Source: Leptotrichia wadei (GTDB lineage: Bacteria > Fusobacteriota > Fusobacteriia > Fusobacteriales > Leptotrichiaceae). Taken from it: a stretch of DNA of 64,000 nucleotides. Of the stretch, positions 1 through 64,000 are shown in pieces. Positions within the stretch are counted from its first letter, which is position 1. Each line of letters starts with the position of its first letter. Below the pieces are notes generated by a model that saw only the letters and a program-made list of their open reading frames with translations, made no database searches and was not told where the DNA came from. The position numbers were made by a program, and so were the translations under genes. The stretch is from contig NZ_AP019829.2 in assembly GCF_007990545.2 (NCBI RefSeq), positions 682,001 to 746,000 of the forward strand, written 5' to 3'.

Positions 1-2
1 CC

Positions 3-1046
3 GGACAATATGAAAATATCATTAGATACTTTAGATTTATTTCACAGGAAGCAAGAGAAATTATGGCAGAACTTGGAGTTACAAAACTTGATGAATTAAT
101 CGGAAAAGCTGATGAATTCTTGGAGGTTTCTAAAACTTCAAAATTAGAAAAAGTAAAAAATGTAGACTTAGGAAAAATTCTTTACACTAACAAGAATAGT
201 GACAGCCCAAATGTAAAAACTCAAAATCAAGACTTTAAAATGGAAAATATAATTGACAGAAAATTAATTAAACTTGCAAGTGCAACTTTTGAAAGTGATA
301 AAAATAATGTCGCAAAAACTGTAATTAATGAAAAAATCGAAAACTTTGACAGAAGTTTTGGAGCGATGTTAAGTGGAGAAATTGCTAGAACATTTGGTGG
401 ATATAAACTTGAAGATGATACTATTACGTTGAATTTAGAAGGTATCGGAGGACAAAGTTTTGGTGTGTTTGGAGCAAAAGGAATTACATATAATTTGACT
501 GGACAATCAAACGATTACATCGGAAAAGGACTGTTTGGAGCAAAAATTATTATTAAAAAACCCGAAGTTTCTAAATACGAAGCAGATGAAAATATAATTG
601 GAGGAAATGCCATTTTATACGGTGCTATCAGAGGAGAAGCTTATTTAAACGGAGTTGCTGGAGAAAGATTCTGTGTTAGAAACTCTGGAGCAGTTGCTGT
701 TGTAGAAGGTGTTGGAGATCACGGCTGTGAATACATGACTGGAGGTCGTGCTATTGTTTTAGGAGAAACTGGGAAAAACTTTGCCGCTGGTATGAGTGGT
801 GGAATTGCTTATGTTTATGATAAAAACAACACTTTTGAGAAAAATTTGAATAAAGAAATGGTCGATTTTGACGAACTTAACGAAGTTTATGAAAATGAAA
901 TAAAAACTTATGTGGAAAAACACTTTAATTATACAGGAAGTGCCGTTGCAAAGGAAATTTTAAACAATTGGGAAGCTGAAAAACAAAACTTTAAAGTTGT
1001 TATTGCACCTGAATTTAAAGAAATATTTGAGAGAGGTGAGGCTTAG
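3..1046 (+). CDS. gltB: Glutamate synthase large subunit, C-terminal part (runs off left edge)
   Basis: The reading frame is open from the first bases of the window, so the first visible Met at position 63 is internal. The protein is the C-terminal end of the glutamate synthase alpha subunit. It shows the Gly-rich GxGxG beta-helix domain, with repeats such as GGIGGQSFGVFGAKG, GNAILYGAIRGEAYLNG and GGRAIVLGETGKNFAAGMSGG. This domain packs between the glutaminase and FMN/Fe-S synthase domains that convert glutamine and 2-oxoglutarate to two glutamates. The gene stops 2 bases before gltD, so the two are co-transcribed. The glutaminase and synthase domains lie outside the window. Confidence 0.93.
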   Translation, partial: GQYENIIRYFRFISQEAREIMAELGVTKLDELIGKADEFLEVSKTSKLEKVKNVDLGKILYTNKNSDSPNVKTQNQDFKMENIIDRKLIKLASATFESDKNNVAKTVINEKIENFDRSFGAMLSGEIARTFGGYKLEDDTITLNLEGIGGQSFGVFGAKGITYNLTGQSNDYIGKGLFGAKIIIKKPEVSKYEADENIIGGNAILYGAIRGEAYLNGVAGERFCVRNSGAVAVVEGVGDHGCEYMTGGRAIVLGETGKNFAAGMSGGIAYVYDKNNTFEKNLNKEMVDFDELNEVYENEIKTYVEKHFNYTGSAVAKEILNNWEAEKQNFKVVIAPEFKEIFERGEA

Positions 1047-1048
1047 AA

Positions 1049-2500
1049 ATGGGAAAACTAGGTGGATTTTTAGAAATACATAGAGAAGAAAAAAAAATTA
1101 GGGAAATTTCTGACAGAATTAAAGATTTTAATGAAATTGATGTCCCTTTAAACGATGAATATATAAAAACACAAGCGGCTAGATGTATGGACTGCGGAGT
1201 ACCTTTTTGCCACTGGGCCTGTCCTGTCGACAACCACTGTCCTGAATGGCAAGATTTAGTTTATAACGGTGAATGGAAAAAAGCTTTGGACTTGCTTTTG
1301 TCAACAAATCCATTTCCTGAATTTACTGGGCGAATTTGTCCAGCACTTTGTGAAGGAAGCTGTACTTTAGGAAAAAATGACAAACCTGTAACTACTAAAA
1401 ATATTGAACTTGCTCTTATTGAAAAAGGTTGGGAAAATGGATGGGTAAAACCAAAAACTCCTAAAAAAAGATTTGATAAAAAAATTGCTGTAATTGGAAG
1501 TGGACCATCTGGACTTGCTGCTGCTCAAACTTTAAACAGATTTGGGTACAATGTGACAGTTTACGAAAAAAGTGAAAGAGCTGGAGGATTACTCGCACTT
1601 GGAATTCCTGATTTTAAGCTTGACAAGAAAATAATTGACAGAAGAGTAAAACTTATGGAAGAAGAAGGTGTTAAATTTATTTACAACACTGAAGCTGGAA
1701 AAGATATTTCCAACGAAGAACTGGAAAAAGAGTTTGACATAATTCTTATGTCTTGCGGATCAAAACAAGCTAGAGATTTGAATATCAAAGGAAGAGAAGC
1801 AAAAGGAGTTTATCTTGCAATGGACTTTTTGACTCAGCAAAACAGAAAAGTAAATAATATTCCTTTGTACAACGAGGAAATTGATGTGAAAGATAAAAAT
1901 GTGCTTGTAATCGGTGGTGGAGATACTGGTTCTGACTGTGTTGGAACTTCTGTAAGACAAGGTGCTGCCAGTGTAAAACAAATTGAAATTTTAAATAAGC
2001 CATCTGAAACTCGTACATCAAAAAATCCTTGGCCACAATTTCCAATGTATCTAAAAACTTCGACTTCTCACAAGGAAGCGACAGAAGTTTACGGAAATGA
2101 CCCAAGGGAATGGAATGTTACAACAAAAGAATTTGTAAAAGATGAAAATGGAAACCTTTGTGGAGTAAAAATCGCAAAAGTTGAAAGTTTTGTAAATGAA
2201 GATGGAAGACTTGGATTTAGGGAAGTTGAGGGCTCTGAAGAAATAATAAAAGTTGACTTTGTCTTTTTAGCAATCGGATTTTTACATCCATATTTTGAAG
2301 GACTTTTGGAAAACTCAAAAGTTAAATTAGATGGGCGTGGAAATGTTAGTGCAAATGTCATCGACTTTAAAACTTCTGCTCCAAAATATTTTGCCGCAGG
2401 AGATGTAAGACGAGGGCAATCACTTGTTGTCTGGGCAATTAGTGAAGGTAGAAATGCTGCGAAGGCTATTCATGAATATTTGAGAAAAAATAGAAATTAA
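1049..2500 (+). CDS. gltD: Glutamate synthase small (NADPH, FAD) subunit
   Basis: The protein has 483 residues, normal for GltD. The N-terminal Fe-S region has the cysteine cluster CMDCGVPFCHWACPVDNHC and a second set in RICPALCEGSC. An FAD-binding Rossmann motif GSGPSGLAAAQ follows near residue 150, and a second dinucleotide site GGGDTGSDCVG near residue 290 would bind NADPH. The subunit passes electrons from NADPH to the GltB active site for ammonia assimilation into glutamate. The start ATG lies 2 bases after gltB, behind a GAGAGGTGAGG ribosome-binding site inside the gltB end. A strong terminator follows. Confidence 0.95.
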   Translation: MGKLGGFLEIHREEKKIREISDRIKDFNEIDVPLNDEYIKTQAARCMDCGVPFCHWACPVDNHCPEWQDLVYNGEWKKALDLLLSTNPFPEFTGRICPALCEGSCTLGKNDKPVTTKNIELALIEKGWENGWVKPKTPKKRFDKKIAVIGSGPSGLAAAQTLNRFGYNVTVYEKSERAGGLLALGIPDFKLDKKIIDRRVKLMEEEGVKFIYNTEAGKDISNEELEKEFDIILMSCGSKQARDLNIKGREAKGVYLAMDFLTQQNRKVNNIPLYNEEIDVKDKNVLVIGGGDTGSDCVGTSVRQGAASVKQIEILNKPSETRTSKNPWPQFPMYLKTSTSHKEATEVYGNDPREWNVTTKEFVKDENGNLCGVKIAKVESFVNEDGRLGFREVEGSEEIIKVDFVFLAIGFLHPYFEGLLENSKVKLDGRGNVSANVIDFKTSAPKYFAAGDVRRGQSLVVWAISEGRNAAKAIHEYLRKNRN

Positions 2501-2520
2501 TAGAATTTTGTATAATAATA

Positions 2521-2567
2521 AAAAAGGACTGTTTTATAAAAATAATTTTGTAAAGCAGTCTTTTCTT
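2521..2567. terminator. Bidirectional rho-independent terminator between gltD and the minus-strand amidotransferase
   Basis: The arms AAAGGACTG and CAGTCTTTT pair with one G-U. An inner A/T stem extends the hairpin, and T/A runs lie on both sides. It sits between convergent genes, so it can serve both strands. Confidence 0.75.
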
Positions 2568-2600
2568 AATTTTATAAAAAAATCATAAATTAATCTTTAA

Positions 2601-3344
2601 TTAATCTTTTTTTCTTAAACTTACTTCATTTACGAATTTTTTAAATAATTTTTGTGCAAGTTCATCATTAATTGCCATCATTTCTGGATGCCATTGGACT
2701 CCAATGATAAAAGTTTTATTTGAAATATTTTCAATTGCTTCAATTACTCCATCTGTACTTTTTGCAATTGTAGAAAATCCTGGTGCTAGCTGGTTTATCG
2801 TTTGGTGATGGTAACTGTTTATGAATCCAATCCCTTCAGGATAAATGTCGCTTAAAAAGCAGTTGGTTGCTACAGAAATGGAATGAGTTGGAGTATGAGC
2901 CCTAGCCTTTTGGAAATGTTTTATTTTAACATTTTCATCATAGGAAAGATCTTGATAAAGCGATCCGCCACATTCGACATTAATTATCTGCATTCCACGG
3001 CAAATTCCGAAGATTGGCTTTTCATAGGTAATTGCATAACGGATAAGAAGTGAGTCAAATTTATCACGTTCTGGAAAAATTTCTCCTAGTTTCTCTTTTG
3101 GCTCTTCCCCGTAAAGAAGCGGAAAAACATCATTTCCCCCAGTTAAAATTATTCCATCCACACTTTTTACAAATTCCTCAATGATGTCTTCGTGCTCATT
3201 CAAAGGTAGAATATGTGGCACTCCACCAGCATTTATCACGGCATTAATATAGGAAACATCCACATAAGATCGTTTATATCCAGCAAATAGTCCTTTTTCC
3301 AGTCCAAGTATATTACTTGAGATTCCAATAATAGGTTTTTTCAT
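2601..3344 (-). CDS. Class-I glutamine amidotransferase-like hydrolase, peptidase C26 / PuuD type
   Basis: The 247-residue protein belongs to the gamma-glutamyl-gamma-aminobutyrate hydrolase family. The oxyanion and nucleophile region is GILTGGNDVFP then FGICRGMQI (catalytic Cys), and the His-Glu pair sits in GVQWHPEM near the C-terminus. Members cleave gamma-glutamyl bonds in polyamine or glutamine-related breakdown. The substrate here cannot be told from sequence. An upstream in-frame ATG exists at 3386, but the start at 3344 has the TTGGAGG ribosome-binding site and gives the canonical MKKPIIGIS opening. It lies 66 bases downstream of the nucleotidyltransferase and is probably co-transcribed with it. 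Confidence 0.88.
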   Translation of the reverse strand: MKKPIIGISSNILGLEKGLFAGYKRSYVDVSYINAVINAGGVPHILPLNEHEDIIEEFVKSVDGIILTGGNDVFPLLYGEEPKEKLGEIFPERDKFDSLLIRYAITYEKPIFGICRGMQIINVECGGSLYQDLSYDENVKIKHFQKARAHTPTHSISVATNCFLSDIYPEGIGFINSYHHQTINQLAPGFSTIAKSTDGVIEAIENISNKTFIIGVQWHPEMMAINDELAQKLFKKFVNEVSLRKKD

Positions 3345-3410
3345 AGTTTTCCTCCAAGTTGTAAAAATATATATGAATTTAAGCATATATTTTTCTGTTA
3401 GTCAATTATT

Positions 3411-4190
3411 TTATATGATTTTTTTTATATTATCAACAATTTGTTCAAGAGTTTCCATAAAAAAAATATTTTTTTCTTCCAAATACATATATGAAAATAA
3501 TAAATTTAAGTTTTCTTCAAAGTTTTTAGGTAAAATTTTACATTGTTTTTTACAAAGCTGAACTAATCGTTTTTCACCTGGATGTGTTATTTCATTTATT
3601 GCGAATAATAAGTCGAAATAAGAGGCTAAAAATTCTGTTATTCTATGATTTATGCTTACAAAATCTTTTCTTAAAATTGCTTTTTTTATTTGTTTTGGGT
3701 ATGCTGGCATTGAAGAATCAATTAATTCCAGTTGTCTTTTTATGATATTTTCCTTTAGCTGTTTTGGATAAGGTATCGAATATTTATTTTTATATTTTTC
3801 AAGTTTTCCATTTTTGTCATATAAAATTTTGCATGTAATTAAATTATGCCACATGCAAGTTGTGTAGGAATTGCTCGGTTGACATTCAACAACTACCCTT
3901 TGAATACCTTTCATAAAGTCTTCCATATCCCGATATAAAATGTCAATTTCGATTCCATTGTTTAAAATACAGTTGTCTTCATATTCCCAAAAACTATTTC
4001 CAATCTCCATATGGCTGCAGAAATTTTTCAGGATATTTTTTCTTTTTTCTTCATTAATGGGTGAAGTTACATAAAGGTATACATCATAGTCTGACTTTTC
4101 ATCATAATTTACTCCCGCTCGTGAACCTCCCAATGCAATTGCCTCAACTTCTTCTAATAAAGATAGTTCTTTAAATAATTGTTCTACCAT
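3411..4190 (-). CDS. Nucleotidyltransferase-fold protein (Pol-beta superfamily), substrate unknown
   Basis: The 259-residue protein opens with the Pol-beta-type nucleotidyltransferase signature LGGSRAGVNYDEKSDYDVYL, in which the Gly-Ser and the Asp-x-Asp (DYD) give the metal-binding site. A third acidic position is likely in GIEIDILYRD. The C-terminal half is helical. This layout resembles standalone aminoglycoside or lincosamide nucleotidyltransferases and DUF4037-type proteins, but nothing fixes the substrate. An AGGAGG ribosome-binding site precedes the ATG. It is the first gene of a two-gene minus-strand unit with the peptidase C26 gene and is divergent from the transporter locus. Confidence 0.7.
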   Translation of the reverse strand: MVEQLFKELSLLEEVEAIALGGSRAGVNYDEKSDYDVYLYVTSPINEEKRKNILKNFCSHMEIGNSFWEYEDNCILNNGIEIDILYRDMEDFMKGIQRVVVECQPSNSYTTCMWHNLITCKILYDKNGKLEKYKNKYSIPYPKQLKENIIKRQLELIDSSMPAYPKQIKKAILRKDFVSINHRITEFLASYFDLLFAINEITHPGEKRLVQLCKKQCKILPKNFEENLNLLFSYMYLEEKNIFFMETLEQIVDNIKKII

Positions 4191-4289
4191 TTTTTCCTCC
4201 TAAAATTATACTAATAGATATATTTTATCACTAAATATTTGATTTTTCTATAATTTTTTATTTAATTTAAAAATTTTTATAAAAATAAT

Positions 4290-4318
4290 TTGATTATCAA
4301 AATAAATAATTATATAAT
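4290..4318 (+). promoter_or_regulatory. Sigma-70-like promoter for the peptide/nickel-type binding protein gene
   Basis: TTGATT and TATAAT boxes are separated by 17 bases, about 45 bases upstream of the binding-protein start codon. The boxes lie in the AT-rich 173-base divergent region between the nucleotidyltransferase and transporter genes. Confidence 0.55.
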
Positions 4319-4363
4319 ATTTTTGATATAAAAATATTTGATTATAGGAGGATATATTCTAAA

Positions 4364-5467
4364 ATGAAAAAAAAGAAAAATTTTAAATTTTTATTATTGT
4401 TGACAGGGATTTTATTGTTTGTGCTGTCTTGTGGAGGAAATGTCAGAAAAAATGCCAGCAAGGACGAGATTGTTGCAGCTAATTTCAGGGATATTCGTGA
4501 CTTGAATCCGCATAATTATGCTGGGGAGCTGTATGCGCAGAATATTTTATATGAAGGGCTTGTAATAATTAACAAGGATGGAAGCATTGCACCGCAGCTT
4601 GCTGAAAAATGGGAAATTTCAAAGGATGGACGTGAATATACGTTTCATCTGAGAAAAAATGTAGTATTCTCTGATGGGGAAAAATTTGATGCAAAGGCTG
4701 TAAAAGCTAACTTTGATGCAATTATGGAAAATAAGGATAGACATGGATGGCTTGAAAGTGTACGACTTTTTGATGGATTTGAAACGCCTGATGACTATAC
4801 ATTTAAAATAAAATTGAAGGAACCATATTATCCAATGCTAATTGAACTTGGATCAATACGTCCATTCAGATTTATTTCACCCAAAGCTATGAAAAATGGG
4901 AAAAGTACAAAAAATGGAGTAGATAAATATGTTGGAACAGGACCTTATGTGCTAAAATCAAATAAAACTGATGAAGAAGCTGTTTTTGAAGTGAATGATA
5001 AGTATTGGGGAACAAAGCCAAAAATTAAGAGAATCCGTGTGAAAGTCATTCCTGAAGAGCAAACAAGAGCTTTGGCACTTGAAAAAGGGAATATTGATAT
5101 TGTGTTTGGACGTGATATGATTGATAGTGAAACATTTAAGAAATTTAAAGATAAAAAAGGGTTCTCGGCTATGATGTCTGAACCTGTAGCAACAAGAATG
5201 ATGCTTGTGAATACAACAAAAGGTGCATTGACTGATAAAAATGTACGTAAGGCTTTACAGCATGTATTGAATAAAAAAGAAATTTCTGAAGGAATCTTTG
5301 AAGGAACTGAAACACCTGCAGATACAATTCTTGCGAAAACAGTGCCTTATGCAAATATTAATGTTCCAGTTTACAATTATTCATTAGATGAAGCTAAAAA
5401 ATTGCTAGATGCGGCAGGATGGACTGCAGGAGCTGATGGAAAAAGACAAAAAAATGGAAAGCCTTAA
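4364..5467 (+). pseudogene. Truncated Dpp/Nik-type ABC transporter substrate-binding lipoprotein
   Basis: The product opens with a lipoprotein signal (FVLSCGG lipobox), then a family-5 extracellular solute-binding domain (LNPHNYAGELYAQNILYEGL, TYTFHLRKNVVFSDGE-like, VGTGPYVLKS). Such proteins deliver oligopeptides or Ni2+ to an ABC permease. Full-length members have about 500-540 residues. This one ends at residue 367, exactly where the IS200/IS605 element begins (last residues KRQKNGKP, then TAA). The C-terminal part of the second lobe is therefore missing and the protein is probably non-functional. The closest feel is NikA/DppA, but ligand specificity cannot be stated. Confidence 0.85.
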
Positions 5468-5484
5468 CAAAAGATAGCAAGAAG

Positions 5485-5508
5485 TCTCCGGCTTCTACAA
5501 GCGGGAGA
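5485..5508 (+). repeat. Left-end subterminal hairpin of IS copy 1
   Basis: TCTCC and GCTT pair with AAGC and GGAGA across a CTAC loop, with one unpaired G in each arm. In this family such hairpins are recognised by TnpA as single-stranded DNA. Confidence 0.75.
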
Positions 5509-5533
5509 TGAATTGCTTTTTTTGTAAAAAAAA

Positions 5534-5562
5534 TTGAAAAAAGGATATATTTATGATATAAT
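5534..5562 (+). promoter_or_regulatory. Promoter for tnpA-tnpB
   Basis: TTGAAA and TATAAT are separated by exactly 17 bases, inside the left end of the element and about 37 bases upstream of the tnpA ATG. The same -35 and spacing occur in copy 2 with TACAAT as -10. Confidence 0.65.
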
Positions 5563-5598
5563 CTACTCAGTGAAATAATATAGAAGTAGGTAATAATA

Positions 5599-5997
5599 AT
5601 GTCATACAATAGTAATTATCATTCAGTATTTGATATAAATTATCATATAATTTTTTGTATAAAATATCGAAGAGAAGTCATTAATGATGAAATTTCTAAT
5701 AGATTGAAAGAGATTTTTGAAAAAATATGTCCGAAGTATAACATTGTTCTTAAAGAATGGGAACATGATGTTGATCATATTCATATGTTGATTAATGCTA
5801 TGCCTAATACTGAACTTTCTAAGTTTGTAAATACTTACAAAAGTGCTTCCAGCAGGTTGATAAAAAAAGAATTTCCTGAAATAAGGGGAAGATTGTGGAA
5901 AGAATATTTTTGGAGTAGAAGTTACTTAGTTCTAAGTGTCGGAGGTGCACCGTTAGAGATAATTAAAAAATATATTCAAAATCAAAAGGAGGTGTAA
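5599..5997 (+). CDS. tnpA: IS200/IS605 Y1 HUH transposase
   Basis: The 132-residue protein has the normal TnpA length. The HUH motif is His60-Ile-His62 in DVDHIHML, and the nucleophilic tyrosine is Tyr125 in the C-terminal helix IIKKYIQNQ. The enzyme cuts and rejoins single-stranded top-strand ends of the element through a 5' phosphotyrosine link. The frame is complete. The tnpB start follows after 4 bases, with the GGAGG ribosome-binding site for tnpB embedded in the tnpA end. This is the only complete tnpA in the window, so it could also mobilise copy 2 in trans. Confidence 0.95.
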   Translation: MSYNSNYHSVFDINYHIIFCIKYRREVINDEISNRLKEIFEKICPKYNIVLKEWEHDVDHIHMLINAMPNTELSKFVNTYKSASSRLIKKEFPEIRGRLWKEYFWSRSYLVLSVGGAPLEIIKKYIQNQKEV

Positions 5998-6001
5998 TTT
6001 C

Positions 6002-7099
6002 ATGAAATATAATTTAGCATTCAAATATAGGATTTATCCAAATAAAGATCAAGAATTGTTGATAAACAAGACTTTTGGATGTGTTCGTTTTGTTTACAAT
6101 ACAATTTTGTATACTACTAATAAAATTTATGAAGAAACTGGAAAAAATAAAATAGTTACACCTGCTAGTTTGAAAAGTGAAAATAAATTTTTAAAAGAAG
6201 TAGACAGTTTGGCACTTTCAAATGCTCAATTGAATGTAAAACGATCGTTTACAAATTTCTTTCAGAAGAGAGCGAAATTTCCAAGATTCAAATCTAAAAA
6301 GAATGATATTAAAAGTTACACGACAAATTGTGTGAACAATTCGATACGAATTGAGGAAAACAAATATTTAGTTTTGCCAAAATTGAAAAGAATAAAATTA
6401 AAATATCATAGAGAAATACCAGAGAATTATAGAATAAAGTCAGTAACATTGACAAACAGCAATGGAAATTATTATGTTTCTATTTTGACGGAATTTGAAA
6501 AAGAAATTCAAAAAATGCCAAGTAATGATAAAGTGATTGGACTTGATTTTTCGATGTCTGAATTATTTGTCAGTTCTGAAAACCAAAGGGCTGATTATCC
6601 AAGATATTTTAGGATGTTGGAGAAAAAATTGAAAGAATTACAAAAATCATTATCAAGAAAAGTGAAATTTTCTAAGAATTGGTATAGACAAAAAGAGAAA
6701 ATATCAAGATTGCATGAGTATATCAAAAATTGCCGAAGAGATTTTCTACATAAATTATCGAGAAAATTATCTGAAGATTATAATGCTGTAGTTGTTGAGG
6801 ATTTGAATATGAAAGGGATGAGTCAGTCATTAAATTTTGGTAAAAGTGTAGGAGATAATGGATGGGGAATGTTTTTGAAAATGCTTGAGTACAAGTTGAT
6901 GTTTTTAGGGAAACAATTTTTGAAGATAGATAAGTGGTTTCCATCGTCGAAAACTTGCAGTAAATGTGGAAATATTAAAGAGGAACTGAAATTATCAGAA
7001 AGAAGTTATAAATGTGAGTGCTGTGGGATTGAAATTGATAGAGATTACAATGCGGCATTGAATATAAAAAACATTGGAAAATTGATGTTGGAATATTAG
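6002..7099 (+). CDS. tnpB: TnpB RNA-guided nuclease of IS copy 1
   Basis: The 365-residue TnpB has an N-terminal helix-turn-helix/wedge part (FKYRIYPNKDQE). The split RuvC site has Asp182 in VIGLDFSMSE, Glu266 in VVVEDLNMKGMS and the C-terminal Asp in DRDYNAALNI. The zinc ribbon has Cys319/Cys322 and Cys338/Cys341. All key residues are present, so it should be active. Related TnpB proteins cut DNA next to a transposon-adjacent motif, guided by an omega RNA from the element's right end; that mechanism is established for other members and inferred here. It differs from copy 2 by scattered substitutions, so the two are not a very recent duplication. Confidence 0.95.
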   Translation: MKYNLAFKYRIYPNKDQELLINKTFGCVRFVYNTILYTTNKIYEETGKNKIVTPASLKSENKFLKEVDSLALSNAQLNVKRSFTNFFQKRAKFPRFKSKKNDIKSYTTNCVNNSIRIEENKYLVLPKLKRIKLKYHREIPENYRIKSVTLTNSNGNYYVSILTEFEKEIQKMPSNDKVIGLDFSMSELFVSSENQRADYPRYFRMLEKKLKELQKSLSRKVKFSKNWYRQKEKISRLHEYIKNCRRDFLHKLSRKLSEDYNAVVVEDLNMKGMSQSLNFGKSVGDNGWGMFLKMLEYKLMFLGKQFLKIDKWFPSSKTCSKCGNIKEELKLSERSYKCECCGIEIDRDYNAALNIKNIGKLMLEY

Positions 7100-7213
7100 A
7101 AAAATAAAAAAAACAGGGTAGGAACTACCCGAAGAGCTTGGTAAATATATTTGGTTAACAAAAGCAGATACTTCCCAAGAAGCTCCCGCTTCTAAAAGCG
7201 GGAGTAGTTCACT
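7100..7213 (+). ncRNA. Putative omega (reRNA) scaffold region of IS copy 1
   Basis: This non-coding stretch between the tnpB stop and the element's right end is strongly conserved in copy 2. It contains the hairpin GGGTAG-gaa-CTACCC and the right-end hairpin CTCCCGCTT/AAGCGGGAG at 7183-7204. In TnpB systems the guide RNA ends at this boundary and continues into the flank as guide. The transcript itself is inferred. Confidence 0.55.
7183..7204 (+). repeat. Right-end subterminal hairpin of IS copy 1
   Basis: A perfect 9-bp stem, CTCCCGCTT with AAGCGGGAG, closes a 4-base loop. It is identical to the hairpin at 24675-24696 in copy 2. Confidence 0.8.
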
Positions 7214-7214
7214 T

Positions 7215-7262
7215 GAAACAAGACGGGCTTTAATGAAAAAATTTAAGGAAGTGGCTGATTAA
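7215..7262 (+). pseudogene. 16-codon remnant of an interrupted transporter gene, right of the IS
   Basis: Immediately right of the element an open stretch reads ETRRALMKKFKEVAD followed by TAA. This resembles the ETxRxAL helix near the C-terminus of NikA/DppA binding proteins, so it may be the tail of the truncated gene at 4364. It could instead be the end of a deleted permease or ATPase gene. It has no start of its own. Confidence 0.4.
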
Positions 7263-7308
7263 GATATTTGATGAAAGTGAGAATAAATAATTGATGGAAG
7301 AAGAAAAG

Positions 7309-8088
7309 ATGAATAGTGAAAATAATATTTTGTTAAAAGTGTCAAATATTACTAAAAGTTATACTGAAAAGAAATTTTTGAAAAAATCAGTAAAGAATGT
7401 GTTAAACGATGTTTCGTTTTCACTAAAAAAGGGAAAATGTCTTGGAATTATTGGAGAAAGCGGGAGCGGAAAAAGTACGCTTGGAAGGATTTTGACTGGA
7501 ATTGAAAATGCTGATGGTGGAATTGTTGAATTTAAAGGAAAAAATATTCATGCAAAGGAAAATAAATATCTCAAAAGAGAAATAAGCATTGTTTTTCAAA
7601 ATTATGTATCTTCTGTAAATCCAAAATTTTCTGTTGCTGAAATTATTGCCGAGCCATTAACAATCGAATCTCAACTAAAAAAAGATGAAATACAGGAAGA
7701 ATTAAAAAAATTGATAGAATCTGTAGGGCTTTCTGAAGAATTTTTGCAGAGATTCCCCAATGAACTAAGCGGAGGACAGCTTCAAAGAGTGTGTATAGCA
7801 AGGGCAATTGCAACAAAGCCTAAGTTTATTATGTTAGATGAGGCTGTAAGTTCACTTGATGTGTCTACACAGGTGGAAATTCTGGATTTATTGCAGAAAT
7901 TGAAGAAAGAGTATAATTTGTCGTATATTTTTGTAACGCACGATTTGCTTACGATAACTTATATTTGCGATAGCATAATATTTTTTCGCAATGGAAAGAT
8001 TGAAGAGGAAATTTCTGATATAAAAAATTTAAAAAATATAAAAAAAGATTATTCAAGAAAGCTCTTAAATGCAGTAATAGAATTTTGA
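7309..8088 (+). CDS. ABC transporter ATP-binding protein, Opp/Dpp/Nik F-type
   Basis: The 259-residue ATPase has Walker A GESGSGKST, the Q-loop VFQNYVSSVNPKFS, the signature ELSGGQLQRV, Walker B FIMLDEAVSSLD and the His switch FVTHD. It is typical of the second ATPase (DppF/NikE) of peptide or nickel importers. The ATG at 7309 is preferred because GGAAGAAG lies 5 bases upstream; the frame extends to a TTG at 7291. No permease gene and no partner ATPase are found, so the transporter encoded here is incomplete unless the missing parts lie elsewhere. Confidence 0.88.
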   Translation: MNSENNILLKVSNITKSYTEKKFLKKSVKNVLNDVSFSLKKGKCLGIIGESGSGKSTLGRILTGIENADGGIVEFKGKNIHAKENKYLKREISIVFQNYVSSVNPKFSVAEIIAEPLTIESQLKKDEIQEELKKLIESVGLSEEFLQRFPNELSGGQLQRVCIARAIATKPKFIMLDEAVSSLDVSTQVEILDLLQKLKKEYNLSYIFVTHDLLTITYICDSIIFFRNGKIEEEISDIKNLKNIKKDYSRKLLNAVIEF

Positions 8089-8090
8089 TA

Positions 8091-8120
8091 TTTACATTCA
8101 CAGAATAAAAATGTTATAAT
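8091..8120 (+). promoter_or_regulatory. Possible promoter upstream of the LysR gene
   Basis: TTTACA and TATAAT are separated by 18 bases, just after the ATPase stop codon. A second TATAAT lies closer to the gene, near 8217, without a clear -35 box. Either could start the regulator transcript. Confidence 0.45.
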
Positions 8121-8253
8121 GTAGTAAAATTATTTTAAAATCGAATTTAAAAATTATAACTGTTTTACTTAAACTCTAAGATTATGTAATTTTATAAGTT
8201 TGATTTTAAGGTTCGAGTATAATATAAAAATATATGATTGGAGAGAAATAAGT

Positions 8254-9147
8254 GTGGATGTACATCATTTAAAAATTTTCTTTGAGGCATGCAAGGAAAA
8301 AAGTTTTACTAAAGCTGCAAAAAATTTATTTATAAGTCAATCTGCGGTATCAATACAAATAAAAAAACTGGAAACAAAACTTGGAATCCAGCTTATTGAA
8401 AGAAATTCTAAAAATTTTAGGCTGACTTTTGCAGGAAAAGAACTTTATCGAATGTCAAAGGATGTTTTTGATAAGATTTTGCGGGTAGAAAAGGAAATGG
8501 AGAAAATCTCACATTATGGTAAGGGAAAGATTTGCATAGGGGCAACTCATAATATTGGTGAGCCTGTGTTGCCGAGAATTATGGTAGAATTTAAAAAAAA
8601 TAATCCTGAAATTGAATTTGATTTGTATATTAAAAATCGGGAATCACTTGTAAGGCATTTGAAAGAAGGAACAGTTGATATTGCCCTAATGGAGGAATAT
8701 TTTATTGAGGATAAGGAAATAAAAGTGATTGAAACGGAAGAATACCCATTTGTTGTTGTAGCAGGAAGAGAAATATCAGATTATAGGGAATTGAAGAGAA
8801 TGCAGCTGTTAAAGCGGGACACGCTTTTAACAAGTAAATATCTTGATTTGTTTGAAAAAATAATTGGATTTAATTTGGAAAATAGAATTGTAATAAATGG
8901 AAGTATTGAAACTATGAAAAATTTTATAAAAAGTGGGCTTGGTTTTGCCGTTTTGCCGTATTATAGTGTTTATGAGGAAATTGAAAAAGGTGCATTGAAA
9001 GTTATTCATAATTTTGAAAAGTCAGAAGATAAGTTTCAAATTGCCTATATTCGTGAAAATGGAGAAAAGCCGGGAATTTCAAAATTTGTAAAATTTGTAA
9101 AAAGTTATAAAATTACACCTGCTTTATTTTCAGTAAAAAATAAATAA
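8254..9147 (+). CDS. LysR-family transcriptional regulator
   Basis: The product is a 297-residue LysR regulator. The N-terminal winged helix-turn-helix spans about residues 1-60 (FFEACKEKSFTKAAKNLFIS, then QSAVSIQIKKLE). The effector-binding domain begins near residue 90 (KICIGATHNIGEPVLPRI). A GTG start at 8254 is chosen because GGAGAG sits 6 bases before it and this opens at the canonical VDVHHLKIF; the frame extends upstream to 8200. Target genes are unknown. The nearest candidates are the transporter remnant upstream and gmhA downstream in the same direction. Confidence 0.88.
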   Translation: MDVHHLKIFFEACKEKSFTKAAKNLFISQSAVSIQIKKLETKLGIQLIERNSKNFRLTFAGKELYRMSKDVFDKILRVEKEMEKISHYGKGKICIGATHNIGEPVLPRIMVEFKKNNPEIEFDLYIKNRESLVRHLKEGTVDIALMEEYFIEDKEIKVIETEEYPFVVVAGREISDYRELKRMQLLKRDTLLTSKYLDLFEKIIGFNLENRIVINGSIETMKNFIKSGLGFAVLPYYSVYEEIEKGALKVIHNFEKSEDKFQIAYIRENGEKPGISKFVKFVKSYKITPALFSVKNK

Positions 9148-9189
9148 TAATTTTTATTAAATAAATTTTTTTTGATTTGGAGGAAAATT

Positions 9190-9774
9190 ATGTTAAAGGA
9201 AGATATTAGAAATTCGTATTTAACTGCCTTTGAAACTGTAAAGGCATTTGTGGAAAATGAAGAGAATATCGAAAAAACAGAAAAAGTTGCACAGGAATTG
9301 GCATTGGTCTATAAAAATGGTAAAAAATCACTAATTGCTGGAAATGGCGGAAGTAACTGTGATGCGATGCATTTTGCAGAAGAATTTACAGGAAGATTTA
9401 GAAAAGACAGAAGAGCATTGCCATCTATAAGTATTAGTGATTCTTCGCATATTACTTGTGTTGGAAATGACTTTGGATTTGATTTTGTCTTTGCAAAAGG
9501 TGTAGAGGCATTTGGGCAGGAAGGAGATTTTTTCTTTGGAATATCAACTTCGGGAAATTCTAAAAATGTAATTGAAGCTGTAAAAATGGCAAAAGAAAAA
9601 AAATTAAAAACTGTAGCACTACTTGGAAAAGATGGAGGAAAATTAAAAGGAGTGTGTGATTATGAGTTTATAATACCTGGCGAAACTTCAGATAGAATTC
9701 AGGAAGTTCATATGATGATTTTACATATCATAATTGAAGGTGTGGAAAGAACTTTATTTCCTGAGAATTACTAA
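9190..9774 (+). CDS. gmhA: Sedoheptulose-7-phosphate isomerase (phosphoheptose isomerase)
   Basis: The 194-residue SIS-domain protein has the GmhA signatures AGNGGSNCDAMHFAEEFTGR, SHITCVGNDFGFD and GISTSGNSKNV, then EVHMMILHIIIE at the C-terminus, which carries metal-binding His and Glu residues. It converts sedoheptulose 7-phosphate to D-glycero-D-manno-heptose 7-phosphate, the first step toward LPS core heptose. The ATG at 9190 follows TTGGAGG; an upstream start at 9172 lacks a site. No other heptose genes are adjacent. With waaA and the acyltransferases it supports an LPS-bearing outer membrane. Confidence 0.92.
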   Translation: MLKEDIRNSYLTAFETVKAFVENEENIEKTEKVAQELALVYKNGKKSLIAGNGGSNCDAMHFAEEFTGRFRKDRRALPSISISDSSHITCVGNDFGFDFVFAKGVEAFGQEGDFFFGISTSGNSKNVIEAVKMAKEKKLKTVALLGKDGGKLKGVCDYEFIIPGETSDRIQEVHMMILHIIIEGVERTLFPENY

Positions 9775-9864
9775 AATAAAGTGATTTTACTGTAATTCTA
9801 TTATAAATTAATAGTTTTTTATAAGAGTTTTAAAAGCATTTAGTGGTATACTCTTTGCTGAAGT

Positions 9865-10281
9865 AAATTTTGAAGAAGAGAGATGGTAAAGATGAAATTA
9901 TTAAAAAAATCTATGTTAGTATTGTCTGCAATGACACTAATTGGAGGAATGAGCTTTGCTGCTGCAACAAAAACTGAAAAAAAAGCAGTTGCTAAAAAAA
10001 CAGTTACAAAAGTTGTAAAAAAACCAGCTGCAAAAACTACAAAAAAACCAGCTACAAAAGCTGCTAAGAAATCAGCTGTAAAAGTTGCAAAAAAACCAGC
10101 TGCAAAGGCTGCAAAAAAATCAGCCGCTAAATAAAAACAAATTTTGAAGAAGAGAGATGGTAAAGATGAAATTATTAAAAAAATCTATGTTAGTATTATC
10201 TGTAATGACATTAATTGGAGGAATGAGCTTTGCTGCTGCAACTAAGACTAGAAAAAAAGCAGTTGCTAAAAAAACAGTAGC
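9865..10281 (+). repeat. Tandem duplication of a promoter-distal leader plus signal-peptide coding segment
   Basis: About 140 bases starting near 9865 and again near 10139 are almost identical. They cover the ribosome-binding site, start codon, signal peptide and the beginning of the Lys/Ala linker of two adjacent small genes. The copies diverge after the linker. Confidence 0.85.
9892..10134 (+). CDS. Secreted Lys/Ala/Pro-rich repeat protein (linker-only paralog)
   Basis: The small protein of about 80 residues has a Sec signal peptide (KSMLVLSAMTLIGGMSFA, cleavage likely after SFA). The mature part is made only of repeats such as KKPAAK, KKPATK, KKSAVK and KKSAAK. It would be highly basic and unstructured. 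It has no globular domain, whereas the next gene has the same leader plus an MliC-like domain. It may be a tandem duplicate that lost its domain and expanded the repeat, or a basic periplasmic or surface protein in its own right. The start at 9892 is 9 bases inside the longest frame, which begins at 9883. Confidence 0.6.
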   Translation: MKLLKKSMLVLSAMTLIGGMSFAAATKTEKKAVAKKTVTKVVKKPAAKTTKKPATKAAKKSAVKVAKKPAAKAAKKSAAK

Positions 10282-10522
10282 TAAAAAAGTTGCTTCAGAA
10301 TCTTACACTTGTGGTTCTGAAAAAATAAGAGTTGTATATCCAACAACAAAAACTGCAAGAGTAACAACTAAAGCTGGAAAAGTCTATAATTTAAATGTAG
10401 CAGTATCAGCTAGTGGAGCAAGATATGTTTCTAAAAATGGAAATATTGAATTTTTCAAAGGCGGAAAAGATGCCATTTATAGAGGACCTAATGGTATTGA
10501 AAAATCTTGTACAAAAAGATAA
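10166..10522 (+). CDS. Periplasmic MliC/PliC-like lysozyme inhibitor with Lys/Ala linker
   Basis: The product has 118 residues: signal peptide (cleavage after SFA), a short basic linker to about residue 44, then a domain of about 70 residues. This domain matches the MliC fold pattern: Cys49 in YTCG, KIRVVYPTTKTARV, the hallmark SASGARY (81-87) in the loop that plugs the lysozyme active site, a FFKGGKDAIY strand, and Cys115 near the end, which can pair with Cys49. MliC proteins protect peptidoglycan from c-type host lysozyme. The usual lipobox is absent, so it would be free in the periplasm (PliC type). The family call is from motif recognition only. Confidence 0.72.
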   Translation: MKLLKKSMLVLSVMTLIGGMSFAAATKTRKKAVAKKTVAKKVASESYTCGSEKIRVVYPTTKTARVTTKAGKVYNLNVAVSASGARYVSKNGNIEFFKGGKDAIYRGPNGIEKSCTKR

Positions 10523-10574
10523 CTCTTAAAATAATTGAAGTATAATAAAAGAATTTTAATTTTAACTGAGTTTT

Positions 10575-10637
10575 AAAAAGTACAGCTGGCAGATTTGGTG
10601 AGTGAAATCATTGAATTTGTCCGTCGTACTTTTTTTA
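10575..10637 (+). terminator. Terminator after the MliC-like gene
   Basis: Arms AAAAAGTAC and GTACTTTTTTT bracket a partly paired loop and are followed by a T run. Confidence 0.6.
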
Positions 10638-10892
10638 TTTTGATTTTTTTATAAAATTCAATATTATGCTATTTTACATTAAAATAGCAGCCTGGTTATG
10701 AATTTCTTTGCAAAAGGTCAAGATTTTTTGTTAGCGAATAATATAATTTCTATTTTTAAATAGAGTTTAACATTATTAGTATTAAATTTTTTTATTCATT
10801 GAGATAGAATGATTGAAAATCTTTGTTAAAAATGATAAAATTATAGAGTATAAGCAGAGAAATAAATTTAATAATTAAGAGAGGAAATTATA
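10638..10892. other. Intergenic region upstream of cls with a hairpin and a dispersed repeat
   Basis: No gene is seen here. A perfect 8-bp hairpin, GCTATTTT/AAAATAGC, lies at 10668-10688. A segment at about 10719-10773 resembles one at about 60510-60569. The gene-proximal part has AT-rich promoter-like sequence but no convincing box pair. Confidence 0.5.
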
Positions 10893-12500
10893 ATGCATGA
10901 ATTGGCTATAATCATTTCAACTTGGGTAATTCCGTTTGAGAGGATACATTATTTGATAATTATTATTCTGGCTGTGGCAGTGCTTTTGTCGGACAAGTCA
11001 CCAAATGCGATGCTTGCTTGGATTTTTACAATTTTTACATTTCCATTGGGTGGAGCAATTTTATATCTTTTGTTTGGGATTAATTGGAGAAGGAATAAGA
11101 TAATTTCAAAAAAGATGAAAGGTGAAGAAAGAAAGCTGTTTTCAAGACTTTTTAACTTTATGCAGAGAGATGTATCGGATATTTTCAGGTCACAGGACTT
11201 TTTTTATTATAATCGGTTAAAAAATATAAATGAAAATGTTGATAAAATGTCTGAGTCTGAAATAAAAGAAAAAATTCAAGGTCAAATTGACACGATGATA
11301 ACAAATATTGGACTTCCCGCTCAGCAAAAAGAAATTGTCAAAATGCTTTACAATTCTGAAGGGACTTTCTTGACAAATAATGATTCGTATAAATTATTTT
11401 ATGATGGAAAAGGAGCTTTTGATTCTATTTTGAAAGATATCGAAAATGCGAAAAAAACAATTTATATGGAATATTTTATTTGGAGGGCTGATGAGTTGGG
11501 AGAAAGAATAAAAAATGCACTTATAAAAAAGGCAAAGGAAGGTGTTAAGATAAAGCTGCTTTTTGATGGAGTAGGAACATGGAAGTTGCCGAGAAAGTAT
11601 AAAAAGGAACTTAGAAGTGCTGGAATTGAAATAAGATGGTTTTTGGATGTGAAATTTTTTATTTCCAAGATGAATTATCGAAATCATCGTAAAATAGCCT
11701 TAATTGACAATAAAATAGTTCATACTGGCGGAATGAACGTGGGGCAGGAATATATAGATGGTGGAAAGCGGTTTGAAAGTTGGAGAGATACGAATATTAG
11801 AATTACTGGGGAAATAATTGGACAGTATCTTGCAATTTTTGTAACAGATTGGTTAAATAGTGGTGGTAAGTACAGTTTTGGTGAAGATGTAAAGGGTGAG
11901 GCAGTTCACGAATTGGAAGAGCAAAAGCCGATTGATAAGCAGAAAAAACTAGAATATTTAATGCAGGTTTCTTCGAGTGGACCTGATACAGAATGGACGA
12001 CTTTGAAATATTTGTATTCTAAAATGATTGCAACAGCAAAAACGGAAGTTTTGATTCAAAGTCCTTATTTTGTGCCTGATACAGATTTGATTTCACAGTT
12101 GAAAATGGCGGCTCTTTCGGGAGTAAAAATAAAAATAATGATTACAGGAGTACCTGATAAAAAGATGCCCTATTGGATTGCAGAAACTTATTTTGCAGAA
12201 TTGATAGAAGCTGGGATTGAGATTTTTAGATATAAGGCGGGATTTTTACACAGTAAAAATGTAATCGTAGATGAGAAAACATCTACGATGGGAACATGTA
12301 ATTTTGATATGAGAAGTTTTGAGATAAATTATGAAGTGAATTCAGTATTTTATAGTGAAGAGATTAGCAAAGATTTAAAGGCACAGTTTGGAAAAGATTT
12401 GGAAGTGTGTGAAAAATTTGATGAAGCAAGATTAAAAAAAGTGACTTTCAGAAAACAATTGAGAAACTCTATATTCAAGTTAATTTCACCAATAATGTAA
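10893..12500 (+). CDS. cls: Cardiolipin synthase (phospholipase D superfamily)
   Basis: The 535-residue protein has two N-terminal transmembrane helices (about residues 18-36 and 45-65) and two PLD-type HxK(x)4D motifs. The first is HRKIALID in NYRNHRKIALIDNKIVHTGG, the second HSKNVIVD in GFLHSKNVIVDEKTSTMG. Length and layout match bacterial cardiolipin synthase, which joins two phosphatidylglycerols into cardiolipin at the inner membrane. A GAGAGG site precedes the ATG. The truB start follows 32 bases after the stop, so the two may share a transcript. Confidence 0.93.
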   Translation: MHELAIIISTWVIPFERIHYLIIIILAVAVLLSDKSPNAMLAWIFTIFTFPLGGAILYLLFGINWRRNKIISKKMKGEERKLFSRLFNFMQRDVSDIFRSQDFFYYNRLKNINENVDKMSESEIKEKIQGQIDTMITNIGLPAQQKEIVKMLYNSEGTFLTNNDSYKLFYDGKGAFDSILKDIENAKKTIYMEYFIWRADELGERIKNALIKKAKEGVKIKLLFDGVGTWKLPRKYKKELRSAGIEIRWFLDVKFFISKMNYRNHRKIALIDNKIVHTGGMNVGQEYIDGGKRFESWRDTNIRITGEIIGQYLAIFVTDWLNSGGKYSFGEDVKGEAVHELEEQKPIDKQKKLEYLMQVSSSGPDTEWTTLKYLYSKMIATAKTEVLIQSPYFVPDTDLISQLKMAALSGVKIKIMITGVPDKKMPYWIAETYFAELIEAGIEIFRYKAGFLHSKNVIVDEKTSTMGTCNFDMRSFEINYEVNSVFYSEEISKDLKAQFGKDLEVCEKFDEARLKKVTFRKQLRNSIFKLISPIM

Positions 12501-12532
12501 ATAAATTATAATAATTGTGGGAAGGAAGAAAA

Positions 12533-13609
12533 ATGGAAAAAAATTTCACGAAGGATGGGCTTATTCTTTTGAATAAAAGTAAGGGAGTAAGTTCATTTGC
12601 GGCAATTAATGAGTTAAAGAGAAAAATAAGGGCTAAAAAGGTCGGTCATGCGGGAACATTGGATCCGATGGCTGAAGGACTTATGATTGTTATGATTAAT
12701 GATGCAACAAAATTTTCTGATGACTTGATGAAAAAGGAAAAGGAATATTATGTTGAAATGGAACTTGGATACAAAACTGATACTTATGATCTGGAAGGGA
12801 CGGTCGTTGAAAGATATGAATCTGAAATAAGTGTAAGCAATGCTCAAATAATAAAAGTTATAAATAGTTTTAGAGGGAAAATAAAGCAAATTCCGCCAAT
12901 GTATTCAGCAATAAAAATAGACGGGAAAAAACTTTATGATTTGGCGAGAAAAGGTGTGGAAGTTGAAAGAACAGAAAGAAATGTTGAAATTTCAGAAATT
13001 AGAAAAATAAAAATTATTCGTCCAGATAAAAATTCAAAAGATGCTCGAAATATAAAAATTTCATTTTATGTAAAAGTTAGCAGTGGAACTTATATCCGTT
13101 CTCTAGTTTACGATATTGGGGAAAAATTGGGAGTTTTTGCTACGATGACAAGGCTTGTGAGAACTAAAATTGGAAGATTTGAAATTGAAGATGCGATTGA
13201 TTTGGAAAAGGCTGAAGCTGAAATTGATAAATTGAAGGAATTAGTGGAGGCTAAAAGAGAAAGTGAGTCATTTTGGGCTACAAAGAGTGATGCTGCTATA
13301 AGAGCTGAAAAGATTAGAGAAATAGTGTGTTTTGTTGAAATAGAATATGTGCTTGACTATTTCGGGATAAATGTTTCCAATGAGAAATATGGAAAATTGA
13401 AAAATGGAATGACAGTTATTGACACATTTAAAAAATTTGAAAATATAAGTAAAGAAGTTAATATGAGAAAAAACATTAAAGAAAATCAGAAATTTAAGAT
13501 TTATGTGAGAAATAAAAATACAAATGAACGGGAATTTCGTGGAATTGTAAAAATTGTAAATATTAAGGGAGATAGAATTTATTTAAAAAGAGATAAATAT
13601 TTTTTGTAA
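12533..13609 (+). CDS. truB: tRNA pseudouridine(55) synthase
   Basis: The 358-residue TruB has the catalytic-loop motif GHAGTLDPMAEGLM (Asp nucleophile) near residue 40, the substrate motif GKIKQIPPMYSAIKIDGKK and the SGTYIRSLVYDIGEKL motif. It makes pseudouridine 55 in the T-loop of tRNAs. The C-terminal 130 residues are longer than in minimal TruB proteins and end in a beta-rich piece that may be a PUA-like domain. The start at 12533 follows GGAAGG; the frame itself begins at 12515. The next gene starts 33 bases downstream. Confidence 0.93.
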   Translation: MEKNFTKDGLILLNKSKGVSSFAAINELKRKIRAKKVGHAGTLDPMAEGLMIVMINDATKFSDDLMKKEKEYYVEMELGYKTDTYDLEGTVVERYESEISVSNAQIIKVINSFRGKIKQIPPMYSAIKIDGKKLYDLARKGVEVERTERNVEISEIRKIKIIRPDKNSKDARNIKISFYVKVSSGTYIRSLVYDIGEKLGVFATMTRLVRTKIGRFEIEDAIDLEKAEAEIDKLKELVEAKRESESFWATKSDAAIRAEKIREIVCFVEIEYVLDYFGINVSNEKYGKLKNGMTVIDTFKKFENISKEVNMRKNIKENQKFKIYVRNKNTNEREFRGIVKIVNIKGDRIYLKRDKYFL

Positions 13610-13642
13610 CTTTCAGAATTTGAAAAGTGGTGATAATAATAT

Positions 13643-15226
13643 ATGAAGAAGTCAAATAAATATGTATTTGATATCGAAGTTTTTCCAAATTATTTTTGTA
13701 TTGTGTTGAAAAAGTTGAATGATGAAAAAATATTGATTATCGATTCAGATAATTTTAATCGTCAAAAAAAACTTTTATATAGAGTCATTTCAAAAAACGT
13801 GTTAATTTCCTATGGAGGACACAGTTTTGATGATATTGTAATTAATGACCTTTTAAAATACAGAAATTCAAATGTAAATAGAAATAAATTAAACAGTGAA
13901 ATAAAAATAATAAGAAATATGCCAAAAAATGAATATAAAAATGAAAATCACGAATTCAATTCGTATGACTTGGCTTATGAGTATAGTTTAAATCTTGGAG
14001 TAAAGGGGTTTGAGTTTAATTGTGGAGATAATATTGAAGAGCAGGATTTTGCCAACTTTAATTATGTAATAAAAAAAAATATATATGATAAGATTGTTGA
14101 TAAGGTAATTGATTACTGCATACAGGATGTTTTGGCAACTGAAAAAATGTATAATTTTATAATTTCAGAAGAAAGTAACTGGGATGAAAAGGAAAACTTG
14201 TTAAATATACTTACAAATGGCAATTATAGCAATAATATGAAACTTAAAAGGAAAATAAAATATTTAAATTATAATAATGACAAACTTGTGACCATGCTTT
14301 TGGATCAAAATTCTGATAATTCTAGCCAGTCTAAAATAAATTATTCTAAAAGGATGAAGATGGATGATTATGATAATTATCTTCAAAAAAAAGTATATGA
14401 ATTAACAATAAAAAAAGACCATTTGTATGAGTGGCTGCTTGAAAATAAAATATTTTATGAAAAGGATAAAAATATAATAAAAAAAATACCGAAAGATTTG
14501 CTTTTAAAATCATCATTTGTAAAAGATGTTTTAAATAGATATAGAATAAGTATTGTAAAAAGAATAAAAAGAGTTTTTGCAAGAGAAGGTATTGAAATGG
14601 TGGGAGCATCAGAAAATGATATTTTTATAACAAATGTAACTGATGAACTTTTAAGTAAAATAAAAAACAAGATAAATCATCAATATCAAGATATTTTTTT
14701 AATAAGAGATATTGATAAATTTTTAAAAAATAAAAGTTCTATTTTGTATAAGGTGAATGATAAAGTTAAGGGCATCAATGAATATCACTACAGCAAGTTA
14801 ATTATGCCAAAAAATCATAAATGGATTTCAGAAATTTTAAAATTATATTTTTGGGAAAAACAGGAAATAGAAACAGCAGTAAGAAAAGTTTTTTCAGAAA
14901 ATCCTGATATATTCTTTATGTATGCTTCTGTTTACGAAGACATTTATGCTTGTGATGAAAATGGAAAAATGGAATTTGAAAGTAATAAAGTGCTAGATAA
15001 GTTTAGAAAATATCGGCTATATTTTTCAAAAACGGGATTGTATAAGGTTGTTATTCGTAAAGATGAAAAATATTATGAAAAATATGGTTTTGGAGATATT
15101 AACGATAATTTATATAAAGTGAGGAACGTTGAAACAAGCGTAAATGAATTTGAAAATTATGAGGATATTGACTTGAAAAGCTATATTGACTATACTCAAA
15201 ATTATATAGAAAAATATTTTGAATAA
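13643..15226 (+). CDS. DEDD-type 3'-5' exonuclease-like protein of unknown role
   Basis: The 527-residue protein opens with an exonuclease fold typical of proofreading domains: ExoI-like DIEVFPNYF (residues about 10-18), ExoII-like YGGHSFDDIVINDLL (about 57-71) and ExoIII-like YCIQDVLATEKMY (about 155-167, Tyr-x3-Asp). These give the four acidic residues and the Tyr of a DEDDy nuclease. The rest, about 340 residues, is Lys/Asn/Tyr-rich and not recognised. No polymerase motifs are visible. The exonuclease part is most like those of phage or family-A/B polymerases, so it could be phage-derived. It lies directly after truB and ahead of ruvC, which has its own promoter. Confidence 0.6.
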   Translation: MKKSNKYVFDIEVFPNYFCIVLKKLNDEKILIIDSDNFNRQKKLLYRVISKNVLISYGGHSFDDIVINDLLKYRNSNVNRNKLNSEIKIIRNMPKNEYKNENHEFNSYDLAYEYSLNLGVKGFEFNCGDNIEEQDFANFNYVIKKNIYDKIVDKVIDYCIQDVLATEKMYNFIISEESNWDEKENLLNILTNGNYSNNMKLKRKIKYLNYNNDKLVTMLLDQNSDNSSQSKINYSKRMKMDDYDNYLQKKVYELTIKKDHLYEWLLENKIFYEKDKNIIKKIPKDLLLKSSFVKDVLNRYRISIVKRIKRVFAREGIEMVGASENDIFITNVTDELLSKIKNKINHQYQDIFLIRDIDKFLKNKSSILYKVNDKVKGINEYHYSKLIMPKNHKWISEILKLYFWEKQEIETAVRKVFSENPDIFFMYASVYEDIYACDENGKMEFESNKVLDKFRKYRLYFSKTGLYKVVIRKDEKYYEKYGFGDINDNLYKVRNVETSVNEFENYEDIDLKSYIDYTQNYIEKYFE

Positions 15227-15240
15227 CATATACGGATATC

Positions 15241-15269
15241 TTGCATACAAACTTTAGGTATGATATAAT
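15241..15269 (+). promoter_or_regulatory. Promoter for ruvC
   Basis: TTGCAT and TATAAT are separated by exactly 17 bases. The -10 box lies about 37 bases upstream of the ruvC ATG. Confidence 0.65.
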
Positions 15270-15305
15270 TAAAAAATAAAGAAGCAGGGAAAAATAAGGA
15301 GAAAT

Positions 15306-15875
15306 ATGAGAATTTTAGGAATAGATCCTGGTACAGCAATAGTGGGATACGCTGTTGTAGATTATGAAAATGGTGATTATACTCCACTTGATTATGGATG
15401 TATTTTTACAGATAAGGATGAGGATATGCCTATTAGGCTGGAAAAAATTTATGATGGACTAGAAAATATTATAAAACTCTGGAAGCCAACAGATATGGCT
15501 ATTGAAGACTTATTTTTCTTTAAAAATCAAAAAACAGTAATAAAAGTAGGACAGGCTCGTGGAGTAATAACTTTAGCAGGACAAAAAAATAAGCTGAATT
15601 TATATAGCTATACTCCGCTTCAAGTAAAAATGGGGATTGCAAGTTATGGAAGAGCTGATAAAAAGCAAATTCAGGAAATGGTAAAGCTAATATTAAAGTT
15701 AGATGAAATTCCAAAGCCTGATGATGCTGCAGATGCACTTGCAATCGCAATTACTCATATCAATTCCAAAATAGGATTTGGTGGATTTAACAGAGGAGAT
15801 AACATTACAAAAAAATTAGATAAAATTACTTCTAATCGAATAAAACTAGAAGACTATAAAAGATTAATGAAATAA
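15306..15875 (+). CDS. ruvC: Holliday junction resolvase
   Basis: The 189-residue RuvC has the four acidic catalytic positions: Asp7 in GIDPGT, Glu67 in MAIEDLFF, and Asp139/Asp140 with Asp143 in KPDDAADALAIA. The motif FKNQKTVIKVGQARGV is typical. RuvC cuts four-way junctions as a dimer with RuvAB. Here it is separated from ruvA and ruvB, which are not in the window. An AAGGAG site precedes the ATG, and a good promoter sits upstream. The gene is followed after 42 bases by trmL in the same direction. Confidence 0.96.
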   Translation: MRILGIDPGTAIVGYAVVDYENGDYTPLDYGCIFTDKDEDMPIRLEKIYDGLENIIKLWKPTDMAIEDLFFFKNQKTVIKVGQARGVITLAGQKNKLNLYSYTPLQVKMGIASYGRADKKQIQEMVKLILKLDEIPKPDDAADALAIAITHINSKIGFGGFNRGDNITKKLDKITSNRIKLEDYKRLMK

Positions 15876-15917
15876 ATTTATATAATGAAAATTTAAATAG
15901 AAGGAATGGTAGATAAA

Positions 15918-16379
15918 ATGAACATAGTTCTATTAAATCCAGAAATACATGTAAACACAGGAAATATTGGAAGAACCTGTGTCTTAACAAATACAAAGCT
16001 GCATTTAATAAAACCTCTAGGCTTTGAACTGGATGATAAAAAAATAAGACGTGCAGGACTAGATTACTGGAAAGATGTACAGCTTTTCGTATGGGAAAAT
16101 TTGGAACATTTCTGGAAAGAAAACATCGAAACCAGCAATGCAAAAATCTATTTTGCAACGACAAAAACAAAACAGAGATATACAGACGTGAAATTTGATG
16201 ACAACGATTATATAATGTTTGGACCTGAATCACGTGGAATACCTGAAGAAATATTAAATAAATATAAAAAAAATAATATTACGATTCCAATGTTGCCACT
16301 TGGAAGATCGCTGAATTTGTCCAATGCTGTGGCGATTGTGTTATTTGAGGCATTAAGACAGAATGATTTTCAATATTAA
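15918..16379 (+). CDS. trmL: tRNA (cytidine(34)-2'-O)-methyltransferase
   Basis: The SPOUT-fold methyltransferase of about 153 residues has the TrmL signatures NPEIHVNTGNIGRTC at the N-terminus, FGPESRGIPEEIL in the middle and the knotted C-terminal LGRSLNLSNAVAIVLFEALR. It methylates the 2'-O of the wobble nucleotide in tRNA-Leu species. The frame includes an ATG at 15906, but that one would touch the GAAGGA site, so 15918, opening at MNIVLLNPE, is preferred. It is followed closely by thyA. Confidence 0.93.
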   Translation: MNIVLLNPEIHVNTGNIGRTCVLTNTKLHLIKPLGFELDDKKIRRAGLDYWKDVQLFVWENLEHFWKENIETSNAKIYFATTKTKQRYTDVKFDDNDYIMFGPESRGIPEEILNKYKKNNITIPMLPLGRSLNLSNAVAIVLFEALRQNDFQY

Positions 16380-16409
16380 GATTAGAGATAAAAATTATTA
16401 GGAGAGAGA

Positions 16410-17279
16410 ATGAAACAATATTTGGATATGGTCAAGTATGTACTTGACAATGGAGTGAAAAAGGAAAACAGGACAGGAGTTGACACAATTTCAACTTTTG
16501 CTTATTCATATAAAGTAGATTTGAGCAAAGGGTATCCACTTTTGACAACTAAAAAAATGTATTTTAATTCAATGCTGCATGAGTTGTTCTGGTATTTGTC
16601 GGGGGAAGAGCATATTAAGAATTTACGAAAAAAGACAAAAATATGGGATGCGTGGGCAGATGAAGAAGGAAGGCTTGAAACTGCTTACGGAAGATTTTGG
16701 AGAAGATATCCAGTTCCAGAAATTGCTTTGGGTGGAGAAGTGTTTGCAGATGAGAATAATCCTTGGACAACGAGAGAAGAAAATGGACAATTGGTATTTG
16801 ATCAAATTCAATATGTAATTGATACTTTAAAGGAAATGAAAACCAATCCTAATCATAAAAATGGAAGAAGAATGATTGTAATTGCTTGGAATCCAGGAAA
16901 TGCGACAATAAGTAAGTTGCCGCCGTGTCATTATACTTTTGCATTCAATGTTTTAGGAAATAAATTGAATTGCCATTTGACTCAGAGAAGTGGAGACATT
17001 GCACTTGGAATACCCTTTAATCTGGCTTGCTATTCGTTGCTTACAATGATGATTGCAAAAGAGTGCGGTTATGAAGTTGGAGAATTTGCTCATACAATAA
17101 TAGATGCTCATATTTATGAAAATCATATTGAAGGATTGAAGGAGCAGCTGACAAGAAAACCGCTAAAACTTGCCAAAATTAAGATTGCAGATAAGCCGTT
17201 TAATGAATTGACATTTGAGGATATTACGCTTGAAGATTACGAAAGTTATCCAGTTATTAAATTTGAAGTTGCAGTTTAA
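16410..17279 (+). CDS. thyA: Thymidylate synthase
   Basis: The 289-residue ThyA shows the folate/dUMP pocket motif RTGVDTISTFAYSYKVDLSK near the N-terminus, the catalytic cysteine in KLPPCHYTFAF, and QRSGDIALGIPFN then DAHIYENH. It converts dUMP to dTMP using methylene-tetrahydrofolate and yields dihydrofolate. The dihydrofolate reductase gene folA follows 85 bases later, which recycles that product. A GGAGAGAG site precedes the ATG. Confidence 0.97.
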   Translation: MKQYLDMVKYVLDNGVKKENRTGVDTISTFAYSYKVDLSKGYPLLTTKKMYFNSMLHELFWYLSGEEHIKNLRKKTKIWDAWADEEGRLETAYGRFWRRYPVPEIALGGEVFADENNPWTTREENGQLVFDQIQYVIDTLKEMKTNPNHKNGRRMIVIAWNPGNATISKLPPCHYTFAFNVLGNKLNCHLTQRSGDIALGIPFNLACYSLLTMMIAKECGYEVGEFAHTIIDAHIYENHIEGLKEQLTRKPLKLAKIKIADKPFNELTFEDITLEDYESYPVIKFEVAV

Positions 17280-17364
17280 AAGAATGATTTTAAATTGTGC
17301 ATTATTAGTTAGAAATTTGTGATTCAAATAATTGAATGAATAAAAAAATAAAAAAGGAGCTATG

Positions 17365-17883
17365 ATGTTTAGTTTAATAGTTGCTATTGGGAAAAATAAT
17401 GAAATTGGAAAAAATAATCAGCTTTTGTGGCATATTCCTGAAGATTTGAAAAACTTTAAGAAAATAACGACAGGAAAGACGGTTATTATGGGAAGAAATA
17501 CTTATAAAAGTATAGGTAGAGCTTTACCGAATCGAACAAATATAGTTTTATCTAGGAATTTTTTGGAAACAGATGAAAAAGTTAAAGAAGATAAAAAAAA
17601 ATATGAAAACGAAACTACAAAGCTAGAATTTTTTAATGATTTTCAGAAGGTTATTGAAAAATATAAAGATTTACCAGAGGAGATTTTTATTATTGGGGGA
17701 GGCGAGATTTATAAAAAATCGCTTGAACTTGGGATTGTGAAGAGAATTTATATGAGTCGTGTTGATTTTTCTGATGATGAGGCAGATGCTTATTTTCCAG
17801 AAATAGATTGGGGAAAATGGGTAACTTTGACAGAGGAAAATTATGATGGCTGGAAGTTTTGTATTTATGAAAAAATAAAATAA
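17365..17883 (+). CDS. folA: Dihydrofolate reductase
   Basis: The 172-residue reductase has the opening MFSLIVAIGKNNEIGKNNQLLWHIPEDLKNFK cut into typical pieces: VAIGKNNEIG, the LLWHIPEDLK substrate loop with its acidic residue, TVIMGRNTYKSIG, and the NADPH-binding IIGGGEIYKKSL. It reduces dihydrofolate produced by ThyA. Two tandem ATGs occur at 17362 and 17365; the second has better spacing from AAGGAG. A TetR-type gene follows after 21 bases. Confidence 0.95.
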   Translation: MFSLIVAIGKNNEIGKNNQLLWHIPEDLKNFKKITTGKTVIMGRNTYKSIGRALPNRTNIVLSRNFLETDEKVKEDKKKYENETTKLEFFNDFQKVIEKYKDLPEEIFIIGGGEIYKKSLELGIVKRIYMSRVDFSDDEADAYFPEIDWGKWVTLTEENYDGWKFCIYEKIK

Positions 17884-17904
17884 ATATCTAAAGAGGAGAA
17901 GACA

Positions 17905-18465
17905 ATGCCTAGGCTTAAATTCACAAAAGAAATAGTAGTTGAGGCTGGATATGAATTAATGAAAAAGGAAGGCTTTCAAAATGTGAGTGTCAGAAAAATT
18001 GCAAATTATTTAAAATGTTCCACGGCACCAATTTATTTTAATTTTAGAACGGTTGATGAATTAAAGGAAGAAATTATAAATATGTGCAAGGAAAAATTAA
18101 AAAAATATCTTTACGGAGATTATTCAGAAAGAAAAATTTTAAGTGGAGCTATTGGATTTGTAATTTTTGCTAGAGAAGAAAAGGAATTATTTAGAACAAT
18201 TTTTCTTGATACTACTGAAAGATTTGAAAAACTTTATGAAATGACGCTTAATGAGCTTTTAACAAAAGAGAATTTACATGAAAGTTTTCCAGCTTTGGAA
18301 AAGGAAGAAGCTAAAAAAGTTATAAATAAATTATGGTATTTTTTATTTGGATATGCAACTATGCTTTGTACAAGGCTTGATGAAGATTACAGAAAAAATG
18401 AAACAGATGAAGTCATAGAAAATAAAATATCAGAAATAGCAAAATATTTTCAGATGAAAATCTAA
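17905..18465 (+). CDS. TetR/AcrR-family transcriptional regulator
   Basis: The 186-residue regulator has an N-terminal TetR helix-turn-helix at about residues 6-52 (EAGYELMKKEGFQNVSVRKI then CSTAPIYFNFRTVDELKEE). The alpha-helical ligand-binding domain has Cys, Phe and Trp residues (WYFLFGYATMLCTRL). Ligand and operator are unknown. It lies 28 bases upstream of a DUF374 acyltransferase, so it may control membrane-lipid or transport genes, but that is only positional. The start codon follows an AGAGGAGAAG ribosome-binding site. Confidence 0.88.
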   Translation: MPRLKFTKEIVVEAGYELMKKEGFQNVSVRKIANYLKCSTAPIYFNFRTVDELKEEIINMCKEKLKKYLYGDYSERKILSGAIGFVIFAREEKELFRTIFLDTTERFEKLYEMTLNELLTKENLHESFPALEKEEAKKVINKLWYFLFGYATMLCTRLDEDYRKNETDEVIENKISEIAKYFQMKI

Positions 18466-18493
18466 AAAAATAGTAAAACAAATGGGAGAAAAA

Positions 18494-19174
18494 ATGAAAA
18501 GATATAAATTTTTAGGGGCGTTTCTTCATTTTATATACAGAATGCTTAGTTTTATGACTAGAAGGGAATATTTTTTTGCAGATGGAGTGGAAATGAATAA
18601 TCCAAATATCGTTGTTTTTTGGCATAGAAAAATTTTTACAGTTTGTAGTGCTACACGGATTATTAAAAAAAAAGCTTCCATCGTAAGTGCATCAAAGGAT
18701 GGAGAAATATTGGCAGAATTGCTTAGAAGAGAAGGAAATGAGCTAATTCGTGGATCTTCAAACAAAGATAATATAAAAAGTTTAAAAGAAGCTATGAAAT
18801 ATGCTAAAAAAAAATATACTCTTGGTATTGCAATAGATGGTCCAGCAGGACCTATTTTTGAGCCAAAGTCTGGTGCAATCTTTATAGCAAAAAAAACAGG
18901 AATGCCAATTGTACCAGTTAGCTCCTATTGCAGTAAAAAGTGGATTTTTAAGAACATGTGGGATAAACTTGAAATACCAATGCCATTTTCAAGGTGTGTT
19001 CATTATGTTGCAGAGCCGTTTTACTTGACTCGGGAAAGTTCTATGGAGGAATCAATAGAATTGGTTAAAGAGAGAATACACGAAGCTGGGTACAAAGCAT
19101 TTGAGATTTATAATAAAAAATATAATAAAAATAAAAAAATTGAATTTAACGAAGAAAGTTTTGGAAAAGAATAA
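18494..19174 (+). CDS. DUF374 lysophospholipid acyltransferase-family protein
   Basis: The 226-residue protein has a hydrophobic N-terminal segment (FLGAFLHFIYRMLSF). Next comes the DUF374 pattern of an HxxxD-like acyltransferase box variant, VVFWHRKIF, then IVSASKDGEILAELL, GNELIRGSSNKDN, AIDGPAGPIFEPKSG and TGMPIVPVSSY. This family transfers acyl chains to lipid A or lysophospholipid acceptors at the inner membrane. The exact acceptor is not deducible. The ATG at 18494 follows GGGAG; an in-frame ATG at 18482 has no site. It is 38 bases upstream of metG. Confidence 0.82.
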   Translation: MKRYKFLGAFLHFIYRMLSFMTRREYFFADGVEMNNPNIVVFWHRKIFTVCSATRIIKKKASIVSASKDGEILAELLRREGNELIRGSSNKDNIKSLKEAMKYAKKKYTLGIAIDGPAGPIFEPKSGAIFIAKKTGMPIVPVSSYCSKKWIFKNMWDKLEIPMPFSRCVHYVAEPFYLTRESSMEESIELVKERIHEAGYKAFEIYNKKYNKNKKIEFNEESFGKE

Positions 19175-19212
19175 AATATAAATATTTTTATAATTATAAG
19201 GAGGAATAAAAT

Positions 19213-21114
19213 ATGTCAAAATCGTTTTATATAACAACGCCAATCTATTACCCTAATGCGGCACCGCATGTGGGAACAGCTTATACAACAATAATTTGTG
19301 ATATGGTAGCGAGATATAAAAGATTAGCAGGATATGATGTTAAGTTTTTGACTGGAGTAGACGAGCACGGACAAAAAATTCAAGAAGCAGCAGAAAAAAA
19401 TGGATATACACCTCAACAATGGGTTGACAAAATGTCATTAAATTTTACAACTTTATGGGAAAAATTAAATATTTCAAATACTGATTTTATGAGAACTACT
19501 CAAGAAAGGCACATTAACAGTGTTAGGGAAATTGTAAAAAGAGTTAATGATAATGGAGATATTTACAAAGGTGAATACTGGGGTAAATATTGTGTTTCAG
19601 AAGAAACTTTTGTTCCTGAAAATCAATTAGTTGATGGCAAGTATATGGGAAAGGAAGTTATTGATGTAAAGGAAATTTCATATTTCTTCAGATTGTCAAA
19701 ATATGAAGATGCATTATTAAAATATATTGAAGAAAATCCTGAATTTATTAAGCCGGAAGGTAAAAAAAATGAAGTAGTTGCATTCATAAAACAAGGACTT
19801 CAAGATTTGTCCATTTCAAGAACAACTTTTGACTGGGGAATACCATTAGAGCTGGAAGAGGGACATGTAATTTATGTTTGGTTTGACGCTTTGACAAATT
19901 ATTTGACTGGAGCGGGATTTGCTAAAGATCCTGAAGAGTTTGCAAATATTTGGACAAATGGTACTGTAAATCATGTTGTTGGGAAGGATATTTTAAGATT
20001 TCATGCTATTATTTGGCCTGCTATGCTTATGTCAGCTGGAATAAAATTGCCTGATACGGTTGCAGCACATGGGTGGTGGACTGTTGAAGGAGAAAAGATG
20101 TCTAAATCGCTTGGAAATGTTGTTAATCCTGAAGAAGAAGTGGAAAAATATGGACTTGATGCTTTTAGATATTATTTGATGAGGGAGGCGACTTTTGGAC
20201 AGGATGCAGATTATTCTAAAAAGGCAATGGTTCAGAGAATAAATGCTGATCTTGCAAATGATTTAGGGAATTTACTTAATAGAACGATTGGAATGCAAAA
20301 AAAATATTTTAATTCAAAAGTTATGTTAAATGAAGTTGAAGAAAATTTTGATGTGGAAATTAAAGAGCTTTGGGAAAATGTATTAATTGACTTGGATAAA
20401 CATATAAATAATTATCAATTTTCTGAAGCATTAAAAGATATTTGGAAATTTATTTCAAGAATGAATAAATATATTGATGAATGTGAACCTTGGAAACTTT
20501 CAAAAGATGAAAATCAAAAGGATAGATTGTCAACAGTTATGTACAATTTAGTAGATTCACTTTATAAGATTGCAGTGATAATTTCACCATTTATGCCTGA
20601 AACTGCACAAAAGATGATAAGTCAATTGGGACTTGACAAAGATGTTACTAAATTACATTTAGATGATGTTAGAGAATGGAAGAGTTATCCTGTTGGAAAT
20701 AAATTAGGTGAGGCGATTCCATTATTTCCTAGAATTGAATTTGAAGAAGATCCTAAAAAAGAATATAATGAAGATTTAAAAATTGAAAATCCAATTACGA
20801 TAGATGATTTTAACAGAATTGAAATAAAAGTTGTTCAAATTGAAAAAGTGGAGAAAATTGAAAATGCAGATAAACTGTTAAAATTCATTGTAAATACAGG
20901 AAAAGAAAAAAGACAGATTATTTCAGGAATTGCAAAATGGTATCCAAACATGCAGGAGTTAATTGGTAAAAAAGTTCAGGCTGTGTTAAACTTAAAACCA
21001 GTTGAACTAAAAGGGGAACTTTCACAAGGAATGCTTTTAACAACAACAGAAAAGAAAAAAACTAAACTAGTAATTATAAATGATGAGATAAAAGTTGGAA
21101 CAACTGTAAAATAG
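19213..21114 (+). CDS. metG: Methionyl-tRNA synthetase
   Basis: The 633-residue class-I synthetase has the HIGH-type motif PNAAPHVGTAY, the KMSKS loop GEKMSKSLGNVV, the anticodon-binding helical domain and a C-terminal EMAP/Trbp111-like tRNA-binding domain (IEIKVVQIEKVEKIENADKL onward). The connective-peptide region has only one Cys (YWGKYCVSEETF), so it is of the type without structural zinc. It charges tRNA-Met and initiator tRNA. A strong AAGGAGG site lies before the ATG. Confidence 0.97.
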   Translation: MSKSFYITTPIYYPNAAPHVGTAYTTIICDMVARYKRLAGYDVKFLTGVDEHGQKIQEAAEKNGYTPQQWVDKMSLNFTTLWEKLNISNTDFMRTTQERHINSVREIVKRVNDNGDIYKGEYWGKYCVSEETFVPENQLVDGKYMGKEVIDVKEISYFFRLSKYEDALLKYIEENPEFIKPEGKKNEVVAFIKQGLQDLSISRTTFDWGIPLELEEGHVIYVWFDALTNYLTGAGFAKDPEEFANIWTNGTVNHVVGKDILRFHAIIWPAMLMSAGIKLPDTVAAHGWWTVEGEKMSKSLGNVVNPEEEVEKYGLDAFRYYLMREATFGQDADYSKKAMVQRINADLANDLGNLLNRTIGMQKKYFNSKVMLNEVEENFDVEIKELWENVLIDLDKHINNYQFSEALKDIWKFISRMNKYIDECEPWKLSKDENQKDRLSTVMYNLVDSLYKIAVIISPFMPETAQKMISQLGLDKDVTKLHLDDVREWKSYPVGNKLGEAIPLFPRIEFEEDPKKEYNEDLKIENPITIDDFNRIEIKVVQIEKVEKIENADKLLKFIVNTGKEKRQIISGIAKWYPNMQELIGKKVQAVLNLKPVELKGELSQGMLLTTTEKKKTKLVIINDEIKVGTTVK

Positions 21115-21293
21115 ATAGTTTTAAATTAATTGAAATAATAATTTATTTTAAATGACAGAGTTATTGCAATTTATATTTTGTAATCAGTATTAACTCTTTA
21201 TTATCAATAAATAGAAAAAATAGTGAAGCACAAGAAAAGAAAAAGGGAAAAAGTGGGGGTAATTTTTTAACGAATAGGAAATGTGATAAAAAT

Positions 21294-22685
21294 ATGAAAA
21301 GATGTATATATATATTATTTGTGTTATTATTTTTAGCATCTTGCTCGAAAACCGATGCTGGTTATGATGCACTTGAAAAAGGGCTTATTGGAATTTTAGA
21401 AAAAAAAGACTATGAGTATATAATGAAGAATATCAATGAAGCAGCAAAGGAAGGAAATGAAGATGTATATGGACTTGCCTATACTTACCTTGCTGAAAAT
21501 GGAAGTATGTTTTTTAATAAATATATGAAAAAGAGTAAAGGAATTGCTGAATATTATCAGGCTCTTTTATTACAGCAAACCAATGGAGATGAACTTCAAA
21601 TTCTAGATCTTTTGGAAAGTTCAGCAAAACAGGGGAATATAAAGGCATATTATATGATTGGAAATATATATGAAAACAAGCTGCAGTTTACAAAGGCGCA
21701 AGAATACTTGAAAAAGGGCAGAGATGCTGGAGAAATTTATTCACTTTATTCTTACGAATATAATAAGAAGTTAATGAAATTTTATAAACGGATAGAAGAG
21801 CTTAATCAGAAATTAAATGATGGAACAATTACAATAGAGGAAAAAAAGGAGCTTGGAACTTTAGTTTTGGAAAAAGTTTCAAATCCAGAAAAAGCTTACG
21901 ATATTTTAAAGGATTTTCTGTCTGAAAATTATTCTCCTGCACTTTATGCAAAGGCAAAATTATTGGAAAATGATGATAAGGAAGAAGAAGCTGTGCAAAT
22001 TTATAATCAAATATTTACACAGAATAAATATTATTTGGCAGCATTTGAACTGGCTTCACGGCTTGTAAAAGATCAAAAGAATTATAATTTGGCATTGAAA
22101 ATATTAGATGATACAAACTCTGATGAAGTTCTTATTTTGGGATATAAAGGATTTATTTATGAAAACCTGAAGGATTTTTCAAAAGCTGAAGAATTTTATC
22201 AAAAGGCTGCAGATAAAGATGACATTGATGCAATGAACTATCTTGGTCGTTTATATGAAACTCAGAAAGAAATGAAAAAGGCTAAAAATATTTATAACAA
22301 AGCATATATGCTAGGTTCAATTTCAGCTGGATATAAACTTGCCTATATTCTTGAAGATGAAGAAAAAGAAAAAAATCCTGTAGATAATAATGACAATGAA
22401 CCAGCAAAACGAAATAAGGAAGCTAAAAAAATACTTGAAAGACTTGCAAATAGTGGAGATGACTATTCGATGGTAGATTTAAGCCTTTATTATCCTGAAA
22501 ATGATAGAATGGTCAGAATTTTGAATCTGGAAGCAGCTGCAAAGCTGAATACAACTGCATTTTACAATTTAGGAGTTTATTATTATAACAAAAAAAATAA
22601 AGATAAGGCAAAATTTTATTTTAAAGTTGCTAAAGAAAATGGATATGATATTGGAGATGTCTTTAGTGCTTATATAGCCGAGTAG
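21294..22685 (+). CDS. Lipoprotein with Sel1/TPR-type repeats
   Basis: The 463-residue protein begins with a lipoprotein signal (LFVLLFLASCSK, Cys near 17). It then consists of helical repeats of about 34-36 residues with TPR/Sel1 character: IKAYYMIGNIYENKLQFTKA, IDAMNYLGRLYETQKEMKKA, LNTTAFYNLGVYYYNKKNKD. Such repeats mediate protein contacts, and the lipid anchor puts it at the periplasmic face of a membrane. No enzyme motif is present and the partner is unknown. It follows metG after 179 bases and is probably transcribed separately. Confidence 0.85.
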   Translation: MKRCIYILFVLLFLASCSKTDAGYDALEKGLIGILEKKDYEYIMKNINEAAKEGNEDVYGLAYTYLAENGSMFFNKYMKKSKGIAEYYQALLLQQTNGDELQILDLLESSAKQGNIKAYYMIGNIYENKLQFTKAQEYLKKGRDAGEIYSLYSYEYNKKLMKFYKRIEELNQKLNDGTITIEEKKELGTLVLEKVSNPEKAYDILKDFLSENYSPALYAKAKLLENDDKEEEAVQIYNQIFTQNKYYLAAFELASRLVKDQKNYNLALKILDDTNSDEVLILGYKGFIYENLKDFSKAEEFYQKAADKDDIDAMNYLGRLYETQKEMKKAKNIYNKAYMLGSISAGYKLAYILEDEEKEKNPVDNNDNEPAKRNKEAKKILERLANSGDDYSMVDLSLYYPENDRMVRILNLEAAAKLNTTAFYNLGVYYYNKKNKDKAKFYFKVAKENGYDIGDVFSAYIAE

Positions 22686-22803
22686 CAATATTTAAGTTTT
22701 TATGTACAAAAATAAATGTTTTCATGGAAAATTCTAATAGATATGATGTATAATTACTAAATTATTATAATAATAAAATTTACGAAAAGGAGAAAACTTT
22801 AAA

Positions 22804-23298
22804 ATGAAAAAGATAATTTTAATGATATCGATGCTTTTATTATTTGTAGTATCGTGTGGAACAAAGGAATTTAGTGTTGATGTGGATGGAAAAGGGAAAG
22901 TTCCTGACTTTGAATTGAAGGATCTTAATGGTAAAAGTGCTAATCTTGGTAAAATTATGAAAAATGGGAAAAAGACTTTGTTTATTATAGCTGCTGAATG
23001 GTGCCCTCATTGCAAGGAAGAATTGCCTGAAGTTCAAAAATTTTATGATGCAAATAAAGATAAAGTAAATGTGATTGTAGTATTTACAAATAATAATACT
23101 AATCTTGGGAAAACTCAAACTTATGTAAAGGATAATGAATATACTTTCCCAGCATATTATGATGAAGATGGAACAGTTACACGTGGATTTGCAGTTGATG
23201 GATTTCCGTTTAACTTAAAAATAAACAATGGAAAAGTTGATGAAAAACTTGAATTGCCAGTTGACTTTGACTCATTGACAGCTTCTTTTGGAAAATAG
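22804..23298 (+). CDS. TlpA-like thioredoxin-fold lipoprotein
   Basis: The 164-residue protein has a lipoprotein signal (LLLFVVSCGT) and a thioredoxin fold with the active site EWCPHCKEELPE (Cys-Pro-His-Cys). The cis-Pro region is VDGFPFNLKI. This is the redoxin/TlpA type of membrane-tethered thiol-disulfide reductase acting outside the cytoplasm, for example on cytochromes or damaged cysteines; the target is unknown. A TATAAT box lies near 22751. IS copy 2 is inserted about 30 bases after its stop. Confidence 0.9.
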   Translation: MKKIILMISMLLLFVVSCGTKEFSVDVDGKGKVPDFELKDLNGKSANLGKIMKNGKKTLFIIAAEWCPHCKEELPEVQKFYDANKDKVNVIVVFTNNNTNLGKTQTYVKDNEYTFPAYYDEDGTVTRGFAVDGFPFNLKINNGKVDEKLELPVDFDSLTASFGK

Positions 23299-23394
23299 TT
23301 TTATTTTAAGGTTATTACGTTCAAGATTAAAAAAGATAGCAAGAAGTCTCCGACTTCTATAAGTGGGAGATGAATTGCTTTTTTTGTAAAAAAA

Positions 23395-23423
23395 TTGAAA
23401 AAAGGATATGTCTATGATACAAT
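23395..23423 (+). promoter_or_regulatory. Promoter retained in IS copy 2, now driving tnpB directly
   Basis: TTGAAA and TACAAT are separated by 17 bases, at the position equivalent to the tnpA promoter of copy 1. With tnpA gone it lies about 68 bases before the tnpB start. Confidence 0.55.
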
Positions 23424-23476
23424 TTTTGTGTAAAATATTGAAGAGAAGTCATTAAAAATAATATTCAAAATCAAAA
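23415..23476 (+). pseudogene. tnpA: tnpA scar in IS copy 2
   Basis: Short pieces match copy 1: an early tnpA segment around GAAGAGAAGTCATTAA and the last codons around ATTCAAAATCAAAAGGAGG. Nearly all of the roughly 400-base gene is missing, including the codons for the HUH motif and the catalytic tyrosine. The tnpB ribosome-binding site is kept. Confidence 0.85.
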
Positions 23477-23490
23477 GGAGGTGTAATTTT

Positions 23491-24588
23491 ATGAAATATA
23501 ATTTAGCATTCAAATACAGAATTTATCCAAATAAAGAGCAGGAATTATTGATAAACAAGACTTTTGGATGTGTTCGTTTTATTTACAATACAATTTTGTA
23601 TACTGCGAATAAAATTTATGAAGAAACTGGAAAAAATAAAATAATTACACCTGCCAGTTTGAAAAGTGAAAATCAATTTTTAAAAGAAGTGGACAGTCTA
23701 GCACTTTCAAATGCTCAATTAAATGTAAGACGATCGTTTACGAATTTTTTTCATAAGAGAGCGAAGTTTCCAAAGTTCAAATCTAAAAAGACTAGTGTTA
23801 AAAGTTATACGACAAATTGTGTGAACAATTCGATACGAATTGAAGAAAACAAATATTTAGTTTTGCCAAAATTGAAAAAAGTGAAATTGAAATATCATAG
23901 AGAAATACCAAAGAATTATAGAATAAAGTCGGTAACATTGACAAACAGTAATGGAAATTACTATGTTTCTATTTTGACAGAATTTGAAAAAGAAATTCAA
24001 AAAATGCCAAGTAGTGATAAAGTAATTGGACTTGATTTTTCAATGTCTGAATTATTTGTCAGTTCTGAAAATCAAAGGGCTGATTATCCAAAATATTTTA
24101 AGATGTTGGAAGAAAAATTAAAGAAATTACAAAAATCATTGTCAAGAAAAGTAAAATTTTCTAAAAATTGGTATAAACAAAAAGAAAAAATATCAAAATT
24201 GTATGAGTATATCAAAAATTGTCGAAGAGATTTTTTACATAAATTATCAAAAAAATTATCTGAAGCGTATAATGCTGTGGTTGTTGAGGATTTGAATATG
24301 AAAGGGATGAGTCAGGCATTAAATTTTGGTAAACGTGTAGGAGATAATGGATGGGGAATGCTTTTGAGGATGGTTGGGTATAAACTGATGTTTTTAGGAA
24401 AGCAATTTTTGAAGATAGATAAGTGGTTTCCATCGTCGAAAACTTGTAGTAAATGTGGAAATGTTAAAGAGAAACTGAAATTATCAGAAAGAAGTTATAA
24501 ATGTGAGTGCTGTGGGATTGAAATTGATAGAGATTACAATGCAGCATTGAATATAAAAGACATTGGAAAATTGATGTTGGAATATTAG
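23491..24588 (+). CDS. tnpB: TnpB RNA-guided nuclease of IS copy 2
   Basis: The 365-residue TnpB is very similar to the copy-1 protein and equal in length. It has RuvC residues Asp182 (VIGLDFSMSE), Glu266 (VVVEDLNMKGMS) and the terminal Asp in DRDYNAALNI, plus the Cys4 zinc ribbon (KTCSKCGN and KCECCG). Many scattered substitutions separate it from copy 1 (for example NDIKSY against TSVKSY), but the frame and active site are kept even though tnpA has been lost. That suggests either recent loss of tnpA or selection on TnpB itself. Confidence 0.95.
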   Translation: MKYNLAFKYRIYPNKEQELLINKTFGCVRFIYNTILYTANKIYEETGKNKIITPASLKSENQFLKEVDSLALSNAQLNVRRSFTNFFHKRAKFPKFKSKKTSVKSYTTNCVNNSIRIEENKYLVLPKLKKVKLKYHREIPKNYRIKSVTLTNSNGNYYVSILTEFEKEIQKMPSSDKVIGLDFSMSELFVSSENQRADYPKYFKMLEEKLKKLQKSLSRKVKFSKNWYKQKEKISKLYEYIKNCRRDFLHKLSKKLSEAYNAVVVEDLNMKGMSQALNFGKRVGDNGWGMLLRMVGYKLMFLGKQFLKIDKWFPSSKTCSKCGNVKEKLKLSERSYKCECCGIEIDRDYNAALNIKDIGKLMLEY

Positions 24589-24705
24589 GAAAATAAAAGA
24601 AGACAGGGTAGGAACTACACCCGAAGAGCTTGGTAAATATATTTGGCTAGCAAAAGCAGATACTTCCCAAGAAGCTCCCGCTTCTAAAAGCGGGAGTAGT
24701 TCACT
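24589..24705 (+). ncRNA. Putative omega (reRNA) scaffold region of IS copy 2
   Basis: The segment after tnpB is nearly the same as 7100-7213, including CGAAGAGCTTGG and the right-end hairpin. The loop of the first hairpin carries a small insertion (CTACACCC against CTACCC). The role as guide scaffold is inferred from TnpB systems in general. Confidence 0.5.
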
Positions 24706-24750
24706 AATAAGGGATTTTACAAAAATACTTTAAAATAAAAAATAAAAATC

Positions 24751-24779
24751 TTTACAAATACTAAAATATATGATAAAAT
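24751..24779 (+). promoter_or_regulatory. Promoter for rpsO
   Basis: TTTACA and TAAAAT are separated by 17 bases, about 85 bases upstream of the rpsO ATG. The resulting leader is long enough for S15 autoregulation, but I saw no defined structure. Confidence 0.5.
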
Positions 24780-24863
24780 AACACTTGAATTTAAATTTAT
24801 ACTATGAATATAAGTTTGCCGCTATATTCTTGGTTTAAATAATAAATATTAGGAGGAAATAAA

Positions 24864-25127
24864 ATGGCATTGAAACAAAAAAAAGAAATTATTGAAGCAT
24901 TTGGAAAAAATGCTCAAGATACAGGATCTGCAGAAGTTCAAGTTGCACTTCTTACAGATAGAATCAGTCATTTGACTGCTCATTTAAAAATACATCCTAA
25001 AGATATTCATTCAAGAGTAGGATTATTAAAAATGGTTGGTAAAAGAAGAAGATTATTAAACTATATTAAAAATAGAAATGTTGATGATTATAGATCATTA
25101 ATCGAAAAATTAGGAATCAGAAAATAG
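24864..25127 (+). CDS. rpsO: 30S ribosomal protein S15
   Basis: The 87-residue S15 has the family core [40 protein letters not shown] and a C-terminal LIEKLGIRK. It binds 16S rRNA early in assembly of the 30S platform. The length is standard. A strong AGGAGG site lies before the ATG, and a perfect terminator follows within 15 bases, so it is a single-gene transcript here. The usual neighbour pnp is not present. Confidence 0.97.
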
Positions 25128-25137
25128 TAATTGAAGT

Positions 25138-25168
25138 AAAAGAGCGTATTTGTGTATGCTCTTTTTTT
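25138..25168 (+). terminator. Terminator after rpsO
   Basis: AAAGAGCGTA pairs with TATGCTCTTT across a TTTG loop and is followed by a T run. Confidence 0.85.
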
Positions 25169-25196
25169 AAAAATTTTAAGGAGTTCATGTAAATAG

Positions 25197-26072
25197 ATGG
25201 AATATAAAGTGAGTGAGAAAATAACAGGATTTTTTGTAATTTTGTTAAAAAAAGTATTATCAATTTTTTCTCTTAAAATTAGATACAAAATTTTTGAAGG
25301 TTTTGGTATTCTTGCATATTATCTTGTAAAAAAAAGACGAATGCTTGCGATAAATAATATAAAAAATGCTTTTCCTGAAAAAGAAAAAAAGGAAGTTGTG
25401 GAAATTGCGAAAGAATCGTATAAGACAATGGGAAAAATGATAATGACTTCGATTTTCTTAGAGGAGATTACGAAAGATGGAAATACTGTTGTGGAAAATG
25501 AAGAACTAATGAGATGGGCTTGTGAAAATAATGAAAAAGCAGTTTTAATTGTATCTCTTCATTTAGGTGGTTTTGAAGCTGGAAGTAAGATGCGAAATAT
25601 TAGAAAGTTTTATGCTGTTTTTAGAAATCAGAAAAATAAAAAAATTAATGATTTAATGGAAAAATGGCGTAAGGAAGGTGGATTAAATTCGTTGCCTTTA
25701 CATAATAATGAAGCACTTAGTGGGGCAATAAATGAAAAGTCAATTATTGCACTTGCTTCGGATCATTATGGAAAAGATGTGAATGTAACGTTTTTTGGAC
25801 GAGAAACGACAGGAGTTGCAGGACCTGTATTGCTTTCAATAAAATATAAAATACCGATAGTATTGGCTTATGCGGTATTTGATGAGAATATTGTGAAAGT
25901 TGTAAATAAAAAAATTATTCAAATTGAAAAGCAAAATAAATTAAAGGAAACAATGCAATTTAATATGCAAAAAATTTATAATGAATTTGAAGAAATTATA
26001 AGAGAGTACCCTGGACAATATATGTGGCAACATAACAGATGGAGAAATAAGAAAAAATTAAGAAAGAAATAG
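25197..26072 (+). CDS. LpxL/HtrB-like lipid A acyltransferase
   Basis: The 291-residue protein belongs to the lipid A lauroyl/myristoyl acyltransferase family. It has an N-terminal membrane helix (GFFVILLKKVLSIFSL), the acyltransferase box VSLHLGGFEAG (His and Glu in HxxxxE form), IALASDHYGKD and VTFFGRETTGVAGPVLLSIK. The C-terminal YPGQYMWQHNRWRNK is characteristic. It adds a secondary acyl chain to lipid A at the inner membrane, supporting an LPS outer membrane. Whether it acts as LpxL or LpxM cannot be said. Confidence 0.87.
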   Translation: MEYKVSEKITGFFVILLKKVLSIFSLKIRYKIFEGFGILAYYLVKKRRMLAINNIKNAFPEKEKKEVVEIAKESYKTMGKMIMTSIFLEEITKDGNTVVENEELMRWACENNEKAVLIVSLHLGGFEAGSKMRNIRKFYAVFRNQKNKKINDLMEKWRKEGGLNSLPLHNNEALSGAINEKSIIALASDHYGKDVNVTFFGRETTGVAGPVLLSIKYKIPIVLAYAVFDENIVKVVNKKIIQIEKQNKLKETMQFNMQKIYNEFEEIIREYPGQYMWQHNRWRNKKKLRKK

Positions 26073-26121
26073 ATAAGAAAAAAATAAGTGGCGAAAAAAG
26101 TAAAAATTTATTTTTTCTAAC

Positions 26122-26150
26122 TTGAATATGTGAAAAAATTATGATAGAAT
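26122..26150 (+). promoter_or_regulatory. Promoter for the small lipoprotein and rny
   Basis: TTGAAT and TAGAAT are separated by 17 bases, about 28 bases before the lipoprotein ATG at 26178. Confidence 0.55.
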
Positions 26151-26177
26151 TAAATGACGAAGTTTTTGGAGGAAAAT

Positions 26178-26579
26178 ATGAAAAAATATTTATGTCTATT
26201 TATTTTGTTAATTCTAACAAGCTGTACAACTTTAAGTTCTACTGTAAACAATGTATCTCAAGTTGAAGCAGGTAAAATTAATGCAGAGATAACAAAAATT
26301 ACTGAAGATTTTAAAAATGCTGCCAGCTTAAATGAATATGATAAATTAAAAGAAGTTTTTTTACCTACATTTAAAAATAATATTATTGTAAAAAAAATAC
26401 AAGAATACGATCTTTCAGGATTGACATTTGTTTTTTCCGATGTGAATGTCGTATCAAAAAATAAAGCAAATAGTATGATGGTAATTAATTTTGCCACATC
26501 GAGCAATTATTATAAATTAACTTGGAAAAGGACAGATGACAATTTGTGGAAGATTTCAAATGTAGCTGAAAAAAAATAG
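26178..26579 (+). CDS. Small lipoprotein of unknown function
   Basis: The 133-residue protein has a lipoprotein signal (LFILLILTSCTT, Cys near residue 16). The remaining region is about 115 residues, with a helix (AGKINAEITKITEDFKNAAS) followed by beta strands ending in YKLTWKRTDDNLWKISNVAE. The strand pattern resembles NTF2-like lipoproteins, but I do not recognise a family. The frame opens at 26154; the ATG at 26178 is preferred because TTGGAGG lies 7 bases before it and gives a proper signal peptide. It is 12 bases upstream of rny. Confidence 0.75.
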   Translation: MKKYLCLFILLILTSCTTLSSTVNNVSQVEAGKINAEITKITEDFKNAASLNEYDKLKEVFLPTFKNNIIVKKIQEYDLSGLTFVFSDVNVVSKNKANSMMVINFATSSNYYKLTWKRTDDNLWKISNVAEKK

Positions 26580-26591
26580 GAAGGGAGAAAA

Positions 26592-28166
26592 ATGAGCATA
26601 TCAATAGCAGTTTTGTTGATTGTTATTTTTTCTTTTTTAACTTTTTTTATAGCTTATTTTTTTGGAAGTTCAATTTTTAAAAAGAAATATGGAGATTTGA
26701 ATGAACTAGAATTAAAAATCGTTGATGCTAAAAGAAGACTTGAAACATCAAAAAAAGAAGTTGAAAGAGAAATTGAATCGTTTAGGAAAGAAGAAACACT
26801 AAAAGTAAAAGAAGAATTGTTAAATGAGAAAAAGATAGCAGACGACGAAATAAAAAAAATGAAATCAGAGCTTGCCATTAAGGAAGAAAGAATTGCCAAA
26901 AAAGAGGAAACATTAGAAACCAAAATGGAACGTCTGGAGGAGAAAGAAGCTAAAAGTGATAAACACCGTGAAAAATTATTCCGCAGAGAAAAAGAACTGG
27001 AAGAAATGATTGCAAGTGAGGAAAAAGAATTGGAAAGAATCTCAGAATTGACACAAGAGGATGCTAGAAAAATCATCTTGACTAAATTGGAAAATGAGTT
27101 AGATCATGATAAAGCTGTGTTAATTAGAGATTATGAGTATAATTTAGACAGGGAAAAAGACAGGATTGCCAAGAGAATTATTTCTACTGCAATTGGAAAG
27201 GCTTCTGCTGATTATGTTGTAGATTCAACAATTTCAGTTATCCAACTGCCGAGCGAAGAAATGAAAGGTAGAATTATAGGGCGTGAAGGTAGAAATATAA
27301 GAGCTATCGAAGCAGCAACTGGAGTTGATTTGATAATTGATGATACTCCTGAAGCAGTTGTATTATCTTCATTTGATGGGGTAAGAAGAGAAGTAGCTAA
27401 AATCGCACTTGAAAAATTAATTTCAGATGGACGTATTCATCCAACCAAAATAGAGGAAGTCGTAGCAAAGGCACAGCATGAAGTGGATGAAAGCATATTA
27501 GATGCGGCAGAACAGGCTATTCTAGAAGTAGGTATTCCAACATTACCACGTGAAGTACTGAAAGTATTTGGACGATTAAAATTCAGAACCTCTTTTGGAC
27601 AAAATATTTTACAGCATTCAATAGAAGTTGCACACATAGCGGCGGCATTAGCAGCAGAAATCGGTGCAAATGTTGATATAGCTAAAAGAGCAGCATTGCT
27701 ACATGATATTGGAAAGGCTTTTTCACACGAACAGGAAGGTTCACATGCTTTAAATGGCGGAGAATTTTTGAGAAAATTTTCTAAAGAAAGTGAAATTGTC
27801 ATAAATGCAGTAGAAGCACATCATAATGAAGTTGAACAGTTAAGTATTGAAGCAGTAATAGTGCAAGCTGCAGATTCAATTTCAGCTTCAAGACCAGGTG
27901 CAAGACGTGAAACATTATCAAATTACTTAAAACGTCTCGAACAATTGGAAGAAATTGCCAATAGTCATGAAGGAATCGAAAGTTCGTATGCAATTCAAGC
28001 TGGAAGAGAGTTGAGATTAATAGTTCGTCCAGATAATATTGATGATGACAAGGCTACAATATTGGCAAGAGATGTGGCTAAAGAAATTGAAGAAAAAATG
28101 CAATATCCAGGACAAATAAAAGTTACTGTTATTAGAGAAACTAGAGCTGTGGAATATGCAAAATAG
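26592..28166 (+). CDS. rny: Ribonuclease Y
   Basis: The 524-residue RNase Y has an N-terminal membrane anchor (about residues 4-24), a long charged coiled coil (about 30-200), a KH domain (GRIIGREGRNIRAIEAATGV, about 228-280) and an HD domain with metal-binding LLHDIGKA then VEAHHNEVE. It starts mRNA decay at the membrane by endonucleolytic cleavage in organisms without RNase E. Its partner gene ymdB follows, a conserved pairing. The start ATG sits behind GGAAGGGAG. Confidence 0.97.
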   Translation: MSISIAVLLIVIFSFLTFFIAYFFGSSIFKKKYGDLNELELKIVDAKRRLETSKKEVEREIESFRKEETLKVKEELLNEKKIADDEIKKMKSELAIKEERIAKKEETLETKMERLEEKEAKSDKHREKLFRREKELEEMIASEEKELERISELTQEDARKIILTKLENELDHDKAVLIRDYEYNLDREKDRIAKRIISTAIGKASADYVVDSTISVIQLPSEEMKGRIIGREGRNIRAIEAATGVDLIIDDTPEAVVLSSFDGVRREVAKIALEKLISDGRIHPTKIEEVVAKAQHEVDESILDAAEQAILEVGIPTLPREVLKVFGRLKFRTSFGQNILQHSIEVAHIAAALAAEIGANVDIAKRAALLHDIGKAFSHEQEGSHALNGGEFLRKFSKESEIVINAVEAHHNEVEQLSIEAVIVQAADSISASRPGARRETLSNYLKRLEQLEEIANSHEGIESSYAIQAGRELRLIVRPDNIDDDKATILARDVAKEIEEKMQYPGQIKVTVIRETRAVEYAK

Positions 28167-28218
28167 TAAAAGATAATAATAAATTAAGAATAGAGTTAAT
28201 CCATTAAAAAATATCCTT

Positions 28219-28288
28219 TTAGAGAGTATTCAAAATTTTTGTAAACTTGAAAATAGAGATAATTTTATTTTGGAGACTCTTTTTTTAT
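28219..28288 (+). terminator. Terminator after rny
   Basis: AGAGAGTATTCAAAAT pairs imperfectly with ATTTTGGAGACTCTTT, followed by a T run. The rest of the 273-base gap up to ymdB holds AT-rich sequence with a TATAAT near 28339. Confidence 0.7.
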
Positions 28289-28439
28289 CATAAATAGAAA
28301 AAATAAATTAATAAAAACTATAAAAAAATGATAATATGTAGTATAATAAATATCATATAATAAAACTATTTGGTAATTTAACTATATGAGTTTATTATTT
28401 AGTTAAGAGAGAATTGAAGATGTAAAGGAATGATTTTAG

Positions 28440-29219
28440 ATGAAATTTTTAATAATTGGAGATGTTGTTGGAAGACCTGGTAGAAATACACTATTTAAAT
28501 ATTTAGAAAAAAGACGGCAAAATTATGATTTTATTATTGTAAATGGAGAAAATTCTGCTGGTGGATTTGGGATAAATGTGAAAATTGCAAAGGAAATGTT
28601 TGAACGTGGAGTGGATGTTATAACTTTGGGAAATCATAGTTGGGATAAAAGGGAGATTTATCCTTATATTAATGAACAGAAAAATTTGATTAGACCTATT
28701 AATTTCACGAAAGAAGCTCCAGGAAATGGTTATACAATTGTAGAGAAAAATGAGATAAAAGTAGCAGTTATAAATGCACAATGTAAAGTATTTATGCCGC
28801 CAATTGCCTGTCCATTTTTGGCAGTTGAGGAAGTTTTGCCTAAAATAAAGGAAAAAACAGATATTATTGTGCTTGATTTTCACGGAGAAGCTACTTCGGA
28901 AAAGCAGGCAATGGGATGGAATTTAACTGGAAGAGTATCGGCAGTTTATGGAACACATACACATACTCAAACGGCTGATGAAAGAATATTACCTGGAGGA
29001 ACCGCTTATATTTCAGATATTGGAATGACAGGAGGACATGATGGTATTTTGGGAATGAATAGAAGAGAAAGTATTCAAAGATTTAAAGATGGAATGCCAA
29101 CAAGATATTCTGTATGTGAAGAAAATTTAAGAATTAATGGAATTGAACTGAAAGTAGATGAAAAGATAGGAAAAGCAGTTTCTATAAAACGTGTAAATAT
29201 GGGATACGATGAAATATAA
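28440..29219 (+). CDS. ymdB: YmdB-family metallophosphoesterase
   Basis: The 259-residue calcineurin-like phosphoesterase has metal ligands in IGDVVGRPGRNT, IVNGENSAGGFG, TLGNHSWDKRE, DFHGEATSEK and GTHTHTQTADE. YmdB proteins hydrolyse 2',3'-cyclic nucleotides and, in Bacillus, influence RNase Y-dependent regulation and biofilm. Gene order rny-ymdB is conserved in several phyla. The motif GGTAYISDIGMTGGHDGILG is specific for the family. The terminator after rny and a TATAAT box suggest separate transcription here. Confidence 0.93.
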   Translation: MKFLIIGDVVGRPGRNTLFKYLEKRRQNYDFIIVNGENSAGGFGINVKIAKEMFERGVDVITLGNHSWDKREIYPYINEQKNLIRPINFTKEAPGNGYTIVEKNEIKVAVINAQCKVFMPPIACPFLAVEEVLPKIKEKTDIIVLDFHGEATSEKQAMGWNLTGRVSAVYGTHTHTQTADERILPGGTAYISDIGMTGGHDGILGMNRRESIQRFKDGMPTRYSVCEENLRINGIELKVDEKIGKAVSIKRVNMGYDEI

Positions 29220-29240
29220 AAATAGGGGAAAAATTTAAGA

Positions 29241-30164
29241 ATGAAGTGGATAAAAGTAAAAGTAGACTATTTTTCAGATAGTTTAGAAAAAACTAAAGCA
29301 AAATTAGTAAATATGTTTAATGAAATTGGAATTAATCAAGTTGAAGTAATTGATTACTTTTCAGAAAATGAACTTGACTATAATGCAAATTTTTCTAGTA
29401 AAAATGATGTTTGGAGCATTATTGGATATATTGTAGATAATAGATTTGCAAATACAAAATTAAATATTATTTTTAATAATTTAAAAGAATTTATGGAAAG
29501 TGAAAATGAGTTTATATATGAAATTTTTACAGCTAAATGTAACGATGAAGACTGGCAAGATGAATGGAAAAAGTATTTCCATACTGTAAACATAACTGAT
29601 AATATTGTGATAAAGCCCAGCTGGGATGAATATGAGCCGTCTGATAACGAAATTGTAGTTGAGATTGATCCTGGACTTGCTTTCGGAACTGGAACACATG
29701 AAACAACTTCACTTTGTGTGGAATTTTTGGAAAAATATGCCAAAAATAAGAAAAAATTGCTTGATATTGGATGTGGCTCTGGAATTTTAATGTTAATTGG
29801 GAAAAAATTAGGTGTAGAAAAAGTCGTTGGAATTGACATTGATGAAAAAGTAAATGATGTTGTACTGGAAAATTTTTCTAAAAATGGAATAAATGACAAT
29901 TTTCAAGTAATAATTGGAAATCTTGTAGATAATGTAAATGAAAAATATGACCTGGTTGTTTCAAATATTTTGGTGGATGTTTTAGAAAAACTGCTTGAGG
30001 ATATAGAGAAGGCTTTGGAAAAGGGGGCTATAGTTATTTTTTCTGGAATTCTAAATGAAAAAGAAGAGGCGTTTTTAAAAAAGGCTAAAAATTATAATTT
30101 GAAGCAGATTGACAGAAAAGATAAGAATAATTGGGTGTCGCTTGTTTTTAAATATGAGAGTTAA
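29241..30164 (+). CDS. prmA: Ribosomal protein L11 methyltransferase
   Basis: The 307-residue PrmA has an N-terminal L11-binding domain and a C-terminal Rossmann methyltransferase. Motifs are PGLAFGTGTHETTSLCVEFL, LLDIGCGSGILMLIGKKLG and the catalytic VSNILVDVL. It trimethylates several amino groups of ribosomal protein L11. The N-terminal part retains EDWQDEWKKYFHT, typical of the linker. It follows ymdB after 21 bases and is likely co-transcribed. Confidence 0.95.
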   Translation: MKWIKVKVDYFSDSLEKTKAKLVNMFNEIGINQVEVIDYFSENELDYNANFSSKNDVWSIIGYIVDNRFANTKLNIIFNNLKEFMESENEFIYEIFTAKCNDEDWQDEWKKYFHTVNITDNIVIKPSWDEYEPSDNEIVVEIDPGLAFGTGTHETTSLCVEFLEKYAKNKKKLLDIGCGSGILMLIGKKLGVEKVVGIDIDEKVNDVVLENFSKNGINDNFQVIIGNLVDNVNEKYDLVVSNILVDVLEKLLEDIEKALEKGAIVIFSGILNEKEEAFLKKAKNYNLKQIDRKDKNNWVSLVFKYES

Positions 30165-30236
30165 TCGAATAAAAAATTCAAGTTGTTCTAAATATATTTA
30201 ATAAAATAAATTAATAAAAGTAGAAAGTGAGAAAAT

Positions 30237-30896
30237 ATGATAATTGCTATTGATGGTCCAGCTGGAAGTGGTAAAAGCACCATTGCAAAACTAATTGCAA
30301 AGGATATAGGGCTTGTTTATCTCGATACAGGGGCTATGTATAGGCTTGTTACGTTAAAAGCTTTGAATGAGGGGATATTTGGGAATGGTAAATTAAGTGA
30401 TTTGGAGAAAATAAAAAAACTGCTTGATAATCTCAATATTGATATTAAGGAAAATGGTTTTTATCTTGATGATGTTGATGTAAGTGAAGAAATTAGAAAG
30501 CCGATTATTTCAGAAAATGTGTCGGATATTGCGGCAGTTCGAGAAGTACGAGAAAAAATGGTGGATTTACAGAGAAAGTTTTCCAAATCAAAAAATGTTA
30601 TTTTAGATGGACGTGATATTGGAACAGTTGTTTTTCCAAATGCAGATTTGAAAATATTTTTAGTTGCTGATGCAAAGGAAAGGGCTAAAAGACGTTACAA
30701 GGAACTTGTTGAAAAAGGTGAAAATGTTGAAATTGAAGAAATTTACGATAATATTTTAAAAAGGGATAAAATTGATTCTACACGTAAGGAAAGTCCGTTA
30801 AAGAAAGCAAAAGATGCAGTTGAAGTGGATACGACTTTTAAAAGTATTAAAGAAGTGAAAAATGAGATTTTAAAAATGATAAATGTAAATATTTAA
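30237..30896 (+). CDS. cmk: Cytidylate kinase
   Basis: The 219-residue P-loop kinase opens with IAIDGPAGSGKSTIAKLIAK and continues YLDTGAMYRLVTLKAL, then VILDGRDIGTVVFPNADLKI and a lid region with RRYKELVEKG. It phosphorylates CMP and dCMP to the diphosphates. The length is standard for the long bacterial form. It lies 72 bases after prmA in the same direction. Confidence 0.96.
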   Translation: MIIAIDGPAGSGKSTIAKLIAKDIGLVYLDTGAMYRLVTLKALNEGIFGNGKLSDLEKIKKLLDNLNIDIKENGFYLDDVDVSEEIRKPIISENVSDIAAVREVREKMVDLQRKFSKSKNVILDGRDIGTVVFPNADLKIFLVADAKERAKRRYKELVEKGENVEIEEIYDNILKRDKIDSTRKESPLKKAKDAVEVDTTFKSIKEVKNEILKMINVNI

Positions 30897-31044
30897 TTAT
30901 AATTTTTGTTTTGTAAAGTGTTAGTTTAAACTTATAAATAATTGTTATAACTTTAATAATTATTTTAGGTTTATTTTTTTAAAATTATAAGATACGTAGA
31001 ATATATAAAAAAGAGAAAAAAATCAAAAAATTTGAAAAAAATAC

Positions 31045-31072
31045 TAGACAAATATTGAAAATAGTGTATAAT
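31045..31072 (+). promoter_or_regulatory. Promoter for the HU gene
   Basis: TAGACA and TATAAT are separated by 16 bases, about 49 bases upstream of the ATG at 31121. It sits in the 224-base gap after cmk. Confidence 0.6.
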
Positions 31073-31120
31073 AATCTAGTAATTTAATAATTTAAAGAAT
31101 AAAGCGGAGGTTTGATTAAT

Positions 31121-31402
31121 ATGTCAAAAAAAGAATTTGTAGATGCTTATGCAAAAGCTACAGGAGAAACTAAAAAAAGAGCAGAGGAATTGGTAAACCA
31201 ATTTTTAGATAGTGTGGAAGAAGTATTATTAAATGGAGATTCAGTTCAATTTGTTGGATGGGGAACGTTTGAAGTAAAGGAAAGAGCAGCAAGAACAGGA
31301 ATTAATCCACAAACTAAAGAAGAAATTCAAATACCTGCAAAAAAAGTTGTTAAATTTAAAGTAGGTAAAAAATTAGCTGATAATGTAGCTGAAGGAAAAT
31401 AA
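31121..31402 (+). CDS. hup: HU-family DNA-binding protein
   Basis: The 93-residue histone-like protein opens with MSKKEFVDAYAKATGETKK and has the DNA-arm motif AARTGINPQTKEEIQIPAKK, where the proline-tipped beta arm enters the minor groove, followed by VVKFKVGKKLADNV. It is a nucleoid architectural protein. The frame extends to a TTG at 31112, but the ATG at 31121 with GCGGAGG ten bases upstream is the natural start. It has its own promoter and terminator. Confidence 0.95.
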   Translation: MSKKEFVDAYAKATGETKKRAEELVNQFLDSVEEVLLNGDSVQFVGWGTFEVKERAARTGINPQTKEEIQIPAKKVVKFKVGKKLADNVAEGK

Positions 31403-31464
31403 TGACTTTAAATTAGCGCAAGAATACTCGTAACTTTAGTTATGAGAATTTCAGGTAAACTGAT

Positions 31465-31510
31465 AAAAGGCTATTTCTAAATGGAAATTCATTAGGAGAT
31501 AGTCTTTTTG
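31465..31510 (+). terminator. Terminator after the HU gene
   Basis: AAAAGGCTATTTC pairs with GAGATAGTCTTTTT (two G-U pairs). A smaller hairpin, CTCGTAAC/GTTATGAG, lies just upstream at 31427-31446. Confidence 0.8.
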
Positions 31511-31552
31511 CTTAAAGATGAGTAAAAAGTGAAATTAAAAGATAGGTGAAAT

Positions 31553-32812
31553 ATGGTTTTATATAATTTATTAAGGAATTTATTGTATTTTGTAATAATG
31601 ATTTTAGCAATATTTAATATTAAATTACTAAAATTTTTTAAATCTCGATTATTTCAAAAAATGGAAAATGATGATTTTTTAAATAATGGTGAAGAAGCAA
31701 TTTTTATTCATTTTTCATCGGTTGGAGAATTCAACTTGACAAAGGAACTTATTTCAGAAATATTAGAGGAGAAAAAGACTGGAAAAAAAGAGAAGGTTAT
31801 TCTTTCTGTTATGACAAATACTGGATTTGAGGCAGTTAGCAAAGAATATTCTGAAAATGGGAATGTAAGAATATTTTATTTTCCACTTGATGATTTTCTT
31901 GCAATTCGTAAAATTTATAAAAAATATAAAATAAAAAAGACAATAGTTATAGAAACTGAAATTTGGCCGAATTTATATTATTTTGCTGCTAAAAATGGAG
32001 AATTATTCATTGCCAATGGAAGGCTTACAGAAAAAAAATTAAAATCATATCTAAAATTTGGCTGGATTATTAAAAAAACTATAAATCGTGCAAAAAAAAT
32101 AATGGTACAAAGTATTTCAGATAAGGAAAGATATGAAAGACTGGGAGTTCAAAGGGGTAAAATTAAAGTTTATAAAAATTTAAAATATTCAATTAAATAT
32201 AATAAAATCTCAGAGATTCAAAAAAAAGAATATTATGATACAGTTGTAGATAAAAATAAAAAAATAATTGTATGCGGAAGTACACGTTTAGATGAGGAGA
32301 AAATTTGGCTGGACATTTTAAAAAAAATAGATACAAATAATGAATATCAGTTAATTATTGCACCAAGACATTTGAAACGGATTAGCGATATTGAAAAAAT
32401 GATTTTGGAAAGATATTCAAGAGATGATTATTCTTTATTTACAAAGATTAATAAAAATAAAAAAAATGATAAAATAACGAAATATAAAAAAATAGTTATA
32501 GTCGATAAAATGGGAATTTTGACTGATTTTTATCAATTAGCGGATTTTGTATTTGTTGGAGGGACGCTTGTAGATATTGGTGGGCATTCAATTTTAGAGC
32601 CGCTTTATTATGGGAAAAAGCCGATTATTGGGAAATATTTTCAAAATATTGAGGAAATTGTAAAGGATGCTAAAGAACTTGGATTTGTTAAAATTGTGGA
32701 AAATGAAGATGAAATTGTTGAATATTTGAAAAAGTTTGAAAATATTGATACAAGGGAATTTTTTGAAAAAAATAATGAGATAGGTAAAATATTGGATGAA
32801 ATTTTATATTAA
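31553..32812 (+). CDS. waaA: 3-deoxy-D-manno-octulosonic acid (Kdo) transferase
   Basis: The 419-residue GT-30-type glycosyltransferase has an N-terminal membrane anchor (LLYFVIMILAIFNIKLL). Then come IHFSSVGEFNLTKELI (a variant of the acceptor loop HaaSvGE with the catalytic Glu), IVIETEIWPNLYYFA, VCGSTRLDEEKIWLD, IIAPRHLKR and the nucleotide-sugar site FVGGTLVDIGGHSILEPLYY. It transfers Kdo to lipid A precursor. This is clear evidence for LPS synthesis. It has no lpx neighbours in the window. Confidence 0.93.
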   Translation: MVLYNLLRNLLYFVIMILAIFNIKLLKFFKSRLFQKMENDDFLNNGEEAIFIHFSSVGEFNLTKELISEILEEKKTGKKEKVILSVMTNTGFEAVSKEYSENGNVRIFYFPLDDFLAIRKIYKKYKIKKTIVIETEIWPNLYYFAAKNGELFIANGRLTEKKLKSYLKFGWIIKKTINRAKKIMVQSISDKERYERLGVQRGKIKVYKNLKYSIKYNKISEIQKKEYYDTVVDKNKKIIVCGSTRLDEEKIWLDILKKIDTNNEYQLIIAPRHLKRISDIEKMILERYSRDDYSLFTKINKNKKNDKITKYKKIVIVDKMGILTDFYQLADFVFVGGTLVDIGGHSILEPLYYGKKPIIGKYFQNIEEIVKDAKELGFVKIVENEDEIVEYLKKFENIDTREFFEKNNEIGKILDEILY

Positions 32813-32905
32813 TTTTATAATGTTACTTATCAATTTTGATAATAAATTATTATAATTTTTTTAACAAAAAAGTAAAATTTTTATTAGTTTGTATCAAACT
32901 TCAAT

Positions 32906-32935
32906 AAAAAGAAACAGTTTGTTATTAGTTTCTTT
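32906..32935 (+). terminator. Possible terminator after waaA
   Basis: AAAAAGAAAC with GTTTCTTTAT forms an 8-bp stem with a 12-base loop; the T run is weak. Confidence 0.4.
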
Positions 32936-33020
32936 ATACGGAGGGTCTTGCTCTCTTGTCATTAAGCTGTTAGTATAAATTTTATTAAAAATTAAAAAAG
33001 AAAAGGAAAATAAATAAATT

Positions 33021-33857
33021 ATGGAAGATAAAAGTGAAGTTAAGATTAACATTATTGGAAAAAATGGGCAGAAAATTGAAATTACTGAAGCTGAACAGAA
33101 AAGAAGGAATAAAATAAAAAAAGTTAATGATGAATTTAAACTGGTGAATGCAGAAAAAAGTAGAATTATAAATGAAAAGGAAATTTGGAAATATTTCTTT
33201 GAAAAGCCTAAAAAAAATTATAATAAATATATGTATGAAATGCTTGAATTTCCTAAGCATTTGATGTATAATAATAAAAGCGTTGATGAATATTGTGGAA
33301 AATGGAATGAATTTTTTGGGAATAAAAATGACATTTACTTGGAAATAGGTTGTGGAAGTGGGAATTTTACAGTTCAAAATGCTGAAAAGTATAAAGATAG
33401 AAATTATATTGCATTGGAATTACGATTTAAAAGGCTTGTTTTAGGAGCTAAAAAATCTAAAAAAAGAAATTTGGATAATATTTTGTTTGTAAGAAAAAGA
33501 GCAGAAACAATTCTAGACTTCTTGGGAAAAGATGAAATTGCGGGAGTATATATTAATTTTCCTGATCCTTGGGAAGGTGAGGAGAAAAAAAGAGTTATAA
33601 GTAAAAGTCTGTTTTTTAAATTAGATATTGTTTTAAAAACAAATGGAAAATTATTTTTTAAAACAGATCATGATCAATATTATGAAAATGTTTTAGAATT
33701 GATAAATGAACTTGATAATTATAAAATTATTTATCATACAAATGATTTATATAATTCAGAAAAAGCAAGTGAAAATATTAAAACTGAATTTGAACAAATG
33801 TTTTTAAGTAAGCATAATATGAAAATTAAATATATAGAAATTCAAAAAAATAGGTAG
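33021..33857 (+). CDS. trmB: tRNA (guanine-N7-)-methyltransferase
   Basis: The 278-residue protein has the TrmB core IYLEIGCGSGNFTVQNAEKY (SAM site), the AGVYINFPDPWEGEEKKRV catalytic motif and FFKTDHDQYYEN. It methylates G46 in the tRNA variable loop. About 80 extra N-terminal residues rich in Lys and Glu precede the core, longer than the usual TrmB start, though the ATG has an AAAAGGAAA site. The next gene, a different methyltransferase, begins immediately after the stop. Confidence 0.92.
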   Translation: MEDKSEVKINIIGKNGQKIEITEAEQKRRNKIKKVNDEFKLVNAEKSRIINEKEIWKYFFEKPKKNYNKYMYEMLEFPKHLMYNNKSVDEYCGKWNEFFGNKNDIYLEIGCGSGNFTVQNAEKYKDRNYIALELRFKRLVLGAKKSKKRNLDNILFVRKRAETILDFLGKDEIAGVYINFPDPWEGEEKKRVISKSLFFKLDIVLKTNGKLFFKTDHDQYYENVLELINELDNYKIIYHTNDLYNSEKASENIKTEFEQMFLSKHNMKIKYIEIQKNR

Positions 33858-33858
33858 A

Positions 33859-35469
33859 TTGCATAAAATATTGAAAGGAGAGAGAAGTAAGAATTTAAGC
33901 TTGAAAAATAAAAATTCTTATATAAAGGTTATGGAAAATAAAAATACGTATAGTGAATTGCTTTATAAGTCAAATCCATTTAATTATACGATACCAGCAT
34001 TATTGGAGGCACATGGGAGATTATATGGACTGACTCCAAAAGATTCGAGAAAAGCTAGAGTGTTGGAATTAGGCTCATCATTTGGAGGGAATATAATTAC
34101 ACAGGCACTTTATAATCCTGAAGCTGAATTTATTGGAATTGATTTGACATCAGAACAAGTTAAAAAAGGAAATGAAATTATTGAAAAAATTGGACTTAAA
34201 AATATAAAATTAATTGAAAAAAATATTTTAGATATAAATAAAGATTTAGGGGAATTTGATTATATTATTGTTCATGGTGTATTTTCTTGGGTTCCAAAAG
34301 ATGTACAAGATAAAATTGTCAAAATTTGTAATGAAAATTTGACTGAAGAAGGAATTGGATATATTTCATACAATACTTATCCAGGATGGAAGGAACCTGA
34401 TAAAATACGTGAAATGATGATTTATGCAAATAAATATTTCCCGGAAATTTCATTAGGAGATAAAAATCAGCGTGGAAAAGCCTTTATTTCAATTGTTGCA
34501 GAGCAAATGAAATTATATGATGATATTTCTAAGAAAAAGGGAGATTTTATTAAACAAATAGAAGAAGTTGTGGGAATGCAAGATTACTATGTAGCACATG
34601 AATATCTTGAAAGTTTTAATCATCCGTTATATTTAAATGAGTTTGTAGATTTGATGAAAAAAGAAAATTTAGAGTATATATCGGATGTTGCCTTGAGATT
34701 ATCCATTATTAGTACTTATAATAAAAATACTGTGGAAAAATTGCAGCAGTTATCACAAGGAGATCATGTAATAAAGGAACAATGTCTTGATTATATACTT
34801 GATACAAAATTTAGAAGATCAATAATTTGTAAAAATAGTCAAGCTAAGAAACTTAATTTTAGCGAAAGTTTTCCTAATGAAATATTAGATTCGTTTTTAT
34901 TGTCATTAAGATATACAAAAGAAGAATTAGAAACATTGAATGAAGATAATGTTAAGACTATTATGCTTCATTTGGTAGAAACGCCAAATAAAAGTTTTGT
35001 TATAAAAGATGCTATGAAATATTGGGAAAGTATTGCTAAAGATAAAAATGATGAAAAAAGAAATGAAGTTATTAGCAATTTGAGAAAATTTGTTTTGAAT
35101 AGTATGATCAATGGTAAAATTAAATTTTACTGCTCTGAAAATGAAGTAGTTCCTTATGAGGAAAATAAAGTTTATATCCTTAAAAAATTTAGAAATTATC
35201 TAAAAACTCTAATTATTGGAGAAGGAGCTGGAGTAGTTGGAATAGCAAATTCGAGAAATGAACTTATTAATGATTTAAATGATGTTGATGTAATAGTTGC
35301 AGATATTTTATCAGAACCAAAAACAGAAAAGGAAATAATTGAAGAATTATCAAAAACAACCATTTATAGAACAATGCCAGACGGGGAAAGAAAAGAAGTA
35401 GAGGCTTCTGATTATTTGCCAGAAAGTATAAGAAAGTTTGAATTTTTAGGTTATTTTTCAAAAAGATAA
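33859..35469 (+). CDS. SAM-dependent methyltransferase with methyltransferase regulatory domain
   Basis: The protein has up to 536 residues. A class-I SAM methyltransferase spans about residues 40-230 (VLELGSSFGGNIITQALYNP, FIGIDLTSEQVKKG, YIIVHGVFSWVP). A helical regulatory domain follows (VGMQDYYVAHEYLESFNHPL and onward) and then a C-terminal winged-helix-like part. This architecture is a known family of unknown substrate. The start is uncertain: the frame begins with TTG at 33859, one base after the trmB stop, another TTG is at 33901 and an ATG is at 33931. An AAAGGAG at 33874 is too far from any of them to decide. Confidence 0.8.
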   Translation: MHKILKGERSKNLSLKNKNSYIKVMENKNTYSELLYKSNPFNYTIPALLEAHGRLYGLTPKDSRKARVLELGSSFGGNIITQALYNPEAEFIGIDLTSEQVKKGNEIIEKIGLKNIKLIEKNILDINKDLGEFDYIIVHGVFSWVPKDVQDKIVKICNENLTEEGIGYISYNTYPGWKEPDKIREMMIYANKYFPEISLGDKNQRGKAFISIVAEQMKLYDDISKKKGDFIKQIEEVVGMQDYYVAHEYLESFNHPLYLNEFVDLMKKENLEYISDVALRLSIISTYNKNTVEKLQQLSQGDHVIKEQCLDYILDTKFRRSIICKNSQAKKLNFSESFPNEILDSFLLSLRYTKEELETLNEDNVKTIMLHLVETPNKSFVIKDAMKYWESIAKDKNDEKRNEVISNLRKFVLNSMINGKIKFYCSENEVVPYEENKVYILKKFRNYLKTLIIGEGAGVVGIANSRNELINDLNDVDVIVADILSEPKTEKEIIEELSKTTIYRTMPDGERKEVEASDYLPESIRKFEFLGYFSKR

Positions 35470-35483
35470 AATTAATGCAAAAT

Positions 35484-35522
35484 AGTGATAGGCAGAATAA
35501 TACATACTTATCACTTTTTTTG
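35484..35522 (+). terminator. Terminator after the methyltransferase gene
   Basis: AGTGATA pairs with TATCACT across an 18-base loop and is followed by TTTTTTT. Confidence 0.65.
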
Positions 35523-35661
35523 AATAATTATTTGCACATTTTCTGTTTTAAAGTTAAATAATTATAAATTTTAAATTATATGTAATTTGGAAAATGATAA
35601 GAAATTATTGTATTTAATATTGCTAAGTAAAAAAATTTAATTGGAGGGAGGGAAATAGGTC

Positions 35662-36720
35662 ATGAAGGAATTAGAAAAGTTTTTAGAGCTGGATAATATA
35701 ATTAGATTTTTGAAAACTAATATTTTTAAATTATTTATAATTTTTTTAATTGTAAAAATTGGGAAAATATTTAAGACTAGAATTGAAAAAATATTAAAAA
35801 TTATACTTGATAAATCAAATATTGATAAAAGTGTAGCCTCATTTTTACTTTCAATTTATTCAATCTTATATTATTTTATCCTAATTTATTCTTCAGTAGG
35901 AATTCTTGGAATTAATACTACTTCGATTACAACGTTTTTAGGAGCAACAGGAATTGTTTTGGGAATTGCTTTCAAGGAAACTTTAGGGAATTTTTGCGGT
36001 GGACTTATAATTCTTACATTTAAGCCATTTAGCGTTGGAGATACAATAGAGTATAATAATTATATTGGGACTGTGACAAAGATAGAATTGTTTTATACAA
36101 AAATGTTGAATCCCCAAAATGAGCTTGTAATAATTCCAAATGGAATAGTTACTAATACCGAAATAAGAAATATTAGACAAAATGGAGAACGCAGACTTGA
36201 TTTGGAAGTTGGAGTTTCATACAATAGTGATATTCAAAAAGTAAAAGGTACCTTAGAGAGAATAATTAAAGAGGAAACAATGAATGAAGTTGAAGAAACA
36301 CAAATAAAAAATAATTTACTTGTAAAACTTCAAAATACGATTTTAGAAAAACGTGAAAAAAGTAAAATTAATTTATTTGCAACAATTTTTTCTAGAAAAA
36401 AAATGAAAGAAGCCGAAGACGAAGCAAATAAAAAAACTGAGGAAGAAAATTATGAATCTGATAAAAATACGCAAAGTATATCAAATACTTCAAAAGTTGT
36501 CAATGATAAAAAAATGATTTTAGCTTCAAAACCATCTATTATAGGAGTCGGTCAATTAGCAGATTCTGCAATAATATTTTATGTTTATGTTTACACACGT
36601 TCGGAAAATTATTTAGATTTAAAGATGAAATTAAATGAAAAAATTAAAATGGAATTTGATAAATTAGGAATTGAAATACCATATCCACGAATGGATGTGC
36701 ATATACAAAATAATAAATAA
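35662..36720 (+). CDS. MscS-family mechanosensitive ion channel
   Basis: The 352-residue protein has transmembrane helices at about 17-35, 60-80 and 85-115. The pore helix and following motif are GATGIVLGIAFKETLGNFCGG, split here as GATGIVLGIAFKETLG and NFCGGLIILTF, then FSVGDTIEYNNYIGTV and IPNGIVTNTEIRN of the beta domain. It opens under membrane tension to release solutes during hypo-osmotic shock. The C-terminal domain is interrupted by about 85 residues rich in Lys, Glu and Asn before the final beta region LADSAIIFYVYVYT. The start has a GGAGGGAGG site. Confidence 0.92.
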   Translation: MKELEKFLELDNIIRFLKTNIFKLFIIFLIVKIGKIFKTRIEKILKIILDKSNIDKSVASFLLSIYSILYYFILIYSSVGILGINTTSITTFLGATGIVLGIAFKETLGNFCGGLIILTFKPFSVGDTIEYNNYIGTVTKIELFYTKMLNPQNELVIIPNGIVTNTEIRNIRQNGERRLDLEVGVSYNSDIQKVKGTLERIIKEETMNEVEETQIKNNLLVKLQNTILEKREKSKINLFATIFSRKKMKEAEDEANKKTEEENYESDKNTQSISNTSKVVNDKKMILASKPSIIGVGQLADSAIIFYVYVYTRSENYLDLKMKLNEKIKMEFDKLGIEIPYPRMDVHIQNNK

Positions 36721-36746
36721 TTAATAAAAAATAAAAGGAGGAATAA

Positions 36747-37397
36747 ATGGAATTAAAAAGATTTTTAAATGACAATGCAGTGCAAAGTAACTGTTATGTT
36801 ATTTCTCATGGGAAAGACTGTTATGTTATGGATCCTGGACAGGAAAAAATGACAGAAGTTATTGAATACATTGAAAAAAATGAATTGAATTTATTGGGAG
36901 TTCTTTTAACACATGGGCATTGGGATCATATTTTAGGGATACCGTCTATGCTGGAATATAAAAAAGTACCTGTTTACGTAAGTGAAGGTGGATATGAATT
37001 TTTATTTAATCCTGAATTGTCGCTTTTTGCTTGGAGAGAAGGAGAATTTGAATTAAATAAAGAAGATGTCAAAATTATAACTTTGAAGGAAAATGATAAA
37101 ATTGGGAAAAATGGAATAATTTCTGAAAATACTGATAATGAAGAAATTTATTTTGAAATAATTGAAACACCAGGACATAGTAGAGGAGATATTTGCTACT
37201 ATGATAAAAAAGATAAAATATTGTTTTCTGGAGATACATTGTTTACTGGAACTTATGGAAGAGTGGATTTACCAACAAGTGATCCAATTCAAATGGGAAA
37301 GTCCTTGAAAAAATTATTGAATTTGGATCCAGATATAAAAGTTTACCCAGGACATGGATTTGATACTACTATTGGAGTAGAAAAAAGATATTATTAG
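36747..37397 (+). CDS. MBL-fold metallohydrolase (glyoxalase II-like)
   Basis: The 216-residue metallo-beta-lactamase-fold enzyme has the zinc motif LTHGHWDHILG (HxHxDH), a second-shell IETPGHSRGD, the bridging Asp in FSGDTLF and the final His in YPGHGFDTTIG. It resembles the YcbL/glyoxalase II subgroup that hydrolyses thioesters such as lactoylglutathione, but substrate cannot be assigned. It lies 26 bases after mscS, with AAGGAGG before the ATG, and is followed by dtd. Confidence 0.9.
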   Translation: MELKRFLNDNAVQSNCYVISHGKDCYVMDPGQEKMTEVIEYIEKNELNLLGVLLTHGHWDHILGIPSMLEYKKVPVYVSEGGYEFLFNPELSLFAWREGEFELNKEDVKIITLKENDKIGKNGIISENTDNEEIYFEIIETPGHSRGDICYYDKKDKILFSGDTLFTGTYGRVDLPTSDPIQMGKSLKKLLNLDPDIKVYPGHGFDTTIGVEKRYY

Positions 37398-37430
37398 TTT
37401 ATAAATTAAAATATAAAATTAAGGGAAAAA

Positions 37431-37874
37431 ATGAAAATAATAATACAAAGAGTAAATTTTGCAAAAATATTTGTAAATAATGAATTTAAAGGAAAAATTC
37501 AAAAGGGAATAGTTGCTTATGTCGGAGTCGCTAATGGGGATTGTGAGAAGGATATTGATTTTTGTATTGACAAGTTAATTAATATTAGAATTTTTGATGA
37601 TGAAAATGGAAAATTAAATTTGTCGGTAAAAGATATAAAAGGAGAATTACTAATTGTAAGTAATTTTACAATTTATGGAAATACAAAAAAAGGAAGAAGA
37701 CCAAGTTACACAGATTCTGCAAGAGCTTCTGAAGCTCAAAAAATTTACAACCTTTTTTTACAAAAATTAAAGAATACAGATATTAAATTTGAAACAGGGG
37801 AATTTGGGCAATATATGAAAATTGTTTCTGAAAATGATGGACCTGTAAATTTAATATTATCTTCTGATTTGTAA
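37431..37874 (+). CDS. dtd: D-aminoacyl-tRNA deacylase
   Basis: The 147-residue DTD has the signature pieces VAYVGVANGD, LLIVSNFTIYGNTKKGRRPS (with the catalytic SxxT-type site, here SNFT) and the cross-subunit GPVNLIL near the C-terminus, equivalent to the GPVT loop. It removes D-amino acids and glycine mischarged on tRNA. The length is normal. The usual partner relA is not adjacent. It follows the MBL-fold gene by 33 bases in what appears to be a short operon from mscS. Confidence 0.95.
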   Translation: MKIIIQRVNFAKIFVNNEFKGKIQKGIVAYVGVANGDCEKDIDFCIDKLINIRIFDDENGKLNLSVKDIKGELLIVSNFTIYGNTKKGRRPSYTDSARASEAQKIYNLFLQKLKNTDIKFETGEFGQYMKIVSENDGPVNLILSSDL

Positions 37875-38115
37875 TGAAAACAATTTAATTTTAGATTTAA
37901 ATTATTAAAATTCAAAAAATTATGGAAATAAAAATTATAATAGAGATAGAATATGGCAATATTTAAATTAAGAAGGAGCCAAGATATTTATTAAGAAGTA
38001 TTTTATTTACAATAAAGGAGTAGAAAAATAAATAAAAAAATTCTTTTTTAAAGGTAATATAAAAAATAAGAACAGGAAAATATTATATTTATAGAAATGA
38101 AGGGAGAAAAAAGAA

Positions 38116-38949
38116 ATGGTAAGAAAATCAACTTTAACAATGGCATGTATGTTATTAACAGTAGGATGTACAGGATTACAAACAAATAATGAAAATGATT
38201 CTAAAACTAGAAAGAACAATAATGATTTTTCATCTAATAGTAATGATGATAATAAGGATGATAATATTATTATTGAAATAGTTGGAGATAATAAAAAAAG
38301 AAATACAGGAGCTTCTCAAAGTAGTAATATAGAAAGAAAATACAATAATCATGATAAAAATAATGAAAGTAAATTTGACATGTCAGAAGTATCTGAAAAA
38401 AATAGCCAAACAAATAAAAATTCAGATGATTTCAAAATTACAAAACTATTTGATGAAAATAATTTGGTAGATCGTTCAATGCCAAATTCACAATTAGTAT
38501 TACAAAAGTTATCTGAATTGAAAAGAAAACAGCAAGAAATACTAAGAAATGGTACGTCTAGTCAAAAAAAGACTGTAAAGTTACAAAATGATCTATTGAA
38601 GTCATACAGTCATTGGAAGGGCACAAAATACTCTCTTGGAGGAGATTCATCAAGTGGAATAGATTGTTCAGCATTGACACGTAGAGTTTATCGAGAAGTA
38701 TACGGCTACGAATTACCAAGACAGACAGTACAGCAAATTAAAGTAGGAGCTCATGTTGCTAAAGAAAACTTGAAGCCAGGAGATATTGTATTTTTTAAAC
38801 CAGAGGATACAAATAATCATACGGCTGTTTATTTGGGAGACTCTCTTTTTATCAATGCGTCTTCATCTAAAGGAGTCGTAATTTCTACATTGGAAAATAC
38901 TTACTGGAATAAATATTTTAAATATGGCATAAGAGTTAGAATGACATAA
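38116..38949 (+). CDS. NlpC/P60 cell-wall peptidase lipoprotein
   Basis: The 277-residue protein has a lipoprotein signal (MLLTVGCTG). An Asn/Asp/Ser-rich linker covers about 25-110, then an NlpC/P60 domain (about 155-275). The catalytic Cys is in SSGIDCSALTRRVY and the His in NNHTAVYLGDSLFINASS, with PGDIVFFKP between. Such enzymes cut gamma-D-Glu to diamino acid bonds in peptidoglycan stem peptides. The lipid anchor places it in the periplasm or on the outer membrane inner face. It begins after a 241-base gap in which no further gene was seen. Confidence 0.92.
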   Translation: MVRKSTLTMACMLLTVGCTGLQTNNENDSKTRKNNNDFSSNSNDDNKDDNIIIEIVGDNKKRNTGASQSSNIERKYNNHDKNNESKFDMSEVSEKNSQTNKNSDDFKITKLFDENNLVDRSMPNSQLVLQKLSELKRKQQEILRNGTSSQKKTVKLQNDLLKSYSHWKGTKYSLGGDSSSGIDCSALTRRVYREVYGYELPRQTVQQIKVGAHVAKENLKPGDIVFFKPEDTNNHTAVYLGDSLFINASSSKGVVISTLENTYWNKYFKYGIRVRMT

Positions 38950-38976
38950 TAAATTTATTTTAAAAAACTTCAAAAC

Positions 38977-39005
38977 TTGTAATTTTAAAAATTTTAGAGT
39001 ATAAT
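38977..39005 (+). promoter_or_regulatory. Promoter for asd and probably the following transporter genes
   Basis: TTGTAA and TATAAT are separated by exactly 17 bases, about 66 bases upstream of the asd ATG at 39072. Confidence 0.65.
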
Positions 39006-39071
39006 ATACCCATAATATTTAAAATTGAATATTTGGAGGGCAAAACCTTGAAAAATTTAGGAGGAAAAATA

Positions 39072-40070
39072 ATGAAAAATTACAAAGTGGCGATTATTGG
39101 TGCTACAGGACTTGTTGGAAGAACATTTCTAAAGGTATTAAAAGAAAGAAACTTTCCAGTGGAAAAATTATATCTTTATGCTTCAGCTAATTCAGCAGGT
39201 AAAAAAATCGAATTTAATGGAACAGAATACACTGTGATGGAATTAACGGATGAGAATATAGCTAATGACATTGATATTGCTTTATTTTCAGCTGGAGGAG
39301 GAGTATCGCTTGAATATGCTCCAAAATTTAAAGCGAAAGGTGCAGTTGTTATAGACAACAGTAGCGCTTGGAGAATGGATAAAAATATTCCGCTGGTAGT
39401 TCCTGAAGCTAATCCAGAAGCATTGAAAAATCACCCTGGAATTATTGCAAATCCAAATTGCTCTACAATTCAAGTAATGCCTGTATTAAAGGTATTGCAA
39501 GAAAAATACGGATTGAAAAGAGTAATTTATTCTACTTATCAGGCTGTTGCAGGTTCTGGACAAAAGGGTCTTAATGATTTGGAAGCTAATTTAAAAGGAG
39601 AGCCATCAAAAGGGTATCCACATCAAATTGCATTTAATGTATTACCTCATATTGATGTTTTCCTAGATAACGGATATACAAAAGAAGAAGAAAAAATGAT
39701 TAATGAAACTAGAAAAATACTAAACTTGCCAGATTTAAAAGTAACTGCAACTTGTGTAAGAGTTCCAATTAGATTTGGACATGCAGTATCTGTAAATGTG
39801 GAATTGGAAAAACCTTTTGAATTGGAAGATGTAATTCGTGCATTTGAAGAAAAAGAAGGAATTGTTGTGCAAAATGATGGAAAGAATAATGTTTACCCAA
39901 TGCCTATAAATGCACAAGATACTGATGAAGTTTATGTTGGTAGAATTAGAAAAGACTTTTCCGCTGATAATGCTCTAAATTTATGGGTTGTAGCAGATAA
40001 CATCAGAAAAGGTGCTGCTACAAATACAATTCAAATTGCTGAAACTTTAATAAAAGAAGGAGCACTATAA
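39072..40070 (+). CDS. asd: Aspartate-semialdehyde dehydrogenase
   Basis: The 332-residue enzyme has the NADP fold KVAIIGATGLVGRTFLKVL, the catalytic-cysteine loop IANPNCSTIQVMPVL, STYQAVAGSGQKG and the C-terminal His motif PIRFGHAVSVNVE. It makes aspartate semialdehyde for diaminopimelate/lysine, threonine and methionine. The frame begins at 39033, but the ATG at 39072 has TTAGGAGG seven bases upstream and gives the standard opening. The amino-acid transporter starts 6 bases after its stop. Confidence 0.95.
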   Translation: MKNYKVAIIGATGLVGRTFLKVLKERNFPVEKLYLYASANSAGKKIEFNGTEYTVMELTDENIANDIDIALFSAGGGVSLEYAPKFKAKGAVVIDNSSAWRMDKNIPLVVPEANPEALKNHPGIIANPNCSTIQVMPVLKVLQEKYGLKRVIYSTYQAVAGSGQKGLNDLEANLKGEPSKGYPHQIAFNVLPHIDVFLDNGYTKEEEKMINETRKILNLPDLKVTATCVRVPIRFGHAVSVNVELEKPFELEDVIRAFEEKEGIVVQNDGKNNVYPMPINAQDTDEVYVGRIRKDFSADNALNLWVVADNIRKGAATNTIQIAETLIKEGAL

Positions 40071-40076
40071 TAGAAA

Positions 40077-41642
40077 ATGAAAGTTAGTACGATAAAAAAT
40101 AAAATATTAGTATTACTAGTTTTTATGGCAACTTTCATAGCAGGATATAGTGATGATATAAAGGTTGGAATGGAGTGTGGATATGCTCCTTTCAACTGGT
40201 TTCAAAACGATAGTAAAAATGGTGCAGTGAAAGTAGATGGAGGTTATTGTGGCGGATATGACGTTGAAATAGCCAAAGTTATCGCTAAAAAGTTAAATAA
40301 AAAATTAGTAGTTGTAAAAACGAAATGGGATGCATTGCTTGGGCCTGCTTTGACTTCTGGAAAAGTTGATTTAGTTATAGCAGGAATGTCGGCAACGCCT
40401 GAAAGACGACAAAGTTTAAAATTTTCAAAACCATATTATGAATCAGATTTAGTAGTAGTTGTGAAAAAAAATGGGAAATATGCTAACGCTAAAACAATTA
40501 ATGACTTTGTGGGAGCAAAGATTACAGGGCAGTTAAATACACTTCATTATGATGTTATTGATCAAATGAAAGGTGTGAAAAAGCAAACTGCAATGGAAAG
40601 TTTTCCTGCGATGATAGTAGCCTTAAATTCTGGGAAAATAGATGGATATATTTCTGAAAGACCAGGAGCGATGGCAGCTCAATTTTCAAATCCCAATTTA
40701 AAATTCATTTCATTCGATAAAAAAGATGGATTTAAATACGATACTGAAGAAGTAAATGTTGCAGTTGGAATGAAACTGGGAAATACAGAACTGGAAGAGA
40801 AAGTTAATAAAATTCTAGATGAAGATCTGACTCCTAAAGTGCGACAGCAGATTATGGAAAAAGCTATACAAAATCAGCCAAATGAAACATCTCGTTCATT
40901 TTTTGGATGGGTTACATTTTTTGTTCAAAATAACTGGAAGACATTTTTAAAAGGTACAGCTGTAACATTGTTTATTTCAGTTACTGGTACAATTGTAGGA
41001 TTTTTCATTGGATTAGTAGTTGCATTATTTAGATATTCGGAAGCAGAAATTGATGGACAGAATAAAAAATATAAAAAAGGTGGATTAAAAATCTTAAACA
41101 GGATTTTTTCAATTTATATTGCAGTATTTAGAGGAACTCCTATGATAGTTCAGTCAATGGTAATTTATTATGGACTTTCTCAAGTATTTAATTTAAATTT
41201 ATCTCCATTGCTAGCGGCTTTATTTATTGTATCAATAAATACGGGAGCATATATGAGTGAAATTATCCGTGGTGGAATTGACTCGATTGACACAGGGCAG
41301 TTTGAAGCGGCAAAGGCGATTGGAATGACAAATTTTCAATTAATGAAAAGTATTATTTTTCCGCAAATGTTTAGAAATATTTTGCCAATGATAGGAAATG
41401 AACTTATTGTAAATATAAAAGATACATCGGTGTTAAATGTAATAAGTGTTACAGAGTTATTTTTTATTTCAAATTCTGTTGCAGGAACTTATTCACGTTA
41501 TTATGAAGTATTTATTATAACAAGTGTAATTTATTTCTTCTTGACATTTACGTTATCGTCAATTTTAAAACAAATTGAAAAGAGAATTGATGGACCTCAA
41601 AATTTTGAATTTTTAGATGATGTTAATGGGGAGGAAAAATAA
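40077..41642 (+). CDS. Polar amino-acid ABC transporter, fused binding protein and permease
   Basis: The 521-residue protein has a cleavable signal-like N-terminus ([15 protein letters not shown]), then a type-3 solute-binding domain (about 25-265: [43 protein letters not shown]). A HisM/GlnP-type permease with about five helices follows (about 280-505: [49 protein letters not shown] as the EAA loop). Fused forms resemble GlnP of Gram-positives. It should import a polar amino acid such as glutamine, arginine or histidine. Its stop overlaps the ATPase start by one base. Confidence 0.93.
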
Positions 41643-42382
41643 TGGGGAAAAAAGTTATTGAAATAAAAAATATTAGAAAAGATTTTGGAAAAAGAACAGT
41701 ATTAAAGGATGTAAACTTTGATGTTCACGAAAAGGAAGTTGTAAGTATAATTGGCTCATCTGGAAGTGGAAAGTCTACTCTTTTACGATGTATAAACTTA
41801 CTTGAAAAGCCTACAAGCGGACAAGTTTTAATTCATGGAAAAGATGCGATGGCAGGAGATATATCGCTTGTAACATTGCGTGAAAAAGTAGGAATGGTGT
41901 TTCAGCAGTTTAACTTATTTAATAATTTAAGCGTTTTGGAAAACTGTGTAATCGGACAAATGAAAGTTTTAAAAAAGTCACGGGAAGAAGCTGAAAAAAT
42001 TGCAAAGGAATTTTTGGCAAAGGTAGGAATGGAACGTTTTATTCATGCAAAGCCAAATCAAATTTCAGGTGGACAAAAGCAAAGGGTGGCAATAGCAAGA
42101 GCACTGGCAATGCAGCCTGAAGTCTTGTTATTTGATGAACCTACAAGTGCACTAGATCCTGAAATGGTTGGAGAAGTTTTAAAAGTAATGAAAGATTTAG
42201 CCAAAAGTGGACTCACAATGATTGTCGTAACACATGAAATGGACTTTGCACACGATGTCTCAAGTAGAGTTGTATTTATGGATCAAGGTATAATTGTGGA
42301 AGATGATAAACCTGAAAATATTTTTGAGAATCCAAAACATGAAAGAACTAAGGAATTTTTGAGTAGAATGTTAAGTAAATAA
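41642..42382 (+). CDS. Polar amino-acid ABC transporter ATP-binding protein
   Basis: The 246-residue GlnQ/HisP-type ATPase has Walker [22 protein letters not shown]-loop [16 protein letters not shown], signature [16 protein letters not shown], Walker [15 protein letters not shown] and His switch VVTHEMDFA. It energises the fused permease encoded by the overlapping upstream gene (TAATG overlap), so the pair forms a complete two-gene importer. The motif set is intact. The end of this gene is followed by 136 bases with a new promoter for the next gene. Confidence 0.95.
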
Positions 42383-42436
42383 TATGTCATTATTTACAAG
42401 TTCTAATTAAAATCAAATTAAATCTAAAATTATTCC

Positions 42437-42465
42437 TTGAAATTTTTTAAAAAATAGTGTAAAAT
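42437..42465 (+). promoter_or_regulatory. Promoter for the SurA-like gene
   Basis: TTGAAA and TAAAAT are separated by 17 bases, about 54 bases before the ATG at 42519. Confidence 0.6.
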
Positions 42466-42518
42466 AATAAAAGTTGAAAAAACTAAAAGTAAAATTTATT
42501 AAAATTAAAGGAGATAAA

Positions 42519-43319
42519 ATGGCAAAGAAAAAAGCTGAAGATACTAAATTAACTTTAACTGATGAAGAAAGAGAAGGATTGGATAACGAAGGAATAAAAA
42601 GAATTTTGACTAGCAAGGCTATATTAAAAGTTGCAAAAGAATATAAATTTTCGGATGAAGAAAAAGAAGAATTTGAATATTTATTTACAAATGAAAAACA
42701 TAAATTCTTTATTGCAAAACTTATTGAAGATAAAATTTCTGTTAATGAAAATGATGTTACAAAATTATATACAGATAATAAAGCAAACTTTGATGCACAA
42801 AATATTCCTTTTTCTCAAGCTAGAGAAATTATTCAAAGAGATTTATTAAATCAACAAGTTGCTACATTAGAAGCAGAAGAATTGAATAAATTAGTAGAAG
42901 GAATGGAAGATAAAATAGAAGTTACCAAGAAAGAAGTTTTATTTTCAAGAGGAGATGCTGAAGTATTAAAAACTTTAATTGTTGGTAAAATAATTTCTAA
43001 AAAAATGGCTGATGAAAAATTTGAAGATCAAGAACAAAATAAAAAAGATTTAGAAGTTATAAGAGATAATGTATACATCAACTATTATTTAGATTTAGAA
43101 GTTAGAAAAAATGTAAAAGTTACTCAAGAAGAAGTTGTTGAGATTTATGAAAAAGAAAAAGCAAAACTTGGAAATGTAACTCCAAATAGTGCTTATCAAC
43201 AAATTACTAATAGTTTGTTTAATAACAGAGCAATTGAAGAAAGAAATAATTTAATAAATAAAATTGTAGAAGATTATAAAGTTGATGAAATCGCAAAGGA
43301 ATATGCAGAAGCTGAATAA
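42519..43319 (+). CDS. SurA-N-like protein with internal duplication, no signal peptide
   Basis: The 266-residue, mostly helical, charged protein resembles the chaperone part of SurA/PrsA-type peptidyl-prolyl isomerases. Two stretches follow the pattern of a helix, then VxExxVxxxYxxxK, then a helix before an Asn/Gln-rich end: ISVNENDVTKLYTDNKANF with FSQAREIIQRDLLNQQ, and VKVTQEEVVEIYEKEKAKL with AYQQITNSLFNN. No parvulin catalytic domain and no signal peptide are seen, so it is probably cytoplasmic. The frame opens at 42474; the ATG at 42519 follows AAAGGAG. Function is unknown. Confidence 0.7.
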   Translation: MAKKKAEDTKLTLTDEEREGLDNEGIKRILTSKAILKVAKEYKFSDEEKEEFEYLFTNEKHKFFIAKLIEDKISVNENDVTKLYTDNKANFDAQNIPFSQAREIIQRDLLNQQVATLEAEELNKLVEGMEDKIEVTKKEVLFSRGDAEVLKTLIVGKIISKKMADEKFEDQEQNKKDLEVIRDNVYINYYLDLEVRKNVKVTQEEVVEIYEKEKAKLGNVTPNSAYQQITNSLFNNRAIEERNNLINKIVEDYKVDEIAKEYAEAE

Positions 43320-43334
43320 AAATTAATAAAGTAT

Positions 43335-43378
43335 AAAAAAACTTGGAAAGTAGTAAATTTATGAAATCCAAGTTTTTT
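43335..43378. terminator. Terminator between the SurA-like gene and the minus-strand dehydrogenase
   Basis: AAAAAACTTGGA pairs perfectly with TCCAAGTTTTTT across a 20-base loop; it can act in both directions. Confidence 0.85.
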
Positions 43379-43397
43379 ATTTTATAAAAATAAAAGA

Positions 43398-43531
43398 ATA
43401 TCTCATAAAATAAATAAAATTTCTAAATCACAAATTTTATTTATTATTTAGAAAGTCAATAAAAATAATATCTGTTGATTTTTAAAATACATATCTATGT
43501 TAGCAAAAATCATTTTTGAATTATGAGATAT
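43398..43531. repeat. 134-base element bounded by an 11-bp inverted repeat with an inner 14-bp palindrome
   Basis: The outer arms ATATCTCATAA and TTATGAGATAT are perfect. Just inside the left arm, AATAAATAAAATTT (43409-43422) and AAATTTTATTTATT (43432-43445) form a perfect stem with a 9-base loop. No coding potential is seen. It could be a small non-autonomous mobile element or structured RNA. Confidence 0.6.
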
Positions 43532-43555
43532 CCTTGATTATTTAAAAATTTTAAA

Positions 43556-44644
43556 TTAATTTTTACCAAGTTCATCTGCTACTAATATTGCTGCAAAAAC
43601 ATCATCAGCAGTAACTTTGAATGGCATATTATGGATTGTTTCACCTTCAGCTGTACTTGCTTTTGCCACTTCATATAATCTTTCTTTTGAAACATTTCCC
43701 ATTCCTAGTTCAGCCAATGTTGTTGGAAGTCCTAAACTTTTGCAGAAGTCCACAACTTTTTTGATTTCACATAAACATCTGTTTTCTAAAACTAGCTGTG
43801 TAATTGTTCCAAATGCTACTTTTTCTCCGTGATACATGTGGTGTCCTTCTTCCAAAATTGTAAGTCCATTGTGAATAGCATGAGCTGCAGCAAGTCCTCC
43901 ACTTTCAAATCCAATTCCACTTAAATAAGTATTTGCTTCAATTATGTTTTCTAAAGCCTTTGTGACTACTTTATTTTCTACTGAAATTTTAGCTTTTAAA
44001 CCATCTTCAAATAATGTATCTTTACATAGTTCTGCGATTGCAATAGCGGCTTTTGTAATTCCTCCACCAGCAATTGAAGTGGCATTTGCATCGACACAGG
44101 CTTTAGCTTCATAATAAGTGGCAAGTGCATCTCCAATTCCAGCTACAAGAAGTCTTACAGGTGCATTTACAATTATATCTGTGTCCATTATTACCATATC
44201 AGGATTTGCCTTTAAGAATAAATATTCTTCAAATTCTCCGCTTGGAGTATAAATTACAGATAAGGCGCTGCATGGTGCATCAGTTGAAGCAATTGTAGGT
44301 ACGATGAATACAGGGATATTTTCGTAATATGATATTGCTTTTGCTGCATCAAGAGTTTTTCCTCCACCAATTCCAAATACTGCATCACATTTTTTTTCTT
44401 TTAAAATATCAATATTTCGGTTAATTTCAATTTTTGAACATTCTCCGCCAAAAACTTCAATATGATAATTTATGCCTTCGTTTTTAAAACTTTCAACAAT
44501 TTTATCTTTAAAATTATCAAAAATAAATTTGTCTACTAGTAGATATGCACCATTATTACCACGTAATTTGTAATAAGTCGCTAAATTAGTGATTTCATTT
44601 TTTCCTTGAATATATTTTGATGGTGAATTAATAATTTTTGCCAT
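43556..44644 (-). CDS. gldA: Glycerol dehydrogenase (iron-type alcohol dehydrogenase family)
   Basis: The 362-residue protein has the NAD-binding FGIGGGKTLDAAKAISY, IPVFIVPTIASTDAPCSALS, and metal ligands in AGIGDALATYYEAKAC (Asp), AAAHAIHNGLTIL (His) and YHGEKVAFGT (His). Pattern and length match GldA, which oxidises glycerol to dihydroxyacetone with NAD. Relatives that act on glycerol-1-phosphate or other alcohols cannot be excluded. It has its own promoter and an AGGAGATGA site. It lies downstream of the riboflavin operon but separated by a terminator. Confidence 0.88.
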   Translation of the reverse strand: MAKIINSPSKYIQGKNEITNLATYYKLRGNNGAYLLVDKFIFDNFKDKIVESFKNEGINYHIEVFGGECSKIEINRNIDILKEKKCDAVFGIGGGKTLDAAKAISYYENIPVFIVPTIASTDAPCSALSVIYTPSGEFEEYLFLKANPDMVIMDTDIIVNAPVRLLVAGIGDALATYYEAKACVDANATSIAGGGITKAAIAIAELCKDTLFEDGLKAKISVENKVVTKALENIIEANTYLSGIGFESGGLAAAHAIHNGLTILEEGHHMYHGEKVAFGTITQLVLENRCLCEIKKVVDFCKSLGLPTTLAELGMGNVSKERLYEVAKASTAEGETIHNMPFKVTADDVFAAILVADELGKN

Positions 44645-44686
44645 AAAAAATCATCTCCTAAAAATTTATTTTTATTTATTAATATT

Positions 44687-44714
44687 GTTATAACATATTT
44701 TTTAATAAAGTCAA
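44687..44714 (-). promoter_or_regulatory. Promoter for gldA
   Basis: Read on the minus strand, TTGACT and TATAAC are separated by 16 bases, about 43 bases before the gldA start. Confidence 0.55.
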
Positions 44715-44730
44715 TAGCAGTTTTGAAGTA

Positions 44731-44782
44731 AAAAATCAGAAAATTATTCAGATTTAATATTTTATATAATTTCCTGATTTTT
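44731..44782 (-). terminator. Terminator of the riboflavin operon
   Basis: AAAAATCAG pairs perfectly with CTGATTTTT, extended by AAAATTAT/ATAATTT; it lies about 60 bases past the ribBA stop on the minus strand. Confidence 0.75.
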
Positions 44783-44844
44783 GAATTTTATTAAGTTGAT
44801 TTTAAAGTTAAAGGTTCTTTTTGGATAATATAAATTTAAAATTT

Positions 44845-46065
44845 TTATAAATCCTGTTTTAACAAATGTCCCATTTTTTCCTTTTTTACCTTTAAATAAT
44901 TTTTATCTACATCGTTGGCAGCAATTTCAATTTCCTTGCGTCCAGCAATTCTAATTCCATATTTTTCCAATCCTTCGATTTTCTTTGGATTGTTGGTTTT
45001 TAAAATAATTGATTTTATTCCTAGATCCTTTATAATCTGTGCTGCTACGGCATAATCCCTTAAATCGTCAGAAAATCCCAATTTATGATTAGCTTCCACA
45101 GTATCATAACCTTCGTCCTGAAGTTTGTAAGCCTTTAGTTTATTCAGAATTCCAATTCCACGCCCTTCCTGACGTAAATAAATCAGAAGTCCTTCTCCGC
45201 TTTCTTCCAGTTCATGTAAAGCTCTATGAAGCTGTTCTTGGCAATCACATCGTTTTGAACCGAAGACATCGCCTGTCAGGCATTCAGAGTGAAGTCTGAC
45301 TGTGATATTCTCTTTATTTTTTATTTCGCCCTTCATAACTGCGATATATTCCTTATGTTCGATTTTATCGCTATAACCTGCAAAAGTAAAATTTCCAAAT
45401 TGTGTTGGAATATCAACAGTTGCTTCATTTTTAACTAATTTTTCGTTTTTTTTTATATAAACAATCAGACCATCAATTGTAATTAATTTTAAACTATGTT
45501 TTTGACAAAATTCAAACAAGTCATTTCGACGAGCCATTTCTCCGTTTTTCTTTAAAATTTCCATAATTACAGCCACTTCAGAAAATCCTGAAAGTCTTGC
45601 CAGATCAACAGCCGCTTCAGTATGCCCTTTTCTTTCAAGTACACCGCCTTCACGTGCAATTAACGGAAATAAATGTCCTGGCTTTCTAAAATCCTTTGCA
45701 GTTTTAGCTGGATTTGCCAAATCTTTTATTGTATTTAATCTGTCACCTGTAGAAATTCCAGTAGTTGTACCTTCTAATGAATCGACTGAAATTGTAAAGG
45801 CAGTTCCAAAATAGTCGGTATTATGCTGAACCATTGGATTTAATTCAAGCTCTTCAGCTCTTTTCCTAGACATTGGCACACACATAAGTCCTCGTGCTTC
45901 ATTAATTATAAAGTTCAATGTTTCATAAGTTACTGTATCGGCAGGAATTATCAAATCCCCTTCATTTTCCCTATCTTCATCGTCAACAACCACAACTGGA
46001 ATACCTTTTTTCAAGTCTTCAATCGCAGCTTCGACAGTATCAAATTTTGCTTTATTTTCTGCCAT
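44845..46065 (-). CDS. ribBA: Bifunctional DHBP synthase / GTP cyclohydrolase II
   Basis: The 406-residue protein has two domains. The RibB part (about 1-205) makes 3,4-dihydroxy-2-butanone 4-phosphate from ribulose 5-phosphate: VVVDDEDRENEGDLIIPAD, GTAFTISVDS, TAKDFRKPGHLFPL. The RibA part (about 206-400) opens GTP: VRLHSECLTGDVFGSKRCDC with the three zinc cysteines, LRQEGRGIGILNK, LKTNNPKKIEGLEKYGI. It supplies both precursors for riboflavin. It is the last gene of ribH-ribD-ribE-ribBA and starts 33 bases after ribE. Confidence 0.97.
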   Translation of the reverse strand: MAENKAKFDTVEAAIEDLKKGIPVVVVDDEDRENEGDLIIPADTVTYETLNFIINEARGLMCVPMSRKRAEELELNPMVQHNTDYFGTAFTISVDSLEGTTTGISTGDRLNTIKDLANPAKTAKDFRKPGHLFPLIAREGGVLERKGHTEAAVDLARLSGFSEVAVIMEILKKNGEMARRNDLFEFCQKHSLKLITIDGLIVYIKKNEKLVKNEATVDIPTQFGNFTFAGYSDKIEHKEYIAVMKGEIKNKENITVRLHSECLTGDVFGSKRCDCQEQLHRALHELEESGEGLLIYLRQEGRGIGILNKLKAYKLQDEGYDTVEANHKLGFSDDLRDYAVAAQIIKDLGIKSIILKTNNPKKIEGLEKYGIRIAGRKEIEIAANDVDKNYLKVKKEKMGHLLKQDL

Positions 46066-46098
46066 TTAAATCACTTCTTTCTTTTTTTCCTTTTTTTA

Positions 46099-46776
46099 TT
46101 AAAATCCATTTTTTTGTAAAAATTCCATTGTCAATTTTGATTTTTTTTCTTTATTTTTTAAATTATCAAAATTATCAAATTTCAATATTTTTTCTACATA
46201 TTTTCCAAATAAATCTGTTTCAATATTCACAAAATCCCCAGTTTTCTTCATTCCAACCGTAATATTTTCAATCGTGTGCGGAATAAGTGAAACAGAGAAA
46301 ATTCCATCTTCATCATTGACATCAATTACTGTAAGACTCGCCCCGTCAATGGTTACACGCCCTTTTTCAACGATATATTTCATATTATTTCTATAATTTT
46401 CATCCAGCTGAAACTCATAAACTTTCGCAATTCCCTTATCCGTAATTGACAAAATTTTAGCCTCGCAGTCAACATCTCCCATAACAAGATGTCCACCTAA
46501 AAAAGTTGCAAGCGTAAGCGACTTTTCAAGATTGACAATATCCCCCGCTTTAGCCCGTTTCAAGCCACTTCTCTCAATAGTTTCAAACATCACATCTGCC
46601 GTAAAGTCACTTCCCTTTAATTTGGTAACAGTCAAGCAAACTCCGTTTACAGCGATACTATCTCCAATTTGTGCCTTTTCTACAACCTTTTTTCCTCTTA
46701 TTGTAATTTCAATACTTGCATTTTTTTTCGCAAGATTAATAACTTTTCCAGTTTCTTCAACTAAACCAGTAAACAT
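46099..46776 (-). CDS. ribE: Riboflavin synthase, alpha chain
   Basis: The 225-residue enzyme has two lumazine-binding repeats. The first opens MFTGLVEETGKVINL and has SIAVNGVCLTVTKL; the second opens VMGDVDCEAKIL and has VTIDGASLTVIDVND. It dismutates two 6,7-dimethyl-8-ribityllumazine to riboflavin. A basic Lys/Asn tail (about 195-225) is longer than usual. It lies 33 bases after ribD and shares the riboswitch-controlled transcript. Confidence 0.96.
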   Translation of the reverse strand: MFTGLVEETGKVINLAKKNASIEITIRGKKVVEKAQIGDSIAVNGVCLTVTKLKGSDFTADVMFETIERSGLKRAKAGDIVNLEKSLTLATFLGGHLVMGDVDCEAKILSITDKGIAKVYEFQLDENYRNNMKYIVEKGRVTIDGASLTVIDVNDEDGIFSVSLIPHTIENITVGMKKTGDFVNIETDLFGKYVEKILKFDNFDNLKNKEKKSKLTMEFLQKNGF

Positions 46777-46809
46777 AACTTTCTCCTGATTTTTAATTTT
46801 TTATTCAAA

Positions 46810-47937
46810 TTAATTATAATTTTTTTGCAAAAATTCTATTCCCACATTTTTGTCATAAATATTATATTTCACATTTTCCAAAATCACAGCTTCATCCATT
46901 TTTTCCCTATCAAATCCTGTAATAAAAGACTTCCCTTTTTCATCGCCTAAAATTTTATTGGCAATAAAAATTTCTCCAGCGTCAATTACATTTTCTTCAA
47001 ATGCCTGTGAAATAAGCGATTGTCCACCTTCCAGCAAAATTGAATCAATTCCAATTTCTCCAATTTTACGAAGAATTTCTTTAAAGCTAAATTTTGTACC
47101 ATTTAAAAATACAAATTTAACTTTGCTATTTTCAGAAAAATCCAGCTGCTTTTCAGAATTTTCGTTATTTTTTGATGTGACAATTATTGTCTTTTCATCG
47201 CTATTTTCTTTAATAATATTGTGATTTTTTCCAGTTTTAAAATGCGGGTCAATAATGATTCTATATGGATTTACACCGTTTTCAACTCTTGCAGTAAGAC
47301 TTGGATTGTCAACTAAAACCGTGTTTATTCCAACCATAATTCCCATAAATTTATTTCGATACAACTGAACTTTTTCACGAGCAGTTTCATTTGTAATCCA
47401 TTTGGAATTTCCTGTCTTTGTAGCAATTTTCCCATCTAAAGTTATCGCACATTTTAAAAACAAATACGGAATTTTTGCCATAATATATTTAAAAAACACT
47501 TGATTAATTTTATCGCATTCACTTTTCAAAACATTTTCACGCACTTCAATCCCAGCATTTCTCAATATCTGCACACCTTTTCCAGCCACTTTCGGATTTG
47601 GGTCAGATGAGCCGATAACACATCTTTTTAGCCCCATTTTCACAATTTTTTCAGCACAAGGTGGTGTTTTCCCGTAATGCGAACACGGTTCCAATGTGAC
47701 ATAAATCGTGGCATTCGACAAATCGTTTGAATTTTGAGCAGCTTCTTCCAAAGCGTAAACTTCAGCGTGAGGTCCTCCAAAATATTTATGATAGCCAGTT
47801 CCAATAACTTTTTCATCTTGAACAACAACCGCTCCGACCATCGGATTAGGATTTACCGCCCCAGCTCCTTTTTTTGCTAGTTCAATTGCTATTTGCATAT
47901 ATTTTTTATCAATTTCATTATTTTTATTTGTAGACAT
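46810..47937 (-). CDS. ribD: Bifunctional diaminohydroxyphosphoribosylaminopyrimidine deaminase / reductase
   Basis: The 375-residue RibD has a zinc deaminase domain (about 1-150: NPMVGAVVV, GGPHAEVYALEEA, VTLEPCSHYGKTPPCAEKI) and a reductase domain (about 155-375: CAITLDGKIATKTGNSKWI, MVGINTVLVDNPSLTAR, ILLEGGQSLISQAFEE). It performs the second and third steps of pyrimidine processing. It is the second gene of the operon, 60 bases after ribH. Confidence 0.97.
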   Translation of the reverse strand: MSTNKNNEIDKKYMQIAIELAKKGAGAVNPNPMVGAVVVQDEKVIGTGYHKYFGGPHAEVYALEEAAQNSNDLSNATIYVTLEPCSHYGKTPPCAEKIVKMGLKRCVIGSSDPNPKVAGKGVQILRNAGIEVRENVLKSECDKINQVFFKYIMAKIPYLFLKCAITLDGKIATKTGNSKWITNETAREKVQLYRNKFMGIMVGINTVLVDNPSLTARVENGVNPYRIIIDPHFKTGKNHNIIKENSDEKTIIVTSKNNENSEKQLDFSENSKVKFVFLNGTKFSFKEILRKIGEIGIDSILLEGGQSLISQAFEENVIDAGEIFIANKILGDEKGKSFITGFDREKMDEAVILENVKYNIYDKNVGIEFLQKNYN

Positions 47938-47997
47938 AATTTTAATTTTCCTTTTTATAAATAAAATTATTAGATGTGTTTGATAATCTAACGTTTT

Positions 47998-48471
47998 TTA
48001 TTTTTCAATTTCTTTAATTAAATTAATCATTTCAATTGCAGAAAATGCCGCATCTGACCCTTTGTTTCCTGCCTTTGTCCCTGCTCTTTCAATAGCTTCT
48101 TCAATGTTATTTGTAGTTAAAACTCCAAAAATTACAGGCAAGTCAGTTTGCAACGAAATTTGAGCCACTCCTTTTGAAACTTCTGCACAAACATAGTCAA
48201 AATGTGGTGTTGAACCTTTTATTACAGCTCCTAGAGCAATTATTGCATCATATTTTCCTGTCTTTGCCAATTTTTTTGTAATTAAAGGTATTTCAAATGC
48301 CCCTGGAACCCAGGCAATGTCAATATTTTCTTCAGAAACATCATTTCTTTTTAATACATCTAAAGCGCCTCCAACTAATTTTGAAGTAATAAATTCATTA
48401 AATCTCCCAGCTACAATTCCTATTTTTGCATTTCTTCCATCAAATTTTCCTTCAAAAGTTTTCATTTTCAA
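47998..48471 (-). CDS. ribH: 6,7-dimethyl-8-ribityllumazine synthase
   Basis: The 157-residue enzyme has [55 protein letters not shown] (catalytic His region) and [17 protein letters not shown]. It condenses the two riboflavin precursors, probably as an icosahedral shell of 60 subunits as in relatives. It is the first gene of the operon, about 190 bases downstream of the FMN riboswitch. A GAGAGGATGA ribosome-binding site lies before the ATG. Confidence 0.97.
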
Positions 48472-48512
48472 ATCATCCTCTCATTATTTAATTTTTATTT
48501 TCATTTAAAACC

Positions 48513-48548
48513 AAAAAAGCCAAGAATATTAGATTCAAGGCTTTTATA
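48513..48548 (-). terminator. Attenuator terminator between the FMN riboswitch and ribH
   Basis: On the minus strand, AAGCC-TT-GAAT pairs with ATTC-TT-GGCTT (a TT/TT internal loop) and is followed by TTTTTT. Its place in the leader, 5' of the ribH ribosome-binding site, suggests FMN-controlled transcription termination. Confidence 0.75.
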
Positions 48549-48658
48549 ATATAAAGGTAGGTAATTTTAATTTGTAATTACTTTAATTTAGAATTTTATA
48601 TAAATAACTGAGCTATATATAACAAAGTTCCTTAATAATTTCATATTAAAAATTAATT

Positions 48659-48793
48659 ATTTCACTTCTACCATCTAGACTATAACTATCGGTACTGGAA
48701 TTACACCAGTTCATGTTATTTCTATCTTTAATTAAGTAAAAACAACTCGTGGACTTTACCACCGGTCGGGAATTTCACCCTGCCCTGAAGTTT
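48659..48793 (-). promoter_or_regulatory. FMN riboswitch (RFN element)
   Basis: Read on the minus strand it contains the conserved RFN blocks TTCAGGGCAGGGTGAAATTC, CCGACCGGTGGTAAAGTCCA, CTGGTGTAATTCCAGTACCG and ATAGTCTAGATGG, closing with AGAAGTGAA. The order and spacing match the FMN aptamer. It lies upstream of ribH and should repress the operon when FMN is abundant. Confidence 0.96.
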
Positions 48794-48812
48794 TAAATTT
48801 ATTTCCGAATTA

Positions 48813-48841
48813 ATGATATCACTTTTTTACTATAATTACAA
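48813..48841 (-). promoter_or_regulatory. Promoter of the riboflavin operon
   Basis: On the minus strand TTGTAA and TATCAT are separated by exactly 17 bases, just upstream of the FMN aptamer. Confidence 0.65.
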
Positions 48842-48892
48842 GCATTTTTTAAAAAATATATAAATCTTTTTTTAAAAAAATCAGTTCTTTTA

Positions 48893-48921
48893 TTGACAAA
48901 ATTTAAAACATAAGGTATTAT
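48893..48921 (+). promoter_or_regulatory. Promoter for the LRR lipoprotein (and perhaps the effector gene)
   Basis: A consensus TTGACA lies 17 bases from TATTAT, about 105 bases upstream of the GTG start at 49027. It is back to back with the riboflavin promoter. Confidence 0.65.
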
Positions 48922-49026
48922 TATATAAATTAATATTAAATTAATAAATGTAAAAAATAATAAAAAAACATTTATAAAAAATAAATTATATATTAATTTA
49001 AAATAATGATACAATAGGAGGTAACA

Positions 49027-50334
49027 GTGAAAAATACACTTAAAATACTAATTTTTCTAGTATTTATGGCTTGCAGTAACAGTAAAAGCGAGGAATTGAA
49101 AGAAAATAAAAGTACAAATGAACAAATGGCACAAATTAATACAATTCCCAAGCAAGATAAAAGCTGTATTGAGCTAGGGAAATATAATATTAGTGCTGAA
49201 AAAATAGAATTAAAAAATAAAGGATTGGAGGAGATAAATTGTATAACAGATTATAGAAATGTAAAAGTTCTAGATTTACGTTGGAATAAAATTAAGGATG
49301 TAAAACCGTTGAAAAATCTGAAAAAATTGGAAGTTTTAAAAATAAATTTTAATCAGATAGAGGATATAAAGCCTTTGTTAAATTTAATAAATATAAAGGA
49401 ATTGTGGCTACATAACAATAAAATAAGTGATATTAGAGGAATTGGGAAATTAACAAAATTGGAACATCTGGATATAAGTTTTAATCCGCTAAAAAATGGA
49501 ATTAAGGAAATTTCTGGATTGAAAAGGTTAAAAAGGCTCGAATTACGGGAAGTTCCAAAGGAAATAGTGGATTATGTGTATGAAGATTATCATAATTTTA
49601 TGATTCCTGAAAAAATATTTATTGAGCAAAGATATCCAGAACTTGCTAAAAAACGTGAAAATGAAATAAAATATCCAAATTTTTCAAAGTTTGAAGATAA
49701 AATAAACGGTTTTGAAACTGTGAAAATTATAAGGGAACTTTCCACAAAAGAAGTTGCATTGAATAAATTGCCTAACGAAGTTTATAAAATAGTTGATGAG
49801 TATGATAAAAACTCTGAAGAAGCTGATGATAAAGTGGAGGGAGCAGCTTTTTTTACAAATAATGTTTATTCAATATACACTCTTACTTATCCTTTTGCTT
49901 ATGCTGGGCAGTCAAATAGTGAAACTGTCTTTGTGAAAAATGGAAAAGTGATTGCAAGAGATACTGTAAATTTAGATTCTCAATTGGAAAGTATTGATGG
50001 AAATAATCTGTTTTTATCGGCAGTTGCAGCAAGCGGGGGAACAAATTATGCAATAACTGATATGAAAAGTGGACAGATGTGGCGAGAAGAATTCAGAGAT
50101 TTTGGATTAACATCGTCTAAGGGAATGGGTAAAGTTTTTGTAACATCTTCAAAGGAAAATACTGTCAATGTAAGAGAAAGCAATGACTTAGACAGTTCAA
50201 TAATTCATAAATTAGCGAATAATGTTGAAGTTGAAGAAATTTCAGATGAGAAAGACTGGAAATATGTGTATTTTTATAATAAAGAGGGGGGATATTATAT
50301 GAAAGGGTATATACATAAGAGTCAGTTAAGATAA
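49027..50334 (+). CDS. Lipoprotein with leucine-rich repeats and a C-terminal SH3-like domain
   Basis: The 435-residue protein begins at a GTG behind AGGAGGTAAC and has a lipoprotein signal (FLVFMACSNS). About four internalin-like LRRs (residues about 65-165) follow the LxxLxLxxNxIxDI pattern, for example VLDLRWNKIKDVKPLKNL and LWLHNNKISDIRGIGKL. The middle region (about 230-360) is unrecognised. A bacterial SH3-like domain ends it (VNVRESNDLDSSIIHKLANN to about 435). LRR and SH3b suggest protein and cell-wall contacts in the periplasm. It lies 47 bases upstream of the large effector-like gene; a linked role is inferred only. Confidence 0.82.
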   Translation: MKNTLKILIFLVFMACSNSKSEELKENKSTNEQMAQINTIPKQDKSCIELGKYNISAEKIELKNKGLEEINCITDYRNVKVLDLRWNKIKDVKPLKNLKKLEVLKINFNQIEDIKPLLNLINIKELWLHNNKISDIRGIGKLTKLEHLDISFNPLKNGIKEISGLKRLKRLELREVPKEIVDYVYEDYHNFMIPEKIFIEQRYPELAKKRENEIKYPNFSKFEDKINGFETVKIIRELSTKEVALNKLPNEVYKIVDEYDKNSEEADDKVEGAAFFTNNVYSIYTLTYPFAYAGQSNSETVFVKNGKVIARDTVNLDSQLESIDGNNLFLSAVAASGGTNYAITDMKSGQMWREEFRDFGLTSSKGMGKVFVTSSKENTVNVRESNDLDSSIIHKLANNVEVEEISDEKDWKYVYFYNKEGGYYMKGYIHKSQLR

Positions 50335-50381
50335 AATAGCTGATTTTGTAAAAATTTCAAAATTTAAAGGGGGAGTTAATT

Positions 50382-53300
50382 GTGGTAAATAGGAAATTTA
50401 ATGGGGTAGATATTGGAGATAGTGCGGTTGCATTTTTTGAAAAGCTGGCTAAATTAGAAAGTGGCGGAAAGTATAATTTAGCAGATCAAAAATATTATAT
50501 TGGAAAATATCAGATTGGGACGGATGTTTTAATGGACATGGGATGGCTTCCGAAGGGTTCGACTTGGGCAAATGCCAGATTCATTGGTGAAGGTGCCACA
50601 AAATGGAAGTTAAAGGGGAAACAGAGTTTTTTAAATAATCCAGCGGCACAAGATGAAGTAATAATGCGTTCAGTAAAAATGAGATGGGCAACCTTGAAAA
50701 AACATAAGGATAAAATTTGTAAAAATATATCTGTTCCTAAAAATGCAGTTTATATAGCACCAGGAAAAGTTAGAGCTTCTGAAAGTAAAGTAAAAACAAT
50801 AATAATGAAAAAGAGAAATCAAGGATACAAAGCAGAAGATTTGAGGGGTAAAAGTTTTTTGCTTACATCGTCTGGAATGCTGGCAGCTTCACATTTATGT
50901 GGTCAAGGTGCAATGTCTAATGCTTTGGGAAATAATTTTAAAGGTGTCTGGGGAATACCGGTAGATGGAAATGCAATGCCATCATTGCTTTATGCTGTAA
51001 ATTTAGCAGGGCATGATTTATCAGTGATTATTGGATTTAAAGATAATTGTGAAGTGGATCACAAAGTTGTAGAGAAAAATCATACACAAACTGATAATAA
51101 AAATATAAATAAACAGGCTACAATTCAGTCAAAACCTAAATCTAATGTTTCAAGTAACTCTTTACAAACACAAAAAGAAGTTTTGACACTAAATAATGCT
51201 AAAACTGAAAGTGATGAAAGTAATAAAGAAGGTGTATTTTCATTTAATGGTCAAAAATTTGAGGAAGTTTGGGATAGTGAAGAGTATAAAAGGGATAGAG
51301 CTGAAAATGGGAAAGCTCCTGAATTGGCATTTGTAAATCCTGATGAGGCGATTTTGAAAAGGCTGCAAGCTAAATTTCAAGATGAAAATATTTATAATGA
51401 GGATTATGTAAAATATTTAGAAACTAAGACAGGGAAAAAGGTGCTGGAAGAGAATACGGAAGATATAAATGTCATTTTGAAGATGTATGATGAGGCGACA
51501 AAGGACAATGATAAGATTGGGAATGTGATAAGGCAGCATGGATTTGATATTTTAAGGGGAAGAGAGGAAAATAATGAGATTTTGCGGATACAAGATATAG
51601 TTTATTATATTTATTCGTATCCTATTCCTAATAAAAGTGCTATAGAATCATTAGAATATGTACTTGGTCAATATTCAGCAAGATATGTGAAATATCCTGA
51701 TAAAAAACCTGTAAATAAATTCAAGGAAGATAAGAATTATGTGGATAAAATACAAAGTGTGATTCAGATATATGTAAAAGATGGAAAAACTAAAGTTGAA
51801 AAAAATCAGCTACCTGAAAAGTATGACAAGTATATGCAGGGAATAAAGGATATTGATGAAATTGTTATAAAAGTTGCTAAAAAGCCAGCTTTGGAGTTAC
51901 AGAAGACAAGATGTGAAAATTTGATAAGGGAACTTGGAGAAAATGCTGCAGAATATGAAAAAACTTATTCTATTGATGAAAATGGAGTTAGGCAGTTTCC
52001 TTTGTCGAGAAGATTGATTGACAATATAATAATTGAATTTTTGAAGGTGCAAACTGGGTTTAAGGAAGAAAATGAAACTAAGTATTTTGATAACCATGAA
52101 TATAAAGATAGCAATATTGTGAGAAATTATCTTTTATGGTATATAAAAAGACAAAAAGGAATTGATATTCCATCAAAAATTGAAAGTGGGTTATTTAATA
52201 GACTTGAAAAAATTGGGAAGGATATAAGGGTAACGACTGTCTTGAATGACTGGATAACTTCAAAATCGGCAATAAAAGTGCGGAATATTAGGAAAATAAG
52301 TGATTTGATAGATGAAGTTTATGAAAATTACAGGGATAATTCGGATTTTGAAAAGGATAAAGACATTATTTTGGGATTATTTAAAAATAGCAAGGAATTG
52401 CGGGATTATGCGGCAAATGTTGATTCAATGGATTTGTATTCCTTTTACAAGTTATTTTATGATCTGCAAAATATTATAAATCCTACTGGAGAGTTATTTG
52501 TAAATACTAATTGTATGCTAAAATGTACGCTTGGAAGGGATATTAGCCGATTAATCATAAAAGAGGACAGTGTAATGCTTGAAGGCGGAAAACAGGCTAA
52601 TATAAATGATACGAATATTCAGCCTTTTAAATCTTGCAGTGCAATTGGGACTTGCCAGCCTGCATTAATGGGGATGTGGGAGAAAAATACGGATGTAAAA
52701 GTTAGAAATAAGCCTGCATTGCTGGATATTTCAACTATTCAATGTCAGCATGGCGGAACTATAAGTATCGATGACGCTGGACAAAAGGAAGCTGGAACGG
52801 CAGTTACTAAAGATAAGGAAGTTAATGAAGCTGTTAGGGATGCTGATTGTCAATATAAACTGCTGATAAATATTTGTAGCGATGTAAATAATGATTTTAT
52901 GCAAACGCAATTAAAAAAGGAAGCACAAAAATTTTCTAAATGGAACAGATTTAAAAGTAGCACAATGAATGGTGCAAATAAGACGAAAATTCAAATTGCT
53001 GAAAAGGAGACTTCTTCAGAAAAAGAAAAATATTTGAGAGAAAAAATTTTGGATGCATTTAAAGAGGCATATAAAAGTGTAAAACAAAAATCTGGACCTG
53101 AACTTGATACAAAGGGAATAATAAAAAAACATGGGTTAAGTTTGTGTGATTACGAGCAAAAAAACTTTTATTCTGGAAAAATGTTGCCTGTAATAGCTTA
53201 TGGGTATTTAATGCGGGCTGGAAATTTGACAATAACGGAAAATGAAAAAAAACAGATTGAAGCAGAATTAAATAGCGATATAAAAACTTCAAATACAGAA

Positions 53301-54299
53301 CAGATAGAATTAAAGGATTACAAAATACAAAATAATGTAAAACAAACAAAAGAAGCTACAGATCATAAAATAAATTCTTCAGATATTACAAGCTGGATTG
53401 AAATAGGTAAAACATTATACACATCAACAGAATATCCTCCAACTGAAGTAGATGTACTAAATGCAATAAGGAAAAATGGAAAAAGAGTGGCTGTGTGTCC
53501 GTTTAGTCAACGAGAGTGGAGTGAAACTCATAATTCTTCAAAGGGATTGAATAATGTTGATGGCGTTCAGGATGATGTGAAGAAGAAAGTTGAGCAGGAT
53601 TCTAAAGATAAAAATAAAGAAGAAAGAAATAAGAATACAGATAATTTAGAAAATAATGTATCAAAAGGACAGGTTTCAACAGTTAAAGCAGATAAAAAAT
53701 TAGAAAGAAAGTCTGAAAAATGTGATATAGATAACTGCCCACATAAAGAAGTCAAAGGAAGGGCGCCATGGATAAAAGTTGCAGAAGAAGAAATGAAGAA
53801 ATATAAAGGGCAAAAAGAATCTAGCCGGAGTTTATATAATAGAATACAAAAAACATATTTTCCTTATGCAAATTTTGGAACAGATAAAAAACCTACTGAA
53901 ATTGCATGGTGTGCAGCATTTGTAACATATTGCATGAAAACAGCAGGATATAAGAATTCATCTGATCCTTCTGTTGGAGGATATGATTGGGGAGTTGCGC
54001 CAAGACCAAAATTACCAAAAAGAGGATGGTTTGAAGGTGAAAAAACTAAACCTTTTGTAGGAGCTATAGGAATTTTTAAATTTCGAAAAGGTTATAGCCA
54101 CGTAGCAATATTAGTTGGAAAAAGAAAAAATGGAATGTATGTATTTTTAGGCGGAAATCAAAATAATGAAATTAATAAAACGGCTTTTGAGCCAAGTAGA
54201 ATTGATTATTTTATGAAACCCAAAAGTTATACAGTAAAACCAGAAGAGCAAGAACTACCAATAATTACAGATTCAAAAAATACAGGTACAGTAGGATAA
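50382..54299 (+). CDS. Modular DUF4280 PAAR-like protein with two cell-wall hydrolase-like domains
   Basis: The 1305-residue protein starts at GTG behind AAAGGGGGAG and has no signal peptide. Domains: (1) about 10-225, lysozyme-like, with AKLESGGKYNL (Glu26 a catalytic candidate), YYIGKYQIGTDVLMDMGW and ASHLCGQGAM; (2) about 260-690, unrecognised, charged; (3) about 708-800, DUF4280 PAAR-like, with NCMLKCTLGRD, FKSCSAIGTCQPALMGMW and IQCQHGGTISIDDAGQ; (4) a linker to about 1120; (5) about 1125-1290, NlpC/CHAP-like, with EIAWCAAFVTYC (Cys1177), YSHVAILVGKR (His1240) and FLGGNQNNEI. DUF4280 proteins sit at tips of contractile injection systems. I infer a secreted peptidoglycan-degrading effector. 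A small lipoprotein follows 10 bases later. Confidence 0.75.
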   Translation: MVNRKFNGVDIGDSAVAFFEKLAKLESGGKYNLADQKYYIGKYQIGTDVLMDMGWLPKGSTWANARFIGEGATKWKLKGKQSFLNNPAAQDEVIMRSVKMRWATLKKHKDKICKNISVPKNAVYIAPGKVRASESKVKTIIMKKRNQGYKAEDLRGKSFLLTSSGMLAASHLCGQGAMSNALGNNFKGVWGIPVDGNAMPSLLYAVNLAGHDLSVIIGFKDNCEVDHKVVEKNHTQTDNKNINKQATIQSKPKSNVSSNSLQTQKEVLTLNNAKTESDESNKEGVFSFNGQKFEEVWDSEEYKRDRAENGKAPELAFVNPDEAILKRLQAKFQDENIYNEDYVKYLETKTGKKVLEENTEDINVILKMYDEATKDNDKIGNVIRQHGFDILRGREENNEILRIQDIVYYIYSYPIPNKSAIESLEYVLGQYSARYVKYPDKKPVNKFKEDKNYVDKIQSVIQIYVKDGKTKVEKNQLPEKYDKYMQGIKDIDEIVIKVAKKPALELQKTRCENLIRELGENAAEYEKTYSIDENGVRQFPLSRRLIDNIIIEFLKVQTGFKEENETKYFDNHEYKDSNIVRNYLLWYIKRQKGIDIPSKIESGLFNRLEKIGKDIRVTTVLNDWITSKSAIKVRNIRKISDLIDEVYENYRDNSDFEKDKDIILGLFKNSKELRDYAANVDSMDLYSFYKLFYDLQNIINPTGELFVNTNCMLKCTLGRDISRLIIKEDSVMLEGGKQANINDTNIQPFKSCSAIGTCQPALMGMWEKNTDVKVRNKPALLDISTIQCQHGGTISIDDAGQKEAGTAVTKDKEVNEAVRDADCQYKLLINICSDVNNDFMQTQLKKEAQKFSKWNRFKSSTMNGANKTKIQIAEKETSSEKEKYLREKILDAFKEAYKSVKQKSGPELDTKGIIKKHGLSLCDYEQKNFYSGKMLPVIAYGYLMRAGNLTITENEKKQIEAELNSDIKTSNTEQIELKDYKIQNNVKQTKEATDHKINSSDITSWIEIGKTLYTSTEYPPTEVDVLNAIRKNGKRVAVCPFSQREWSETHNSSKGLNNVDGVQDDVKKKVEQDSKDKNKEERNKNTDNLENNVSKGQVSTVKADKKLERKSEKCDIDNCPHKEVKGRAPWIKVAEEEMKKYKGQKESSRSLYNRIQKTYFPYANFGTDKKPTEIAWCAAFVTYCMKTAGYKNSSDPSVGGYDWGVAPRPKLPKRGWFEGEKTKPFVGAIGIFKFRKGYSHVAILVGKRKNGMYVFLGGNQNNEINKTAFEPSRIDYFMKPKSYTVKPEEQELPIITDSKNTGTVG

Positions 54300-54309
54300 A
54301 GGAGATAAA

Positions 54310-54894
54310 ATGATAAAATTACTAATTAAAATAATAATACTAGCTTTAATTTCATGTTGTAGTAAAAATAATGACAATTTGTTTAATAATATTAAGTATA
54401 AAGAAAATATAGAAAAAAAGCCACAAAAGATATTGCAAAAAATGAGTTTTGATAATAAAAAATTGAATAATAAGGAAATGACTGTATCACTTAAAAGGAT
54501 TATTGATACTGTTGTTACGGCTCGGAAAAGTAAAAGTTATACATTAGAAAAATATGATGAAGATATTTTTAAAAAATATAGAGAATATTTTGATGATACC
54601 CAAAATAATAGTGAGTTTTTTGAAAAAACTTCAAATTTACTTTTAGAATTAAAGAGTGAATTGAGTAATTTAAATTATGTCAAAAATATTAAAAAGTCCG
54701 TGAAAATTAAAGGTGCTAATTACAGTTGTTCAATTCAAATAACAAAAAAACCTGAAAAATTAGGATATGTTGATGGAGATGTATATGGTACAGTTAGCTG
54801 TTCTTCGGAATATGATTCGATGAGCAGGTTTGAAGAAATTTATTTAAAAAAAGTAGGTGAGAAATATTATATATTAGATTTATTAATTTCATAA
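54310..54894 (+). CDS. Small lipoprotein, candidate immunity protein to the upstream effector
   Basis: The 194-residue protein has a lipoprotein signal (IIILALISCCSK). The mature domain has a Lys/Asn-rich linker, a helical part (about 60-125) and a beta part with LGYVDGDVYGTVSCSSEYDS near the end. No family is recognised. AAAGGAG precedes the ATG, and the gene lies 10 bases after the effector-like gene, so the two are translated from one mRNA. Periplasmic lipoproteins placed directly after cell-wall-hydrolase toxins often neutralise them; that role here is inference from position. Confidence 0.6.
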   Translation: MIKLLIKIIILALISCCSKNNDNLFNNIKYKENIEKKPQKILQKMSFDNKKLNNKEMTVSLKRIIDTVVTARKSKSYTLEKYDEDIFKKYREYFDDTQNNSEFFEKTSNLLLELKSELSNLNYVKNIKKSVKIKGANYSCSIQITKKPEKLGYVDGDVYGTVSCSSEYDSMSRFEEIYLKKVGEKYYILDLLIS

Positions 54895-54902
54895 AAAATA
54901 TA

Positions 54903-54931
54903 TTGACAAATTTTGAATTTTAGTTTAAAAT
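54903..54931 (+). promoter_or_regulatory. Promoter for the sheath-like gene
   Basis: TTGACA and TAAAAT are separated by 17 bases. The boxes lie immediately after the lipoprotein stop, so the next two genes can be expressed independently of the effector. Confidence 0.65.
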
Positions 54932-55010
54932 AATATTAATTAAAATTTAATTAATATATAGAAGGGGGAGAATTGAAATTATTTGAAATAATACATAAAA
55001 TTAATGCAGG

Positions 55011-57227
55011 TTGACTGAAAATAATTTTTATGGTATTAAAAGTAATTTTGAAAGGAATATGAGGAATAAAAATGTTATAAATCAGACTAATCGAACTATT
55101 TTGTTTGAGGAAATTAATCCAGAGAAAATGGATATTTTGACACTTGTTAATGATGCTAGAAATATGGATTCGTTGGATGATGAAAATATTATTGAGATTA
55201 ATAGGCATCTTTTGGTTGGGAGTTTTGAGGAGTTTTTGGAAAAATTTGATCCGAAAGTGTATAGTTATTTTGATGCAGAGAGTCAGAGTATCAAGTATAT
55301 TTTGAAAAAACCTGAAGGAGTACCTGAGGATCTTGTGACAGAAATTAAGATTAATAATGGGAATACATTTTTTAAAATGCTAAGTACATTGATTGAAGCT
55401 AGAAAGTCACAAGGGAATAGAAATGTAGATTTTAAGTTTGAAAATATTTTGGAGTTAATTTCTCCGAAAAAGGTTATTGAGGATATTAAGCAGACAAGAA
55501 AAGAGATTGCTCATATTTTTCAGAAGTATGAAGAATTGGATGATGAGAATCCTAAAAAGTTAGAATTGGGGGATAAACTTAATACAAAGTTTGAGGAGGC
55601 TTCTGAAAATTATAGTAATGTACTTGGAATGTTGCCGCTTGCAATTGAAGACATAAAAACTCGGCTATTAATTGGAAATGATTCGAACAATTTTAAATCA
55701 GAGAAAATAAAATTGGGAATGTTACAGGTTGGAGAGAAAGGAGAACTTGAGGTAATTGAGTATAAGCAGGAAAATCAAAATTCACTTGCGATGATTGAAG
55801 AAAAAAATACAACAGCTCTGGTTGAGGCCTTTAGGGATGACTATGAAAATGTGACAGATGAACCAAATAAGTATATTAGTGATTTGGTTGTTAGAACATT
55901 TGTGCCGCTTGCGAAAACATTTGTGGATGTAGATCCTAAGCAGGAAGTTCAAAATTATAATAATTATTTGGCATTTTATAAATCGGCTCAAGAGGATTTT
56001 ATAAAAATTGCGAAGCCTTTGATTGAAAAAATATTGGGTGTGAAAATGTTTTTTGAGCAGTATGATGTTAGAATGGGGCTTATGAAACCGACACTTTTGA
56101 TTACAAATGTAAAACCTGAAATGATTGTAAAGGCTGGAAATAAGGATAAATTACGTGCATTTTTGAATACGACTAATGAGAAAAATGATTTTGATAATAC
56201 AGTATGGTTTGGGATTTATCCAAATGTTGATTTGGATATGAAAAAATCAGAGAAAAAAGTTCGTGAAAGATTTATGGGGACTAAAAATGAGGAAAAAACA
56301 GAGAAGAATACAATAGAAGTATTAACAAATTTAATGACTGTTTTGGCAGAATATAAAGTTCAAGTATTTTTTAACTTTGAAGGAAAGCCTGAAACTTCAT
56401 TTGACAATCTTGCAACAACTGGTGTAGATAAATATATTGAAAAAACTCAAATTTTAGAAAATCAAAAATATTCAGAATACTTAGTTCCAGTAATTCCTAA
56501 TTTTACAATAATTCCAAAGGATAAATCAGGAGTTATGCTAGATTATAAAATGAAATTTGAAGAGGAAACAGGAGTATTGCTTTCAAAAGAACAGGAAGAT
56601 TTGTTAAAATTTTGGATAGAAGGTGTGTATATAGATGCATCTTATGTTGCAGCTGGAATAATTAGTGCGATACAATGTCCAAATTATCTAAAGGAAAGAT
56701 TTTCAAATGTATCGCCGCTTTATCCAGGAGTACGTTTTGATATTGAAGAAAAGGATAACTCATATCATGCGAAAACAACAATGTCTAAGGAAATATCAGG
56801 ATTTACAAATACAATAAAAGATAGAATAAATCAGTTTAATTATGGATTCGTATTTTCATCGGATAATGCGAATGTAGCACGTGAAAAAATTAGAAATATT
56901 GTCGTTTATAAGGCAAGAACTTTGCTAAAAAATCTAGATGGAGGATATGAGCCGCTTTATAAGACACTTACAACGACTTACATTGAAAGAACATTGAGAT
57001 TTACGACAACAGATTTTAAAGAAGACAAATTAAATATGTTTTTTAGCACAAATCCTGAAAGTCAAAAATCAATTTGGTTAAAAGATACAAAATTTGTAAA
57101 TGGAATTATGCAAAAGGGAGATGACTTATCTCATGTGATTGATGCAGATAATGGAATTTGTCAGCTAAATATAACTTTTGCAGGAAATTTGAAGAATTTG
57201 CAGGTTGAAATTAATAAAAATTATTAG
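55011..57227 (+). CDS. Large protein, possible contractile-sheath homolog (TssB/TssC-like)
   Basis: The product has up to 738 residues and no signal peptide or membrane helix. I do not recognise a firm family. The N-terminal part (ILTLVNDARNM, then RHLLVGSFEEFLEKFDPKVY) is reminiscent of T6SS TssB/TssC openings. The segment VYIDASYVAAGIISAIQCPN recalls the sheath loop PPSGhVAGIYAR, and the C-terminus (NGICQLNITFAGNLKNLQVE) ends in strands as sheath proteins do. This is weak pattern evidence. The start is unclear: TTG at 55011 has a poor site, ATG at 55059 (MRNKNVINQ) has AAAGGA. It lies downstream of the effector-like operon and upstream of a baseplate-like gene. Confidence 0.5.
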   Translation: MTENNFYGIKSNFERNMRNKNVINQTNRTILFEEINPEKMDILTLVNDARNMDSLDDENIIEINRHLLVGSFEEFLEKFDPKVYSYFDAESQSIKYILKKPEGVPEDLVTEIKINNGNTFFKMLSTLIEARKSQGNRNVDFKFENILELISPKKVIEDIKQTRKEIAHIFQKYEELDDENPKKLELGDKLNTKFEEASENYSNVLGMLPLAIEDIKTRLLIGNDSNNFKSEKIKLGMLQVGEKGELEVIEYKQENQNSLAMIEEKNTTALVEAFRDDYENVTDEPNKYISDLVVRTFVPLAKTFVDVDPKQEVQNYNNYLAFYKSAQEDFIKIAKPLIEKILGVKMFFEQYDVRMGLMKPTLLITNVKPEMIVKAGNKDKLRAFLNTTNEKNDFDNTVWFGIYPNVDLDMKKSEKKVRERFMGTKNEEKTEKNTIEVLTNLMTVLAEYKVQVFFNFEGKPETSFDNLATTGVDKYIEKTQILENQKYSEYLVPVIPNFTIIPKDKSGVMLDYKMKFEEETGVLLSKEQEDLLKFWIEGVYIDASYVAAGIISAIQCPNYLKERFSNVSPLYPGVRFDIEEKDNSYHAKTTMSKEISGFTNTIKDRINQFNYGFVFSSDNANVAREKIRNIVVYKARTLLKNLDGGYEPLYKTLTTTYIERTLRFTTTDFKEDKLNMFFSTNPESQKSIWLKDTKFVNGIMQKGDDLSHVIDADNGICQLNITFAGNLKNLQVEINKNY

Positions 57228-57284
57228 TATTAATAAAGGAAAATAAAAAAAATAAAGAGGCTAAAGAAATAAAATGGGGGAAAA

Positions 57285-58163
57285 ATGATTGAAAATAAAT
57301 ATCCGATATTTGGGAATGGGCAGGTGATAAATAAGGAAGCACTTGATTTATTGAGGGATAATCCTGCGGAATTGACGGATTTATTATATTTGGATAAAAA
57401 AGATGGAATAATCTCGGGATTTGACCTTATTACAGATTTAGATAATAAAAAAGTTACTGTGACAAGGGGAATTATTAAATATAATGAAAAAATCTTTTGG
57501 ATGAATGAAGATTATAAATTTAATATGCCTGAGATTGAGAATAGATATATTTTGAAATTAAAATTATTTTCAGATTTTGAAGAAAGAAAATTTTATATTA
57601 GAAGTGCTGATTTTTCATTGGAAATTTTAGATATTGGAGCGAGTAATAGTGAAAATACTGAAATTGAAAATAAAATTTCGAATGGTTTGGAAATTCAAGA
57701 AGAAAATAATAACAAAACAAAAGAACTTTGGAAAAGTAAAATTGGAGAAATTGAAATAACACGTTTTATTACTAGAATAGGAGCGGAACTTAGAAATGAC
57801 TATAATAGTTTTAGAGATTTAAGACGTGATTTTAATTTACTGGAACTTATAAATATAAAATATTCTTCAAAACATGAATTGGGGACACTTCATCCTAAAA
57901 TTTTGAAATTATTTGGGAAAGAGGCTTCTAAAAAGGAGAATTTAGATATTTATGATGTAAATTTTTATGTAAATTGTTTAAATGGAAGTGTAGAAAGAGA
58001 TGCTATAATTGCTTATATTAATTTAAAATTACAAATGGAACAGGAAAATTATACCAATGAAGAACTTTATCAGTATTTAGTTAAAATTTTGGATAATTTA
58101 GGAAAAGACAGAAAAATTACTGAGAAAAAGAGAGTTATTCCTAGAAAAATAACTATTGAATAG
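57285..58163 (+). CDS. Unrecognised protein, possible phage-tail/baseplate-type component
   Basis: The 292-residue protein has a beta-rich N-terminal half with a DGIISGFDLITDLDNKKVTV hairpin and TRGIIKYNEKIFWMNEDY, a style common in phage tail and baseplate proteins. A Glu/Asn-rich linker (about 120-150) and a helical C-terminal half follow. No family was identified. GGGGGAAAA precedes the ATG, and it follows the sheath-like gene after 57 bases. Context with a DUF4280 protein suggests an injection-apparatus part, but this is inference. Confidence 0.5.
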   Translation: MIENKYPIFGNGQVINKEALDLLRDNPAELTDLLYLDKKDGIISGFDLITDLDNKKVTVTRGIIKYNEKIFWMNEDYKFNMPEIENRYILKLKLFSDFEERKFYIRSADFSLEILDIGASNSENTEIENKISNGLEIQEENNNKTKELWKSKIGEIEITRFITRIGAELRNDYNSFRDLRRDFNLLELINIKYSSKHELGTLHPKILKLFGKEASKKENLDIYDVNFYVNCLNGSVERDAIIAYINLKLQMEQENYTNEELYQYLVKILDNLGKDRKITEKKRVIPRKITIE

Positions 58164-58272
58164 AAAAAAATATTTAGATTTTTAAAATATAAAAAAAGTT
58201 TTAAAATTTTTAGAAAAGTCAAGCAAGGAATTATAAGCTTTTATAAATTTTTAAATAATATAATTATTTATG

Positions 58273-58294
58273 ACAAGGGGTCAAAACCCCTTGT
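58273..58294. terminator. Bidirectional terminator between the baseplate-like gene and a minus-strand lipoprotein
   Basis: ACAAGGGG and CCCCTTGT form a perfect 8-bp stem with a 6-base loop, followed by TTTTA. Genes on both sides converge on it. Confidence 0.8.
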
Positions 58295-58366
58295 TTTAGT
58301 TACCAAATAAGTTTAATAATACTCAATGATAATTAAGTGTTTTTTAGTTAAATCAAATAAAAAAAA

Positions 58367-58921
58367 TTAATCTACTGTAAATAGAAATTGGCTTCCTGCA
58401 TATAATCCCAATTTATTTTTCTTTAACTTGAATGTATAATTACCATCTGTTAGGCTGTCATTTTTTTCATTAAAGGTTAAATTTTTAGTATCAACTTGCA
58501 TTCCATTTTCTGATTCGCCTTTGTAGGTTATTTTGTATTGGTTATTTTGTTTAGAAAATACTAAAACTCTATCTTCCATTGGAATTTCCTTACCAATAAG
58601 TTTATCTACGTGTTGTAAAGTCTTACTAGCTTTTACTTCTTCAGCTTTTACTTGTGAAGGTGGTTGAATATTAGCACTCTCATTGATATTTTCTGTAGTT
58701 TTATTTGCGGCTTCTGCAGCTTGTGCGGCTGGTTGAACTTCTGATGAAGCGGCGGTATTTTCTTGGGAATTATTGCTGTTATTGGCGGCAGTATTATCTA
58801 CACTTTGTTGTTCGATTTGGATTTCATCTTGATCTTCATCTTGTTTTGCTTCTTTTTTTCCACAGCTAATTACGGCAAAAATTGCTAAACATCCTAATAG
58901 AATATATTTTTTTAGGTTCAT
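58367..58921 (-). CDS. Lipoprotein with acidic/Ala-rich linker
   Basis: The 184-residue protein has a lipoprotein signal (CLAIFAVISCGKK). A low-complexity linker rich in Asp, Gln, Asn and Ala covers about 25-95, and a small beta-rich C-terminal domain about 115-184 (DRVLVFSKQNNQYKITYKGE, YTFKLKKNKLGLYAGSQFLF). No family is recognised. AAAGGAAG lies 10 bases before the ATG. It has its own promoter and the shared bidirectional terminator, so it is a single-gene unit unrelated by transcription to the effector region. Confidence 0.8.
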   Translation of the reverse strand: MNLKKYILLGCLAIFAVISCGKKEAKQDEDQDEIQIEQQSVDNTAANNSNNSQENTAASSEVQPAAQAAEAANKTTENINESANIQPPSQVKAEEVKASKTLQHVDKLIGKEIPMEDRVLVFSKQNNQYKITYKGESENGMQVDTKNLTFNEKNDSLTDGNYTFKLKKNKLGLYAGSQFLFTVD

Positions 58922-58986
58922 AAATTATCACTTCCTTTTAATTAAATTTTATTTTGTAATTGATTTAAAATAATTATTATAACTAT

Positions 58987-59015
58987 ATTTTATATTGTTT
59001 TTAGTAAAATTACAA
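58987..59015 (-). promoter_or_regulatory. Promoter for the minus-strand lipoprotein
   Basis: On the minus strand TTGTAA and TAAAAT are separated by 17 bases, about 66 bases before the start codon. The remaining 385-base divergent gap up to the csp gene holds an imperfect hairpin near 59082-59124 and the csp promoter, but no gene. Confidence 0.6.
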
Positions 59016-59209
59016 GAGTTTTATTACAATAAAAATTGTAAATTTAGAATTTAAAATATGGCAATTAAAAAAATTTTGAGATTCCTTAAAAGAGCATAAT
59101 TACTTTATTTTTAAAGGAATTTTAGTGTACTTTATAAACAAATTCTTAAAAGTAATTAAAAAATTAAGAAAAAAAGCTATTATTTTTTTGAAAAATATGG
59201 TATAATACT

Positions 59210-59306
59210 TATAGATAACCAAAAGCAAGAAGTAAGTGTAACAAAATATAGATATTTGTAACAGTAACAAGTTGTTTGAGGTATTAAAATTTTAGGAGGT
59301 AATACT
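59210..59306 (+). promoter_or_regulatory. -10 box and untranslated leader of the cold-shock gene
   Basis: A TATAAT lies at about 59210-59215, with only a weak -35 match. About 90 bases of leader run to the start codon and end in TTTAGGAGG. Long leaders of csp mRNAs often act as cold-responsive structures; no specific fold was established here. Confidence 0.45.
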
Positions 59307-59504
59307 TTGTTAGGTAAAGTAAAATGGTTTAACGAAAAAAAAGGATTTGGATTTATTTCAGGAGAAGATGGAAATGATTATTTCTTACATTTCTCAAAAA
59401 TTAATAAAGAAGGATTCAAAACAGTTAACGAAGGTGAAGAAGTAAGTTTTGATGTAGAAGAAGGACCAAAAGGACCTCAAGCAACAAATGTAATTTCTCA
59501 ATAA
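59307..59504 (+). CDS. csp: Cold-shock domain protein
   Basis: The 65-residue CspA-type protein has the RNA-binding motifs [11 protein letters not shown] (RNP1) and YFLHFSKIN (RNP2-like; VFVHF is usual), preceded by [10 protein letters not shown]. It acts as an RNA chaperone. The start codon is TTG, clear from the AGGAGG site 7 bases upstream and from the canonical LGKVKWFN opening. A terminator follows. Confidence 0.95.
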
Positions 59505-59524
59505 TCGATTAATTAATTTTGTGT

Positions 59525-59570
59525 AAAAAAGGCTGTTTCAAAATGGTAAATTTTGGGATGGCTTTTTTCT
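59525..59570 (+). terminator. Terminator after the cold-shock gene
   Basis: An A-rich arm through GGCTGTTTCAAAAT pairs, with several G-U pairs, with ATTTTGGGATGGC and a T run. Confidence 0.7.
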
Positions 59571-59607
59571 TTATTTTGGATACAATATATGAAAGCGAGG
59601 AAATATT

Positions 59608-60465
59608 ATGTTGGTAGATTATCATATGCACTTTGAATATGGAAGTTATAACGAGAATTATGTAAATCCTTTTTTTGAAAAGGCAAAGGAAATGGGGCTG
59701 ACAGAAATAGGGATTACAGAGCATACCCATGGATTTAAGGAATTTAAGGACTTGTATTATGATGAGTTAATTTTGGATGATAGTGAAACTGGGAATTTTC
59801 AGAAAAAATGGCTTGAACAGAAAACTAAATTTGTTCATACATTGGATGAATACAGAGATTTTATAAATAAATTGAAAGCAAAAGGCTATCCAGTAAAATT
59901 TGGAATTGAAGTTTGTAATTTTAGAAATCAGGAAAAAGTTAAGGAAATATTATCTAAATATGACTTTGATTATTTAATTGTTTCAATTCATTTTATTAAG
60001 GGTTGGGGATTTGATTTTAGTGCTTTGAAGCATAAATTTACAGATGGTAATTTGGTGCAAATTTGGAAGGATTATGCAAAAGAAATTGAAGATGTGGCAA
60101 ATACAGGAATGTATGATATTTTGGGACATCCATTCAATTTGAGATTGTTTAAAAATATTCCTGAGAAGAAAGATGTTGATAAGTTGCTTGAAAGTACGGC
60201 TAAATGCCTAAAAAAGAATAATATGATTGTGGATGTAAATACTGGTACATTTTATCGGTATCCAATTAAGGAAATTACGCCGTATAGGGATTTTATGGAA
60301 TATGTGAAAAAATATGATATTCCTGTAATTTTATCAAGTGATTCGCATTATTCTGAACATGTTGGAATGAAAATCAAGGAAGCGGGAGAATATGTGAAGG
60401 AATTTGGAATTACTGAAATGGTAACTTTTGATAAAAGAAAGAGAAAAATGGTTGAAATTGGATAA
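59608..60465 (+). CDS. PHP-family phosphatase, histidinol-phosphatase-like
   Basis: The 285-residue PHP-domain protein opens with VDYHMHFEYGSYNENY (metal-binding His pair). It has EIGITEHTHGFKEF, FGIEVCNF, YLIVSIHFIKGWGF, DILGHPFNLRLF and ILSSDSHYSEHVG, all metal ligand positions of the HisK type. Such enzymes hydrolyse phosphate monoesters, classically L-histidinol phosphate. No other histidine genes are nearby, so the substrate is not certain. GCGAGGAAA precedes the ATG. Confidence 0.85.
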   Translation: MLVDYHMHFEYGSYNENYVNPFFEKAKEMGLTEIGITEHTHGFKEFKDLYYDELILDDSETGNFQKKWLEQKTKFVHTLDEYRDFINKLKAKGYPVKFGIEVCNFRNQEKVKEILSKYDFDYLIVSIHFIKGWGFDFSALKHKFTDGNLVQIWKDYAKEIEDVANTGMYDILGHPFNLRLFKNIPEKKDVDKLLESTAKCLKKNNMIVDVNTGTFYRYPIKEITPYRDFMEYVKKYDIPVILSSDSHYSEHVGMKIKEAGEYVKEFGITEMVTFDKRKRKMVEIG

Positions 60466-60509
60466 TTAATAGTATTAGATGACTTAAGTTTTTTATCTAT
60501 ACAATGGTT

Positions 60510-60569
60510 CAAATCTCTTGTTAGCAAATAATAAAAATATAACTTTTATTTTTAAATTGGGTTTGGCAT
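60510..60569. repeat. Dispersed intergenic repeat (second copy near 10719-10773)
   Basis: Both copies contain GTTAGC(A/G)AATAAT, then TTTTATTTTTAAAT or TTCTATTTTTAAAT, a GTTT core and CAT, in the same order. Neither copy codes for protein. Confidence 0.45.
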
Positions 60570-60603
60570 GAATTAACAAATTTAAGTTCATTAATAAAAA
60601 ATG

Positions 60604-60632
60604 GGGATTATCTTAAAATACAAGATAATCCC
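60604..60632. terminator. Bidirectional terminator between the PHP and Wzz-type genes
   Basis: GGGATTATCTT and AAGATAATCCC form a perfect 11-bp stem with a 7-base loop; both flanks are T or A rich. Confidence 0.85.
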
Positions 60633-60648
60633 TTTAATTTTATTGTTT

Positions 60649-61401
60649 TTAATTTTTTCTTTTTTTAATGTCTTCCCAATCTAGTGTTGTTGAAAATTCC
60701 TTCATAAATGCAATTAATATTCCTAAGAAAATTCCTAAAAATAATGAACCAGCGATAACCAGCTTTTTATTTAAAGAAGGTTTTGTTGTAGAATTTATAA
60801 ATTTTACAACTGGATTTGGATCATTTTTTAACAAACGGTAATATGCCAGTCTTGATACAAGAGTGTCTGTTAATGAATCTTTTGTGGTTCTGATATCAAC
60901 ATTTTTTGTCAAAAAACTGTATTGTTGCTCTAAAAGTTTTATTTGTGAATCCAAAAAGTTGTTTTTTCTTTCAAGAAGATAATTTTGTGCAAGTATTGGG
61001 TATTCCTTTGCAAAATTTTCTCCTTCGGATTTGCTATTTGTAGAAAATTTTACTTTTACCATAGGATCATTTGTTTCAGATTGAGCAGTCAATCTTGTTG
61101 TCATTTCCTTTAGAAATTTGTCATCAGGTAAATTTACATTTTTTAAAGTCTTTGAATTTTTTTTCAAGTAATTGAAAAAATCAAATGAAGTTAGTGAAAA
61201 TTGTGAATTTTCTCCAATTTCTGTAAGAACTTTGTCGTTTCCATAAAGTATTATTTCCGATTTGAATGATTTATGTACAAATACGAAAATTGTTGATAGT
61301 ATTACAACTAATATTGTTGTTAAAGCAATTAGGGCTTTATCTTTATAAAGAATTTTAATTATCATATTGGCATCAATTGCCTGTTGATTTTTATTGTCCA
61401 T
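60649..61401 (-). CDS. Wzz/chain-length-determinant-like membrane protein
   Basis: The 250-residue protein has two transmembrane helices: residues about 20-40 (LIALTTILVVILSTIFVFV) and about 212-232 (KLVIAGSLFLGIFLGILIAF). Between them lies a mostly helical periplasmic region. The proline and glycine pattern after PVVKFINSTTKPSLNKK matches the end of Wzz domains. Wzz proteins set polysaccharide chain length or act as export co-polymerases. No polysaccharide cluster is adjacent, so the polymer is unknown. AAAGGAAAGG lies before the ATG. Confidence 0.85.
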   Translation of the reverse strand: MDNKNQQAIDANMIIKILYKDKALIALTTILVVILSTIFVFVHKSFKSEIILYGNDKVLTEIGENSQFSLTSFDFFNYLKKNSKTLKNVNLPDDKFLKEMTTRLTAQSETNDPMVKVKFSTNSKSEGENFAKEYPILAQNYLLERKNNFLDSQIKLLEQQYSFLTKNVDIRTTKDSLTDTLVSRLAYYRLLKNDPNPVVKFINSTTKPSLNKKLVIAGSLFLGIFLGILIAFMKEFSTTLDWEDIKKRKN

Positions 61402-61673
61402 TTCCTTTCCTTTCCATTTAAGTTTTAATACTAAATCCCATTAAAACAGAAATTATAATTTATTTAATTTCTTATTGCAAAAAGAATTTGTAATAAATTT
61501 ACTATTCAAATGAAAAATAGCATAAATTAAAATTTTTATATATTAATTTTATCAAAAAAAGTGAAAAATGACAATGGAAAATTTAATAAAAATTATAAAA
61601 TAAACGAAAAATATGATATAATGGGTTATTGATAAAAAATAAATATGAAACGTAAAGAAAGAAGGTTTTGAAA

Positions 61674-62822
61674 ATGTACATAGATCCAATAATAAAAGGA
61701 ATAGAAATATCAGATATAAGAAAAATTCATGAAAGATTGTCGTCTTATAAAAATGTAATAAATATGACAATTGGGGAGCCAGATACGGATGCACCGAAAA
61801 AAGTAAAGGAAGCAATCGCTTATCATGCTTTAAACAGCCCAATCAAATATTCACCTGTGGGTGGGATGCCTGAATTAAGAGAGAAAATTGCAAAATTTTA
61901 TAATGAAAAATTTGGAGGAAATTACAACAAAGACAATGTTTTAGTTACAGTTGGTTCGACTGAAGGACTTTCTTCTACACTTAAAACAATTCTTGCAGAA
62001 GATGACGAAGTGTTAATTCCAACTCCAGCGTATGTTGGATATGAGCCATTAATTAGAGTTGCAAGAGCAAAAACCATTTTTATGGATTTGGAAGAAAATA
62101 ATTTTATTTTGACTGAGAAAATCTTGGAAAAATATATTACACCAAAAACTAAATTAATAATTTTGACTTATCCAAATAATCCTTCAGGAATTACATTGCC
62201 GAAAGAAGAAATGATTAAAATTGTAAAATTTTTAAAAGATAAAGAAATTTATTTGTTAAGCGATGAAATTTACGCTTCAATCGCTTTTGAAAAATTTACT
62301 TCTTTTGCAAAATATTATAATGAATTAAAAGAGCAGTTAATCGTTGTAAATGGATTTTCAAAATCACATTCAATGACTGGACATAGACTTGGTTATACAC
62401 TTGCAAATGAAAAATTACAAGCTCAAATAAAAAAAATAAGTCAATATACTGTGACAAGTGCTTCTACATTATCTCAATATGGAGCAATTGCTGCACTCGA
62501 CTATTGTTCAGATACAACTGAATTGTCAGAAATTTACAAAAAAAGAGTTTACTATTTTGTGAAAGAACTTGAAAAATTAGGATTCAAGTGCTTGAAACCC
62601 AAAGGGGCATTTTATGTATTTGCGACATACAAAACAATTGATAAGTTTAAAGATGTAGGTTCTTTTGATTTTATTTTGGATTTGTTGGAAAAGACTGAAT
62701 TGGCAATAATTCCAGGAATTACATTTCAAGTGGAAGGATATGTGAGATTTTCGATTGTGCATGACTTGCCTGTATTGGAAGAAGCGATTGCGAGATTGAA
62801 AAAATATATTGAATCTAAATAA
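61674..62822 (+). CDS. Class-I/II pyridoxal-phosphate aminotransferase
   Basis: The 382-residue enzyme has the fold-type-I motifs: MTIGEPDTDAPKKVKEA, ILTYPNNPSGITLPKEEM, YLLSDEIYASI and the PLP-binding lysine in VNGFSKSHSMTGHRLGY, then an Arg in EGYVRFSIV binding the carboxylate. It is likely an aspartate, aromatic or alanine aminotransferase of the PatA/AspC type; the donor is not deducible. The ATG at 61674 follows GAAGG and a TATAAT at 61617-61622. The frame extends to a TTG at 61668. Confidence 0.92.
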   Translation: MYIDPIIKGIEISDIRKIHERLSSYKNVINMTIGEPDTDAPKKVKEAIAYHALNSPIKYSPVGGMPELREKIAKFYNEKFGGNYNKDNVLVTVGSTEGLSSTLKTILAEDDEVLIPTPAYVGYEPLIRVARAKTIFMDLEENNFILTEKILEKYITPKTKLIILTYPNNPSGITLPKEEMIKIVKFLKDKEIYLLSDEIYASIAFEKFTSFAKYYNELKEQLIVVNGFSKSHSMTGHRLGYTLANEKLQAQIKKISQYTVTSASTLSQYGAIAALDYCSDTTELSEIYKKRVYYFVKELEKLGFKCLKPKGAFYVFATYKTIDKFKDVGSFDFILDLLEKTELAIIPGITFQVEGYVRFSIVHDLPVLEEAIARLKKYIESK

Positions 62823-62947
62823 AAATAAAAATAGAAATTAATTTTTAAAATTGCAGAAAATTTGTTTGGTAATCTTGTATAAATGATGGGATTACCAAAT
62901 TTGTTTTTAATTAAAGTGAGAAAATTTTATAGGAAAATGGAGATGGA

Positions 62948-64000
62948 ATGGAAAATAAAGAGAAAAAAATTTTAAAAAAAGGTGATAAAATACAGCTGAA
63001 AATAGCAGGACTTAATACGAAAGGTCGTGCGTACGGTTTTTATGGAGATGATGAAAATAGGATTTTTCCAAATATAAATGCTGCTGAAGGACAAATTGTT
63101 GAAGGTATTTTTGTGAAAAGAAGAAGAAAGTATGAATTGATTCGATGTGAAATTATTGATTTTGCAGGTAGAAAAAATGCGATTTATGACAAAATTGCTA
63201 GACAAAATGGTGGTTGTAATTATCAGTATTATTCATATGATGAGCAACTTGCGATGAAAAATTCTAACATTGAAAAGGAAGTGAAGAAAATTGCAAAATA
63301 TGATTTTACTTTTGAAGAGCCAGTTAGAAGTGTCGAAGTGGAAAAATATCGAAATAAAATGGAATTTAGTTACGGAAATGCTATGAAAGACGGACCTATG
63401 ATTTTGGGACTTCATAAACAAAACAGTTTTCATGATATTGTTGAAGTAGATGGATTGAAATTGATGGATGATAACTTTAATAAAATTTATGTTTTTTGTA
63501 ATGAGTTTTCAAAAACGACAGGGCTGGATTTTTATCATAGATTGGATCATATTGGCTTTTTTAGGAATTTAGTTATTAGAAAAGCGGATTTTACGAAACA
63601 AATTTTAGTAAATATGGTTACTACAACTCAAATTGAAGATGAGAAAAAATTGGAATTTCAAAAAGGTTTAGTTGAAGGATTGTTGGCTTTGAAGCTTGAA
63701 AATGGATTTGAAATAACAGGGATTTTACATACATTTAATGACAATTTTTCTGATTCGGTTGTTTCTGAAAGTGAGGAAATTCTTTTTGGAAAAAGAGATT
63801 TGGAAGAAGAAATTTTAGGATTGAAGTTTAAAATTAGTCCATATAGTTTTTTTCAGACAAATTCAAAAACAGTAGAAAAATTATATGAAAAAGTGCTAGA
63901 TTATTTGGATGAAATAGAAGGGGAAAATATTCACAATTCAATTGTATTTGATTTATTCAGTGGAACAGGGACAATTGGGCAAATTGTTTCAAAAAAGGCA
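62948..64000 (+). CDS. TrmA/RlmD-family RNA (uracil-5-)-methyltransferase, 5' part (runs off right edge)
   Basis: The open frame from ATG at 62948 continues to the end of the window (351 codons). It has an N-terminal TRAM-like beta barrel (KGDKIQLKIAGLNTKGRAYG), then the catalytic core with FKISPYSFFQTNSKTVEKLY and the SAM motif FDLFSGTGTIGQ. These enzymes make 5-methyluridine in 23S rRNA or tRNA. The usual four-cysteine Fe-S site is reduced: the motif reads ARQNGGCNYQYYSYDEQL with only one Cys, so the cluster is probably absent. The catalytic Cys lies beyond the window. Confidence 0.9.
   Translation, partial: MENKEKKILKKGDKIQLKIAGLNTKGRAYGFYGDDENRIFPNINAAEGQIVEGIFVKRRRKYELIRCEIIDFAGRKNAIYDKIARQNGGCNYQYYSYDEQLAMKNSNIEKEVKKIAKYDFTFEEPVRSVEVEKYRNKMEFSYGNAMKDGPMILGLHKQNSFHDIVEVDGLKLMDDNFNKIYVFCNEFSKTTGLDFYHRLDHIGFFRNLVIRKADFTKQILVNMVTTTQIEDEKKLEFQKGLVEGLLALKLENGFEITGILHTFNDNFSDSVVSESEEILFGKRDLEEEILGLKFKISPYSFFQTNSKTVEKLYEKVLDYLDEIEGENIHNSIVFDLFSGTGTIGQIVSKKA

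What the first reader, a model, noticed from the sequence alone, without database searches (positions are those of the whole stretch)
13643..15226. Stand-alone DEDDy exonuclease-like protein with a large unknown C-terminus between truB and ruvC
The N-terminal third has the three exonuclease motifs with four acids and the ExoIII tyrosine. The remaining 340 residues match nothing I recognise and show no polymerase motifs. It could be a repair, RNA-processing or defence nuclease, or a domesticated phage gene.
Basis: partly seen in the sequence, partly recalled or inferred. Interest (0 to 1): 0.6.

Follow-up and report, generated by a model that had tools for sequence, protein, structure and literature searches.

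The report
Dead viral polymerase kept as exonuclease
All sequenced species of this oral bacterial genus (Leptotrichia) carry, between two housekeeping genes, the remains of a virus-type DNA-copying enzyme whose copying centre has decayed while its DNA-trimming centre is perfectly preserved, so it most likely now serves the cell as a stand-alone DNA-end trimmer.

Summary
The 'unknown' C-terminus is not a new domain. Profile-profile alignment is collinear over the whole protein with phage family-B DNA polymerases (PHROG 1252, crAss-like kind): 481 columns, E 4e-22; the C-terminal part alone beats all 400 shuffles. A model built without phage sequences retrieves only family-B polymerases among its 50 best PDB matches. 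Motifs A and B are gone, the motif C aspartate is asparagine (N325), the GxGG/H linker is deleted. Purifying selection is strong (dN/dS about 0.06-0.13), strongest on the exonuclease. All 13 Leptotrichia genomes carry it between truB and ruvC (one copy frameshifted); sister genera have truB-ruvC without it. Best reading: a phage-type polymerase captured by the genus, polymerase-dead but exonuclease-competent, acting as a 3'-5' DNA exonuclease. The cellular role is not shown. New variant of a known kind: described inactivated PolBs usually lose the exonuclease or both activities.

The parts
13643..15226 (+). CDS, 527 aa: polymerase-dead, exonuclease-competent family-B DNA polymerase derivative
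   Evidence: ORF; full-length profile alignment to phage PolBs over 481 columns, E 4e-22
13643..14170 (+). N-terminal DEDDy 3'-5' exonuclease domain, residues 1-176
   Evidence: PHROG 1252 E 2.3e-17; hhalign of residues 1-215 E 7e-20 to 7e-22; model pLDDT mostly 79-93 over residues 1-90
13664..13678 (+). ExoI motif VFDIE (catalytic D10, E12)
   Evidence: invariant in family and phage PolBs
13829..13831 (+). ExoII catalytic D63 in SYGGHSFDD
   Evidence: invariant
14114..14128 (+). ExoIII motif YCIQD (Y158, D162)
   Evidence: invariant
14171..14392 (+). Shortened, poorly modelled linker, residues 177-250; the phage GxGGxHx motif between exonuclease and palm is missing
14393..14782 (+). Relic palm, residues 251-380; motifs A and B not recognisable
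   Evidence: secondary-structure order helix-strand-turn-strand-helix-strand; hhalign and MAFFT alignment
14609..14620 (+). Motif C remnant SEND (residues 323-326) at the place of phage NTDG; catalytic Asp replaced by N325
   Evidence: N325 is Asn in all 12 Leptotrichia orthologues
14783..15223 (+). Thumb-like C-terminal domain with conserved R458, Y460, Y514
12533..13609 (+). truB, upstream neighbour (33-base gap, probable same transcript)
15306..15875 (+). ruvC, downstream neighbour; TTGCAT-17-TATAAT (extended -10) at 15241-15269 suggests a promoter of its own (read directly from the sequence; not among the scan's hits)

Best explanation
The gene is a captured phage-type replicative DNA polymerase of family B (crAss-like/HelPrimPolB kind, PHROG 1252). 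It has lost DNA synthesis (motifs A and B lost, motif C Asp to Asn, linker deleted) and is maintained as a 3'-5' exonuclease. Proposed mechanism: two metal ions held by D10, E12, D63 and D162, with Y158 orienting the attacking water (established chemistry of DEDDy exonucleases), remove nucleotides from frayed or single-stranded 3' DNA ends; the relic palm and thumb remain as a DNA-binding platform, so the enzyme is in effect a polymerase locked in editing mode, used to trim 3' ends in repair or recombination. Shown here: homology, loss of polymerase motifs, conservation of exonuclease residues, purifying selection, genus-wide fixation at one chromosomal site. Inferred: exonuclease activity, DNA rather than RNA as substrate, the scaffold role, the repair role.
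For: Exonuclease motifs invariant in family and phage PolBs. Full-length collinear hhalign to 30 phage PolBs, 481 columns, E 3.9e-22; residues 216-527 alone score 36.4 against a maximum of 27.1 in 400 shuffles. With the smaller set of 20 polymerases the C-terminal score was 30.2, against at most 25.0 in 400 shuffles and at most 20.1 for non-polymerase phage protein profiles. A model built only from 13 family sequences gives family-B polymerases as its 50 best PDB matches, and three of the five BFVD matches with E below 1e-4 are named phage DNA polymerases. Strand-turn-strand hairpin with N325 at the turn, as in motif C. dN/dS 0.01-0.08 in the exonuclease, 0.05-0.31 in the relic palm, about 0.06-0.13 overall. 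13 of 13 Leptotrichia genomes, at truB-ruvC, with empty sites in sister genera.
Against: No biochemical or expression data. One of 13 species has a single-base frameshift in an A-rich run, so the gene may be dispensable, or this is an assembly error. C-terminal homology is invisible to plain HMMER and rests on profile-profile and fold evidence; the models are of modest confidence (mean pLDDT 54 and 65) with low TM-scores, and the second model's alignment included viral polymerases. A crAss-only polymerase alignment gave no C-terminal signal. Motif A placement differs between alignments. Archaeal PolB2, once called inactivated, proved to extend primers (PMC8764526), so motif loss is not proof of inactivity. 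The direction of transfer (phage to host) is inferred from distribution only.
Confidence: 0.7

Rival explanations
1. Anti-phage function: the protein acts during infection as a nuclease on phage replication intermediates or as a dominant-negative decoy that occupies primer ends or replisome partners of phages using related PolBs.
For: Derived from a phage replicase family; C-terminal parts evolve faster than the exonuclease; placed at a spot where a sister genus has another inserted gene.
Against: No PADLOC family above chance; neighbours are housekeeping genes; present in every species of the genus at one fixed site rather than patchily.
Confidence: 0.15
2. The exonuclease acts on RNA, for example 3' trimming of structured RNA, in keeping with the truB neighbour.
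For: DEDD exonucleases include RNases (established knowledge); truB is 33 bases upstream and probably in the same transcript.
Against: The whole protein is a DNA polymerase derivative; truB-ruvC adjacency is found without it in sister genera, so neighbourhood is weak evidence.
Confidence: 0.1
3. Purely structural, non-catalytic role (partner of another polymerase or repair complex), as proposed for other inactivated PolBs.
For: Precedents: archaeal PolB2 and the C-terminal half of Pol epsilon (PMC2527604, PMC2669801).
Against: All exonuclease catalytic residues are invariant, and the exonuclease is the most constrained part, unlike archaeal PolB2, where ExoI is not conserved (PMC2527604, PMC7544198).
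Confidence: 0.08
4. A non-functional relic in slow decay.
For: Polymerase domain already degenerate; one frameshifted copy; AT-rich (23.5% GC against 28.7% in the window).
Against: dN/dS far below 1 in every pair and region, with whole-gene dS of 0.4-1.0; intact exonuclease residues in 12 of 13 species and in a second family.
Confidence: 0.05

Closest known systems
Phage family-B DNA polymerases, PHROG 1252 (crAss-like and HelPrimPolB groups of Kazlauskas et al. 2020, PMC7544198; placement by homology to crAss-like phage polymerases)
   Same: Collinear domains over the full length; identical exonuclease motifs plus conserved D109, K121, T166; conserved R458, Y460 and Y514 in the thumb-like part
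   Different: Motifs A and B lost, motif C D to N, GxGG/H linker deleted, 527 aa against 547-768 aa for the single-chain phage polymerases fetched; bacterial chromosomal gene
Inactivated archaeal PolB2 and bacterial G2 group (PMC2527604, PMC7544198)
   Same: A conserved family-B polymerase derivative with disrupted polymerase motifs in cells
   Different: There the exonuclease is disrupted (ExoI not conserved, ExoIII missing) and a motif C Asp remains; here the reverse. PolB2 later proved active as an extender (PMC8764526)
Inactivated C-terminal module of Pol epsilon; Pol alpha and Pol zeta exonuclease domains; poxvirus F12 (PMC2669801, PMC7544198, PMC4304020)
   Same: Family-B modules kept after loss of an activity
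   Different: In the Pol epsilon C-terminal module and F12 the polymerase module is inactivated; in Pol alpha and zeta the exonuclease is. None described in the passages read is said to keep only the exonuclease
Pfam PF10108 DNA_pol_B_exo2 (predicted exonuclease related to the PolB exonuclease)
   Same: Cellular protein with a PolB-like exonuclease without an active polymerase
   Different: No significant match here; PF10108 is absent from all 13 Leptotrichia genomes; its 213-position model covers an exonuclease only

Membership tests
Active family-B DNA polymerase | Motif A DxxSxYPS | tested here: not met
   No such motif; aligned position is D244 (D/N/S across the family) by MAFFT and about there by hhalign, or K/Q257 by hand and predicted structure
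Active family-B DNA polymerase | Motif B KxxxNSxYG | tested here: not met
   Conserved phage K, N and G positions hold D/E/N/I, K/N/Q/D and V/A/L in the family (alignment A4)
Active family-B DNA polymerase | Motif C with catalytic Asp (phage NTDG) | tested here: not met
   Asn in all 8 family rows of A4; N325 invariant in all 12 Leptotrichia rows
Family-B DNA polymerase by descent (PHROG 1252 group) | Collinear exonuclease, palm and thumb homology | tested here: met
   481 columns, E 3.9e-22; C-terminal part alone z about 7 against 400 shuffles; Foldseek top matches
DEDDy 3'-5' exonuclease | DxE, D, YxxxD catalytic set | tested here: met
   D10, E12, D63, Y158, D162 invariant
DEDDy 3'-5' exonuclease | Metal-dependent 3'-5' exonuclease activity | not testable with these tools
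   needs a biochemical assay
Archaeal PolB2/bacterial G2 inactivated polymerases | ExoI not conserved and ExoIII missing, one motif C Asp kept | tested here: not met
   Exonuclease intact, motif C Asp lost; definition from PMC7544198 and PMC2527604
PF10108 DNA_pol_B_exo2 | Match above Pfam cut-off | tested here: not met
   No match
Known anti-phage defence protein | PADLOC family match | tested here: not met
   Only a stray E 0.0018 hit in one of 12 members

The most novel reading that the evidence does not exclude
A bacterial genus has turned a phage replicase into a dedicated 'editing-locked' enzyme that seizes and degrades the 3' ends of phage replication intermediates, a domesticated counter-polymerase used in defence.
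Probability: 0.12. Interest if true: 0.75.

Novelty: new variant of a known kind. Interest (0 to 1): 0.5.

Why it matters
The decayed family-B polymerases described in cells mostly concern loss of proofreading or of both activities. Here selection appears to have discarded synthesis and kept the proofreading centre, in a bacterium, from a phage-type replicase, fixed in a genus. That gives a natural test of whether an exonuclease with a relic palm and thumb still works on DNA ends alone, and it suggests that phage polymerases can feed host nucleic-acid metabolism. It also explains a conserved gene that the curated protein-family libraries searched here leave unnamed.

Tried and rejected
Direct searches: Pfam, NCBIfam and PDB sequence searches gave nothing significant; tblastn against phages and plasmids gave nothing for the window protein. 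HMMER with the C-terminal profile does not separate polymerases from other phage ORFs, so plain sequence search cannot carry the C-terminal claim. The crAss-only polymerase alignment gives no C-terminal signal (score 17.7); the signal needs a diverse polymerase set. MAFFT alignment A5 places N325 at motif B instead of motif C; hhalign, A4 and the predicted hairpin agree on motif C, so A5 was not used for motif claims. A weak second hit in G012 (E 3.5e-4) lies in a methyltransferase-like ORF and was dismissed. The idea that the gene replaces a PF10108 exonuclease lost in Leptotrichia was rejected: PF10108 occurs in only one of 98 Fusobacteriota genomes. DnaQ-like (RNase_T) exonucleases show no clear compensating loss. 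The idea of a functional link to ruvC or truB was weakened by sites without the gene in sister genera. Alignment A4 could not be folded because the tool does not take phage-collection sequences; a set using viral-contig sequences was folded instead.

Full report
Observation. The ORF is present exactly as stated (13643-15226, + strand, 527 aa). The exonuclease motifs are correct: VFDIE (D10, E12), SYGGHSFDD (catalytic D63) and YCIQD (Y158, D162). A search of the taxonomic family finds a single intact copy in 12 of 13 genomes of the genus (56-92% identical; genus named as Leptotrichia by the genome-contig loci L015 and L016), and a frameshifted copy in the thirteenth. Alignment of the 12 shows all catalytic residues invariant.

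Family. Pfam, NCBIfam and PDB sequence searches give nothing significant. PHROG 1252, DNA polymerase, matches residues 2-277 with E 2.3e-17, and all 12 orthologues match it. In 98 Fusobacteriota genomes the family profile finds the 13 Leptotrichia and one further genome, G049, in another family of the order. The G049 protein (560 aa) is 31% identical over the full length and lies among chromosomal genes (uracil phosphoribosyltransferase upstream, flavodoxin and a ThiF-like protein downstream, named from their sequences), at a different locus.

What the C-terminus is. Phage proteins with the same exonuclease (L025, 624 aa; L030, 638 aa; phiST9-C, 577 aa) are complete family-B polymerases with motif A DxxSxYPS, motif B KxxxNSxxG and motif C NTDG. 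L025 is closely related to crAss-like phage polymerases. Profile-profile comparison of the family with 20 phage polymerases aligned the N-terminus at E 7e-20 and the C-terminal residues 216-527 on their own at score 30.2 over 190 collinear columns; 400 column shuffles reached at most 25.0 and 32 non-polymerase phage protein profiles at most 20.1. With 30 polymerases, including Staphylococcus-type ones, the C-terminal score rises to 36.4 (shuffle maximum 27.1, z about 7), and the full-length family aligns over 481 columns, profile positions 1-526 to 4-615 of 639, E 3.9e-22.

Fold evidence. A model from the 13 family sequences alone has low overall confidence (pLDDT 54), but residues 250-360 stand at block means of 68-88 and show helix 294-314, strand 318-323, strand 326-330, helix 334-346, strand 352-357, the order expected around motif C. 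Its 50 best PDB matches are all family-B polymerases, with phage DNA polymerases among the best BFVD matches. A second model that includes viral polymerases (pLDDT 65, with residues 1-90 at about 79-93) gives archaeal PolBs at E 3e-8. TM-scores are low, as expected for models with unconfident domain packing, so the fold claim is moderate and leans on agreement with the sequence profiles.

Polymerase centre. In the alignment that agrees with hhalign, the motif C Asp is Asn in every family member, the motif B Lys, Asn and Gly are replaced, and the GxGG/H linker is missing. The motif A position is uncertain (D244, variable as D/N/S, or K/Q257), but the motif is absent either way. DNA synthesis is therefore very unlikely; a caution is archaeal PolB2, which was called inactivated and later found to extend primers (PMC8764526).

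Selection and history. Pairwise dN/dS (NG86) is 0.01-0.08 in the exonuclease, 0.05-0.12 in the linker, 0.05-0.31 in the relic palm, 0.03-0.19 in the thumb-like part and 0.06-0.13 overall. In all 13 Leptotrichia genomes the gene lies between truB and ruvC. In sister genera the two genes are 97-154 bases apart (G003, G017, G020), or the gap holds a glutamine amidotransferase (G002) or about 700 bases without a long ORF (G021). The gene therefore most likely entered an existing cls-truB-ruvC neighbourhood; the neighbourhood itself says little about function. Its GC (23.5%) is below the window mean (28.7%), compatible with foreign origin. The G013 frameshift is a single-base loss in an A-rich run with the rest of the frame intact: recent loss or assembly error.

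Mechanism and role. The most economical account is a polymerase locked in editing mode: the exonuclease cuts 3' ends, the relic palm and thumb hold DNA. Activity, substrate and role (repair, defence, RNA) are inferred; repair or recombination end-trimming is my first choice, defence the most interesting alternative. No known defence family matches.

Comparison. Inactivated family-B polymerases are a known kind (PMC2527604, PMC2669801, PMC4304020, PMC7544198). In archaeal PolB2 both centres are disrupted; in Pol alpha and Pol zeta the exonuclease is inactive; here only the polymerase is. I found no paper describing this family; the search covered open-licence papers only. The related cellular exonuclease family PF10108 does not match it and is absent from Leptotrichia.

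Limits. Phyla outside the Fusobacteriota could be searched only with one pattern-based scan that finds close relatives, so wider distribution is unknown. No expression or activity data exist here.

Noticed in passing
L049 8655..10415 (G095 C1): A 586-aa ORF fuses a PF10108 PolB-like exonuclease (E 1.4e-67) in frame to an RmlD-like dTDP-4-dehydrorhamnose reductase; it is the only PF10108 protein in 98 Fusobacteriota genomes.
   Followed up: no
L213 1269..1994 (G002): In a sister genus a class-I glutamine amidotransferase sits in the same truB-ruvC gap, so this gap looks like a tolerated insertion site.
   Followed up: partly
window 9883-10522: Two adjacent small ORFs share an almost identical signal-peptide-like start (MVKMKLLKKSMLVLS); one continues as a Lys/Ala-rich histone-like repeat, the other as a different domain with cysteines.
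   Followed up: no
L013 (G013), codon about 256 of the gene: Single-base frameshift in an A-rich run in one of 13 Leptotrichia species; the rest of the frame is intact.
   Followed up: partly
window 15241-15269: TTGCAT-17-TATAAT with extended -10 TG just before ruvC: ruvC probably has its own promoter, separate from cls-truB-exonuclease.
   Followed up: no

What the first reader, a model, noticed from the sequence alone, without database searches (positions are those of the whole stretch)
50382..54299. DUF4280 (PAAR-like) protein carrying two different cell-wall hydrolase domains
One polypeptide joins a lysozyme-like N-terminus (LESGG, GKYQIG), a DUF4280 tip domain and an NlpC/CHAP-like C-terminus (Cys1177, His1240). 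There is no signal peptide, so it would need an injection apparatus to reach peptidoglycan. Placing a muramidase-like and a peptidase-like domain on either side of a spike module suggests a double-acting antibacterial effector in a low-GC diderm, a setting where such weapons are poorly described.
Basis: partly seen in the sequence, partly recalled or inferred. Interest (0 to 1): 0.82.

Follow-up and report, generated by a model that had tools for sequence, protein, structure and literature searches.

The report
Two-warhead wall-cutting injection-tip protein in Leptotrichia
A bacterium of the genus Leptotrichia carries a spike-tip protein with a different predicted wall-cutting enzyme at each end and candidate protector genes beside it, and it sits next to what looks like the contractile sheath of an undescribed injection machine shared with Paenibacillus and other Gram-positive bacteria.

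Summary
The gene is real: 1305 aa at 50382-54299, with DUF4280 (PAAR-like) at residues 710-801, a C-terminal CHAP domain (Cys1177/His1240 in 11 of 11 CHAP-type relatives) and an N-terminus resembling phage tail-hub proteins labelled lysozymes. The lysozyme fold is not confirmed; the model failed. Among 16 close relatives the C-terminal enzyme is CHAP, VanY/M15, Amidase_3 or DUF5675, and the downstream secreted protein changes with it: CHAP with family 21 in 5 of 5, DUF5675 with family 44 in 6 of 6. That is effector-immunity logic. The injection apparatus seems present: 55011-57227 encodes a protein whose weak model best matches T6SS sheath, and the genome holds a VgrG-like spike, candidate tube and kinase/FHA/PP2C genes. 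The sheath-like gene tracks DUF4280 in 98 Fusobacteriota genomes and 148 genomes of a Paenibacillus family, where DUF4280 lies 14-20 kb downstream in 26 of 29. Canonical TssB is absent from the Fusobacteriota. This may be the unknown phage-like translocator speculated about in 2016 and 2021. Activity, delivery and killing are inferred.

The parts
49027..50334 (+). Leucine-rich-repeat lipoprotein with a C-terminal SH3_3 stretch; candidate immunity protein for the N-terminal module (family 10)
   Evidence: Pfam LRR_4 E 1e-18; SH3_3 E 3.3e-5 but below its cut-off; lipobox-like VFMAC read directly; upstream in 11 of 14 relatives with the same N-terminal type and in 0 of 2 with the other type
50382..54299 (+). 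Dual-hydrolase DUF4280 spike-tip effector, 1305 aa
50382..51041 (+). N-terminal lysozyme-like module (about residues 1-220); Glu26 conserved in 14 of 16
   Evidence: PHROG 27932 in 14 of 16 relatives; aggregation-promoting-factor C-terminal domain in 11 of 16, weak; replaced by a phage-endolysin-like module in L034 and L127
51222..52499 (+). Conserved central region of unknown fold (about residues 281-706)
   Evidence: aligned in the 16 close relatives used for the tree; no Pfam family above its curated cut-off there
52509..52784 (+). DUF4280 PAAR-like tip domain (residues 710-801), four cysteines C715, C752, C758, C788
   Evidence: Pfam E 9.1e-14; the four Cys in 22 of 22 relatives
53793..54215 (+). 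C-terminal CHAP amidase/peptidase module (residues 1138-1278; Cys1177, His1240)
   Evidence: Pfam and NCBIfam; Cys and His in 11 of 11 CHAP-type relatives; alignment to the window ends at 1126-1127, just before the module, in 4 of 6 DUF5675-type relatives
54310..54894 (+). Lipoprotein-like gene, candidate immunity protein for the CHAP module (family 21)
   Evidence: next gene downstream in 5 of 5 CHAP-type and 0 of 11 other-type close relatives; lipobox-like ALISC read directly
55011..57227 (+). Contractile-sheath-like protein, 738 aa (family 0)
   Evidence: Foldseek rank 1 in PDB is a T6SS sheath (E 0.033, prob 0.92); 9 of 50 VIA-align rows are T6SS sheaths, Z 7.2-8.3 over 196-241 residues; model confidence low; no sequence-level match
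57285..58163 (+). Conserved neighbour of the sheath-like gene (family 1), function unknown, possibly baseplate
   Evidence: directly or one gene after family 0 in most Fusobacteriota loci read, not in all (G084, G063 and G046 differ); no family match

Best explanation
The protein is the tip of the spike of a contractile injection machine and carries two warheads. The DUF4280 domain caps a VgrG-like spike. The N-terminal module is a predicted glycan-cutting lysozyme. The C-terminal CHAP module is a predicted amidase or endopeptidase. When the sheath (encoded next to it) contracts, the tip is driven into the envelope of a neighbouring bacterium and both kinds of bond in the peptidoglycan mesh are cut in the periplasm. 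The lipoproteins encoded on either side protect sister cells: the downstream one (54310-54894) against the CHAP module, the upstream LRR one (49027-50334) more tentatively against the N-terminal module. Shown here: domain content, conserved candidate catalytic and metal-site residues, C-terminal module swapping with the downstream gene, co-occurrence with a VgrG-like spike, a candidate tube and the sheath-like protein. Inferred: the lysozyme fold, enzymatic activity, delivery, target, immunity.
For: DUF4280 and CHAP above curated cut-offs. Four DUF4280 cysteines in 22 of 22. CHAP Cys/His in 11 of 11. N-terminus like phage tail-hub 'lysozymes' in 14 of 16, replaced in two genera by a phage-endolysin-like module (PHROG 181, E 9.3e-39 and 5.6e-32). 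The C-terminal slot holds CHAP, VanY/M15, DUF5675 or Amidase_3 (grouping checked by BLAST). On a tree of the shared core the C-terminal types need 7 changes where 3 is the least possible. The downstream gene follows the C-terminal type: CHAP with family 21 in 5 of 5, against 0 of 11 others; DUF5675 with family 44 in 6 of 6, against 0 of 10 others. An additional family-55 gene sits beside a DUF5675-type effector in L057. Sheath-like fold match. VgrG-like gene in the own genome: Phage_GPD just above cut-off; family profile against solved VgrG E 2.6e-7. Five markers: all present in 30, none in 60, mixed in 8 of 98 Fusobacteriota genomes. In 148 genomes of the family of a Paenibacillus, 29 of 29 with the sheath-like gene also have DUF4280, in 26 of them 14-20 kb downstream.
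Against: The N-terminal fold is unverified: AlphaFold model pLDDT 35, no Pfam hit, best PDB-sequence hits lysyl-tRNA synthetase (E 0.018) and Lysozyme C (E 0.33). The PHROG label is itself weak support: the phiM9 'baseplate hub and tail lysozyme' protein has no Pfam lysozyme domain and its record note speaks of LysM similarity and the gp5 C-terminal domain. In two distant relatives (L141, L145) the Glu and the GKYQ motif are lost. The upstream LRR gene is missing in 3 of 14 relatives with this N-terminus. One of three VanY-type loci has only a remnant of its partner gene. Phylogenetically independent pairs are too few for a formal test (2 of 2 and 3 of 3 in the same direction, p 0.5 and 0.25). 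Sheath and tube have no sequence-level match to T6SS or phage parts; the sheath rows are not the top rows by Z. In this genome the apparatus genes lie at several distant places. Sixteen of 45 DUF4280-bearing genomes in the Paenibacillus sample lack the sheath-like gene.
Confidence: 0.7

Rival explanations
1. The two hydrolases are a structural drill, like the tail lysozyme of phage T4 (recalled): they open the wall locally so that the spike can pass, and the real cargo is something else.
For: The N-terminus resembles phage baseplate-hub proteins and the C-terminus matches a tail-lysozyme PHROG and phage endolysins.
Against: A drill would not be expected to swap its C-terminal enzyme among four kinds between closely related species, nor to change the downstream secreted gene with it. 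Seven of seven scanned DUF4280 proteins of other Fusobacteriota have no wall hydrolase above a Pfam cut-off.
Confidence: 0.16
2. The hydrolases act on the producer's own wall, to let the machine assemble through or anchor in its own peptidoglycan; the flanking lipoproteins merely regulate this.
For: The flanking proteins are predicted lipoproteins (read directly), which fits control of self-cleavage; in Leptotrichia the tip gene lies beside the sheath-like gene.
Against: The apparatus stays the same across loci while the hydrolase type varies; DUF4280 proteins without a recognisable hydrolase exist beside VgrG-like genes of the same kind.
Confidence: 0.08
3. Decaying prophage or tailocin remnant without present function.
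For: Apparatus genes are scattered in this genome, a second set is partly decayed (L120), and one congener (G076) has only fragments.
Against: Open reading frames without stops here; sheath-like protein 93-98% identical in the nine congeners that keep the window-type copy; matched presence and absence of five markers; no tblastn match of the sheath-like protein at E 1e-5 in 50,697 phage records.
Confidence: 0.05

Closest known systems
DUF4280 / PAAR-like (IglG-type) spike-tip proteins, PAAR_H class
   Same: Pfam PF14107 domain with four conserved cysteines; PAAR-like domains with predicted enzymatic extensions are described in general (PMC5349215, whole text).
   Different: Here one tip carries a predicted wall hydrolase on each side, with module exchange at both ends and a linked secreted gene.
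Canonical type VI secretion system
   Same: VgrG-like spike, sheath with T6SS-like fold (weak model), candidate tube, FHA proteins, Ser/Thr kinase, PP2C-like protein.
   Different: TssB in 0 of 98 Fusobacteriota genomes, TssM not in this genome; the sheath-like protein is one 738-aa chain; an actin/Hsp70-like protein (motif recalled; Pfam MreB E 0.025 only) and a DnaJ protein accompany it.
Extracellular contractile injection systems (eCIS, Pvc/Afp)
   Same: The spike profile also matches Pvc8 (E 0.0018) and other contractile-system spikes.
   Different: eCIS defining parts were not searched; the operon content read does not look like an eCIS operon (recalled).
Bifunctional T6SS wall hydrolases such as TseP of Aeromonas (recalled, no call)
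   Same: One effector with a glycosidase-like and an amidase-like half.
   Different: TseP is not built around a DUF4280 tip, as far as recalled.
Polymorphic toxins with variable C-terminal domains and adjacent immunity genes (PMC3482391, passages)
   Same: Constant core, variable toxin end, cognate downstream gene, extra immunity-like gene.
   Different: Both ends vary here, and the core is a spike tip.

Membership tests
DUF4280 / PAAR-like tip protein | Pfam PF14107 above gathering score | tested here: met
   52.4 bits against 26.3
DUF4280 / PAAR-like tip protein | Four conserved metal-binding cysteines (PMC5349215) | tested here: met
   C715, C752, C758, C788 in 22 of 22; metal binding itself not testable
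DUF4280 / PAAR-like tip protein | Binds the tip of a VgrG trimer | not testable with these tools
   A VgrG-like gene is in the genome but not beside this one
CHAP amidase/peptidase | Pfam CHAP above gathering score | tested here: met
   30.2 bits against 26
CHAP amidase/peptidase | Catalytic Cys and His | tested here: met
   Cys1177 and His1240 in 11 of 11
Lysozyme-like superfamily (N-terminus) | Match to a named lysozyme family | tested here: inconclusive
   PHROG tail-hub lysozyme label in 14 of 16, but no Pfam hit and the labelled phiM9 protein has none either
Lysozyme-like superfamily (N-terminus) | Lysozyme-like fold | tested here: inconclusive
   AlphaFold model pLDDT 35, unusable
Lysozyme-like superfamily (N-terminus) | Conserved candidate catalytic Glu | tested here: met
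   Glu26 in 14 of 16; lost in L141 and L145
Polymorphic effector-immunity pair | Variable toxin end with matching adjacent gene | tested here: met
   CHAP with family 21 in 5 of 5; DUF5675 with family 44 in 6 of 6 within three genes; VanY with family 55 in 2 of 3 plus a remnant
Polymorphic effector-immunity pair | Adjacent protein neutralises the toxin | not testable with these tools
   needs an assay
Canonical T6SS | TssB (PF05591) | tested here: not met
   0 of 98 Fusobacteriota genomes; control rings in E. coli
Canonical T6SS | TssM membrane protein (PF06761) | tested here: not met
   none in this genome; control rings in E. coli
Contractile injection system in the wide sense | VgrG/gp27-gp5-like spike | tested here: met
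   Phage_GPD 30.5 bits against 30.1; profile of four relatives against solved VgrG E 2.6e-7
Contractile injection system in the wide sense | Contractile sheath | tested here: inconclusive
   fold match to T6SS sheaths from a low-confidence model; no sequence match; no sheath among the 50 viral-library rows shown
Contractile injection system in the wide sense | Hcp-like tube | tested here: inconclusive
   one weak TssD hit, E 0.086; no PDB or HH match
Extracellular contractile injection system | eCIS AAA ATPase, Afp11/12-type baseplate | not tested
   no search run

The most novel reading that the evidence does not exclude
Fusobacteriota and many Bacillota, including single-membraned Paenibacillus and Brevibacillus, share an undescribed contractile injection machine. 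It has a one-chain TssB/TssC-like sheath, an Hcp-like tube, a VgrG-like spike and DUF4280 tips, is governed by an FHA-kinase-PP2C switch, and has a DnaJ plus actin/Hsp70-like ATPase in place of ClpV. It is the 'unknown phage-like translocation system' postulated for DUF4280 proteins of Gram-positives, and this window holds one of its dual-warhead antibacterial tips.
Probability: 0.67. Interest if true: 0.9.

Novelty: new variant of a known kind. Interest (0 to 1): 0.78.

Why it matters
DUF4280 tip proteins in Gram-positive bacteria have lacked a recognised injection machine; [quoted passage not shown] PMC8651086, passages). The conserved operon around the sheath-like gene, with DUF4280 14-20 kb downstream in 26 of 29 genomes of one Paenibacillus family sample, names concrete genes for that machine and makes it directly testable: delete or tag the sheath-like gene. 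The effector family shows how one spike tip can be fitted with two exchangeable predicted wall hydrolases, which would hit both the glycan and the peptide part of peptidoglycan and would be hard to resist by a single change. It also points to contact-dependent killing as a possible force among oral bacteria.

Tried and rejected
Structure prediction of the N-terminal module from three near-identical sequences failed (pLDDT 35). The sheath-like protein with 24 sequences gave pLDDT 40; I used that model only for fold comparison. Foldseek against viral models gave no sheath among the 50 rows shown. Profile comparisons of the sheath-like and tube families with T4, P2, Mu and phiM9 tail proteins, with single Rhizobium T6SS proteins and with TssB, TssC, TssB+C and Hcp alignments gave no signal. 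In one search the positive pair TssC/TssC2 scored 100%, so sequence kinship to TssC, if any, is remote; even the VgrG-like family scored under 7% with everything, so those two had little power. PDB sequence search with the N-terminal profile gave lysyl-tRNA synthetase and Lysozyme C (E 0.018-0.35); I count neither. The phiM9 tail-hub protein shows no lysozyme domain in Pfam, which weakens the PHROG label. PDB hits of the sheath profile to parvoviral NS1 over 40 residues (E 0.0012) and a PHROG of unknown function without a passing stretch (E 5e-4) look like chance. The sheath-like protein has no match in plasmids or phages; an IMG/VR scan with the N-terminus gave no relative. The idea that the apparatus might be missing from this genome, because only two of its genes are in the window, was wrong. 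Promoter-like sites are no more frequent than in shuffles (62 against 59.2).

Rows dropped: L062 is a truncated copy of the L125 gene and was left out of the effector counts; it was used only to see that G066 has family 10 upstream. The tree and the immunity counts use 16 close relatives (window included); six distant ones (L137-L141, L145) were left out of these and kept in the CHAP and cysteine counts. Of 34 Fusobacteriota genomes with DUF4280, I read effectors only in the stretches. Of 396 relatives found only the best 80 were returned. Of these 80 loci, 16 genomes were tested for DUF4280 and Phage_GPD.

Full report
What was checked. The ORF 50382-54299 is present and open, 1305 codons from a GTG. 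Pfam finds DUF4280 at residues 710-801 (E 9.1e-14) and CHAP at 1173-1258 (E 6.3e-7), both above their curated cut-offs. NCBIfam TIGR02594 matches 1138-1278 below its cut-off. A PHROG of baseplate hub and tail lysozyme matches 1059-1299 (E 8.7e-14). The N-terminal 230 residues have no Pfam match. The window is part of a 2.34 Mb genome. Two congeners in the search have contigs with exactly the lengths of the Leptotrichia hongkongensis chromosome and of a Leptotrichia sp. oral taxon 879 scaffold, so the genus is taken to be Leptotrichia.

The N-terminus. I aligned 16 relatives of residues 1-250. Fourteen of 16 match PHROG 27932, baseplate hub subunit and tail lysozyme (window E 7.4e-6, best 1.1e-10), and 11 of 16 weakly match the aggregation-promoting-factor C-terminal domain (best E 0.0019). 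The Glu of LESGG is kept in 14 of 16; two distant relatives (L141, L145) lack it. Single phage proteins annotated as tail lysozymes match over the same stretch only weakly (E 0.01), and one of them, of phage phiM9, has no lysozyme domain in Pfam, so the label is soft. In two relatives from other genera (L034, L127) the whole N-terminal module is replaced by a different one that matches phage endolysins (PHROG 181, E 9.3e-39 and 5.6e-32; Pfam GH19 E 0.012 in L034 only, below cut-off). So the N-terminal slot carries wall-lysin-like modules in both forms. The structure model was unusable, so the lysozyme fold is not shown.

The C-terminus. Cys1177 and His1240 are conserved in 11 of 11 CHAP-type relatives, six of them distant. 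Among 16 close relatives the last 150 residues fall into four groups with no BLAST match between groups at E 1e-3: CHAP (window, L034, L052, L053, L054), VanY/M15 carboxypeptidase (L033, L055, L131), DUF5675 (L057, L059, L061, L125, L127, L129) and Amidase_3 (L128, L130). Pfam was run on one to three members of each group; the rest were placed by BLAST. The alignment to the window ends at residue 1126-1127, just before the CHAP module, in 4 of 6 DUF5675-type members; in L125 it ends at 1071 and in L129 at 853.

Immunity logic. The gene after the effector follows the C-terminal group: family 21 directly after CHAP in 5 of 5, and in 0 of 11 others; family 44 within three genes after DUF5675 in 6 of 6 (directly after in 5), and in 0 of 10 others; family 55 after VanY in 2 of 3. 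In the third VanY member (L055) the gap read in three frames shows a short remnant resembling the family-55 C-terminus (by eye). L057, a DUF5675-type locus, keeps an additional family-55 gene, like an orphan immunity gene. The two Amidase_3 members share their own downstream family, n1046. On the tree of the shared core (residues 281-806) the four groups need 7 changes where 3 is the minimum, and are hardly more clustered than shuffled labels (as low in 30 of 200): the ends are exchanged between closely related cores. Independent pairs are too few for a formal test (2 of 2 for CHAP, 3 of 3 for DUF5675, p 0.5 and 0.25). Upstream, the LRR lipoprotein (family 10) accompanies the window-type N-terminus in 11 of 14 and is absent in L128, L129 and L130; both relatives with the other N-terminus have a different upstream gene, n1017. 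The downstream link is therefore strong and the upstream link suggestive.

The apparatus. The gene after family 21, 55011-57227 (family 0, 738 aa), has no match to any named tail or secretion family. It occurs in 34 of 98 Fusobacteriota genomes, one of them (G076) with fragments only and one (G050) in part. In most relatives it heads an operon with a 145-aa protein (family 2; weak TssD hit E 0.086), family 1, a DnaJ protein, two FHA proteins, a PP2C-like protein, a Ser/Thr kinase, a protein of mostly 680-930 aa (family 6), and in some loci families 17 and 18 and a VgrG-like protein. Family 6 has an actin/Hsp70-like nucleotide motif (recalled), with only a weak MreB hit (E 0.025). In this Leptotrichia the same set exists but is split: VgrG-like gene with families 17 and 18 at G000:C1 about 1,403,100-1,410,400, tube candidate at 1,058,401, kinase/FHA/PP2C/family-6 set at about 420,000-428,800, sheath-like gene with the effector in the window, and a partly decayed second set at 316,000-336,000. 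The VgrG-like protein passes the Phage_GPD cut-off narrowly (30.5 against 30.1 bits), and the family profile matches solved VgrG (E 2.6e-7) and Pvc8 (E 0.0018). Five markers (family 0, DUF4280, VgrG-like, tube, family 6) are all present in 30, all absent in 60 and mixed in 8 of 98 genomes; sheath against DUF4280 is 31 both, 3 and 3 single, 61 neither (Fisher p 1e-18, not corrected for kinship).

Is family 0 a sheath? The AlphaFold model has low confidence (pLDDT 39.7). Even so, the best of 350,542 PDB chains by Foldseek is a VipA/VipB contracted T6SS sheath (E 0.033, prob 0.92; next E 0.35). In the VIA-align second look, nine of the 50 rows shown are T6SS sheath entries, Z 7.2-8.3 over 196-241 residues of model region about 302-650. 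The other 41 rows align at most 138 residues, most of them on the long helices at about 118-225, and four of these helical rows rank above the first sheath by Z (8.4-8.9). I had guessed a sheath from operon position before this search, so this is a passed prediction, but from a weak model. The tool warns that a best Z of 7-8 is common for models without a clear match, and the viral library showed no sheath. Profile comparison with TssB/TssC gave nothing although its positive pair scored 100%.

Distribution. A scan of one genome per species found 396 relatives of family 0. The best 80 include two Leptotrichia, one Fusobacteriaceae bin and otherwise Bacillota at 54-57% identity, mostly Paenibacillus, with Brevibacillus, Aneurinibacillus and Clostridia. 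By BLAST, of 80 loci, PP2C-like family 57 is in 73, family 17 in 69, family 6 in 68, tube in 65, kinase in 60, but family 1 in 19 and VgrG-like in 5 (loci end 10 kb from the match). Whole-genome searches of 16 of these Bacillota found DUF4280 and Phage_GPD above cut-off in 16 of 16 each. In 148 genomes of the family of one of them (L153, Paenibacillus faecis), 29 have the sheath-like gene and 45 have DUF4280; all 29 with the first have the second, 16 have DUF4280 alone and 103 neither (Fisher p 1.2e-19, not corrected for kinship). In 26 of 29 a DUF4280 gene lies 14.0-20.1 kb downstream of the sheath-like gene; of the other three, two have DUF4280 only on other contigs and one has it 1.26 Mb away. 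Canonical TssB is found in 0 of 98 Fusobacteriota genomes and TssM not in this genome. I therefore do not file it as a T6SS; it probably works like one.

Literature. PMC5349215 (whole text) notes DUF4280 in Gram-positive bacteria and raises the possibility of a phage-like translocation system there. [quoted passage not shown] The 14-20 kb linkage found here would explain this. Ten searches of an open-access library listed no title or abstract start that describes this machine; some lists were cut, subscription journals are mostly not held, and besides the one paper read whole I saw only passages of three.

Verdict. A spike-tip, polymorphic effector with a CHAP hydrolase, a probable second wall-lysin module and a probable downstream immunity gene is well supported by sequence. 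The delivery machine is probable. Activity, delivery and killing are untested. The effector is a new variant of a known kind; the machine itself may deserve more.

Noticed in passing
L120 (window's own genome, C1:316000-335999): A second, partly decayed set of apparatus genes: N-truncated tube copy, family 1 split in two frames, DnaJ, and an open 564-aa VgrG-like gene, but no sheath-like gene.
   Followed up: partly
L057 7189-8142: Extra family-55 gene (MORN-like repeats by eye) beside a DUF5675-type effector, as if immunity genes were collected.
   Followed up: partly
L067 region of G076 (C1 about 1178512-1178901): Only degenerate fragments of the sheath-like and tube genes remain in this congener, and DUF4280 was not found: a natural loss.
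   Followed up: no
L041 2124-12428: A 3434-aa reading frame near the injection operon of G063, not examined.
   Followed up: no
L040 10407-17621: Five copies of a lipoprotein-like gene (family 19) alternating with four of another small family (23) beside the operon of G063; family 19 also multiplies beside DUF4280 genes in L133, L135 and L146.
   Followed up: no
L132-L136, L142, L143: In other Fusobacteriota DUF4280 sits at the C-terminal end of 900-1600-aa proteins whose other parts have no Pfam family above its cut-off.
   Followed up: partly
Paenibacillus family sample, G140, G141, G158, G169, G185, G190 and ten more: Sixteen genomes carry DUF4280 without the sheath-like gene, one of them (G169) only below the family's cut-off; another carrier system or fragmentary assemblies, not examined.
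   Followed up: no
window 57285-58163: Family 1 stays next to the sheath-like gene in Leptotrichia even though the rest of the operon is dispersed, suggesting a tight partner; no family match.
   Followed up: no
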